NCBI GenBank assembly: GCA_035540635.1
Contig: DATLGH010000047.1
Coordinates: forward strand, 1 to 43,557
Reading direction: 5' to 3'
Source: Egibacteraceae bacterium
GTDB taxonomy: Bacteria; Actinomycetota; Nitriliruptoria; Euzebyales; Egibacteraceae
Length of the DNA: 43,557 bases
Shown: piece after piece, positions 1-43,557 of the stretch
Layout: every line of letters starts with the position of its first letter
How positions within the stretch are numbered: the first letter of the stretch is position 1
Notes under the pieces: model-generated
The model's input: only the letters and a program-made list of their open reading frames with translations
The model's database searches: none
Told to the model about the DNA's origin: nothing
Translations under genes and position numbers: made by a program

Positions 1-78
1 ACTCGGGCCTCCTCGGGAGGGTGGGCGGGTAAGGCGACCGAAGCAGGGCACACGCCCCCCTCCCGAGGAGGCCCGAGT
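1..78. repeat. Perfect 20-bp inverted repeat upstream of carB
   Basis: Bases 1-20 are the exact reverse complement of bases 59-78, with a 38-nt loop. The stem can continue inward imperfectly (GGGCG at 23-27 with CGCCC at 53-57). As RNA it would form a very stable hairpin between carA (expected just outside the window) and carB. The right arm contains GAGGAGG, but about 40 nt before the carB start, so it is not the carB ribosome binding site. No T-run follows, so it is not a classical intrinsic terminator. Because the left arm touches the window edge, the repeat may extend further left. Its role is unknown. Confidence 0.8.
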
Positions 79-111
79 CGTCCAGAGCCGGGACGATGGA
101 GGCGACACCTG

Positions 112-3366
<3,255 letters not shown>

Positions 3367-3451
3367 TGCGGACCTGCGGGCAACCGCGCGGCGGGACTAG
3401 AGTGACGCGCCACACCGAGGCGGCGCCCGGCGCCGGCGGAGGGGAGGGCCC

Positions 3452-4351
3452 GTGAGCTTCAGCAGCATCGTCAGCCGCGGCACGACGTCCTCCATCCAGG
3501 GTCGGGGCGAGGGGCCGGTGCGTGGCATGTGCGAGGTCCTCGCGTACCGCCGCATCGGCGCCTACCACTCGCTCACCTTCGTCGCGCCGGAGATCGCCGA
3601 GCGCACGGAGCCGGGCCAGTTCGTCTCCGTGGCCGTCGGCGCGAGCGGCGCGCTGCTGCGGCGTCCCTTCTCGGTGTTCGCGGTGAGCAAGCACGGCCCG
3701 TGGGCCGGAACGGTCGAGATCGTCTTCGACGTCGTCGGGGTCGGGACCCGGTGGCTCGCAGAGCGCTCGAAGCACGACGTCGTCGACCTCGTCGGACCGC
3801 TCGGTCGGCCCTTCCCCCTCCCGCAGAAGCCCGTCGGCTGCCTGCTCGTCGGCGGCGGCTACGGGGCGGCGCCCCTGCTCTACCTCGCCCAGCGTCTCCA
3901 GCAGCAGGGTCTGCGGACGGACATGGTCATCGGCGCCGCCACCTCCGAGCGGGTGTTCAACGCCATCGAGGCCAAGCGGCTGTCCGCCAGCGCGCGCTTC
4001 ACCACCGAGGACGGCTCCCTCGGCACCCGCGGCGTCGTCACCGACGTGCTCGACGAGCTTCTCGACAGCTCGAGCGCCGAGGTGATCTACGCGTGCGGCC
4101 CCATGGCGATGCTCGCCGCCGTGGCCAGGCTCGCCCGCCGCCGGCAGGTGCCCTGCCAGGTGGCGGTCGAGGAGGCCATGGCCTGCGGCGTCGGGGTCTG
4201 CTGGACCTGCGTGCTGCCCTATCGGCGCAAGGGCGGCTGGGACAACCTGCGGGCCTGCATCGACGGACCCGTCTTCAACGCCGCGCGCATCGGGTGGGAC
4301 CGCGTCGGCCGGCCCAGCGGTGCGTCACCCGACGCGGTGCGTGCCCCGTGA
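3452..4351 (+). CDS. pyrK: Dihydroorotate dehydrogenase electron transfer subunit (PyrK)
   Basis: FAD and [2Fe-2S] subunit that passes electrons from the class 1B PyrD to NAD+. It has 299 residues. A ferredoxin-reductase-like N-terminal domain carries the flavin motif RRPFSV (residues 70-75). A nucleotide-binding part has GGGYGAAP (134-141) and YACGPMAM. The C-terminal cluster ligands are Cys245, Cys250, Cys253 and Cys269 in the PyrK spacing C-x4-C-x2-C-x15-C. The GTG at 3452 follows a strong GGAGGGGAGG ribosome binding site; the 25 residues before the conserved core may be an extension, and an internal start near the Met-Cys-Glu segment is possible. Its TGA overlaps the GTG of pyrD, so the two subunits are probably translationally coupled. 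Confidence 0.93.
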   Translation: MSFSSIVSRGTTSSIQGRGEGPVRGMCEVLAYRRIGAYHSLTFVAPEIAERTEPGQFVSVAVGASGALLRRPFSVFAVSKHGPWAGTVEIVFDVVGVGTRWLAERSKHDVVDLVGPLGRPFPLPQKPVGCLLVGGGYGAAPLLYLAQRLQQQGLRTDMVIGAATSERVFNAIEAKRLSASARFTTEDGSLGTRGVVTDVLDELLDSSSAEVIYACGPMAMLAAVARLARRRQVPCQVAVEEAMACGVGVCWTCVLPYRRKGGWDNLRACIDGPVFNAARIGWDRVGRPSGASPDAVRAP

Positions 4352-5340
4352 CGGCGGCGGTGGACCCACAGCCGCCCCTGCGGCCCGACCAGGTCGACCT
4401 GTCCTGCGCGCTCGGACCCCTCGTCCTGGCCAACCCGCTCGTCACGGCGAGCGGCTGCTTCGCGAGCGGCCAGGAGATGCACCGCTTCTACGACGTGGCC
4501 CGGCTCGGCGCGGTGGTCGTGAAGTCGCTCACCCTCGAGCCGCGCCTCGGTCTGCCGACGCCGCGCATGGCGGAGACCCCGAGCGGCATGCTCAACGCCA
4601 TCGGGCTGCAGAACCCCGGCATCGACCGGTGGCTCGCCGAGGACCTTCCGTGGCTGGAGGCCCACGGTGTGCCGACGATCGTGTCGATCGCCGGCAGGAC
4701 GACGGCCGAGTACCGCCATGTCGCCGAGCGCCTCCGCGGGGCGCCGGGTGTGATCGCCGTAGAGGCGAACATCTCCTGCCCGAACGTGGAGGACCGCAAC
4801 ACCGTCTTCGCCTGCAAGGCGGATGCCACCCGCGACGCGGTCGCCCAGGTGGTCCGGGCGTCGAACGTACCGGTGTTCGCAAAGCTCACGCCCGACGTCA
4901 CGGACATCACCGAGATCGCGGCGGCCGCGCAGTCCGCGGGAGCAGCGGGGGTGAGCGTCATCAACACCCTGCTCGGCATGGCCATCGACGTGGAGACCGC
5001 CCGGCCCCGGCTCGGCGCGGTGACCGGAGGCCTGAGCGGCCCGGCGATCAAGCCGGTCGCGATCCGTGCGGTGCACCAGATCCACCGCGCCCACCCCCAC
5101 CTGCCGATCATCGGCATGGGCGGGGTCATGACGGTGCCCGACGTCGTCGAGTTCCTCCTCGCGGGGGCGAGCGCCGTTGCCCTCGGCACGGCCAACTTCG
5201 CCAACCCCCTCATCGGCCAGGAGCTGCTCGACGAGCTGCCCCGCTGGATGGCCGCCCGCGGCTACGCAAGCGTCGCGGACCTCACCGGGGCGCTCCAGCT
5301 CGGTGGCATCCGCGTCGCCGCGGTGGAGGGAGGGGCATGA
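4348..5340 (+). CDS. pyrD: Dihydroorotate dehydrogenase, class 1B catalytic subunit
   Basis: FMN enzyme oxidising dihydroorotate to orotate, the fourth step of UMP synthesis. It has 330 residues from the GTG that overlaps the pyrK stop (GTGA). The catalytic loop is ANISCPNV with Cys144. A catalytic Cys here, together with the adjacent pyrK, marks the soluble class 1B enzyme rather than the membrane class 2 enzyme, whose catalytic base is Ser. Other landmarks are the N-terminal TASGCF segment, the FMN/substrate lysine in KSLTLEP, AIGLQNPG, the AKLTPDVT lysine, and the phosphate-binding IGMGGV and LGTAN segments near the C-terminus. The open frame extends far upstream of 4348, but that part is an out-of-frame reading of pyrK. 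Confidence 0.95.
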   Translation: MTAAVDPQPPLRPDQVDLSCALGPLVLANPLVTASGCFASGQEMHRFYDVARLGAVVVKSLTLEPRLGLPTPRMAETPSGMLNAIGLQNPGIDRWLAEDLPWLEAHGVPTIVSIAGRTTAEYRHVAERLRGAPGVIAVEANISCPNVEDRNTVFACKADATRDAVAQVVRASNVPVFAKLTPDVTDITEIAAAAQSAGAAGVSVINTLLGMAIDVETARPRLGAVTGGLSGPAIKPVAIRAVHQIHRAHPHLPIIGMGGVMTVPDVVEFLLAGASAVALGTANFANPLIGQELLDELPRWMAARGYASVADLTGALQLGGIRVAAVEGGA

Positions 5341-6008
5341 ACCCGCTCATCGCGGCGCTCGACACCGCCGACCTCGACCTGCTCGGCAAGCTCGCGGCGA
5401 CGATCGGCCCGCACGTCGGCCACCTCAAGGTCGGCCTCGAGGCCTACACGGCCCACGGTCCCGCCGCGGTGGCCGCCGCGGCGGCCCACGCGCCGGTGTT
5501 CCTCGACCTGAAGCTCCACGACATCCCGACGACGGTGGCGCGGGCGGCGGCCGCCGCGGCTGGCCTGGGCATCGACCTGCTGACCGTGCACGCGTCCGGC
5601 GGGCCCGCGATGGTCGGCGCCGCCGTGGACGCCGCGCCGGGGGTCCGCGTGCTCGCCGTGACGGTGCTCACGAGCCTCGACGACGCCGCCCTCGCAGCGG
5701 TCGGCCAGCCCCCGGCAGCGGAGCAGGTGCCGCGCCTGGCCGCCATGGCGCGCGCGGCCGGCGCGGCCGGCATCGTGTGCGCTCCGGTGGAGGCAGCCGC
5801 GGTGCGTCGGGTGGTCGGCGCGGCCGCACTCGTGGTCACGCCCGGCATCCGCCTGCCCGGAAGCGACCACCACGACCAGGCCCGCGTCGCAACCCCCCGG
5901 CAGGCCCGCGAGGCGGGGGCGAGCCATCTCGTCGTCGGCAGGGCCCTCACGCAGTCCGACGACCCGGGCGGCGTGGCCCGCGCGGTCCTGGAGGACCTTC
6001 GTGGCTGA
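5337..6008 (+). CDS. pyrF: Orotidine 5'-phosphate decarboxylase
   Basis: Decarboxylates OMP to UMP, the last step of the pathway. It has 223 residues, the length of the short E. coli/Bacillus type of ODCase, not the ~280-residue type common in Mycobacterium and Streptomyces. The active-site tetrad motif is present as FLDLKLHDIP (Asp57, Lys59, Asp62). The phosphate-binding C-terminal segments read TPGIRLPG and LVVGRALTQ. The ATG overlaps the pyrD stop (ATGA) and is preceded by GGAGGGAGGGG, so coupling to pyrD is likely. It is the last gene of the pyrimidine block; a 164-nt gap with a promoter follows. Confidence 0.95.
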   Translation: MNPLIAALDTADLDLLGKLAATIGPHVGHLKVGLEAYTAHGPAAVAAAAAHAPVFLDLKLHDIPTTVARAAAAAAGLGIDLLTVHASGGPAMVGAAVDAAPGVRVLAVTVLTSLDDAALAAVGQPPAAEQVPRLAAMARAAGAAGIVCAPVEAAAVRRVVGAAALVVTPGIRLPGSDHHDQARVATPRQAREAGASHLVVGRALTQSDDPGGVARAVLEDLRG

Positions 6009-6060
6009 CCCCGCCCTGGCGGCGCGGGCGCACCGCGCGGGGCCGCACAGGGGCTGCACG

Positions 6061-6088
6061 TTGACCGCCGTGGTCGTGCAGATAGGAT
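6061..6088 (+). promoter_or_regulatory. Sigma70-like promoter for mihF-gmk
   Basis: TTGACC at 6061-6066 and TAGGAT at 6083-6088 are separated by 16 bases, a close match to a primary-sigma promoter. Transcription would start near 6095, giving a leader of about 78 nt before the mihF ATG. It lies in the 164-nt gap after pyrF, so mihF and the genes after it can be expressed apart from the pyrimidine operon. Confidence 0.75.
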
Positions 6089-6172
6089 GCGGGCCTTCCA
6101 TCCCCCGCTGGTGCCGACACGGAGCCGCCGTCGCACTCGAGAGTCCCGACAGCCGCAGTAACCGGAGGCCGC

Positions 6173-6505
6173 ATGCCGCTGCCCGAGTTGGATGACGAGG
6201 CCCGCCGCCAGGCCCTCGAGAAGGCCGCCGAGGCGCGCAAGGTCCGCGCCGAGCTGAAGCACCAGCTGAAGTCCGGGGAGATCGACTTCCGGGAGGTCCT
6301 CCGGCGCGCCGACGCCGACGAGGTGGTGGGCAAGACGAAGGTCGCAGCGGTGCTCGAGGCCATGCCCCGCCTCGGCAAGGTGCGCGCCCGCAAGCTCATG
6401 GAGCGGCTCGACATCTCCCCGTCCCGCCGGCTGCGGGGGCTCGGCGGCAACCAGCGTGAGCGGCTGCTCACCGAGTTCGAATCCGGACGGGAAGACGCGC
6501 TCTGA
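6173..6505 (+). CDS. mihF: Integration host factor, actinobacterial type (MihF)
   Basis: Small basic nucleoid-associated DNA-binding protein of 110 residues, unrelated in fold to proteobacterial IHF. The N-terminal part is a charged helix. The core carries the characteristic stretch VGKTKVAAVLEAMPRLGKVR followed by ARKLMERLDI, a helix-two-turns-helix module that binds DNA non-specifically, and ends near SRRLRGLGGNQRERLL. The position between pyrF and gmk is the usual actinobacterial one. The ATG at 6173 has GGAGG four bases upstream (6164-6168). In relatives this protein is an abundant nucleoid protein affecting global transcription; that role is inferred here. Confidence 0.93.
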   Translation: MPLPELDDEARRQALEKAAEARKVRAELKHQLKSGEIDFREVLRRADADEVVGKTKVAAVLEAMPRLGKVRARKLMERLDISPSRRLRGLGGNQRERLLTEFESGREDAL

Positions 6506-6512
6506 CCCTTCC

Positions 6513-7067
6513 ATGAGCGCCGGGCGCGTCTGCGTCATCAGCGGTCCGAGCGGCGTGGGCAAGGGCACGGTCGTGCGCGCCCTGCGCCGACGCCTTCCCG
6601 ACCTCGACCTGTCCGTGTCGGCGACGACCCGGCCGCGGCGGCCGGGCGAGGTCGACGGGGTGCACTACCGCTTCCTGTCGCCGGGAGCCTTCGACACGCT
6701 CGTCGCCGACGGTGGCCTGCTCGAGTGGGCGGAGTTCTCCGGCTGGCGCTACGGGACCCCCGCCGGGCCGGTGCGCGACGCCCTGGGGGCAGGGCGCACG
6801 GTCGTGCTCGAGATCGACGTCCAGGGCGCCCGTCAGATCCGCGACCGGTTGCCCGACGCGACCCTCGTCTTCCTCGCACCCCCCGACCTCGCGACGCTGC
6901 GGCGGCGCTTGGAGAGCCGTGGGACCGAGAGCCCCGACGCGATCGCCGCACGACTTCACACGGCGCGTGCGGAGCTCGGCGAAGCCCGCTGGTTCGACCA
7001 CGTCGTCGTCAACGACGACGTCGACACGGCAGCCGACACCATCGCTCGTATACTTGGAGGTCCTTAG
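6513..7067 (+). CDS. gmk: Guanylate kinase
   Basis: Phosphorylates GMP/dGMP to GDP/dGDP with ATP. It has 184 residues. The P-loop GPSGVGKG is at residues 11-18, followed by the GMP-binding segment [19 protein letters not shown] and, further on, [13 protein letters not shown] and the [14 protein letters not shown] stretch, all standard for the family. The ATG at 6513 lies 7 nt after the mihF stop and no clear Shine-Dalgarno is visible (the preceding bases are GACCCTTCC), so translation may depend on coupling with mihF. The 3' end holds a TATACT hexamer (7049-7054) that may serve rpoZ. Confidence 0.95.
7049..7054 (+). promoter_or_regulatory. Possible -10 element for rpoZ
   Basis: TATACT sits inside the last codons of gmk, five of six matches to the -10 consensus. 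A start near 7061 would leave a ~23-nt leader containing the AGAGGAGGG ribosome binding site at 7069-7077. No good -35 box was found at the usual spacing, so this is tentative. Confidence 0.35.
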
Positions 7068-7083
7068 CAGAGGAGGGCCCGTC

Positions 7084-7404
7084 ATCGCCAGAATCGACGA
7101 TCTGCTCGACAAGGTGGACAGCAAGTACACGCTCGTCCACCTCGCCGCGCGCCGCGCTCGGGAGATCAACAACTACTACCACTCCCTCGGCGAGGGCCTC
7201 GGGCAGTACACGCCCCCGCTCGTGGAGCAGGTCGACTCGAACAAGCCGCTGTCGATCGCCCTGGAGGAGATCGCCGCCGGCAAGATCGTCGTCCAGATGG
7301 TGGGCGACGCCCGGCAGACCGCGGAGGAGCTGCTCGGCGGCGCGGAGGCGGGCGAGGCCCAGATCCTTTCCCTCGACACCGAGGGCGAGGACGAGGATCG
7401 CTGA
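7084..7404 (+). CDS. rpoZ: RNA polymerase omega subunit, apparent AUC start
   Basis: Small subunit that helps assemble RNA polymerase around beta'. The conserved core is clear: [42 protein letters not shown] and [16 protein letters not shown]. No ATG or GTG exists in frame near the ribosome binding site. GAGGAGG at 7071-7077 lies 3 nt before a GTC and 6 nt before ATC at 7084. Starting at ATC gives Met-Ala-Arg-Ile-Asp-Asp-Leu-Leu, which resembles the usual omega N-terminus. The only canonical-type alternative is TTG at 7054, which lacks a Shine-Dalgarno, overlaps the gmk end and adds ten unlike residues. A sequencing error (ATG read as ATC) is possible. Length from ATC is 106 residues; the acidic tail ends EGEDEDR. 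Confidence 0.88.
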
Positions 7405-7482
7405 CGGCGGCGCGAGCGACTCGCGCCTGGGCAGCGCTCGCGGCCGACGCGGCTCGGCCGCCTCGAGGTGACCGGACAGGGC

Positions 7483-8712
7483 ATGGACGCGGACGGCCGG
7501 CAGGGGGTGCTCGCGGGTCGCCACGTCCTGCTCGGCGTGTCCGGCGGGATCGCCGCGTACAAGGCCGCGGCCCTGGCCCGCGCGCTCGTCCGCGCGGGGG
7601 CGACCGTGCAGCCGGTGCTCACCGCGGGGGCCGCCGAGTTCGTCGGGCCCGCGACCTTCGAGGGGCTGACCGGACGACCGGCGTACACCGGGGTCTTCAC
7701 CGACGCGCACCGCATCCTCCACGTCCGCCTCGCCCGCGAGGCCGACGTGGCGGTGTTCGCCCCGGCGACGGCCAACCTCCTGGCCAAGTTCAGCCTCGGG
7801 CTGGCCGACGACCTCGTCTCGTCGGTCTTCGCGTGCCTGACGTGCCCGGTCGTCGTCGCACCGGCCATGCACACGGAGATGTGGCTGCACCCCGCGACGC
7901 AGGCGAACGCGGAGGTGCTGCGGGTCCGCGGCGCCCGGCTCGTCGGACCCGCCGAGGGGGAGCTCGCCGGGGGGGACAGCGGGCCGGGGCGGCTCGCCGA
8001 CGTCGACGACATCCTCGCGGCCGTGGTCGCCGCGCTCCGCCCGCCCGCCGGGCCCCTGTCCGGACGCGGCGTGCTCGTGACCGCCGGGGGGACCCGCGAG
8101 CCCCTCGACCCCGTGCGGTTCATCGGCAACCGCTCGAGCGGCAAGATGGGCTACCGCCTGGCGGAGGAGGCCGCCCGCCGTGGCGCCGTCGTGGACCTCG
8201 TCGCCGGCCCGACGGCGCTCGCCGACCCTCCCGGCGTCACGGTCCACCACGTCGAGACGGCCGAGGAGATGCGCGAGGCGGTGCTCCGCCTCGTCGACAA
8301 GGCCGATGTCGTGCTCAAAGCCGCCGCCGTCGCCGACTTCCGGCCGGTGACGCGCGCGGCCGAGAAGGTCAAGAAGGAGTCGGAGCGGCTGCTCACCGTC
8401 CGCCTGGAGCGCACGCCCGACATCCTGGCCGAGCTCGGGCGGGAGGGGAGCGGCAAGGTGCTCGTGGGCTTCGCCGCGGAGACGGCCCTCGCGGAGGAGC
8501 ACGGCCGGGAGAAGCTGCACCGCAAGGGCCTCGACCTCATCGTCGTCAACCGGGTCGACGCCTCCGACGCCGGTTTCGACGTCGACACCAACCGGGCGCT
8601 GCTGCTGTCCGCCGACGGCGAGCGCACCGAGGTGCCGCTCACGACGAAGGCGCAGCTTGCGGCGCTCATCTGCGACCGGGTCCAGGCGCTGCTCGCCGGA
8701 CGGTCGGACTAG
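7483..8712 (+). CDS. coaBC: Bifunctional phosphopantothenoylcysteine decarboxylase / phosphopantothenate-cysteine ligase
   Basis: Performs two steps of coenzyme A synthesis. The N-terminal CoaC half (to about residue 180) is an FMN-binding decarboxylase with [11 protein letters not shown], the RILHVRLA histidine, the [11 protein letters not shown] segment and PAMHTEMW. The C-terminal CoaB half has [20 protein letters not shown], the AAAVADFRP segment and the CoaB lysine motif KVKKE. Where E. coli Dfp has the clamp Cys (A-C-G-x-x-G-x-G-R) this protein reads A-G-G-D-S-G-P-G-R. The ATG at 7483 is chosen because ACAGGG lies just before it; an in-frame GTG at 7468 would add five residues. Position after rpoZ is typical of actinobacteria. 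Confidence 0.93.
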
Positions 8713-8728
8713 CGGGCCGGCCGCCGTC

Positions 8729-8734
8729 TACACT
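8729..8734 (+). promoter_or_regulatory. Possible -10 element for metK
   Basis: TACACT lies in the 67-nt gap between coaBC and metK, 45 nt before the metK ATG. No convincing -35 hexamer accompanies it, so only a weak internal promoter is suggested. Confidence 0.35.
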
Positions 8735-8779
8735 CCTGCCCTGAGCCGTCGTGGTCGCACGAAGGGACTGTCGCCACCC

Positions 8780-9976
8780 ATGAGTCGTCGCTGGCTGTTC
8801 ACGTCCGAGTCGGTCACCGAGGGCCACCCCGACAAGGTCGCCGACCAGATCTCCGACGCGGTCCTCGACGCGGTCCTCGAGGGCGACCCCAACCCCGACG
8901 CCGCCCGGGTCGCCTGCGAGACGCTCGTGACCACGGGGATGGTCGTCGTCGCGGGGGAGATCAGCACCGAGACCTACGTCGACATCGCCCGCGTCGCGCG
9001 CGACACCGTCAAGGGGATCGGCTACGACCGCGCGGGGGCGGGCTTCGACGGCGACACGTGCGGCGTCATGGTCGCCATCGACGAGCAGTCGCCGGACATC
9101 GCCGGGGGGGTCGACTCCTCCTACGAGGCCCGGCACGCGGACCTGCGCGACGACCTCGACGCGCTCGGCGCGGGCGACCAGGGCATGATGTTCGGCTTCG
9201 CGTGCACCGAGACCGACGCGTTCATGCCCCTGCCGATCCACCTCGCGCACCGGCTCGCGGAACGGCTCGCGGCGGTCCGCAAGGGTGGCGTCGTTCCCTA
9301 CCTGCGCCCCGACGGCAAGACGCAGGTGACCGTCGAGTACGAGGGGCTGCGGCCCGTGCGGATCTCACGCATCCTCATCTCCACCCAGCACCAGCCCGAC
9401 GTCGACACCGACACGCTTCTGCGGCCGGACCTCCTCGAGCACGTCGTCGAGCCGATGATCCCCCCCGGCCTCGACTGGGACCCGGCTGAGGCACTCGTGA
9501 ACCCCTCGGGCAAGTTCGAGCTCGGGGGCCCGCAGGCCGACGCGGGGGTGACCGGCCGCAAGATCATCGTCGACACCTACGGCGGCATGGCCCGCCACGG
9601 TGGGGGCGCGTTCAGCGGCAAGGACTCCACCAAGGTCGACCGCTCCGCCGCGTACGCCGCCCGGTGGGTGGCCAAGACCATCGTCGCGGCGGGGCTCGCC
9701 GAGCGGGCCGAGCTCCAGCTCGCCTACGCCATCGGCGTCGCCCGCCCCGTGTCGATGTCGCTCGAGACCTTCGGCACCGAGACCCATGACGCCGACAAGA
9801 TCCTCGCGGGCGTGAAGGAGGTCTTCGACCTGCGGCCCGCCGCGATCATCCGCGACCTCGATCTGCGCCGCCCGATCTTCCGCGCGACTGCGACCTACGG
9901 GCACTTCGGCCGCGACGGGTTCAGCTGGGAGCGCACCGACCGCGCCGAGGACCTGCGCTCCGCCGCCGGCGCGTAG
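8780..9976 (+). CDS. metK: S-adenosylmethionine synthetase
   Basis: Makes SAM from ATP and methionine. It has 398 residues, the usual family length. Signature stretches are [17 protein letters not shown] (residues 10-26, including the catalytic His16), [12 protein letters not shown] (the ATP-binding GAGDQG motif), the P-loop-like [16 protein letters not shown], and [10 protein letters not shown] near the C-terminus. The ATG at 8780 follows GAAGGGA with a spacing of about 12. The open frame runs further upstream into coaBC sequence, but that part is not SAM-synthetase-like. No SAM riboswitch is visible in the 67-nt leader. Confidence 0.97.
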
Positions 9977-9984
9977 CCGGGATC

Positions 9985-11898
9985 ATGACCGGCCCGCGGT
10001 ATGCGCGGGTGATCGTCGACGTCGCCCCGGCGCACCTCGACCGGCCCTTCGACTACCGGATCCCCGACGGCATGCGTGTCGTCCCGGGCCGGCGCGTCCG
10101 CGTCACGTTCGCTGGGCGGCGCCGCGCCGGCTGGGTCCTCGACGTCGTCGACCGGACCGAGGCCGACAACGTCCGCGAGCTCGACGCGGTGGTCGGCGAG
10201 GTCACCTGGTTCGACGCCGACGACCTCCGGCTCTACCGGTGGGTCGCCGACCGTTATGCCGGCACGCTCGCCGACGTGCTCCGTCATGCGCTGCCGGCCC
10301 GCGTCGCCGCCGTCGAGGCGGAGGCGCTGCGCTGGCCGGAGGCGCAGCCCGCGCCCGCGGCGGCGCGGCCACCGTGCCCCGGACCGGCCTGGCGCGTCTA
10401 CGGCGCGTCGGCCCTGCTCCGGGCGGCGAGCGCGGCGCTGCCCCGCCGCGACCCCTCCGCGTTCGCATGGCGCGTGCTGCCCGGTGACGACCGCGCCGCG
10501 ATGGCCGCTGACCTCGTCGCCCGCTGCCTCGCCGCCGGGCGGGCGGCGGTCGTCCTCGGCCCCGACCCCTCCAGCCCGCTGCCGAGCGCGGCGCTGGAGG
10601 TGGCGGCGGAGGCCGGCGCGGACTGGCGCGGCGGCGACGAGCGGAGCCGCTTCCGCGCCTTCCTGCGAGCCCGCAGCGGCCACGCGCGCGTGGCGGTCGG
10701 GGAGCGCTCGGCGGTCTTCGCCCCTGTCCGGGACCTCGGCCTCGTCATCGTGGACGACGAGGCCAACCCCGCCTACAAGGAGCGGCGCAGCCCCCGCCAC
10801 CACGCCCGCGAGGTCGCCCTGGCCCGCGCGCGCCTGGCCGGCGCGACCTGTGTGCTGCTCACCGACCTGGCGAGCGCCCCGCTCGTGCGCCTCCTCGAGG
10901 CCCGTCATGTCACCCTCCTCACCGCCGACCGGGGCACCGAGCGTGCGCGCGCGCCCCGCGTCGACGTCGTCGACCTCGCCGACCCGCGACCGGGCTCCCG
11001 GCGTGCCCGCTTCTCCGCGCGTGCGGCGCGCGCCCTCACCGACACGGTCCGCAGCGGCGGCGCGGCCGTCGTGCTGGCGGCCCGCGGGGGGCAGGGGGCG
11101 GCCCTGGCCTGCCGCGGCTGCCGCCGCCGGCTCGGCTGCCCCGTCTGCGAGAGCGCCCTGCGGGTGGCCCGCGGCGAGGAGTCCGCCGGCTCCTGGGAGT
11201 GCGCGACGTGCGGCTGGGCGGGCCCCGCCTTCCCGTGCCCCGACTGCGGTGACCGCCGCAGCGCGCCGCTGGCGGCGGGCGCCGGGCGCTTCGCCGCGGA
11301 GCTCGCCCGCAGTCACCCCGACGCCGAGGTGGTGCGCATGGAGGGGTTCGACGCGCCGGGGCCCCGCACCCGCCCGGCGATCGCGGTGATGACCCGGGGC
11401 AGCGTCGTCGCGCACCCCGCCTGGCTCGCCGGCCTGGCGGCCGACGTGGTCGTGCTGCCCGACGCCGACGCGATGGTGAACCGGGCGAGCCTCGACGCGG
11501 GTGAGGACGCCCTGCGGCTGTGGCTCGCAGTCGGGCGGTGGACGCGGCGCATCGTCGTGCAGACCCGCGAGCCCACGCATCCCGCGGTGCAGGGGCTCGT
11601 GCGGTGGGACCCCGAGGGCTACTGGGTGGGCGAGTCCGAGCGCCGCCGGGCGCTGCGCTACCCACCGCACACCTCACTCGTGCGCGTCACCGCTGCGGGC
11701 GACGCTCCGGCGGTCGCCGAGGAGCTGCGGACGGGCCTGCCGGACGGGGCGGAGGTGCTCGGCCCGGACCTCCAGGGCGTCCTGCTCGTGAAGACCCCGT
11801 CGCTGCGTGGCACGCTTGACGCTTTGAAGCCGCTCCGCCACGCCTGGGCTAAGGCGGGGCGACGGGTCCGCATCGACGTCGACCCCGTGAGCACCTGA
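9985..11898 (+). CDS. priA: Primosomal protein N' (PriA), helicase-motif-less actinobacterial form
   Basis: Replication-restart protein of 637 residues. The N-terminal 3'-DNA-binding domain (ARVIVDVAPAHLDRPFDYRIP onward) is clear. The zinc-binding region has eight cysteines in four pairs: C-x2-C, C-x2-C, C-x2-C, C-x2-C (CRGC, CPVC, CATC, CPDC). The superfamily-2 ATPase motifs are missing: no GxTGSGKT Walker A is found, and the DEEH box position reads VDDEANPAYKERR. This matches the known actinobacterial PriA variant, thought to lack helicase activity while keeping the DNA-fork-binding scaffold. It starts 8 nt after metK and is followed by def and fmt, as in most actinobacteria. Confidence 0.93.
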   Translation: MTGPRYARVIVDVAPAHLDRPFDYRIPDGMRVVPGRRVRVTFAGRRRAGWVLDVVDRTEADNVRELDAVVGEVTWFDADDLRLYRWVADRYAGTLADVLRHALPARVAAVEAEALRWPEAQPAPAAARPPCPGPAWRVYGASALLRAASAALPRRDPSAFAWRVLPGDDRAAMAADLVARCLAAGRAAVVLGPDPSSPLPSAALEVAAEAGADWRGGDERSRFRAFLRARSGHARVAVGERSAVFAPVRDLGLVIVDDEANPAYKERRSPRHHAREVALARARLAGATCVLLTDLASAPLVRLLEARHVTLLTADRGTERARAPRVDVVDLADPRPGSRRARFSARAARALTDTVRSGGAAVVLAARGGQGAALACRGCRRRLGCPVCESALRVARGEESAGSWECATCGWAGPAFPCPDCGDRRSAPLAAGAGRFAAELARSHPDAEVVRMEGFDAPGPRTRPAIAVMTRGSVVAHPAWLAGLAADVVVLPDADAMVNRASLDAGEDALRLWLAVGRWTRRIVVQTREPTHPAVQGLVRWDPEGYWVGESERRRALRYPPHTSLVRVTAAGDAPAVAEELRTGLPDGAEVLGPDLQGVLLVKTPSLRGTLDALKPLRHAWAKAGRRVRIDVDPVST

Positions 11899-11916
11899 GG
11901 AGAGGGAAAGCCACCC

Positions 11917-12471
11917 ATGGCCGTTCTGCCGATCCGCATCTTCGGTGACCCGATCCTCCGCGAGCGCGCCGCGGAGGTGACCCGGTTCGACGAGGCGCTC
12001 GCGCGGTTGGCCGACGACATGCTCGACACGCTGCGTGCCGCCGCCGGAGCGGCGATAGCGGGCAACCAGGTCGGGGTGCTGAAGCGGCTGTTCGCCTTCG
12101 AGCTGCACCACGAGGAGTCCGCGGTCGACCGGGGCGTCTACGTCAACCCGGAGGTCCTCGAGACCTCCGAGGAGGTCCAGGAGGGCGAGGAGGGCTGCCT
12201 GTCCTTCCCCGGGCTGTTCTACCCCACCAAGCGCCCGCTGTGGGCGCGGATCACGGCCCGTGACGTCCACGGCGAGGCGCTCGAACGAACAGGTGAGGGC
12301 ATCGTCGCGCGCATGTTCCTCCACGAGATCGACCACCTCAACGGCATCCTCTTCATCGACCATCTCGCCCGCCACGACCGCAAGGACGCGATGCGCCGCA
12401 TACGTTCGGGCGAGCTCGACGACCCCGGTGCGGCTGCCCGTGCGGCGGCCTCTGACCGGCCGGCGGTCTAG
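11917..12471 (+). CDS. def: Peptide deformylase
   Basis: Removes the N-formyl group from nascent proteins; a metal-dependent hydrolase of 184 residues. Motif 2 is EGCLSFPG (metal ligand Cys94) and motif 3 is LHEIDHLNG (His136, Glu137, His140), both intact. Motif 1, usually G-x-G-L-A-A-x-Q, here reads G-A-A-I-A-G-N-Q (residues 44-51): the glutamine is kept but the second glycine is alanine. The C-terminal ~25 residues are an Ala/Arg-rich tail. The start at 11917 has GAGGAGAGGGAAAG upstream. fmt follows, pairing the enzymes that add and remove the formyl group. Confidence 0.95.
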   Translation: MAVLPIRIFGDPILRERAAEVTRFDEALARLADDMLDTLRAAAGAAIAGNQVGVLKRLFAFELHHEESAVDRGVYVNPEVLETSEEVQEGEEGCLSFPGLFYPTKRPLWARITARDVHGEALERTGEGIVARMFLHEIDHLNGILFIDHLARHDRKDAMRRIRSGELDDPGAAARAAASDRPAV

Positions 12472-12511
12472 GCGTGGACCGACCACGCCTCGGCTCGTGA
12501 GCGGCGGGCCG

Positions 12512-13426
12512 GTGCGGATAGCCTTCTTCGGCACCCCGGCGCCCGCCGTGCCCGCGCTCACGGCGTTCGTCGACGACCCCGCCGTCGAGGTCGCCGCCGT
12601 GGTGACCAACCCCGACCGCCCCGCCGGCCGCGGCTACAAGCTCACACCCTCACCGGTGAAGACCGCCGCCCAGGATGCCGGCATCCCCGTGTGGCAGCCG
12701 GTCAAGGCGCGTGAGGTGCGCGACGACCTTCGGCGGCTCGACGTCGACGCCTGTGCCGTCGTTGCCTACGGCGCGCTGCTGCCCGAGGACGTGCTCGCCG
12801 CCGGAGGGGCGGGCTTCGTCAACCTCCACTTCTCGCTGCTGCCCGCGTGGAGGGGCGCGGCGCCCGTCGCCCACGCGATCCTGCACGGCGACACGGAGAC
12901 GGGGGTGACCTGCTTCGTGCTCGAGGCGGGCATGGACACCGGGCCGGTCCTGCTCGCCGAACGCACGGCGATCCACGAGGGGGAGACCGCCGGTGAGCTG
13001 ACCGCACGACTGGCGCGCATCGGCGCGCCCCTGCTCGTCGCCGCGGTGCGCGGGCTCGTCGACAGGTCGATCGACCCGATGCCGCAGGACCACGACCGGG
13101 CGACGTACGCGCCGAAGATCAACCCCGACGACGCCCGGCTGGACTGGCGGGGGGACGCCGTCGCGCTCCACAACGCCGTCCGGGCGTTCAACCCCGTCCC
13201 CGGGGCGCACACCACCTTCGCCGGCGAGCGCCTGAAGGTGCACCGTGCGATCCCCGTGGAGGGCTCCGGCGACCCAGGGGTCGTCACCGTGACCGGCGAG
13301 GGGCCGGTCGTGGCCTGTGCGTCGGGCGCGCTGCGCCTTGACGAGGTGCAGCCGGCGGGCAGGCCGCGGATGAGCGGGGCGGACTTCGCCAACGGCTACC
13401 GTCCGGGCGGGCAGCGACTTGGCTGA
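12512..13426 (+). CDS. fmt: Methionyl-tRNA formyltransferase
   Basis: Formylates initiator Met-tRNA with 10-formyl-tetrahydrofolate. It has 304 residues from GTG 12512, giving the standard opening MRIAFFGTP. Catalytic landmarks are VNLHFSLLPAWRGAAPV (the NxH and SLLP motifs) and the downstream TGVTCFVLEAGMDTGPVL; a C-terminal OB-fold follows near residue 205. An in-frame GTG at 12497 would add five residues (MSGGP); neither start has a strong ribosome binding site. Its stop overlaps the start of rsmB. Confidence 0.95.
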   Translation: MRIAFFGTPAPAVPALTAFVDDPAVEVAAVVTNPDRPAGRGYKLTPSPVKTAAQDAGIPVWQPVKAREVRDDLRRLDVDACAVVAYGALLPEDVLAAGGAGFVNLHFSLLPAWRGAAPVAHAILHGDTETGVTCFVLEAGMDTGPVLLAERTAIHEGETAGELTARLARIGAPLLVAAVRGLVDRSIDPMPQDHDRATYAPKINPDDARLDWRGDAVALHNAVRAFNPVPGAHTTFAGERLKVHRAIPVEGSGDPGVVTVTGEGPVVACASGALRLDEVQPAGRPRMSGADFANGYRPGGQRLG

Positions 13427-14801
13427 CGCCACGCCGGCCCCCGACACGCCGGACGCGGCCGGGGGCGGGATCGGGCTCGCCTCGCGGCGGGCGGCGTGGC
13501 GGGCGGTGCGCCGGGTTCACGCCGAGGGGGCCTGGTCGCCGCCGGCGGTCGCCGCGGCGCTGCGCAGCGGCCGGCTCGGTGACCGCGACCGCGCCTTCGC
13601 CGCGAACCTCGCCTACTCGACCCTGCGCTGGGAGGGCACGCTCGACTGGGCGCTCTCCCACGTCGTGCGCCGGCCGCTCGCCGACATCGAGCCCGAGGTG
13701 CTCGACGTGCTGCGTGTCGGCGCCTGGCAGCTGCTGCAAGGCAACGTCCCCGACCGGGCGGCGGTCGGCACGTCGGTGGAGCTGGCCCGTGCCGAGGTCG
13801 GCGCGCGGGCGACCGGGTTCGTCAACGGGGTGCTGCGAGCCCTGGCACGCAAGGCCCCGGCGCTGCCATGGCCCGCGGGCGACGAGGGGCTCGCCCTGCG
13901 ACTGGCCTATCCCGCGTGGGCCGTCGCCGAGGCACGCCGGCGCTTCGGCAGCCGTGCCGAGGCGGTGCTCGAAGCGGGCAACGCCGCGCCCGGCCTTACG
14001 CTGCGCGCGGTCGGCGACCGCGACGCGCTCGTCGCCGAGCTGCGAGCGGCCGGGTACGACGCGCAGCCCGGCGGGCGCGCGCCGGAAGCGGTGCGGGTGC
14101 CCGGCGCGGACCCGGGCGCCGTCGCCGCCGTCGCCGAGGGCCGTGCGACCCCCCAGGACGAGGCCTCGATGCTCGTCGTTCGCGCGCTCGTCGAGACCGT
14201 CCTCGACGCGGGCGAGCGGGTACCTGCCGACTGGACGGTGCTCGACGCGTGCGCCGCCCCCGGAGGCAAGAGCACCCACCTCGCGCAGCTCGGCGCGCAC
14301 GTCATCGCGACCGACCTGCGGCCCACCCGGGCGGCGCTCGTCGCGAAGGCGGCGCGGCACCTCGCCCTCGCCGAGCGGGTCCGGGTCGCCGTGGCGGACG
14401 CCGCCGTCCCCCCGTGGCGGCCCGGGTCGTTCGAGGCGGTGCTCGTCGACGCGCCGTGCACCGGCCTCGGCGTCGTGCGGCGGCGCCCGGAGCTGCGCTG
14501 GCGGCGGGCTCCCGGAGACCCGCGGCGGCTCGGGGAGCTCCAGCTGCGGCTGCTCGAGTCCGCGTCGACGCTCGTGGGGCCCGGCGGGCGCCTCGTCTAC
14601 AGCGCCTGCACGTGGCCGGCGGCCGAGACCGTCGAGGTCACCACCGCGTTCCTCGCCGCCCACGGCGACCGGTTCGCGCCCGCGGACCTGTCCGCCGTGC
14701 TCGGCGCCCCGGCCCAGGCCGGCGACCCCGGGGTGCAGCTCACCCCCGACGCCGACGGCGTCGACGGCATGTACGTCGCGGCCTTCACCCGCCGGTCCTG
14801 A
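13419..14801 (+). CDS. rsmB: 16S rRNA (cytosine-5)-methyltransferase RsmB
   Basis: SAM-dependent enzyme making m5C967 in 16S rRNA (E. coli numbering). It has 460 residues. The N-terminal NusB-like RNA-binding domain spans roughly residues 20-150. The Rossmann methyltransferase domain has the SAM motif LDACAAPGGKSTHLA (275-289), the catalytic motif IV DAPCTGLG (Cys347) and motif VI YSACTW (Cys397), the two cysteines of the RsmB/Nop2 family. The start is TTG at 13419, overlapping the last bases of fmt; no other start fits before the conserved region. It ends the long mihF-to-rsmB gene train; the riboflavin operon follows after 264 nt. Confidence 0.92.
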   Translation: MADATPAPDTPDAAGGGIGLASRRAAWRAVRRVHAEGAWSPPAVAAALRSGRLGDRDRAFAANLAYSTLRWEGTLDWALSHVVRRPLADIEPEVLDVLRVGAWQLLQGNVPDRAAVGTSVELARAEVGARATGFVNGVLRALARKAPALPWPAGDEGLALRLAYPAWAVAEARRRFGSRAEAVLEAGNAAPGLTLRAVGDRDALVAELRAAGYDAQPGGRAPEAVRVPGADPGAVAAVAEGRATPQDEASMLVVRALVETVLDAGERVPADWTVLDACAAPGGKSTHLAQLGAHVIATDLRPTRAALVAKAARHLALAERVRVAVADAAVPPWRPGSFEAVLVDAPCTGLGVVRRRPELRWRRAPGDPRRLGELQLRLLESASTLVGPGGRLVYSACTWPAAETVEVTTAFLAAHGDRFAPADLSAVLGAPAQAGDPGVQLTPDADGVDGMYVAAFTRRS

Positions 14802-14840
14802 CGCCCGGGGCCGCCACGCGGTGGGCGGCGGCTGCGCTGG

Positions 14841-14846
14841 TAGGCT
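14841..14846 (+). promoter_or_regulatory. -10 element of the riboflavin operon
   Basis: TAGGCT lies 7 nt upstream of the first conserved base of the FMN riboswitch, which is where the transcript would be expected to start. No clear -35 hexamer is visible in the GC-rich sequence upstream. Confidence 0.5.
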
Positions 14847-14852
14847 GGCACC

Positions 14853-14968
14853 GGCGCTTTCGGGGCAGGGTGCAATCCCCGACCGGCGGTAGAGCCCGCG
14901 AGCCCCCCGGGGCAGATCCGGTGTGATTCCGGAGCCGACGGTGACAGTCCGGATGGAAGAAGGCGCGC
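14853..14968 (+). promoter_or_regulatory. FMN riboswitch (RFN element)
   Basis: The conserved RFN core is recognisable. GGCGC then TTTCGGGGCAGGGTGCAAT opens the element, CCCCGACCGGCGGT follows (14877-14890), then the variable arm, then CCGGTGTGATTCCGG-AGCCGACGGTGACAGTCCGGATGGAAGAAGGCGC closes it. The outer P1 helix pairs GCGC near 14854 with GCGC near 14963. It binds FMN and precedes a complete riboflavin operon, so it should lower expression when FMN is plentiful. There is no T-run terminator downstream; see the separate sequestering-helix entry for the probable mechanism. Confidence 0.95.
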
Positions 14969-14996
14969 GGTCGCTCAGCCGCGAGATGACTGAACG

Positions 14997-15054
14997 GCCG
15001 GCCTCGCATGCTCCGAGCGACGCCCGGGTGACCCGACGGCACAAGCGAGGAGGC
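14997..15054 (+). promoter_or_regulatory. Predicted helix masking the ribD ribosome binding site
   Basis: CCTCGC at 15002-15007 can pair with GCGAGG at 15045-15050, and GCC at 14997-14999 with GGC at 15052-15054, covering the ribD Shine-Dalgarno GAGGAGG (15047-15053). A competing GCGAG at 14981-14985 can pair instead with CTCGC at 15003-15007 and would free it. GCGAG lies in a hairpin (CGCGG 14966-14970 with CCGCG 14979-14983) abutting the riboswitch P1 helix, linking the choice to FMN binding. The pairing was found by eye; energies were not computed. Confidence 0.5.
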
Positions 15055-15065
15055 AGGCAGGCGGC

Positions 15066-16073
15066 ATGGCCGGTGACGACGAGCGCTGGATGCGCCGGGC
15101 CCTCGCCCTGGCCGAGCGCGGGCGGGGCACCACGTCGCCTAACCCGCTCGCGGGGTGCGTGCTCGTGCGGGAGCGCACCGTTGTCGGCGAGGGGTTCCAC
15201 GCCGTCGCGGGCGGACCGCACGCCGAGGTGGAGGCGCTCGACACCGCCGGGGAGCTCGCCGCGGGGGCGACCGCCTACGTCACGCTCGAACCGTGCGACC
15301 ACCACGGGCGCACGGGCCCGTGCTCGCAGGCGCTGCTCGACGCCGGTGTGAGCCGTGTCGTCGCCGCCATCGCCGACCCGCACCCGCAGGCCGGCGGCGG
15401 CGCCGACCGGCTGCGCGCCCGGGGCGTGGACGTGGAGGTCGGCGTCTGCGCGGACGCGGCGGCCCGGCAGAACGAGGTGTTCCTCCACGGCCTCGCGCAC
15501 GCCCGGCCCTTCGTGATCCTCAAGGCGGCGATGAGCATCGACGGGCGCATCGCCGCGCCCGACGGCACCTCGCAGTGGCTCACGGGAGAGGCGGCACGCG
15601 CGCGTGCCCACGCCCTGCGCGCCGAGGTCGACGCCGTCCTCGTCGGCTCGGGCACGGTCCTCGCCGACGATCCGCTGCTCACCGTCCGCCTGCCCGGCCA
15701 CGACGGCCCCCAGCCGCTGCGGGTCGTCCTCGACCGCAGGGGCCGGGTGCCCGCGGTCGCGCGCGTTCTCGACGGCACCGCCCCGTCGCTCGTGCTCGAC
15801 ACCGATCCCGCGGGGACCTGCAAGGCGCTGTGGGACCGCGACGTACGCAGCGTCCTCGTCGAGGGGGGCGCACAGGTGGCGGCGGCCTTCCTCGACGCGG
15901 GGCTCGTCGACAAGCTCGTCGTCCACCTCGCGCCGCTGATGCTCGGTTCCCGGGCACGCCCGCTCGTCGAGTCCGGCCCTTCCACGCTCACCGAGGCCTC
16001 CCGCTGGACCCTCGCCGACGTCGATCACGCCGGCGACGACGTGATCCTGACCTACTACCCCGGCGAGGCGTAG
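15066..16073 (+). CDS. ribD: Bifunctional diaminohydroxyphosphoribosylaminopyrimidine deaminase / reductase
   Basis: Second and third steps of riboflavin synthesis. It has 335 residues. The N-terminal zinc deaminase domain has TSPNPLAGCV, the catalytic PHAEVEAL (His-Ala-Glu) and the zinc pair in LEPCDHHGRTGPCSQAL. The C-terminal reductase domain starts near residue 150 with VILKAAMSIDGRIA, and includes GSGTVLADDPLLTVR and LVEGGAQVAAAFL, the NADPH/substrate segments of the RibG reductase. Both halves look active. The ATG at 15066 has GAGGAGG 12 nt upstream, which the riboswitch probably masks. It leads the operon ribD-ribE-ribBA-ribH. Confidence 0.95.
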   Translation: MAGDDERWMRRALALAERGRGTTSPNPLAGCVLVRERTVVGEGFHAVAGGPHAEVEALDTAGELAAGATAYVTLEPCDHHGRTGPCSQALLDAGVSRVVAAIADPHPQAGGGADRLRARGVDVEVGVCADAAARQNEVFLHGLAHARPFVILKAAMSIDGRIAAPDGTSQWLTGEAARARAHALRAEVDAVLVGSGTVLADDPLLTVRLPGHDGPQPLRVVLDRRGRVPAVARVLDGTAPSLVLDTDPAGTCKALWDRDVRSVLVEGGAQVAAAFLDAGLVDKLVVHLAPLMLGSRARPLVESGPSTLTEASRWTLADVDHAGDDVILTYYPGEA

Positions 16074-16077
16074 CGCG

Positions 16078-16710
16078 ATGTTCACCGGCATCGTCGAGGA
16101 GCTCGGCACGGTCCGCGCCGTAGGTGCGGGTCGGTTGGCGATCGCTTGCCGCGACGTGCTCGAGGGGCTGCGTACCGGCGACTCGGTGAGCGTGAACGGC
16201 GTCTGCCTCACCGCCACGCGGGTGGACCGCGACGGCTTCTCCGCCGACGTCATGGGCGAGACGCGGACGCGCAGCGCCCTCGGCGACCTCGACGCCGGCG
16301 CACCCGTCAACCTCGAGCGGGCGCTCGCGGCCGGCGCCCGTCTCGGCGGCCACCTCGTGCAGGGCCACGTCGACGCGGTCGCGGAGGTGCTCGCCGTCGA
16401 GGAGCGCGACGGCGACCCCGGGGCCAGCCCGTGGACGCTCATGCGGATCGGCCTGCCGCCCGCCGTCGCGCCCTACGTCGTCGAGAAGGGCTCGATCACC
16501 GTGGACGGCGCGTCGCTCACGGTCACGGCGCTGCAGGAGCGCTCCTTCGCCGTCGGCCTCATACCGCACACGCTTGCGGTGACGGTCCTCGGCCGGCGGC
16601 TGCCGGGCGACCGGGTGAACCTCGAGGCCGACGTCGTCGCGAAGTACGTCGAGCGCCTGCTCCAGGCCGGCATGGCAACCCCCTATGCGCAACGCGCCGA
16701 AGGCTCGTAG
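16078..16710 (+). CDS. ribE: Riboflavin synthase alpha chain
   Basis: Dismutates two 6,7-dimethyl-8-ribityllumazines to riboflavin. It has 210 residues in two internally repeated lumazine-binding barrels. The first opens [12 protein letters not shown] with [11 protein letters not shown]; the second contains [15 protein letters not shown] and [13 protein letters not shown]. The N-terminal MFTGI is diagnostic. It starts 4 nt after the ribD stop. Symbol use varies: ribE here means the synthase (ribC in some genomes). Confidence 0.95.
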
Positions 16711-16733
16711 CCCATCCCGGAGGGATCTCGGAG

Positions 16734-17963
16734 ATGTTCGCCCCCATCGAGGACGCCGTCGCCGCGGTCGCGCGCGGTGAGATGGTCGTGGTCGTCGACG
16801 ACGCCGACCGCGAGAACGAGGGCGACCTCGTCATGTCCGCCGACGCGGTCACCGCCGCCGACATCGCCTTCTTCGTCCGGCACACCTCAGGGGTCATCTG
16901 CCTCGCGATGACCGGCGAGCGCCTCGACGAGCTCGAGATCCCGCTCATGGTGCGCACGAACACCGACAAGAAGGGGACCGCGTTCACCGTGTCGGTCGAC
17001 GCGCGGCAGGGGACGTCGACGGGCATCTCGGCCGCGGACCGGGCGGCGACCATCCGCGCGCTCGTCGATCCGGCGACGCGCCCCGACGACCTGGCGCGGC
17101 CCGGGCACATCTTCCCCCTGCGCTACCAGCCGGGCGGGGTTTTGAGGCGGGCGGGGCACACCGAGGCGGCGGTGGACCTCGCGCGCCTCGCCGGGCACAG
17201 CCCCGCCGGGGTGCTGTGCGAGGTGGTCAACGACGACGGGACGATGGCGAGGCTGCCGGACCTCCGGCGGTTCGCCGATCGTCACGGCCTGCTGGTCGTG
17301 TCGATCGCCGACCTCATCGCCCACCGCAGGCGGCACGAGCAGCTCGTGCACCGGGTGGTGGAGGCGGCGATCCCGACGCCGTTCGGGCCGTTCACCGCGG
17401 TCGGCTACGAGTCGGAGATGGACGGCTACCAGCACGTCGCACTGCTGCGCGGCGAGCCGCAGGGCAAGGGGAACGTGCTTGTCCGGATGCACTCGGAGTG
17501 CCTCACCGGCGACGTCTTCGGCAGCCTGCGGTGCGACTGCGGGACGCAGCTGCGCGACGCGATGCGCAAGATCGCCGAGGAGGGTGAGGGCGTCGTCGTC
17601 TACATCCGCGGCCACGAGGGCCGGGGGATCGGCATCATGCACAAGCTGCACGCCTACAAGCTGCAGGACGGCGGTGCCGATACCGTGGAGGCGAACATCG
17701 AGCTCGGTTTCCCCGCCGACTCGCGGGACTACGGGACGGGGGCGCAGATCCTGGTAGACCTCGGGCTGTCGACGCTGCGGTTGCTGTCGAACAACCCGGC
17801 CAAGCGCGCCGGGCTGGAGGGCTACGGGTTGCGCATCGTCGAGCGGGTGCCGCTCGAGACGACGCCGACCGACGAGAACCTGCGGTACCTGCAGACGAAG
17901 CGCGACAAGCTCGGCCATGAGCTCGCAGCGCTCGAGGCCACGATCGAGCAGGTGGGGGAATGA
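16734..17963 (+). CDS. ribBA: Bifunctional 3,4-dihydroxy-2-butanone-4-phosphate synthase / GTP cyclohydrolase II
   Basis: Supplies both precursors of lumazine. It has 409 residues from ATG 16734, with GGAGGG nine bases upstream. The N-terminal DHBP synthase domain (to about residue 200) keeps the acidic loop [36 protein letters not shown] and [11 protein letters not shown], so it looks functional. The C-terminal cyclohydrolase II domain has the zinc site [17 protein letters not shown] (Cys-x10-Cys-x-Cys) and RGHEGRGIG. The open frame extends upstream to 16146 only as an out-of-frame reading of ribE. Confidence 0.95.
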
Positions 17964-17994
17964 CCAACGGCCACGGTGGTGTGGAGGGAGACCG

Positions 17995-18456
17995 ATGAAG
18001 GTGCACGAGGGATCGCTGGACGCGTCCGGACTGCGCATCGGGCTCGTGGCCGCGCGTTTCAACGAGACGGTGGTCCGCCGGCTCGTCGACGGGGCGGTGG
18101 ACTGCCTGCGCCGCCACGGCGCGTCGGAGGACGACATCGAGCTCGCCTGGACGCCGGGGGCCTACGAGCTGCCGGCCGTGGTCCGGCGGATGGCCGGGAC
18201 GGGCCGGTTCGATGCCCTCGTGGCCCTCGGCTGTGTGATCCGCGGCCGGACGCCGCACTTCGACTACGTCGCCGGCGAGGCCGCCCTGGTCGGCCGGGTG
18301 GCCGCGGAGACCGGCGTTCCGGTCACCTTCGGGGTTCTCACCACCGAGGACTCCGACCAGGCGGCCGAGCGGTCCGGGGGCAAGCTCGGCAACAAGGGCT
18401 GGGACGCCGCCCAGGCCGCCATCGAGACCGCTCGCCTGCTCGCGGACCTGAAGTAG
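17995..18456 (+). CDS. ribH: 6,7-dimethyl-8-ribityllumazine synthase
   Basis: Condenses the pyrimidine and butanone precursors to lumazine; forms an icosahedral or pentameric shell in relatives. It has 153 residues from ATG 17995, with GGAGGGAG upstream. Family landmarks are the substrate-binding phenylalanine in AARFNETV, WTPGAYELP, ALGCVIRGRTPHFDYV (the catalytic histidine lies in this stretch) and FGVLTTEDSDQA. It closes the operon; the prepilin peptidase gene starts 16 nt later. Confidence 0.95.
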   Translation: MKVHEGSLDASGLRIGLVAARFNETVVRRLVDGAVDCLRRHGASEDDIELAWTPGAYELPAVVRRMAGTGRFDALVALGCVIRGRTPHFDYVAGEAALVGRVAAETGVPVTFGVLTTEDSDQAAERSGGKLGNKGWDAAQAAIETARLLADLK

Positions 18457-18472
18457 GCGGGGACGCGCGGCC

Positions 18473-19255
18473 ATGGATCTCGTCGTGGTGGGGCTCTGCT
18501 TCGTGTTCGGGCTCGCGTTCGGGTCGTTCGCGAACGTCGTGATCCACCGCGTGCCACGGGACGAGTCGCTGGTCAAGCCCCCGAGCGAGTGCCCGAAGTG
18601 CGCGACACCGCTGCAGTGGCGGGACAACATCCCGATCGTGTCCTGGCTGCTGCTGCGGGGCAGGTGCCGGCACTGCGGTGAGCCGATCAGCGCGCGCTAC
18701 CCGCTCGTCGAGCTCGCCACCGGCCTGCTGTTCGCGGGCGTCGGCGCGCGGTTCGGGCTCGACTGGGCGTTGCCGGGATTCCTGCTGTTCGCGTGGACGC
18801 TTTTCGTTCTCGCAGTCATCGACGCGCACACGCGCAAGATCCCCAACCGCCTCACCTACCCGCTCACCCCGGTGCTGCTGGCGCTCATCGTGTCCGCGGC
18901 CCTCCTGCACGGTCAGCCAGGCTGGGCCCTGCGTGCCGTGCTCGGGGGAGTCGCGGCGTTCCTCGTGCTGCTCGCGATGGCGCTGGCCAACCCGCGTGGC
19001 ATGGGTATGGGCGACGTGAAGCTCGCGGCGTTCATCGGCATCGGTCTCGGCTACCTCGGCTGGGGCCACGTGGTGCTCGGGGTGTTCGCGGGGTTCCTGT
19101 TCGGCGGCGTCGTTGCGATCGCGCTGATCGTCGTCCGCGCCCGCGGCCGCAAGGACGTCATCCCGTTCGGGCCCTACCTCGCGGCGGGCGCTCTCGTCAC
19201 CGTGCTCGTCGGCGGACCGCTCATCGACGGTTACCGGAGCATGCTCGGCCTCTAA
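18473..19255 (+). CDS. Type IV prepilin leader peptidase / N-methyltransferase
   Basis: Integral-membrane aspartic protease of the GFDY family that cuts type IV prepilin or pseudopilin leaders and methylates the new N-terminus. It has 260 residues with about seven or eight membrane segments. The N-terminal methylase domain has FGSFANVVIHRVP and two CxxC pairs (Cys40/43, Cys65/68). The two catalytic aspartates are Asp117 in VIDAHTRKIPN and Asp181 in GMGMGDVKL. No pilin or pilus assembly gene is nearby, so its substrates are encoded elsewhere. Called PilD, GspO or ComC in other systems. Confidence 0.92.
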   Translation: MDLVVVGLCFVFGLAFGSFANVVIHRVPRDESLVKPPSECPKCATPLQWRDNIPIVSWLLLRGRCRHCGEPISARYPLVELATGLLFAGVGARFGLDWALPGFLLFAWTLFVLAVIDAHTRKIPNRLTYPLTPVLLALIVSAALLHGQPGWALRAVLGGVAAFLVLLAMALANPRGMGMGDVKLAAFIGIGLGYLGWGHVVLGVFAGFLFGGVVAIALIVVRARGRKDVIPFGPYLAAGALVTVLVGGPLIDGYRSMLGL

Positions 19256-19258
19256 GAT
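19231..19258 (+). promoter_or_regulatory. Promoter for the DUF1844-like gene
   Basis: TTACCG (19231-19236) and TAAGAT (19253-19258) are 16 bases apart and overlap the end of the prepilin peptidase gene. Transcription would begin near 19265, about 35 nt before the GTG start at 19300. Confidence 0.5.
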
Positions 19259-19299
19259 GGGCACGCCTCATGCAGCCAGGGCGGTGAAAGGACGAGCAG

Positions 19300-19755
19300 G
19301 TGTCGGACCCGAGGAGCCAGCGCGCGGACCAGCCCACGGAGCAGGAGCTGCAGGCGTATCTCGAGCAGCTGCGCGCGGCGGACGCCGCCGAGATCGTGGC
19401 GCAGGCCTACACCATGCTGGGCACCGGGGCGGAGGTGAAGCTCGGGCGCTCCGACGCCCGCGTGCTCATCGACGCCATGGGGGCGCTGGCGGAGTCGGCG
19501 GCGGGCGCCCTCGACGGCGACCTCGTGGAACGCATGCGCAACGGTGTCGTCCAGCTGCAGACGGCGCAGGTGCAGGCGGAGCGCCGGTCGGGCGCGGGCG
19601 CCCCCGCAGGTGGCGGTGCCGCGACGCCGCCCCCGGCGGCGGCGGGTGCGCCGGCCCAGGGACCGCAGCCCCAGGGACCGCAGCCGCAGGGGAAGGAGCC
19701 GGGCGGGCAGTCGATGACCGAGCGGCTCTGGATCCCCGGGCGGGAGCCCCGCTGA
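19300..19755 (+). CDS. DUF1844-like protein with Gly-Pro-Gln-rich tail
   Basis: 151 residues, function unknown. Residues ~15-90 (EAEIVAQAYTMLG-type helix, then LGRSDARVLIDAMGALAESAAG and VERMRNGVVQLQTAQVQ) resemble the small DUF1844 helical proteins that lie upstream of infC-rpmI-rplT in many actinobacteria; the location just before rpmI supports this. The second half is low complexity (Ala/Gly/Pro/Gln), with a tandem GPQPQ repeat near 19665-19692, and ends MTERLWIPGREPR, a conserved-looking C-terminal tryptophan segment. GTG start with GAAAGGA seven bases upstream. No signal peptide or membrane segment. Confidence 0.65.
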   Translation: MSDPRSQRADQPTEQELQAYLEQLRAADAAEIVAQAYTMLGTGAEVKLGRSDARVLIDAMGALAESAAGALDGDLVERMRNGVVQLQTAQVQAERRSGAGAPAGGGAATPPPAAAGAPAQGPQPQGPQPQGKEPGGQSMTERLWIPGREPR

Positions 19756-19762
19756 ACGCTGC

Positions 19763-19768
19763 TACACT
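19763..19768 (+). promoter_or_regulatory. -10 element for rpmI-rplT
   Basis: TACACT begins 7 nt after the preceding stop codon, with no clear -35. It would start an unusually long leader of about 210 nt before rpmI. Confidence 0.4.
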
Positions 19769-19987
19769 CGCGGGCACGTGCGAAGTGGAAGCGGCCAGGC
19801 TTTCCACCCGGCGGGCCTCGACGGACGGCGCTGAACCCGGCTGGTGCCGAGTTCACCGGAGCTGACGAGGACCCAGACCGGGTACGACAGGCGGGCAGGT
19901 CGCGCTGCCCCCGTTCCCGGCCGCTGCCCTTGGCGCAGCGGCCGTTCGCGTTCCGCGGACCCGACGCACGACGATCAAGGACACACG
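19769..19987 (+). promoter_or_regulatory. Structured leader of rpmI-rplT (candidate L20-type autoregulatory leader)
   Basis: About 219 nt without a credible ORF, in the place where infC normally sits. It contains GTGGAA/TTCCAC (a hairpin just after the promoter), then GGGCAG (19893-19898) pairing with CTGCCC (19905-19910), then a perfect 9-bp hairpin GGCCGCTGC (19919-19927) / GCAGCGGCC (19935-19943). GGGCAG can instead pair with a second CTGCCC at 19924-19929, which would break the 9-bp hairpin. This is the mutually exclusive layout expected of an attenuator or translational switch. L20 represses its own operon through leader RNA in E. coli and Bacillus; the same is inferred here. Confidence 0.45.
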
Positions 19988-20179
19988 ATGCCGAAGCAGA
20001 AGACGCACTCCGGTGCCAAGGACCGCTTCCGGGTGACGAAGACCGGAAAGGTCCTGCACCGGCGCATGAACCGCAACCACATCCTCGAGAAGAAGTCGAG
20101 CAGGCGCAAGCGCCGGCTCTCGCGCGACGGCCAGCTCACCGGCGGTGACGCGCAGCAGATCAAGAAGCTCCTGCGCTAG
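19988..20179 (+). CDS. rpmI: 50S ribosomal protein L35
   Basis: 63-residue basic ribosomal protein. It begins MPKQKTHSGAKDRFRVTKTGK and has the Arg/Lys-rich centre HILEKKSSRRKRRL, both typical of bL35. The ATG at 19988 has AAGGA six bases upstream. It is co-transcribed with rplT, 30 nt downstream. Confidence 0.96.
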   Translation: MPKQKTHSGAKDRFRVTKTGKVLHRRMNRNHILEKKSSRRKRRLSRDGQLTGGDAQQIKKLLR

Positions 20180-20209
20180 TCCGCCCCCACCCCTCAAGGA
20201 GCATCCGTC

Positions 20210-20566
20210 ATGGCCCGCATCAAGCGTGGGGTCCACAGCCGCAAGCAGCGCCGCACGGTGCTGAACCGTGCGAAGGGCTTCCGCGGCGCCCGCAGCCGCC
20301 GGTACCGCGTCGCCAACGAGGCGGTGATGCACGCCGACCGCTACGCCTACCGGGACCGTCGCGCCCGCAAGGGCGACTTCCGCAAGCTGTGGATCCAGCG
20401 CATCAACGCCGCCGCTCGCATGGAGGGCCTGTCCTACAGCCGGTTCATAAACGGGCTGAAGCGCGCAGAGGTCGAGGTCGATCGCAAGGTGCTCGCGGAC
20501 CTCGCCGTGCGCGACCCGGCGGCGTTCTCCGAGCTCGTCACGGTGGCGAAGAACGCCCTGGACTGA
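20210..20566 (+). CDS. rplT: 50S ribosomal protein L20
   Basis: 118 residues, a 23S rRNA-binding assembly protein. It opens [18 protein letters not shown] with [15 protein letters not shown], and contains [18 protein letters not shown] and the [11 protein letters not shown] segment, all characteristic of bL20. AAGGAG precedes the ATG. In other bacteria L20 is also the repressor of its own operon through the leader mRNA, relevant to the structured leader upstream. Confidence 0.97.
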
Positions 20567-20573
20567 CGCCGTC

Positions 20574-21368
20574 ATGGCGGTCGTCACGAGCGTCGACAAC
20601 GCCGCGGTCAAGGCAGCGCGCAAGCTCGCCCGCCGGCCGGCCCGCGACGCCGCCGGGGCCTTCCTCGTCGAGGGCCCCCAGGCGGTCCGCGAGGCGCTTG
20701 GCCACCTCACGCAGCTGTTCGTGACCGACCCCGGCGCGGAGCTGGCCGTGCACGCCCGCCAGGCAGGGGTCGCGGTCACGCAGGTCAGCGACCGCGTGCT
20801 GGCCGCCCTTGCGGACACCGTCACGCCACAGGGCGTCGTCGGCGTCGCCGAGCTCCCCGCGCTCGACCTCGCCGACGCGCTCGCGGGGGCCCGTCTCGCC
20901 GTCGTTTGCTGGCGGGTCGCCGACCCCGGCAACCTCGGGACCGTGCTGCGAACGGCCGACGCGGGGGGCGCCGACGCGCTCGTCTGCACGGCGGGCAGCG
21001 TCGACCCGCGCAACCCCAAGGCCGTCCGGGCCTCGGCGGGTTCGCTCTTTCACCTGCCGGTGGTGACCGACGCCGACCCCGGCGGCGTGCTCGCGGCCTG
21101 CCGCGCGCACGGGCTGCAGGTGGTCGCCGCCGACGCCGGCGGGCCTGTGCCCCACACCGCCGTCGACTTCACCGCGCCGACGGCGCTCCTGCTCGGCAAC
21201 GAGGCGCACGGTCTGCCCGGGGAGGCGCTGGCCGGCGCCGACGTCGTCGCCTCCGTGCCGATCCTCGGGCGCGCCGAGTCCCTCAACCTCGCCGCGGCGG
21301 CGGCCGTGATCGTGTACGAGGCGGCCCGCCAGCGCGGGCGGCCGGCAAAGGCCCGGCCATGTCGATGA
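20574..21368 (+). CDS. SpoU-family RNA 2'-O-methyltransferase (TrmH-like)
   Basis: 264 residues. The N-terminal RNA-recognition domain has KLARRPARDAAGAFLVEGPQAV. The C-terminal SPOUT knot domain carries the three SpoU motifs: RVADPGNLGTVLRTADAGG, LLLGNEAHGLPGEAL and VPILGRAESLNLAAAAAVIVYEA. It methylates ribose in rRNA or tRNA; the exact target cannot be told from sequence. The position between rplT and pheS is usual in actinobacteria. Its last 10 bases overlap the start of the histidine kinase gene. Confidence 0.92.
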   Translation: MAVVTSVDNAAVKAARKLARRPARDAAGAFLVEGPQAVREALGHLTQLFVTDPGAELAVHARQAGVAVTQVSDRVLAALADTVTPQGVVGVAELPALDLADALAGARLAVVCWRVADPGNLGTVLRTADAGGADALVCTAGSVDPRNPKAVRASAGSLFHLPVVTDADPGGVLAACRAHGLQVVAADAGGPVPHTAVDFTAPTALLLGNEAHGLPGEALAGADVVASVPILGRAESLNLAAAAAVIVYEAARQRGRPAKARPCR

Positions 21369-22462
21369 GCGCCGCGCCGGACGCGGCGATGCTCGACTGG
21401 TTGCCCGACCCGACGGTCGTGGTGGGCCCGGACGGTCGGATCGTCGCGTGCAACCGCCTCGCGAACCGGCTGGCGGGCAGCGAGCTGACGGGCAAGCCCG
21501 CGGACGAGGTGCTCGCCCTCACCGACGAGGCCGGACGGGACTGGTGGACCTGCGCCCGGCCGCTCGAGGCCGACCCGCGCCTCGCGCCCCGCATCCCGGA
21601 GACCGATCTCGAGCTGCAGGTCGACGAGGAGCGCACCCGCCCGGTGACGCTCGTTGCGGCCCGCGTCCAGGCCGACGACGGTTCCGTGCACCTGCTCGTC
21701 TCACTGCGCCGGGCGGAGCGCCGCCGGCGTCTCGACGCCGCACGCAGCGACCTCGTGTCGACGGTCAGCCACGAGATCCGCTCCCCGCTCACGAGCGTGA
21801 AGGGGTTCACGAAGACCCTGCTCGCGAAGTGGGACCGCTTCACCGACGACCAGAAGCGCCAGATGCTCGCGACGGTCAACGACGACGCGGACCGGGTGAC
21901 GCGGCTGCTCGGCGAGCTGCTCGACGTGAGCAGGATCGACGCGGGCCGTCTGCGCCTGCGCCGCCAGCTCATCGACATCGGAACGGTCGTCGGCCGGGTC
22001 GTCGACCGCTTCGCGGTGGCCGACCCGCGCGGCCGGGTCGCCGTCGCGTTGCCCGACGGGATGCCGCAGCTGTACGCCGACCCCGACAAGATCGACCAGG
22101 TCGTCACGAACCTCGTCGAGAACGCGCTGAAGTACAGCGACGGCCCCGTGCAGGTGCGTGGGGTCGTGCGCACCGACGAGGTGGAGATCAACGTGAGCGA
22201 CGAGGGTCCCGGCATCGCCGCCGAGCACCTCGAGGAGATCTTCACGAAGTTCTTCCGCCGGTCGGGGGAGCGGCGCTCCGGCACGGGCCTCGGCCTCTAC
22301 ATCGCGAAGGGGATCGTGGAGGCGCACGGCGGGCGCCTGTGGGCGACGAGCGCGGTGGGGCAGGGCTCACGCTTCTCGTTCACGCTGCCGCGGGGTGGTC
22401 TGGGGCTTGTCGGGCTGCCCGTACCGGGGGCGGCTCGCCGCGTCGAGGAGACCCGCACGTGA
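21359..22462 (+). CDS. Soluble PAS-domain sensor histidine kinase
   Basis: 367 residues with no membrane segment or signal peptide, so a cytoplasmic sensor. A PAS-like domain covers about residues 10-115 (DPTVVVGPDGRIVACNRLANRL). HisKA follows with the phospho-acceptor His138 in VSTVSHEIRSPLTSVKGF. The HATPase domain has the N box NLVENALKYS (Asn251/Asn255), G1 DEGPGI and G2 GTGLGLYIAKGIV, all intact. No cognate response regulator is adjacent; the nearest is the receiver-only protein in the arg operon about 8 kb away. It overlaps the SpoU gene by 10 bases, suggesting co-expression. The signal is unknown. Confidence 0.9.
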   Translation: MSMSAAPDAAMLDWLPDPTVVVGPDGRIVACNRLANRLAGSELTGKPADEVLALTDEAGRDWWTCARPLEADPRLAPRIPETDLELQVDEERTRPVTLVAARVQADDGSVHLLVSLRRAERRRRLDAARSDLVSTVSHEIRSPLTSVKGFTKTLLAKWDRFTDDQKRQMLATVNDDADRVTRLLGELLDVSRIDAGRLRLRRQLIDIGTVVGRVVDRFAVADPRGRVAVALPDGMPQLYADPDKIDQVVTNLVENALKYSDGPVQVRGVVRTDEVEINVSDEGPGIAAEHLEEIFTKFFRRSGERRSGTGLGLYIAKGIVEAHGGRLWATSAVGQGSRFSFTLPRGGLGLVGLPVPGAARRVEETRT

Positions 22463-22475
22463 GGCGGCACGGGGG

Positions 22476-22481
22476 TAGGGT
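22476..22481 (+). promoter_or_regulatory. -10 element of a leaderless pheS promoter
   Basis: TAGGGT ends 9 nt before the pheS GTG, so a transcript would begin at or within a few bases of the start codon. No Shine-Dalgarno is present in this 28-nt gap, which fits leaderless translation. No clear -35. Confidence 0.5.
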
Positions 22482-22490
22482 CCTTTCACC

Positions 22491-23516
22491 GTGACCGACA
22501 TCGCCACCGACATCGCCCGCATCCGCGACGAGGGGCTCGCCCGGCTGCGCACCGCGCGGACCCTCGATGAGCTCGACGCGGCCCGCAGCGCGGCCCTCGG
22601 CAAGCGCAGCGAGCTGACTGCCGTGCAGCGCAGCCTCGGGACGATGGGCACGGACCAGCGGCGCACGGTCGGGGCGGAGGTCAATGCCGCGCGCGCACTG
22701 CTCACCGACGCGGAAGCGGTCCGGCGCGCCGAGCTCGAGGCGGAGCGCGACCGGGTCACCCTCGCCGCGGAGCGCATCGACGTGACCCTGCCCCCGCGGG
22801 TGCCGACCCGGGGAGGCCTCCACCCCGTCTTCGAGACGATGGAACGGCTGACCGACATCCTCGTGGGTCTGGGCTACCGGGTCGCCGAGGGCCCCGAGGT
22901 TGAAACGGAGTGGCACAACTTCGACGCGCTCAACGCCCCACCGGACCACCCGGCCCGCTCGCTGCAGGACACCATCTACGTCGAGCGTCTCGACGGGACG
23001 GCGCGCCCCGACGGCATCACCGGTGTGCTCCTGCGCCCGCAGACCTCACCGATGCAGATCCGGACGATGCTCGCCGAGCAGCCGCCGATCTACGTCGCCA
23101 TCCCGGGGCGGGTCTACCGCGCCGACACCGCCGACGCCACGCACCTGCCGATGTTCCACCAGGTCGAGGGTCTGGCCGTGGACACCGACCTGTCCTTCGC
23201 CGACCTGAAGGGCAGCCTGGTCGTCGCGGCGCGGGCGCTGCTCGGCGAGGGCGTGCGTCTTCGCTTCCGCCCGCACTACTTCCCGTTCACCGAGCCGTCC
23301 TGCGAGCTTGACGCCTGGAACGGCGACCGGTGGATGGAGGTGCTCGGCGCGGGCATGGTGCATCCGAACGTCCTGCGCGCCGGCGGCCTCGACCCCGAGC
23401 AGTTCCGGGGGTTCGCCTGGGGCATGGGGGTCGACCGTATGGCGATGCTCCGCCACGGCATCAGCGACCTGCGCCTGCTCGTCGAGAACGACCTCCGGTT
23501 CCTCGCGAGCGTGTAG
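22491..23516 (+). CDS. pheS: Phenylalanyl-tRNA synthetase alpha subunit
   Basis: Class II synthetase catalytic subunit, 341 residues. The N-terminal coiled coil (about residues 1-95) binds tRNA. The catalytic core has the HPVFETMERLTDILVGLGY start, FDALNAPPDHPAR, LRPQTSPMQIRTM, RVYRADTADATHLPMFHQVEG (motif 2), RFRPHYFPFTEPSCEL, and motif 3 GFAWGMGVDRMAMLRHGI. The GTG at 22491 is the only start that leaves the full coiled coil. It forms the alpha2-beta2 enzyme with PheT, encoded 14 nt downstream. Confidence 0.96.
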   Translation: MTDIATDIARIRDEGLARLRTARTLDELDAARSAALGKRSELTAVQRSLGTMGTDQRRTVGAEVNAARALLTDAEAVRRAELEAERDRVTLAAERIDVTLPPRVPTRGGLHPVFETMERLTDILVGLGYRVAEGPEVETEWHNFDALNAPPDHPARSLQDTIYVERLDGTARPDGITGVLLRPQTSPMQIRTMLAEQPPIYVAIPGRVYRADTADATHLPMFHQVEGLAVDTDLSFADLKGSLVVAARALLGEGVRLRFRPHYFPFTEPSCELDAWNGDRWMEVLGAGMVHPNVLRAGGLDPEQFRGFAWGMGVDRMAMLRHGISDLRLLVENDLRFLASV

Positions 23517-23530
23517 GCGGAGGACGACCG

Positions 23531-25966
23531 GTGCGCGTACCCCTTTCGTGGCTCTCCGACTTCGTGGACATCACGCTGTCCGCCGAGGACCTTGCCGAGA
23601 CCCTCACCGTCGGGGGGCTGCAGGTGGAGGCCATCGAGCGGCCCAGCGCCGGGGCGCGTGGCGTGGCGGTCGCCGAGGTGCGGTCGGTGGAGAAGGTAGC
23701 GGGAAGCGACAAGCTCCACCTCGTCGAGGCCTTCGACGGCACCGACACCCTCGAGGTGGTATGCGGCGCGGCGAACTACGGGCCGGGCGACCGGGTCGCC
23801 TGGGCCAAGCCCGGCGCGACCCTGCCGGGGGGCGTGGAGATCGGCCGCAGGCAGCTGTTCGGGGTGACCTCCAACGGCATGCTCGCGAGCCCCCGCGAGC
23901 TCGGCGTCGGCGACGACCATCGCGGCATCTGGGTCCTCGAGCGCGACGCCCCGCTCGGTGCGGACGTCGCCGAGTGGCTGGGGCTCGACGATGCCGTCCT
24001 CGTCCTCGAGGTCACCCCTGACCGGGGTTACGCGCTGTCGCTGCACGGCCTGGCCCGCGACCTCGCCGCACTCACCGGCGCGGACCTGCACCTTCCTGCA
24101 CTGCCCTCGGAGCGCCCGGCGGGCGCCGGCCCGCCGCCCCATCCCGTCCCCGTCACGATCGCCGACCCCGACCGCTGCCGGCGCTTCGACGCCCGCACGA
24201 TCGGGGGGGTCGAACCGGGACCGTCCCCGGCGTGGCTGCAGCGCCGCCTCGCCGCGGCGGGCATGCGCCCGGTGTCCAACCTCGTCGACGCGACGAACGC
24301 CGTGATGCTCGAGACCGGCAACCCCACGCACGCCTACGACCTCGCGCTCCTCGCCGGCCCGGCGATCGAGGTGCGCACCGCGCGGGCGGGGGAGCGCCTG
24401 CGCACCCTCGACGGGGTGGACCGCGACCTGGATGCCGACGACCTGCTCATCTGCGACGCCGACGGGCCGATCGCGCTCGCGGGCGTGATGGGCGGCGAGG
24501 CGACGGAGATCAACCCGGCCACCCGTGACGTGCTCGTCGAGGTGGCGAACTTCGACGCGTGCAGCGTCCTGCGCACCGCCCGGCGCCACGGCCTCCACAC
24601 GGAGGGGTCGCGGCGCTGGGAGAAGACCGTGCCGCCCGAGAGCGTGCCGGTCGCCGCCGACCGCTGCGTCGAGCTCGTCACCGCCACGGCCGGGGGCGGG
24701 GTGGGCGCCCAGGCCGACCACTACCCGAATCCGCCCGAGCGCCCCGTCATCCGGCTGCGGCCCCCGCGGGCCTGCGCCCACCTCGGGGTGGACCTCACCG
24801 CAGCGGACCAGGCGGCGCTGCTCGAGGCCATCGACTGCGCGGTCACGCCGGCGGGCGTCGACCTCGACGTCACGCCGCCCGCGTACCGGCCCGACCTGCG
24901 CCTCGAAGCCGACCTCTACGAGGAGATCGCCCGTCTCCACGGGTACGGGCGCGTACCCGAGCGGGTGCCGTCCACCGGCCAGGTCGGCCGGCGCACCCCC
25001 GAGCACGACGCGCGCCGCGCGCTGCGCGGCGCGCTTGCCGGCGGCGGATGGACGGAGGTCATGCCGTTCCCGTTCATCGCCGACGCCGACATCGACAGCC
25101 TCGCACTCGACCCCGACGACCGCCGGCGGCGCACGATCGCGCTCGTCAACCCGCTGTCGAAGGAGGAGTCGGTGCTCCGTACGACGTTGCTGCCCGGGCT
25201 GCTGCGCGTCGTGCGCCACAACGTCAACCGGCAGACGCCCGACGTGGCGGTCTTCGAGGTCGGCCACGTGTTCCTCGAGCCGACGCCGGAGCAGCCGGGA
25301 GCCGACGGCGGACCCGACGGCACGGTGCTGCCCGCCGAGCCGATCATGCTCGGGCTCGCGGCCTGCGGCGCGTTCGTCCCGGCCCGCCACGACCGCCCGG
25401 CCCGGGACGCGGACCTGTTCGACCTGCTCGGCGCCGTCGAGCTCGTCCTGCGCACCCTCGGCCGGTCGGGACTCGACGCCACGCGCACCGCCGAGCCGCC
25501 CTTCCACCCGGGGCGTGCCGCGCGGCTGCGCGTCGGCGGCCGCGACGTCGGTGTCGCCGGCGAGCTCCACCCGCGGGTGGCGGCGGCGTTCGAGGTGCCG
25601 CCCCGCACGCTCGTGGCGGAGCTCGACCTCGCGCCGATCCTCGCCGGCGGGGTCCGGCCCCGCCACGCCGTCGTCCCGTCACCGCTGCCGGGGCTGCGCT
25701 TCGACGTCGCCGTCGTCGTCGACGAGGACACCTCCGCGGCGGCGGTCGAGGCCGCGGTGCGCGCGGGCGCCGGCGCGCGGGTGACCGCGGTGACATTGTT
25801 CGACGTCTACCGCGGCGCGCAGCTCGGTGAGGGCCGCAAGAGCCTCGCCTACACCGTGCTTCTCGACGACCCCGAGCGCCAGCTCACCGACACCGACGAG
25901 GCGCAGGCCATCGACGCCATCGCGCGCGCGGTCGGCGACGCCGTCGGCGGCACCCTCCGCCGGTAG
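23531..25966 (+). CDS. pheT: Phenylalanyl-tRNA synthetase beta subunit
   Basis: 811 residues, full length. Order: MRVPLSWLSDFVD start, tRNA-binding EMAP-like domain (VRSVEKVAGSDKLHLVEA ... GVTSNGMLAS), the B3/B4 editing domain (SNLVDATNAVMLETGNPTHAYDL), B5 domain (AYRPDLRLEADLYEEIARLHGY), the catalytic-like core (NPLSKEESVLRTTLLPGLL, DVAVFEVGHVF) and a C-terminal anticodon-binding ferredoxin-like domain (VVPSPLPGLRFDVAVVVDE ... LFDVYRGAQLGEGRKSLAY). GTG start with GGAGGA seven bases upstream. A 127-nt gap then leads to the arginine operon. Confidence 0.96.
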   Translation: MRVPLSWLSDFVDITLSAEDLAETLTVGGLQVEAIERPSAGARGVAVAEVRSVEKVAGSDKLHLVEAFDGTDTLEVVCGAANYGPGDRVAWAKPGATLPGGVEIGRRQLFGVTSNGMLASPRELGVGDDHRGIWVLERDAPLGADVAEWLGLDDAVLVLEVTPDRGYALSLHGLARDLAALTGADLHLPALPSERPAGAGPPPHPVPVTIADPDRCRRFDARTIGGVEPGPSPAWLQRRLAAAGMRPVSNLVDATNAVMLETGNPTHAYDLALLAGPAIEVRTARAGERLRTLDGVDRDLDADDLLICDADGPIALAGVMGGEATEINPATRDVLVEVANFDACSVLRTARRHGLHTEGSRRWEKTVPPESVPVAADRCVELVTATAGGGVGAQADHYPNPPERPVIRLRPPRACAHLGVDLTAADQAALLEAIDCAVTPAGVDLDVTPPAYRPDLRLEADLYEEIARLHGYGRVPERVPSTGQVGRRTPEHDARRALRGALAGGGWTEVMPFPFIADADIDSLALDPDDRRRRTIALVNPLSKEESVLRTTLLPGLLRVVRHNVNRQTPDVAVFEVGHVFLEPTPEQPGADGGPDGTVLPAEPIMLGLAACGAFVPARHDRPARDADLFDLLGAVELVLRTLGRSGLDATRTAEPPFHPGRAARLRVGGRDVGVAGELHPRVAAAFEVPPRTLVAELDLAPILAGGVRPRHAVVPSPLPGLRFDVAVVVDEDTSAAAVEAAVRAGAGARVTAVTLFDVYRGAQLGEGRKSLAYTVLLDDPERQLTDTDEAQAIDAIARAVGDAVGGTLRR

Positions 25967-26035
25967 CCGGCCGGCGGGGAGCCGGGTCGCCATGGTCGCC
26001 GCACCGTGCGGACACGGCCCAGGCGGCCCCGGGCC

Positions 26036-26063
26036 TTGCAATGCGGGCCACGGGGCGTATGGT
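26036..26063 (+). promoter_or_regulatory. argC operon promoter
   Basis: TTGCAA (26036-26041) and TATGGT (26058-26063) are spaced by 16 bases. The predicted start near 26070 falls inside the adjoining ARG box, a position suited to repression by ArgR. Confidence 0.7.
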
Positions 26064-26064
26064 T

Positions 26065-26080
26065 ATGCATCTGCATGCAT
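26065..26080 (+). promoter_or_regulatory. ARG box (ArgR operator)
   Basis: ATGCAT-CTGC-ATGCAT, two palindromic half-sites lying between the -10 box and the argC ribosome binding site GGAGGAGG (26081-26088). Streptomyces ARG boxes have the same TTGCAT/ATGCAA character. ArgR itself is encoded as the seventh gene downstream, which would close a feedback loop. TTGCAATGC in the -35 region (26036-26044) resembles a further half-site. Confidence 0.75.
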
Positions 26081-26093
26081 GGAGGAGGACGGC

Positions 26094-27116
26094 ATGGACG
26101 TGGGGATCATCGGAGGGTCGGGGTACGGGGGCGCCGAGCTGCTTCGCCTGCTCGGCAGCCACCCGACCCTGAAGGTCCGCACGGTGGCGGCGCGCACGAG
26201 CGCGGGCCGCGACCTCGCGGAGGTCTTCCCGCATCTCGGCATGAGCGGGCGGCTCGCCCCGTCCGAGCCCGACGCGGTCGCCGGATGCGACGTCGTGTTC
26301 CTCGCCACGCCCCACGAGGCGAGCATGGCCCTGGCGCCCGCCCTGCTCGACCAGGGCGCGGCCGTGGTCGACCTGTCGGGGGCGTTCCGGCTCGATGCCG
26401 CGACCTTCAGCGACTGGTACGGGCTCGCGCACGCCGCTCCCGACCTCGCCCCGGCCGCCTACGGCCTGCCGGAGACGTCGCGCGGCGACCTCGACGGCGC
26501 CCGGCTCGTGGCCAACCCGGGCTGCTATCCCACCGCGGCCCTGCTCGCGCTCTGGCCGCTCGCCGGGCTCGTCGACCCGGCGACGGTCGTCGTCGCCGGC
26601 CTGTCGGGCACGTCAGGCGCCGGCAAGGGCCTGCGCGAGGACCTCCACGTCAGCCACGCGGTGGCGAACGTGAGCCCGTACGCCGCGCCCCGACACCGCC
26701 ACACCCCCGAGATCGAAGCCGGATGGGCCCGCGCGGCACGGCTGCCCGAGCCCGCGCCGGTGAGCTTCACCCCCCACCTCGTGCCTATGGCGCGGGGCCT
26801 GCTCGCCACGGTCTGCGCCGCGCTCACCGACGGGGTGGACCCCGCTGCGGTGCGCGGCGCCTACGCCGACGCCTACGCCGGCGAGCCGTTCGTGACGGTG
26901 CTCCCCGAGGGCGCATGGCCGGCCACCGCCTACGTGTCGGGGGGCAACGCCGCCCATGTCGGCGTGGCGGTGGACCCCCGCACCGGGCGGGTCACGGCCT
27001 CGTGCGCGATCGACAACCTCGGCAAGGGTGCCGCCGGTCAGGCCATCCAGAACGCCAACATCGTGCTCGGCCTGCCGGAGGCCGCCGGTCTCAGCGCCGC
27101 CGGCGTCTACCCGTGA
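26094..27116 (+). CDS. argC: N-acetyl-gamma-glutamyl-phosphate reductase
   Basis: NADPH-dependent reduction of N-acetylglutamyl phosphate to the semialdehyde. It has 340 residues from ATG 26094, with GGAGGAGG five bases upstream. The Rossmann motif is GIIGGSGYGGAELLRLL (4-20). The catalytic cysteine is Cys144 in VANPGCYPTA. GTSGAGKG and the downstream PYAAPRHRHTPEIE histidines match the family. The open frame extends upstream through the promoter, which is why the later ATG is preferred. Its stop overlaps the argJ GTG. Confidence 0.96.
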   Translation: MDVGIIGGSGYGGAELLRLLGSHPTLKVRTVAARTSAGRDLAEVFPHLGMSGRLAPSEPDAVAGCDVVFLATPHEASMALAPALLDQGAAVVDLSGAFRLDAATFSDWYGLAHAAPDLAPAAYGLPETSRGDLDGARLVANPGCYPTAALLALWPLAGLVDPATVVVAGLSGTSGAGKGLREDLHVSHAVANVSPYAAPRHRHTPEIEAGWARAARLPEPAPVSFTPHLVPMARGLLATVCAALTDGVDPAAVRGAYADAYAGEPFVTVLPEGAWPATAYVSGGNAAHVGVAVDPRTGRVTASCAIDNLGKGAAGQAIQNANIVLGLPEAAGLSAAGVYP

Positions 27117-28315
27117 GCGGCCGCCGGTCGCCGGTCGACCTCCCCGGGGGTGTGTGCGCCGTGCCGGAGATCGCCGCGGCCGGGGTCGCCGCCGGCCTGA
27201 AGCCGAGCGGCCGCCTCGACCTCGCGATCGTCGACGCGGGCAGGGTCGTCGCCGCCGCGGCGGTCCAGACCACGAACCAGGTCAAGGCCGCGCCGGTGCT
27301 CCTCACCTCCCGCCACGTGGCCAACGGGCGGGCCCGGGCGGTGCTGCTGAACGCGGGCAGCGCCAACGTCTGCACCGGTCCGGACGGCATGGCGCTCGCC
27401 GAGGAGTCGACCGTCGCGGTCGGGCGCGAGCTCGGGTGCGAGCCGGCGGACGTCCTCGTCTGCTCGACCGGCGTGATCGGGGTCCCGATCCCACGCGGGC
27501 CGTTCCTCGCCGGCATCCCCGCCGCCGCCGCGGCGCGCTCGCGGGACGGCGGCAGCCGGGCTGCGAAGGCCATCATGACGACCGACACGTTCCCGAAGGA
27601 GGCCGCCGTGCGGGTCGAGGACGGGACCGGCACGTGCGTCGTCGGCGGGATGGCGAAGGGCGCCGGCATGCTCGAGCCGACGATGGCGACCATGCTCGCC
27701 GTCGTCACGACCGACGCGCCCGTCCAGGGACCGGTGCTGCGCTCCTGCGTCCGGGAGGTCGTCGCCCACACGTTCGGCCGCGTGAGCGTCGACGCGTGCC
27801 AGTCGACGAACGACGCGGTGGTCGTCCTCGCGACCGGCAGCGCCGCCCGCCCGCCGTCGCTCTCGGCGTTCAAGGACGGGCTCACGGCGGTGTGCGCCCG
27901 CCTGGCCGAGGCGCTCGTGCGCGACGGCGAAGGCGCGCGCAAGCTCGTGCGCCTGCGCGTGACGGGAGCGCGCAGCGAGGCGGACGCCGTCGGCGTCGCC
28001 AGGGCGATCGCGCGCAGCGTCCTCGTGCGGACCGCCATCGCCGGGGCAGACCCCAACTGGGGCCGGATCCTCGCCGCCGCCGGCGCCGGGCCGGTCCCGT
28101 TCGACCCGGCGCGGGTGGCGGTGACCTTCGGCAACGTGACCGTTTGCCGGTTCGGCGTCGTCGCGTCCTTCGACCGGGGGCTCGCGTCACGCGCGTTGTC
28201 CGGGCGCGAGGTCACCGTCACCGTCGACCTGGGGCTGGGGCCGGCCGAAGCCACGCTGCTCACCTGCGACCTCACCCACGACTACGTGACCATCAACGCG
28301 GAGTACACGACATGA
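27113..28315 (+). CDS. argJ: Bifunctional ornithine acetyltransferase / N-acetylglutamate synthase
   Basis: Moves acetyl from N-acetylornithine to glutamate, giving a cyclic arginine pathway. It has 400 residues. The autocatalytic cleavage site is in KGAGMLEPTMATML, with the nucleophile Thr193; ANVCTGPDG, VCSTGVIGVPIP and the C-terminal DPNWGRILAAAGAG are family hallmarks. The GTG start at 27113 overlaps the argC stop. Whether it also makes acetylglutamate from acetyl-CoA cannot be read from sequence; no argA or argE is seen here. Confidence 0.95.
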   Translation: MSGRRSPVDLPGGVCAVPEIAAAGVAAGLKPSGRLDLAIVDAGRVVAAAAVQTTNQVKAAPVLLTSRHVANGRARAVLLNAGSANVCTGPDGMALAEESTVAVGRELGCEPADVLVCSTGVIGVPIPRGPFLAGIPAAAAARSRDGGSRAAKAIMTTDTFPKEAAVRVEDGTGTCVVGGMAKGAGMLEPTMATMLAVVTTDAPVQGPVLRSCVREVVAHTFGRVSVDACQSTNDAVVVLATGSAARPPSLSAFKDGLTAVCARLAEALVRDGEGARKLVRLRVTGARSEADAVGVARAIARSVLVRTAIAGADPNWGRILAAAGAGPVPFDPARVAVTFGNVTVCRFGVVASFDRGLASRALSGREVTVTVDLGLGPAEATLLTCDLTHDYVTINAEYTT

Positions 28316-29283
28316 GCCTGCCGGCGGAGGAGATCGGCCGCGGGACGTCCGGCCACCAGCCCGACCCGGCGTCCGCCGGGTCGCCGGCGGCCCAGCTGAG
28401 CAGCCGCACCCGCCTCGCGCAGGAGAAGGCGCGCGTCCTGAGGGAGGCGCTGCCATGGGTGACGCGCTGGGCCGGCAGCACGGTCGTGGTCAAGTACGGG
28501 GGGCACGTGACCGGTGAGCTGGACGCCGGGCAACCCGTCGACGCGGCCTTCGCCGCCGACATCGCCCTGCTGCGGCGTGTCGGCCTGCGCGTCGTCGTGG
28601 TCCACGGCGGAGGGCCGCAGATCTCGGCGCTCTCACGGCGTCTCGGCCTCGAGCCACGGTTCGTCGACGGTCGCCGCGTCACCGACGAGGCCACGCTCGA
28701 GGTGGTGAGGATGGTCCTGCTCGGCCAGGTCAACCCACGCCTCGTCGGCCTCATCAACGCTGCGGGGGCGCCGGCCGTCGGCGTGTCGGGAACCGACGCC
28801 GGCCTGCTCGGCGTGCGGCCGGCCGACCCGGCGCTCGGCGCCGTCGGGGAGGTCGAGCGGGTCGACACGACCGTGCTCGACGGCCTGCTCGACAACGGTG
28901 CGGTACCCGTCGTCGCGACGGTCGGGCGCGGGCCGGGCGGGGAGGAGCGCAACGTCAACGCCGACACGGCGGCAGGCGCGGTCGCGGCGGCGCTCGGCGC
29001 CGACAAGCTCATCTACCTCACGAACGTGCCCGGCCTCTACGAGCACTTCGGGACCGGGGACCAGGCGCTGCTCAGCGAGGTCGAGCCCGCGAGGCTGCGC
29101 GAGATGCTCGACACGAGGGAGCTCCACGCAGGCATGGTGCCGAAGGTCGAGAGCATGCTCGCCGCGCTCGAGGGGGGCGTCGACCGCGCCTACCTGCTCG
29201 ACGGGCGCATCGAGCACGCGCTGCTTCTCGAGATCTTCACCGACGAGGGCATCGGCACCCAGGTATCGAAGGAAGCCTCATGA
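28312..29283 (+). CDS. argB: Acetylglutamate kinase
   Basis: Phosphorylates N-acetylglutamate. It has 323 residues, longer than the usual ~290 because of a low-complexity N-terminal extension of about 30 residues. The core has VVVKYGGHV (the usual form is KYGGNAM, so His replaces Asn), VVVHGGGPQI, the arginine-related loop after FVDGRRVTD, NADTAAGAVAAAL and a C-terminal GGMVPKV-like stretch reading HAGMVPKVES. An N-terminal helix before the kinase core is typical of arginine-inhibited hexameric forms, so feedback inhibition by arginine is likely. ATG overlaps the argJ stop. Confidence 0.94.
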   Translation: MSLPAEEIGRGTSGHQPDPASAGSPAAQLSSRTRLAQEKARVLREALPWVTRWAGSTVVVKYGGHVTGELDAGQPVDAAFAADIALLRRVGLRVVVVHGGGPQISALSRRLGLEPRFVDGRRVTDEATLEVVRMVLLGQVNPRLVGLINAAGAPAVGVSGTDAGLLGVRPADPALGAVGEVERVDTTVLDGLLDNGAVPVVATVGRGPGGEERNVNADTAAGAVAAALGADKLIYLTNVPGLYEHFGTGDQALLSEVEPARLREMLDTRELHAGMVPKVESMLAALEGGVDRAYLLDGRIEHALLLEIFTDEGIGTQVSKEAS

Positions 29284-30530
29284 CGAGCGTGCAGTCCCGC
29301 GAGGCGGCGGCCCTGATCGGCACCTACCGGCGCTTTCCCGTGGAGTTCGTCGCAGGCCAGGGTCCATGGCTGACCGACGCCGACGGCGCTCGCTACCTCG
29401 ACTTCCTGTCCGGCCTCGCGGTGACCTCCCTCGGGCACGCCCATCCCGCGGTGGCCGACGCGGTCGCCGCCCAGGCGCGCCGGCTCGTGCACACGTCGAA
29501 CCTCTACTACACCGAGCTGCAGGTGCGCCTGGCCGAGCGCCTCCACGCGACGCTCGGCTGGGTCGACGCGAAGGCGTTCTTCGCCAACTCCGGCGCCGAG
29601 GCGAACGAGGCGGCGCTGAAGCTCGCCCGGCGCCACGGCAAGCACCAGGATCCCGACAAGGTCGAGGTGGTCGCGCTGTCGGGCAGCTTCCACGGGCGCA
29701 CGCTCGCGACCCTCGCGGTGACGGGGAGCCCTGCGAAGCACGAACCGTTCGCCCCGCTGGGCGACTGGGTCACGCACGTGCCCTACGACGACCCCGACGC
29801 GCTCGACGCCGCCGTCGGCGAGCGGACGAGCGCCGTGCTGCTCGAGGCGGTCCAGGGAGAGGGCGGCGTGCGGGTCGTTCCCGACGCCGTGTGGCGGGCG
29901 GCCCGCTCGGCGTGCGACCGCGTCGGCGCACTACTCGTCGCCGACGAGGTCCAGACCGGCCTCGGGCGGCTCGGCGCCTGGTACGGCTGGCAGACCACGA
30001 GGGCCGAGGCGTCGGCGCACGGGCCACCGGACGCGGAGCCGCTGCCCGTCGTGCCCGACGTCGTCACGCTCGCGAAGGCCCTCGCGAACGGCCTTCCGAT
30101 CGGCGCGATGATCGCGCGCGGCGACGGGGCCAAGGCGCTCGGCCCCGGCGAGCATGCGACCACCTTCGGTGGGGGACCGGTCGTGTGCGCAGCGGCCCTC
30201 GCCGTCCTCGACACGATCGAACGGGAAGGCCTCGTCGCGCGCGCCGCCACCCTCGGGGCGTTGCTCGCGAGCCGGCTCAGCGCGCTCGTCGACACCGCAC
30301 CCCTCGCAGCGGCGGTGCGCGGGCGGGGCCTGCTCCAGGCGCTGGTCCTCGACCGCCCCGTGGCGGCCGAGGTCACCGCGGCTGCGCTGCGCCGCCGCCT
30401 CGTCGTCAACTGCGTCGCCCCCGACGCGGTTCGCCTCGCCCCGCCGTTCGTGATCGACGAGGCCGATGTCGACGAGATGGCGACGCGGCTCGGCGCCGCG
30501 CTCGCCGACGTGTCACGGGAGACGGGGTGA
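29280..30530 (+). CDS. argD: Acetylornithine aminotransferase
   Basis: PLP enzyme converting N-acetylglutamate semialdehyde to N-acetylornithine. It has 416 residues. The cofactor lysine is Lys266 in TLAKALANGLPIGA; Asp222 in VADEVQTGLGR contacts the pyridine nitrogen. FFANSGAEANEAALKLAR and FHGRTLATLAVTG are family motifs. About 20 extra residues (ASAHGPPDAEPLP area, 243-256) lie between the aspartate and lysine motifs. ATG overlaps the argB stop, and its own stop overlaps the GTG of the receiver gene. Confidence 0.94.
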   Translation: MTSVQSREAAALIGTYRRFPVEFVAGQGPWLTDADGARYLDFLSGLAVTSLGHAHPAVADAVAAQARRLVHTSNLYYTELQVRLAERLHATLGWVDAKAFFANSGAEANEAALKLARRHGKHQDPDKVEVVALSGSFHGRTLATLAVTGSPAKHEPFAPLGDWVTHVPYDDPDALDAAVGERTSAVLLEAVQGEGGVRVVPDAVWRAARSACDRVGALLVADEVQTGLGRLGAWYGWQTTRAEASAHGPPDAEPLPVVPDVVTLAKALANGLPIGAMIARGDGAKALGPGEHATTFGGGPVVCAAALAVLDTIEREGLVARAATLGALLASRLSALVDTAPLAAAVRGRGLLQALVLDRPVAAEVTAAALRRRLVVNCVAPDAVRLAPPFVIDEADVDEMATRLGAALADVSRETG

Positions 30531-30943
30531 ACGCGCCGCCGCACCGCGGCGGTCCCGCCCGCCGGGAGGACCCGCCCCTCGTGCTGGTCGTGGAGGACGA
30601 CAAGGGGGTGCGCGAGCTGCTCGAGATCGTGCTGTCCGGGGAGGGCTTCGAGGTCCACACCGCCCGCGACGGGCTCGAGGGACTGCTCAAGGTCCGCATG
30701 CTCGACCCCGCGGCACTCGTCCTGGACATCATGATGCCCGACATCGGGGGCCTGCGGGTCCTCGACCAGCTGGCCGCCGAGCACGCCGGGACGCCCGTCA
30801 TCGTGGTCACCGGCGCTGCCGAGGCGGCCGACGTCGCCCGTGAACGCCTCGGCAAGGCGAACGTGTTCGTCAAGCCGTTCGACATCGACCTGCTCGTCGA
30901 GCGGATCCGGGCGGTCGCGAGCAGCCCGGGGGCGACCTCGTGA
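30527..30943 (+). CDS. Receiver-only response regulator inside the arginine operon
   Basis: 138 residues forming a single CheY-like receiver with no DNA-binding or enzyme output domain. The acidic pocket is Glu23-Asp24-Asp25, the phospho-acceptor Asp67 in LVLDIMMPD, with Thr95 and Lys116 (VKPFD) completing the active site. The N-terminal 17 residues are disordered-looking. It starts at a GTG overlapping the argD stop, and its TGA overlaps the argF GTG, so it is a full member of the operon. Its kinase is not adjacent; the PAS histidine kinase at 21359-22462 is the only one in the window. Its target is unknown. Confidence 0.9.
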   Translation: MNAPPHRGGPARREDPPLVLVVEDDKGVRELLEIVLSGEGFEVHTARDGLEGLLKVRMLDPAALVLDIMMPDIGGLRVLDQLAAEHAGTPVIVVTGAAEAADVARERLGKANVFVKPFDIDLLVERIRAVASSPGATS

Positions 30944-31863
30944 CGAAGCGCGACTTCCTCACCGTCGATGCCCTGACGCCCGCCGAGCTCACCTGCCTGC
31001 TCGACGAGGCCGACCGGCTCAAGGCGCAGCGGGCGCACCGCCGCGACCTCGCGGGGCTGGCGGTCGGCATGCTGTTCGAGAAGCCGTCCACCCGGAGCCG
31101 GGTGTCCTTCGAGGTGGCGGTCACCGAGCTCGGAGGCCATGCCGTCGTGCTGAGTGGCGGCGACCTCCAGCTCGGGCGCGGCGAGACCGTCGAGGACACC
31201 GCGCGGGTGCTGTCGCGCTACCTCCACGCGCTCGTCGTCCGCACGTTCGCCCAGTCCCGCCTGGAGGCCCTCGCGGCGAGTGGCTCCATCCCCGTCGTCA
31301 ACGCCCTGTCGGACTTCTCCCACCCCTGCCAGGCGCTCGCCGACCTGCAGACCATCCGGGAACGCAAGGGCCGCCTCGCGGGGGTGCGCCTCGCCTACCT
31401 CGGCGACGGCAACAACGTCGCGAACTCGCTGCTGCTCGCCGGCGCCATGACGGGGATGCGGGTCGCGATGGGGTGCCCCCCCGGCTACGCGCCGATCCCC
31501 CAGGTCGTCACCGCGGCACAGACCCTCGCCGCGGAGAGCGGCGGGGAGATCGTCGTGACGGCCGACCCGCTCGCGGCCGCCGACGGCGCCGACGCCGTCT
31601 ACACCGACGTGTGGGCCTCGATGGGCCAGGAGGCCGAACGGGACGCCCGCCGGCTCATGTTCCACCCGTTCCAGGTGAGCCGGCACGTGATGGAGGTCGC
31701 CGACCCCGACGCCATCGTCCTTCACTGCCTGCCCGCGCATCGCGGCGAGGAGATCACCGCGGAGGTCCTCGACGGCCCGCAGAGCGCCGTGTGGGACCAG
31801 GCGGAGAACCGTCTGCACACCCAGAAGGCCCTGCTCGCCCTCCTCGTCGGGAGCAGCCGGTGA
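30940..31863 (+). CDS. argF: Ornithine carbamoyltransferase
   Basis: Makes citrulline from ornithine and carbamoyl phosphate. It has 307 residues. The carbamoyl-phosphate loop reads EKPSTRSRVSFEVA (Ser50-Thr51-Arg52-Ser53-Arg54, where STRTR is the common form). HPCQALADL follows, and the C-terminal HCLPAHRGEEI supplies the ornithine-binding HCLP. The GTG start at 30940 overlaps the receiver gene stop. It competes with the pyrimidine branch for the product of CarAB. Confidence 0.96.
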   Translation: MTKRDFLTVDALTPAELTCLLDEADRLKAQRAHRRDLAGLAVGMLFEKPSTRSRVSFEVAVTELGGHAVVLSGGDLQLGRGETVEDTARVLSRYLHALVVRTFAQSRLEALAASGSIPVVNALSDFSHPCQALADLQTIRERKGRLAGVRLAYLGDGNNVANSLLLAGAMTGMRVAMGCPPGYAPIPQVVTAAQTLAAESGGEIVVTADPLAAADGADAVYTDVWASMGQEAERDARRLMFHPFQVSRHVMEVADPDAIVLHCLPAHRGEEITAEVLDGPQSAVWDQAENRLHTQKALLALLVGSSR

Positions 31864-32302
31864 CGGCCCGCGAGCGGCGCCGCCAGCTCATCCGCGAGCT
31901 CGTGTCCCGCTACGAGATCGGCTCCCAGAGCGCGCTCGTCGCGCTGCTCGCCGAGCAGGGGGTCGACGCCACCCAGGCAACCGTCAGCCGCGACCTCGAC
32001 GAGCTCGGCATCGGCAAGGTGCGCGGCGCCGACGGCAGGGTCGCCTACGCCCTGCCGGAACCCGGCGGGCTCGCCCAGATCCTCCGGCAGTTCGTCGCCT
32101 CCGTGGACGCGAGCGGCAACCTCGCCGTGGTCCGCACCCCGCCGGGCGCGGCGAGCGCGGTGGCGAGCGCCATCGACGGGGCGGCGCTGCCCGGCGTGCT
32201 CGCCACCGTCCAGGGCGACGACACCCTGCTCGTCGTCGCGGCAGAGGGCACGAGCGGGAGAACCGTCGCCGACCGCTTGACCGCGATCAAGGAGAGCCGA
32301 GC

Positions 32303-32306
<4 letters not shown>
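31860..32306 (+). CDS. argR: Arginine repressor ArgR
   Basis: 148 residues. The N-terminal winged helix-turn-helix has LLAEQGVDATQATVSRDLDELG (within residues 30-50), the ArgR DNA-recognition helix. The C-terminal domain, which binds arginine and forms hexamers, has the VQGDDTLLVVA motif (Gly119-Asp120-Asp121). The GTG start at 31860 overlaps the argF stop. It very probably represses its own operon at the ARG box before argC. Confidence 0.95.
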
Positions 32307-33553
<1,247 letters not shown>

Positions 33554-33706
33554 CCGTCGTGCTCGTGCTGTGGCGGTCGCGGCTCGCCGCTGGACCCGCC
33601 GCGGCGGTCACGACCCGGCTCCGGACCACTCACCCGCCCACCCTCCAGGGTCCTGCGCCGAGCCGCGACCGCTTCCGCCGCCGTGACCGCAAGCGCCGGT
33701 CGTGCC

Positions 33707-35086
33707 ATGGCTGAGGGGCGGCTGTGGGGTGGGCGGTTCGGTGAGGAGCCGGATGCGGCGGCGTGGCGGCTCGGCCGGTCGGTCCACTTCGACGCGCGCC
33801 TGTGGCCCTACGACCTCGCCGGGTCGCGTGCGCACGCCGACGAGCTGCGGCGCCTCGGGCTCCTCGGGGAGGACGATCACGCCGCAGTCCGTACGGCGCT
33901 CGACACCGTCGCCGCCGAGTTCGCGGGCGGGGCGTTCGCCTTCCTCGACGGCGACGAGGACCTGCACGGCGCGATCGAGCGGCGCCTCGTCGAGCTGACC
34001 GGCGAGGCCGGGGGCCGCCTGCGCGCCGGTCGCAGCCGCAACGACCAGATCGCGAGCGACCTTCGCCTGTACTGCCGTGACGCGGGGGCGGGCGTGGTCG
34101 CGGGCATCCGCGGGCTGCAGACCACCCTCGTCGACCGGGCGGACGGGGTGCTCGACTGGCTCGCGCCGGGGTTCACGCACCTGCAGCGCGCACAGCCGGT
34201 CACGCTCGCGCACCACCTGCTCGCCCATGCCTGGGCGCTCGACCGCGACGCGGGACGGGTGGCCGACGCCCTTGCCCGCGCCGACGCGTCGACGCTGGGC
34301 GCGGGCGCCCTCGCCGGGGTGACGCTCGGGCTGGACCCGGCGCGGTACGCGGTGGCGCTCGGCTTCTCCCGGTCGGCGGCCAACTCGATGGACGCCGTGG
34401 CCGACCGCGACTTCGTCGTCGAGCTCCTCGCCGCGTTCGCCCTGCTCGGCGTCCACCTGTCGCGCCTGGGGGAGGAGGTCGTGCTGTGGAGCTCCGCGGA
34501 GTTCGGCTGGGCCCGCGTCGGTGACGCCTTCTCGACCGGCAGCTCGATCATGCCGCAGAAGCGCAACCCCGATGTCGCCGAGCTCGTCCGCGGCAAGACC
34601 GGCCGGCTCGTCGGTGACCTCGTCAGCCTCCTGGTCACCCTGAAGGGGCTGCCGCTCGCCTACAACCGCGACCTCCAGGAGGACAAGGAGCCTCTGTTCG
34701 ACGCGGTCGACACGCTCGACGTCGCCCTGCCGGCCATGGCCGGAACCGTGGCCTCGCTCGTGTTCGACCGCGACCGCCTGGCCGCCACGGCGGCCGGCGG
34801 GTTCGCCCTGGCCACCGACCTCGCCGAGGAGCTCGTCCGCCGGGGCGTCCCGTTCCGCGCCGCGCACGAGCAGGTCGGGCGCCTCGTCGCCGCGTGCGAG
34901 CGGCGTGGCGTCGACGTGGCCGACCTCGGCCACGAGGAGCTCGCCGCCGCCCTCCCGGCGCTCGGTGACGCCCCGCCGGACCTCACCGACCCCCGGGCGG
35001 CCGTGGCTCGGCGCGCGGCGAGCCTCGGCCCCGCCCCGCAGCGGGTCCGTGAGCAGGCGAGGCTCTTGCGCGCGCGACTGGCGTGA
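33707..35086 (+). CDS. argH: Argininosuccinate lyase
   Basis: Splits argininosuccinate to arginine and fumarate. It has 459 residues from ATG 33707, starting MAEGRLWGGRFGE. Fumarase-superfamily signatures are GRSRNDQIASDLRLY (109 onward), THLQRAQPV with His158, and GSSIMPQKRNPD (278-289), which carries the catalytic serine and lysine. An in-frame GTG at 33683 would add eight residues; neither start has a good ribosome binding site. Unlike the preceding genes it is not overlapped, so it may have its own control. Confidence 0.95.
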   Translation: MAEGRLWGGRFGEEPDAAAWRLGRSVHFDARLWPYDLAGSRAHADELRRLGLLGEDDHAAVRTALDTVAAEFAGGAFAFLDGDEDLHGAIERRLVELTGEAGGRLRAGRSRNDQIASDLRLYCRDAGAGVVAGIRGLQTTLVDRADGVLDWLAPGFTHLQRAQPVTLAHHLLAHAWALDRDAGRVADALARADASTLGAGALAGVTLGLDPARYAVALGFSRSAANSMDAVADRDFVVELLAAFALLGVHLSRLGEEVVLWSSAEFGWARVGDAFSTGSSIMPQKRNPDVAELVRGKTGRLVGDLVSLLVTLKGLPLAYNRDLQEDKEPLFDAVDTLDVALPAMAGTVASLVFDRDRLAATAAGGFALATDLAEELVRRGVPFRAAHEQVGRLVAACERRGVDVADLGHEELAAALPALGDAPPDLTDPRAAVARRAASLGPAPQRVREQARLLRARLA

Positions 35087-35087
35087 A

Positions 35088-35125
35088 CGGAAGTTCCCCC
35101 GGACGGGGGCAGTAGGGATGTTCCG
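35088..35125 (+). terminator. Hairpin after argH, possible terminator
   Basis: CCCCC-GGAC-GGGGG (35096-35109) is nested inside CGGAA (35088-35092) / TTCCG (35121-35125). It starts 2 nt after the argH stop. There is no T-run, so termination may be weak or Rho-assisted; it marks the end of the arginine block. Confidence 0.4.
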
Positions 35126-35147
35126 CCTCCCGGTATGCTCGTAGGTT
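35121..35147 (+). promoter_or_regulatory. Weak promoter candidate for the MFS exporter
   Basis: TTCCGC (35121-35126) and TAGGTT (35142-35147) are 15 bases apart. TATGCT at 35134-35139 is an alternative -10. Either would make a leader of about 50-60 nt before the short upstream ORF. Confidence 0.35.
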
Positions 35148-35204
35148 ACGGAAGCGTTGCCGATGGCAGCCGCGTGGCGACAGGCTGAAAGGAAACCACT
35201 GGCC

Positions 35205-35246
35205 GTGCACACGCTGTGCCAGGGCCGACCCCCGGGACCCGCGTGA
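35205..35246 (+). CDS. Possible leader peptide overlapping the MFS gene start
   Basis: A 13-codon ORF, MHTLCQGRPPGPA, begins at a GTG 11 nt after AAAGGA (35188-35193), the only good Shine-Dalgarno here. Its TGA overlaps the GTG of the exporter (GTGA at 35243-35246). It contains Pro-Pro-Gly, a known ribosome-slowing motif relieved by EF-P. An in-frame ATG at 35163 would lengthen it to 27 codons. It may couple or attenuate exporter translation. Expression is unproven. Confidence 0.4.
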   Translation: MHTLCQGRPPGPA

Positions 35247-36607
35247 GCTGGCCCCGCGTCGGCGTCCTCGCGCCACTGCGCCGCCGGAACTTCCGGCTGC
35301 TGGCCGTCGCCTCGCTCACGTCCCTGCTCGGCGACGGCTTGTTCCGCGTAGCCATCGCGGTGCAGGTGTACGCCATCGAGAACGACCCCCGGGCGCTGGC
35401 TATGGTGGCCGTCGCCTGGGCCGGGGCCCAGGTGCTCGCCCTGCCCGCCGGCGGGTGGGCGAGCGACCGCTTCGAACGCCGGCGGGTGATGATCTGCGCC
35501 GACCTGTGGCGGGCCGCCGCCGTGGGCGCGATCGGCGTGCTCAGCGTCACGGGCGACCTCGCGCTGTGGCACATGTACGTGCTCGGCGCGGCCTTCGGCG
35601 CCGGCAACGGCTTCTTCAACCCGGCCGCGACCTCCCTCGTGCCCGACCTCCTGCCCGACGACGACCTGCCCCAGGCCAACGCCTTCCTCGGCGTCGCCCG
35701 GCCGGGGATGCTGTGGATCCTCGGGCCGCTCGCCGGCGGCTTCGTCGTCAGCGCCACCGAACCGGGGGCGGCGTTCCTTCTGGACGCGGTGACCTTCCTC
35801 GTCTCCGCGCCGCTGCTCGCCGCGATCAGCGTCCGGATACGGGGGGAGATCACCCCGGGTGGCTTCGGGCAGACCCTGCGCGACATCGGCGAGGGGCTGC
35901 GGTTCGTGCGCCGGGAGTCGTGGGCGGGGCTGTGGCTGCTCGCCGCCGCGATCAGCACGCTTGCCTTCCACGGACCCTTCGACGTGCTCGTCCCGTACCG
36001 GTTCAAGAACGACCTCGGGATGAACGACGGACAGATGGCGACGGCGATGAGCCTGATCCTCGCCGCCGGCGGGGCCGGTTCGATCCTCGTCTCCGTGGTC
36101 ATCGGCCAGCGCGGCCTGCCGCGGCGGTTCATGACCGTGCTGTACGTCGCCGAGACCGTGGGGGTGCTCGGCATCGTCGGCCTCGGGCTCATGACCACGA
36201 GAACCCACGCGATGCTCGCCGGCCTGGTCATCTTCACGATGTTCGCGCTGAGCGAGATCATCTGGCACACGACGATGCAGCGCCACGTGCCCCGGGGGAT
36301 GCTCGGGCGGGTGTCGAGCCTCGACTGGATGGCGTCCGTGGGGCTGGCCCTCGCGAGCTTCGCCGCCGCCGGACCGCTCGGGCGGGTCTACGGCGCGGAG
36401 CAGGTGCTCATCGGGGCAGGCGTCGCGGGTACGGTCGCGTTGCTCGTCATCATGGCGCTGCCCGGGGCGCGCGCCCTGGAGAACCGCCTGCCGAGGCACG
36501 TCGCGCAGGCACCCCCGGAACCGCCGGGCGCGAACTTCGAGGGCCTGTCGGGGGGCCCTTCCGTGCCGGCCCACCCCGGCTCCGGGCCTCCAGGTCTGCA
36601 GGGCTAG
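35243..36607 (+). CDS. MFS transporter, DHA3-like exporter
   Basis: About 454 residues with around 12 hydrophobic segments. The opening LAPLRRRNFRLLAVASLTSLLGDGLF and the mid-first-half stretch NGFFNPAATSLVPDLLPDDDLPQANAF are typical of the DHA3 (MFS_3, EntS-like) drug or siderophore efflux family; GWASDRFERRRV is the loop 2-3 motif A. A central loop (IRGEITPGGFGQTLRDIGEGLRFVRRE) links the two halves. The C-terminal ~45 residues are a Pro/Gly-rich cytoplasmic tail. The start is placed at GTG 35243, overlapping the upstream ORF; GTG 35216 is possible but lacks a ribosome binding site. Substrate unknown. Confidence 0.82.
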   Translation: MSWPRVGVLAPLRRRNFRLLAVASLTSLLGDGLFRVAIAVQVYAIENDPRALAMVAVAWAGAQVLALPAGGWASDRFERRRVMICADLWRAAAVGAIGVLSVTGDLALWHMYVLGAAFGAGNGFFNPAATSLVPDLLPDDDLPQANAFLGVARPGMLWILGPLAGGFVVSATEPGAAFLLDAVTFLVSAPLLAAISVRIRGEITPGGFGQTLRDIGEGLRFVRRESWAGLWLLAAAISTLAFHGPFDVLVPYRFKNDLGMNDGQMATAMSLILAAGGAGSILVSVVIGQRGLPRRFMTVLYVAETVGVLGIVGLGLMTTRTHAMLAGLVIFTMFALSEIIWHTTMQRHVPRGMLGRVSSLDWMASVGLALASFAAAGPLGRVYGAEQVLIGAGVAGTVALLVIMALPGARALENRLPRHVAQAPPEPPGANFEGLSGGPSVPAHPGSGPPGLQG

Positions 36608-36642
36608 AGGGGGGCAAGCGGCGAAGCGGTAGCGCCGGGCGT

Positions 36643-37140
36643 CTAGAGGCCGAGAACGTCCCCGGCGTCCGACCGTGCGGGCGGAGCCACCGCCTGGCGC
36701 CCGCAGGCGCCGCACACCGCGCTCGTGCCGTCAGGGGTGGGGGTTCGGGCACCGCAGAGGCACAGGGCCCCACCCGTCGTCGACGCCTGCACGTCGAGGC
36801 GCACGTCGGGCAGCGTCACCGCGTCGTCGAGCCCGGCGTCGGTCAGGGCTTCCCGCGCGCGCTGACGGACGACGGTGTCGGCGAGGCTCGCCACCCAGCG
36901 CAGGAGCGCCTCCTGCGACAGCCCGTGGGGCACCGGCAGGTCGACGTGGACGGCGACCGTCACCGCACCGGCCTCGAGCGGCGTGAGGTCGGCGCGGGAA
37001 ACCTCCGCCATCCGGCGGTTGCCCGGGTCGAAGAGCGTGACGGTGTCGGTCGCCAGCGCCGCGACGACGCCCGTCACGTCCGAGGCGCGGGCCCACGACC
37101 CCAGGAGGGGCTCACGCCCGCCGCTGTCCGCACTGCTCAT
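36643..37140 (-). CDS. Unknown protein with C-terminal zinc ribbon
   Basis: 165 residues, not recognised. The N-terminal ~70 residues look like beta-rich DNA (VTGVVAALATDTVTLFDPG then VTVAVHVDLPVP); a helical middle (SQEALLRWVASLADTVVRQRAREALTDAG) follows. The C-terminal end has Cys127, Cys129, Cys143 and Cys146 (C-x-C-x13-C-x2-C), a likely zinc ribbon. No signal peptide or membrane segment. It is convergent with the MFS gene (35-nt gap) and divergent from polX (91-nt gap). The ATG at 37140 has no Shine-Dalgarno but a -10 box nine bases upstream. A nucleic-acid-related role is possible but not supported. Confidence 0.7.
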   Translation of the reverse strand: MSSADSGGREPLLGSWARASDVTGVVAALATDTVTLFDPGNRRMAEVSRADLTPLEAGAVTVAVHVDLPVPHGLSQEALLRWVASLADTVVRQRAREALTDAGLDDAVTLPDVRLDVQASTTGGALCLCGARTPTPDGTSAVCGACGRQAVAPPARSDAGDVLGL

Positions 37141-37149
37141 GGTCCGTGC

Positions 37150-37155
37150 ATGCTA
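37150..37155 (-). promoter_or_regulatory. -10 element of the zinc-ribbon gene
   Basis: Reads TAGCAT on the minus strand, nine bases before the ATG (complement of 37138-37140). The identical hexamer serves polX on the other strand. The transcript would be leaderless or nearly so. Confidence 0.5.
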
Positions 37156-37218
37156 GTGGGGGGGCCATCCGCGCGCTACGTGGTCGTCCGGGCCCGGCCG
37201 CGTCGGGAGAGGGCGACG

Positions 37219-37224
37219 TAGCAT
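37219..37224 (+). promoter_or_regulatory. -10 element of a leaderless polX promoter
   Basis: TAGCAT ends 7 nt before the polX GTG (37232), so transcription should start at the GTG. No Shine-Dalgarno is present. No obvious -35. Confidence 0.55.
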
Positions 37225-37231
37225 CGAGCGC

Positions 37232-38980
37232 GTGAGCTGGACGAACGAGGACGTGGCCGCGCGGTTCGCCGAGATCGCCACCCTGCTGCGCCTGCGCGGC
37301 GACGACCCCTTCCGCGTCCGCGCCTACGAGCGTGCCGCGGCGACGATCGGCGCGGCGGCCGTCGATCTTTCGACCCTCGAGCCGGCGGAGATCGCGCGCC
37401 TCAAGGGCATCGGGACGTCGACCGCGAAGAAGATCACCGAGTACCTGCGGACAGGGACGATCGGGATGCTCGAGGAGCTGCGCGGTGACATCCCCGCCGG
37501 GCTGCTCGAGCTCATCCGGGTCCCGGGCCTCGGTCCGAAGACCGCCCGGCTCCTCCATGACGAGCTCGGGATCGACTCCGTCGAGCGCCTGCGCGCCGCG
37601 CTGGACGCCCAGGCGCTGCGCGACCTCCCGGGACTCGGCGCGAAGACCGAGGAGAACCTCCGCGAGTCGCTTGCCCGCATGGGCGTGAAGGACAGCGACC
37701 GTGTCCCGGCGGCCGACGCCATCGCCGTCGCGGAGGAGCTCGTCGCGCGGCTCCGCGAGGTGCCGGGCGTCACCGACGCCGCCTACGCCGGCAGCCTCCG
37801 GCGGATGCGCGAGACCGTCGGCGACATCGACGTGCTCGCCGCGAGCGAGGATCCGGGCGCCGTCCACGCGACCCTGCGCGACTCGCCGCTCGTCGTGAAG
37901 GTCCTCGCCGCCGGCGAGAAGAAGACAAGCGTGCTCACCGTCCGGGGACTGCAGGCGGACCTGCGCGTCGTCGAGCCGGCGGCGTGGGGTGCGGCGCTCG
38001 TGTACTTCACCGGGTCGAAGGCGCACAACGTGCGCATCCGCGAGCGGGCCGTGCGGCGTGGCCTCACGGTGAACGAGTACGGCGTGTTCGACCGGGAGAC
38101 CGGGGAGCGGGTCGCGGGGTCGTCCGAAGCGGAGGTGTACGCGGCGCTCGGCATGGTCGAGGTGCCCCCGCCGCTGCGCGAGGACACCGGCGAGGTGGAG
38201 GCCGCCGTGGCCGGCGAGCTCCCGCGGGTGGTCACCATCGCCGACGTCCGTGGCGACCTCCACGGCCACAGTGACTGGTCGGGCGACGGCAAGGCGAGCC
38301 TCGTCGAGATGCTCGACGCGGCGGCCGCCCGAGGCTACGCCTACTGGGCGGTCACCGACCACGCCGAGGACCTGTCCATCAACGGGCTGTCGCGGGAACG
38401 CATGCTCGCCCAGCGCGCGGAGATCGCCCGGCTGGCCGACCGCTACCCGACGATGCGCATCCTCCACGGCGCCGAGCTGAACATCGCCATCGACGGCGGG
38501 CTCGACTACGACCCGGAGTTCCTGCTCGGGTTCGACTTCACGGTGGCGAGCGTCCACAGCCTGCTCCGCCGGCCACCCGCCGAGCAGACCGCCCGCATCC
38601 TGGCCGCCATGGAGAACCCCGCGGTCAACGTCATCGGCCACCCGACCGGCCGCAAGATCGGCGTCCGGCCCGGCTACGAGGTCGACTTCGACGCGATCGT
38701 CGGGGCCGCCGTCGAGACCGGCACCGCGCTGGAGGTCAACGCCTCTCCCCGCCGGCTCGACCTCGGGGGGGACCTCGTGCGCCGCGCGGTGCAGGCAGGA
38801 GCGCAGCTCGCGATCTCCTGCGACGCCCACTCCGTCGGTGACCTCACGAGCCTGCGCTACGGCGTCGCGACCGCCCAGCGGGGGTGGGCGACGCCAGGAG
38901 ACGTGCTGAACTGCCGGGATCTCCACGGCCTGCTCGCCTTCGTCGCGGCGAAGCGCTCGGGGCAGGGCGGGCGCGGATGA
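37232..38980 (+). CDS. polX: DNA polymerase/3'-5' exonuclease PolX
   Basis: Bacterial family X repair polymerase, 582 residues. Domains in order: N-terminal 8-kDa-like domain with helix-hairpin-helix elements (LKGIGTSTAKKI about 58-68; PGLGPKTARLL 98-108; LPGLGAKTEENL 132-143), the nucleotidyltransferase palm with aspartates Asp198/Asp200 (GDIDVL) and Asp243 (ADLRVV), then a PHP metal-dependent nuclease from about residue 335. PHP ligands include DLHGHSDWS (His344/His346), VTDHAED, HGAELNI, VASVHS, IGHPTGR and SCDAHS. It fills short gaps in base-excision repair. The GTG overlaps no ribosome binding site. The next gene, an alkyladenine glycosylase, overlaps its stop. Confidence 0.95.
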   Translation: MSWTNEDVAARFAEIATLLRLRGDDPFRVRAYERAAATIGAAAVDLSTLEPAEIARLKGIGTSTAKKITEYLRTGTIGMLEELRGDIPAGLLELIRVPGLGPKTARLLHDELGIDSVERLRAALDAQALRDLPGLGAKTEENLRESLARMGVKDSDRVPAADAIAVAEELVARLREVPGVTDAAYAGSLRRMRETVGDIDVLAASEDPGAVHATLRDSPLVVKVLAAGEKKTSVLTVRGLQADLRVVEPAAWGAALVYFTGSKAHNVRIRERAVRRGLTVNEYGVFDRETGERVAGSSEAEVYAALGMVEVPPPLREDTGEVEAAVAGELPRVVTIADVRGDLHGHSDWSGDGKASLVEMLDAAAARGYAYWAVTDHAEDLSINGLSRERMLAQRAEIARLADRYPTMRILHGAELNIAIDGGLDYDPEFLLGFDFTVASVHSLLRRPPAEQTARILAAMENPAVNVIGHPTGRKIGVRPGYEVDFDAIVGAAVETGTALEVNASPRRLDLGGDLVRRAVQAGAQLAISCDAHSVGDLTSLRYGVATAQRGWATPGDVLNCRDLHGLLAFVAAKRSGQGGRG

Positions 38981-39567
38981 CGCCGACGCCTCTGGCCCGG
39001 GGGTTCTTCGCCCGGCAAGCCACCGAGGTCGCCCCGGACCTGCTCGGCAAGCTCCTCGTGCGCAGCGACGACGGCCTCGTCGCCCGCATCGTCGAGGCCG
39101 AGGCGTACCTGCAGTCCGACCCCGCCTGCCACGCGCACCGCGGCCCGACGGAGCGCAACGCCCCGTTGTTCGGGCCCCCGGGGCACGCCTACGTCTACTT
39201 CACCTACGGCATGCACTGGTGCCTCAACGTCACCACCGGCGCCGAGGGACAGGGTCAGGGCTGCCTGCTCCGGGCGTGCGAGCCGCTCGAGGGCCTCGAC
39301 GTCATGCGCGCCCGCCGAGGGGGCCGCCCCGACCGGGAGCTCCTGCGCGGCCCGGCCCGCCTCGCACAGGCGTACGGCCTGGACGGCACCTGGAGCGGAG
39401 CGGACCTGTGCGACGGCGGGCCGCTCCACCTCGCCGACGACGGCGCCCGTCCCGCGCGCACGACCACCCCCCGCACGGGTGTCGCGACCGCCGCGGACCT
39501 GCCGTGGCGCTTCGTCGTCAACGGCTCGGCGTGGGCGTCGCCCTACAAGCGCCACCGGCTGGCGTGA
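38977..39567 (+). CDS. 3-methyladenine DNA glycosylase, AAG/MPG family
   Basis: 196 residues. Family stretches are ARGFFARQATEVAPDLLGKLLV, the catalytic IVEAEAYLQSDPACHA (the glutamate of VEAEAY activates water), GPTERNAPLFGPPGHAYVYFTYGMHWCLNV and the C-terminal GSAWASPYKRHRLA. It removes alkylated and deaminated purines. The ATG is inside the polX end (ATGA overlap), so glycosylase and gap-filling polymerase are probably made together as a base-excision repair pair. Confidence 0.94.
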   Translation: MTPTPLARGFFARQATEVAPDLLGKLLVRSDDGLVARIVEAEAYLQSDPACHAHRGPTERNAPLFGPPGHAYVYFTYGMHWCLNVTTGAEGQGQGCLLRACEPLEGLDVMRARRGGRPDRELLRGPARLAQAYGLDGTWSGADLCDGGPLHLADDGARPARTTTPRTGVATAADLPWRFVVNGSAWASPYKRHRLA

Positions 39568-39572
39568 GCCCG

Positions 39573-39599
39573 TTGCGGACCTGCCGGCTCGCATAGGCT
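39573..39599 (+). promoter_or_regulatory. Promoter of leaderless tyrS
   Basis: TTGCGG (39573-39578) and TAGGCT (39594-39599), spacing 15. The tyrS ATG follows 7 nt after the -10 box, so the transcript probably begins at or next to the start codon. No Shine-Dalgarno in the 39-nt gap. Confidence 0.55.
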
Positions 39600-39606
39600 G
39601 CGGGGC

Positions 39607-40827
39607 ATGGTGCCCGCCGCCGAGCAAGCGAAGATCCTCCTCGACGCCGTCGAGCAGGCCCTGCCCGCCGGCGAGCTCGAGCGCAAGCTCGACGGGGTCG
39701 TGGCGGGGACGCGTGCGCCCCTGCGCGTGAAGTTCGGCATGGACCCGACGAGCCCCGACATCCACATCGGTCACACGGTCGTGCTCCGCCGGCTCCGTGA
39801 CTTCCAGCGCCTCGGCCACACCGCCGTGCTGCTCATCGGCGGGTTCACCGCCCGGGTGGGCGACCCGTCGGGACGCACGGCGACGCGCCCGCGGCTGTCG
39901 GCGAAGGAGGTGGCCGCGCACGCCGAAACCTACCTGGAGCAGGCGCGCAAGGTGCTGCTACTCGACAACCTCGAGGTCGTCGACAACAGCGACTGGCTGG
40001 AGGCCATGGGCATGGCCGACGTGCTCGGCCTGACCGCGCAGATGACCGTCGCCCGCATGCTCGAGCGCGCCGACTTCGCGGCGCGCTACCGGCAAGGCCG
40101 CCCGATCGCGGTAAGCGAGTTCCTCTACCCGCTGCTGCAGGGGCACGACTCGGTCGCCATCCGCGCCGACGTGGAGCTCGGCGGCACCGACCAGACGTTC
40201 AACCTGCTCGTCGGCCGGGACCTTCAGGCGACCGCCGGCCAGGACCCACAGACCGTCCTCACGCTGCCGCTCCTCGAGGGCACCGACGGGCGGGCGAAGA
40301 TGTCGAAGACGGCCGGCAACACCATCGACCTCGACGACGACCCCGCCGACATGTTCGGCAAGGTGATGTCGATCCCCGACGCGCTGACGGAGAAGTACCT
40401 GCGCCTCGTCACCGACGTCCATCCCGACGAGGCCGACCGCATCGCCCGCGGGTTGGCCGACGGCACGCTGCACCCCGGGGAGACGAAGCGCCGCCTGGCC
40501 CGGGAGATCGTCCGGCTCTACCACGGGGGGGACGCCGCCGCGGCGGCCGAGGCGCGCTTCGACCGCCAGTTCCGGGACCGTGCCGTGCCCGACGAGGTCC
40601 CCGAGTTCCCCCTCGGCCCCACCGACCCGTGGTTCCTGCCGAGCCTGCTGCAGGCGGCTGGTCTGGCGGCCAGCGGCTCGGAGGCCCGCCGCCTCGTGTC
40701 CCAGGGAGCGGTCCGCCTCGACGGCGAGCCGCTCCGGGACGCCACCGCCGAGCTGCCGGCGTCCGCCCTCGACGGGCACGTCCTGCAGGCGGGCAGGCGC
40801 CGGTTCGTGCGCCTCGTGCGCTCCTGA
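39607..40827 (+). CDS. tyrS: Tyrosyl-tRNA synthetase
   Basis: Class I synthetase, 406 residues. The HIGH motif is HIGH at residues 53-56 in DPTSPDIHIGHTVVL; the KMSKS loop reads KMSKT (231-235). The tyrosine/ATP pocket stretches FLYPLLQGHDSVAI and ELGGTDQTFNLLVGRD place it in the TyrRS subgroup whose members have this short HIGH spacing (TyrZ-like) rather than the E. coli TyrS subgroup. A C-terminal S4 RNA-binding domain covers about residues 340-405 (SEARRLVSQGAVRLDGE). Convergent with the next gene, 6 nt apart, with no visible terminator. Confidence 0.95.
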   Translation: MVPAAEQAKILLDAVEQALPAGELERKLDGVVAGTRAPLRVKFGMDPTSPDIHIGHTVVLRRLRDFQRLGHTAVLLIGGFTARVGDPSGRTATRPRLSAKEVAAHAETYLEQARKVLLLDNLEVVDNSDWLEAMGMADVLGLTAQMTVARMLERADFAARYRQGRPIAVSEFLYPLLQGHDSVAIRADVELGGTDQTFNLLVGRDLQATAGQDPQTVLTLPLLEGTDGRAKMSKTAGNTIDLDDDPADMFGKVMSIPDALTEKYLRLVTDVHPDEADRIARGLADGTLHPGETKRRLAREIVRLYHGGDAAAAAEARFDRQFRDRAVPDEVPEFPLGPTDPWFLPSLLQAAGLAASGSEARRLVSQGAVRLDGEPLRDATAELPASALDGHVLQAGRRRFVRLVRS

Positions 40828-40833
40828 GGCCCG

Positions 40834-42489
40834 CTACTCCCGCGACGACCACACGGTGACGAGCGGCCGGCCCTCCCCGACGAAGATCTCATCACACACC
40901 TCGTAGCGCGCCTCGATGTCGTCGACCATGCCGGACATGGAGTCCGGCCAGCCGTACGGCTGGATGATGAGGGGTATCTCCCCGGCGTCCATCTGGGCCA
41001 CCACCTCGTCGTGCTTCGCGGCGAAGTCGTACCAGAAGGCGTAGTGGGGGGTGGGGTTCGTGAGCGCGAGCGCGCCGTACAGCCCGAGCGGCTCCGGGAC
41101 GACCCAGGCGCGGCCGGAGCCGTCGCCGCACCGCTCCACGGCGGCCCCGACCGCGGCGGCGATGGTCTCGGCACGCTCACCGGAGCGGTCGCTGCGCAGC
41201 TCGACGAGGGTGCGCCCGGCGAGCCCGCCGACGAGCAGGAGGCCCGCCGCAGCGACGGCCCCGACGCCGGCCCAGGGGAAATCCCCGCGCCCCGCCGCCG
41301 CGACGCCGAGGAGGCAGACGACGGCCAGCCCGACGATCGCGACGAGTGACGGGACGCGGAAGCCGGCCGCCACGGCCAGCGCGAGCCACAGCGCCCCGCC
41401 GGCCGCGAGCAGCGCGCGCCGGACTCCCCGCACGTCGCCGAACCGGGGCGGCGCGGCCAGGAGCAGGTCCCGCGCCGCGAGCACGACGACGACGACGAGC
41501 AGCGTGGACGCGGCTGCGACGTGGCCCTCGTCGGTGCGGCGGATGGCCGTCAGCGCCTGGCTGAGGTGCAGGCACACCGCGAGCCGGGTCGGCGCTGACA
41601 GGCGGCGCCACACGACCGGGACGAACGGCAGGACGAGGCTCACGGGGTAGACGAGGGCGCGCAGGCTGCCGGGGTTGAACAGCGGATAGCCGAAGTGCGC
41701 GTCATCGAAGACCGCGGTCGGCTCACCGATCATGAGCGCGACGAGCTTGCCGGGCGGCAGCCCCGCCAGGTGGTAGACGCCGAGCTGGACCACGAGGGCG
41801 ACGGCCATGGCGGCTGGGGCGGCGCCCGCGCGGAGAAGCCGGTCGCGCGGCTCGAGCCCGCGCGCTCCGAAAAGGTCGTAGAGCGCGACGCCGGCCGCCA
41901 GGAGCACCGCGAGCTCGACGTGGAGCCAGAACGTCACGGCGCCGAGCACGAGCCGGACGACGACGGCCGGGAGGCGGCGCCGCACGCCTCCCGTGGGCAC
42001 GAGGGAGGCGAGCCAGAGCATCGGGATCGCGTACTTGCCGTTCGGCACGTGGGTGAGCCACAACCACGCCACGACGAGTCCGAGCAGCCAGCTGCTGGGA
42101 AGTCGCAGGCGCCAGGCGGTGACGGCCAGGGCCACACCCGCCACGACTGTCGCCGTGACGACCTCGAACAGGTAGATCCAGACGGGGGCGTTACCCCCCA
42201 CGAGCAGGTAGAGGGCTGCCCCGAGATAGAAGCTGCCCGCGTTCCAGCCGTGCTGGAAGTCGATGAACGGCACGGCGCCGCCGGCGGTGAGCTGGGCGAG
42301 GTGGTACTGGATGCCGAGGTCGGCGCGCAGGCCGTCGGGGGCAAGGGCGGAGAACCGGAAGGCCTGGTGCACGGCCAGGAGCGCCAGCGCGACGAGCAGG
42401 GCAGCCGTCGGCCGGACACGTTGGTGCGCGGCGGCGTGGGGGACGTCGCGCGGGGTCGACGGGCGCACGCCGGCATCGGTCCCGGTCAT
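40834..42489 (-). CDS. Large polytopic membrane protein, GT-C-like
   Basis: 551 residues with roughly eleven hydrophobic helices in the first 430 and a soluble, probably outer-face C-terminal region (about 440-551). The first loop after helix 1 has an aspartate-rich GIQYHLAQLTAGG and FIDFQHGWNAGS stretch, reminiscent of the acidic first loop of GT-C lipid-linked-sugar transferases, but no defined family is recognised. The start is set at ATG 42489: the frame stays open up to 42933, but those codons run through the rRNA promoter region. A TACGAT lies six bases upstream of this ATG. No operon partner. Confidence 0.8.
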   Translation of the reverse strand: MTGTDAGVRPSTPRDVPHAAAHQRVRPTAALLVALALLAVHQAFRFSALAPDGLRADLGIQYHLAQLTAGGAVPFIDFQHGWNAGSFYLGAALYLLVGGNAPVWIYLFEVVTATVVAGVALAVTAWRLRLPSSWLLGLVVAWLWLTHVPNGKYAIPMLWLASLVPTGGVRRRLPAVVVRLVLGAVTFWLHVELAVLLAAGVALYDLFGARGLEPRDRLLRAGAAPAAMAVALVVQLGVYHLAGLPPGKLVALMIGEPTAVFDDAHFGYPLFNPGSLRALVYPVSLVLPFVPVVWRRLSAPTRLAVCLHLSQALTAIRRTDEGHVAAASTLLVVVVVLAARDLLLAAPPRFGDVRGVRRALLAAGGALWLALAVAAGFRVPSLVAIVGLAVVCLLGVAAAGRGDFPWAGVGAVAAAGLLLVGGLAGRTLVELRSDRSGERAETIAAAVGAAVERCGDGSGRAWVVPEPLGLYGALALTNPTPHYAFWYDFAAKHDEVVAQMDAGEIPLIIQPYGWPDSMSGMVDDIEARYEVCDEIFVGEGRPLVTVWSSRE

Positions 42490-42495
42490 CGCCGC

Positions 42496-42501
42496 ATCGT
42501 A
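42496..42501 (-). promoter_or_regulatory. -10 element of the membrane-protein gene
   Basis: TACGAT on the minus strand, six bases before the ATG (42489). No Shine-Dalgarno is present, so another probable leaderless transcript. No clear -35. Confidence 0.45.
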
Positions 42502-42578
42502 GCCCCGGGCCGCCGGCCCCCCGTCGGGGCGGTTCGGGGGACGGGGCAGGTCCGCCCGAAGATTTCGCCGCGAGGAGG

Positions 42579-42606
42579 TTGCCGATCGACCCGCATGGGG
42601 TACTAT
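42579..42606 (+). promoter_or_regulatory. rrn promoter P1
   Basis: TTGCCG (42579-42584) and TACTAT (42601-42606), spacing 16. First of three tandem promoter-like sites upstream of the 16S rRNA gene. Confidence 0.6.
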
Positions 42607-42646
42607 CTCCCGTCCCGGGGCAGTCGGACAAGGCACCGCCTCGGAG

Positions 42647-42675
42647 TTGCAAGACCCGACCGCGAGGGCTACAGT
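42647..42675 (+). promoter_or_regulatory. rrn promoter P2
   Basis: TTGCAA (42647-42652) and TACAGT (42670-42675), spacing 17. Followed by a small GTTC/GAAC hairpin at the start of the transcript. Confidence 0.6.
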
Positions 42676-42693
42676 TCTCCTTCGGAACACGGC

Positions 42694-42729
42694 GGGGGTT
42701 TGACACCCCCCACCGGCGGGAGATACCTT
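42694..42729 (+). promoter_or_regulatory. rrn promoter P3 with -35 inside a palindrome
   Basis: A perfect TTGACA (42700-42705) with TACCTT at 42724-42729 (spacing 18; GATACC with spacing 16 is an alternative). GGGGGT (42694-42699) and ACCCCC (42705-42710) form a 6-bp palindrome with TTGAC in the loop, a possible protein-binding site over the -35. Confidence 0.55.
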
Positions 42730-43140
42730 GCGGCCCGCTGCGGCGGACGTACGAGTCCTCGCAGTCTGCGGCCGGCAGGCACCCGACCGAGGGGGCCGAG
42801 AGGCCCCGCACGCGACCCGTAGTTCGAAAGCCGACCCACGAGCGACCGCGACAGCGGTATGGAACGGGCGGACCTCGAACGGAGCGCAGCCGCTCCTTGA
42901 AAACTGCACAGTGTGCCAAAAGCCAGTGCACATGACCCCGTCTTTGGGACCGCCCCCGTTCCCTTGTGGAGCGGTAGGGCCGGGAAATGAGACGGACGTA
43001 TGAACTGGTTCCGGGCAGCTTTAAACCAGCTGTTCTTGAACCGGATTCTCACCGTGGCCAGGCAGGGTTACCGTCCTTTGCGGTCCTGCACACGGTGAGC
43101 TCTTCATCCGCGGATCTGACGGCATCACGCTTGAAGATCT
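42730..43140 (+). promoter_or_regulatory. 16S rRNA leader with boxA and processing stems
   Basis: About 410 nt of leader without a credible gene; together with 42490-42729 this makes the only gene-free stretch over 300 nt. BoxA-like GCTCCTTGAAAA (42892-42903) is the NusB/S10 antitermination signal. Several stems are visible, the clearest CTCACCGTG (43048-43056) with CACGGTGAG (43091-43099). The last part (TTGAAGATCT then CCAATGG) leads directly into the mature 16S end. The partner RNase III stem strand lies beyond the window. Confidence 0.75.

Positions 43141-43557
<417 letters not shown>

Follow-up and report, generated by a model that had tools for sequence, protein, structure and literature searches.

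What controls expression of rpmI and rplT in an Egibacteraceae bacterium whose stretch ahead of these genes resembles a regulatory leader? We examined this question in a contig of 43,557 nucleotides (GenBank DATLGH010000047.1, positions 1 to 43,557; hereafter the window). A sequence-only reading had proposed that GGGCAG pairs with either of two CTGCCC copies, that the second pairing disrupts a perfect 9-bp hairpin, and that L20 possibly binds this leader. The letters and coordinates are correct, with GGGCAG at 19893-19898 and CTGCCC at 19905-19910 and 19924-19929, as are the 9-bp hairpin (GGCCGCTGC at 19919-19927 with GCAGCGGCC at 19935-19943) and the distance of about 45 nt to rpmI (44 nt from the hairpin end to the ATG at 19988). 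Of 2000 dinucleotide-shuffled versions of 19769-19987, 2.1% contained a perfect 9-bp hairpin, 6.2% contained a hexamer having two complementary copies within 46 nt, and 0.5% contained the two features jointly; the hairpin is therefore unusual, and the double hexamer alone is weak. The overall fold was only mildly more stable than those of shuffles (z -1.72).

The functional element is larger than the arms named in that reading and lies mostly upstream of them (Table 1). We interpret the leader as a divergent, high-GC actinobacterial L20 leader that places rpmI-rplT under the control of transcription attenuation, and assign this interpretation a probability of roughly 0.7. The elements are arranged in the order AAG, P1, P2 (an ACCCGG/CCGGGU helix), P3 and intrinsic terminator, the last being the 9-bp hairpin of the sequence-only reading. 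To judge from the sequence, the transcript probably starts near 19774. Hexamers resembling TACACT can be seen by eye upstream of AAG in many relatives, and a consensus scan of the window returned no -35/-10 pair.

Table 1. Features of the rpmI-rplT leader and its genes in the window.
Feature	Position	Strand	Partner or detail	Basis
Likely -10 element TACACT	19763..19768	+		sequence; inferred
Entire L20-leader-like sensor domain	19779..19895	+		models R1 and R2
AAG, candidate L20-contact element ("AA dimer" of L20 leaders)	19783..19785	+		conservation
P1 hairpin	19787..19805	+	19787-19792 with 19799-19805, one bulged T	covariation
AGCGGCC of P1, candidate antiterminator strand	19790..19796	+	19919-19925	folding energies/probabilities
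P2 5' strand ACCCGG	19806..19811	+	19878-19883	covariation
P3 5' strand GGGCCTCG	19813..19820	+	CGAGGACCC, 19866-19874	covariation
P3 3' strand CGAGGACCC	19866..19874	+		covariation, folding
P2 3' strand CCGGGT	19878..19883	+		covariation, folding
Local hairpin GGGCAG/CTGCCC (first pairing of the sequence-only reading)	19893..19910	+		folding
Intrinsic terminator hairpin (attenuator)	19919..19943	+	weak U tract in this genome	stem -20.9 kcal/mol
rpmI (L35)	19988..20179	+	ATG at 19988	PF01632, E 1.3e-22
rplT (L20)	20210..20566	+		PF00453, E 3.7e-45

Other features of the window were also recorded. A GTG frame (19844-20179) that enters rpmI in frame, and overlaps the terminator as well as P2 and P3, could be wrongly annotated as an extended L35. 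The leader is preceded by a small frame (19300-19755) with no Pfam match, which we take to resemble DUF1844 proteins. An FMN riboswitch (RF00050, 111.3 bits) at 14852-14968, ahead of rib genes, is ordinary.

DNA relatives of the region were drawn from 61 genomes. Many share a motif upstream of rpmI, consisting of AAG, a hairpin and CACC, which is located well upstream of the previously named arms. The regular expression that selected the first relatives required AAG and CCACC and placed no requirement on pairing, and the resulting MAFFT alignment of 18 leaders chosen by sequence pattern (A1) served as an unfitted check. P1 pairing reached 100% of cells in A1, where five of its six pairs showed double-sided changes; P2 was paired in 81% of cells, a value partly due to a gap that MAFFT misplaces there. 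Sliding the structure along A1 lowered the proportion of paired cells from 90% to 66% or less. Paired cells reached 92.0%, 94.4% and 96.2% in the fitted alignments A2, A3 and A4, and in A2 and A3 both partners of each of the six P1 pairs changed; the pair counts of A2 to A4 lean towards the structure, since the models R1 and R2 carry it. The covariation score and paired cells of P1, P2 and P3 together exceeded those of all 500 shuffles in each of the four alignments. AAG was present in 29/30, 42/43 and 45/45 aligned rows, and the CC/GG of P2 was near-invariant as well. As AAG and three P2 pairs hardly vary, they represent conservation and not covariation. Two secondary A3 hits (L079:2994 and L092:985) are included in the A3 pair counts and in the row counts for AAG and CC/GG, and were excluded from the terminator count below. 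Covariation in related genomes, which the sequence-only reading had put forward as a check of its helices, was found for P1 to P3, mostly upstream of the arms that it named. Two members of the family (L006 and L011, in G006 and G017) appear to have lost the conserved motif from their rpmI leaders.

We searched for the sensor domain with two models, R1 from 18 leaders that all belong to the class of the window and R2 from 30 leaders. The window domain, itself a training row of both models, scored 55.3 bits with R1 (E 1.7e-11) and 53.6 bits with R2. R1 had matches in 21 of 66 class genomes at E 0.01 and in 23 of 396 genomes from the phylum at E 0.001. Five of its six matches outside the class are found shortly before infC. 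The sixth (L059, in G178) has no such gene nearby and was set aside as a chance hit, as were second R1 hits at G000:C34 (L054) and G027:C188 (L055); none of the three has a convincing infC, L35 or L20 motif, and L054 contains one chance-looking IF3-like string. R2 matched 38 of 70 infC loci from the phylum at E 0.01 or better, a count that includes the training genomes G176, G255 and G206, and had no match at this threshold at the other 32. With the limit relaxed to E 1, R2 gave 43 matches. For 32 of these, tblastn confirmed the sense orientation and a distance of no more than 450 nt to infC; another nine are in short stretches where tblastn could not score infC but the strand agrees with that of infC, and two are stray.

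In 80 named rplT loci retrieved by L20 similarity alone, R2 identified 45 leaders at E 0.1 and 33 at E 0.01. Every one of the 45 has the sense orientation and precedes infC by 85-203 nt, and among the names are Kribbella, Aeromicrobium, Microlunatus, Lentzea, Demequina, Rarobacter and Acidimicrobiia MAGs. No R2 leader was found in the remaining named loci, such as those of Corynebacterium mucifaciens and Cellulomonas carbonis. A whole-genome R2 search with strict filters was positive in 48/396 genomes at E 0.01. Four genomes (G083, G282, G319 and G391) each carry two separate L20-leader-like hits, and a second regulated operon is possible there.

The Rfam L20 leader model (RF00558) had no match in window positions 19700-20250, either at its gathering cut-off of 58.7 bits, which the leader does not reach, or at E values up to 10. 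A reading of the leader as a new family was dropped once intermediates from across the phylum were found to match RF00558. Low-GC actinobacterial leaders identified with R2 match this model, one of them (L067) at 65.6 bits, above the cut-off, and eight others at 27.8-57.3 bits. In the RF00558 alignment of L067, the first hairpin falls on P1 and the CC/GG helix on P2. Across the phylum, RF00558 matched 50/396 genomes at E 0.001 and one of 396 above the cut-off. In G079, G098, G176, G255, G287 and G340, RF00558 and R2 both match with 5' ends exactly 2 nt apart, and R1, built from the window's class only, had already matched the same place in G176 and G255. Because these intermediates match in the same register, we read the window leader as an L20-leader homologue despite its failure to reach the Rfam threshold; on sequence grounds, it is a divergent branch of the L20 leader. 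The earlier remark that it does not clearly match the Firmicute L20 leader is correct for the Rfam score, but the intermediates reveal a diverged relative.

Further features of RF00558 can be recognized, namely a position before infC-rpmI-rplT or rpmI-rplT, a P1 followed by a CC/GG P2 that encloses a helix, a terminator after the sensor (with a weak U tract in the window), and two consecutive G-C pairs with an AA dimer. The Bacillus subtilis infC leader shares the same operon, the order AAG, P1, short CC/GG P2 with inner helix and terminator, and the register seen in the six actinobacterial genomes. The window leader differs from it and from RF00558 in being GC-rich, in its larger P2/P3 insert, in the absence of infC after the leader and in a score below the reach of Rfam. 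That the leader is a constitutive terminator behind a structured 5' end that binds no ligand is very unlikely, given a covarying sensor domain that is kept across the phylum and its homology to the leader of B. subtilis, for which the accessible text reports a response to L20 (PMC6097659).

Genomes with a broken-up operon bear on which protein the RNA might sense. In the genome of the window, infC is on another contig (G000:C76:8976-9185, L032), apart from rpmI-rplT; this displaced infC adjoins a frame that by eye resembles EF-Tu. The leader precedes rpmI with infC elsewhere in 14 genomes (G000, G001, G002, G005, G014, G015, G020, G021, G023-G027 and G029), and R2 found no credible leader at their separate infC genes. 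Two R2 hits near infC were rejected, one (L139) inside a 392-aa frame and treated as chance, the other (L156) weak, partial and on the strand opposite to infC. In G003, G007 and G016, where the operon is intact, the leader is upstream of infC. The leader stays at rpmI-rplT in the split genomes, and the element therefore follows these two genes. On this sequence evidence, the split genomes, behind which there may be few events, favour L20 over IF3 as the ligand and leave L35 possible. An RNA that senses IF3 or some other translation signal, with L20 not the ligand, would suit the finding that infC is the gene next behind the leader in most of the phylum, but is unlikely given the split genomes and an architecture and register in common with RF00558. 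Two genomes, G003 (L138 and L156) and G006 (L145 and L157), have two infC matches each; the leader-bearing operon of G003 contains one of its two and the other lies elsewhere, which suggests infC replacement.

The assembly of the window yielded no 23S rRNA of its own, and the comparison with the ribosomal site used E. coli and relatives. In E. coli 23S rRNA, GGUUAAGUGG starts at position 1016 and CUAAACC (ACC) lies downstream of it; the 23S rRNA of a relative has GGCUAAGUGG and, downstream, CUAAGCC (GCC). Presumably, GGUUAAGUGG pairs with the CUAAACC stretch and GGCUAAGUGG with the CUAAGCC stretch. The near-invariant AAG and CC/GG of the leaders agree with the mimic of the L20 site, made up of an AA dimer plus two G-C pairs, that the available part of Eckert and Meyer (2020; PMC7247131) presents.

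Of 67 distinct leaders, 43 have a terminator downstream of the sensor, including one doubtful case that overlaps the sensor (L033), compared with 1.6% of shuffled downstream regions. None was called in the other 24, and the window terminator, with its poor U tract, was not called by the consensus scan. The uncalled leaders and the weak tract would be in keeping with L20 binding the leader but repressing rpmI translation in the manner of E. coli, the hairpin then being of minor importance; we consider this improbable, given clear terminators at this place in relatives and a ribosome-binding region that is outside the conserved domain.

Folding of the window leader gave closely matched energies for the terminator (-99.9 kcal/mol) and for an antiterminator formed with the P1 arm (-99.6 kcal/mol). 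In RNAs ending at 19924-19940, the AGCGGCC arm pairs with a probability of 0.83-0.98 and P1 with a probability of about 0, while in RNA ending at 19944 the terminator has a probability of 0.96; at full length, the terminator is the thermodynamically preferred fold even when no protein is present. The pairing of GGGCAG with the second CTGCCC (-86.7 kcal/mol) is about 13 kcal/mol above the best fold and has a probability of 0.0 at every transcript length tested. Its pairing with the first copy does form a stable local hairpin (probability 0.99-1.0 once fully transcribed) without the proposed role in a switch, and this sequence is not retained in a same-genus leader. In 13 class leaders, the segment that separates P2 from the terminator matched the terminator arm no better than shuffles did. 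The complementarity on which a choice between the two CTGCCC copies was based exists, but such a choice is now extremely improbable. What survives of that reading is a structured autoregulatory leader with L20 as its likely ligand and two exclusive folds, formed by other arms.

The P1 antiterminator had a probability above 0.5 in 10 of 13 class leaders (the order-level group of families f1-f3), compared with 74 of 260 shuffled-arm controls. Outside this group it was found in only 10 of 30 leaders, and lineage f19 lacks it. Terminator arms fit their own P1 better than the arms of other lineages do (permutation p 0.015, 19 groups), and the best-duplex test gave a mean z of only -0.55 over 42 leaders. 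In these three tests, the leader L043, whose terminator has a weak tail, was added by hand and L033 was omitted; the best-duplex test also left out L126. From the lineage counts and duplex tests, the predicted antiterminator has good support in the group of the window and in some lineages of low GC, and is not universal. The P2 3' strand CCGGGTACG could by eye also pair with CGTTCCCGG ahead of the terminator, which we do not claim as an antiterminator.

For the window leader, we infer from its sequence both L20 binding and termination. In the nascent RNA, AGCGGCC of P1 would first pair with the terminator's 5' arm, forming an antiterminator that leaves the operon on. Surplus L20 would bind AAG-P1-P2, a likeness of its 23S site, and would keep P1 closed, so that the terminator arm is freed, the terminator forms and transcription ends before rpmI. 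If the hairpin that mimics rRNA is also the antiterminator strand, L20 binding and antitermination would compete for the same nucleotides.

Related systems have been described elsewhere. According to the accessible portion of PMC7247131, the deltaproteobacterial L20 leader has two consecutive G-C pairs, an AA dimer and proposed 23S mimicry in common with ours, and is built on another scaffold. The E. coli L20 operator in the infC-rpmI region has the same proposed ligand and rRNA mimicry, but the available text describes a long-range pseudoknot with a hairpin and translational repression (PMC10931766). As far as its accessible text goes, PMC6097659 treats the L20 RNA as narrowly distributed in Firmicutes, with L20 stabilizing a terminator, while the part available of PMC3766115 places L20 motifs in Firmicutes and Thermotogales and lists Corynebacteriaceae and Mycobacteriaceae among the groups surveyed. 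Our literature search, which covered few subscription papers, found no publication on this leader in actinobacteria.

We lean towards the broader view, with less confidence than for the window itself, that these leaders form a previously undescribed branch of the L20 leader spanning the actinobacterial phylum, whose rRNA-mimicking hairpin doubles as the antiterminator strand and which travels with rpmI-rplT and not with infC. A diverged L20 leader across Actinomycetota would rank among the more widespread ribosomal leaders. It could also explain long infC leaders such as that of Mycobacterium tuberculosis, for which the accessible data of PMC3207917 give a length of 326 nt and leader/CDS read ratios of 2.6 and 4.9 that would fit attenuation. 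The window leader itself offers a concrete, testable bistable switch.
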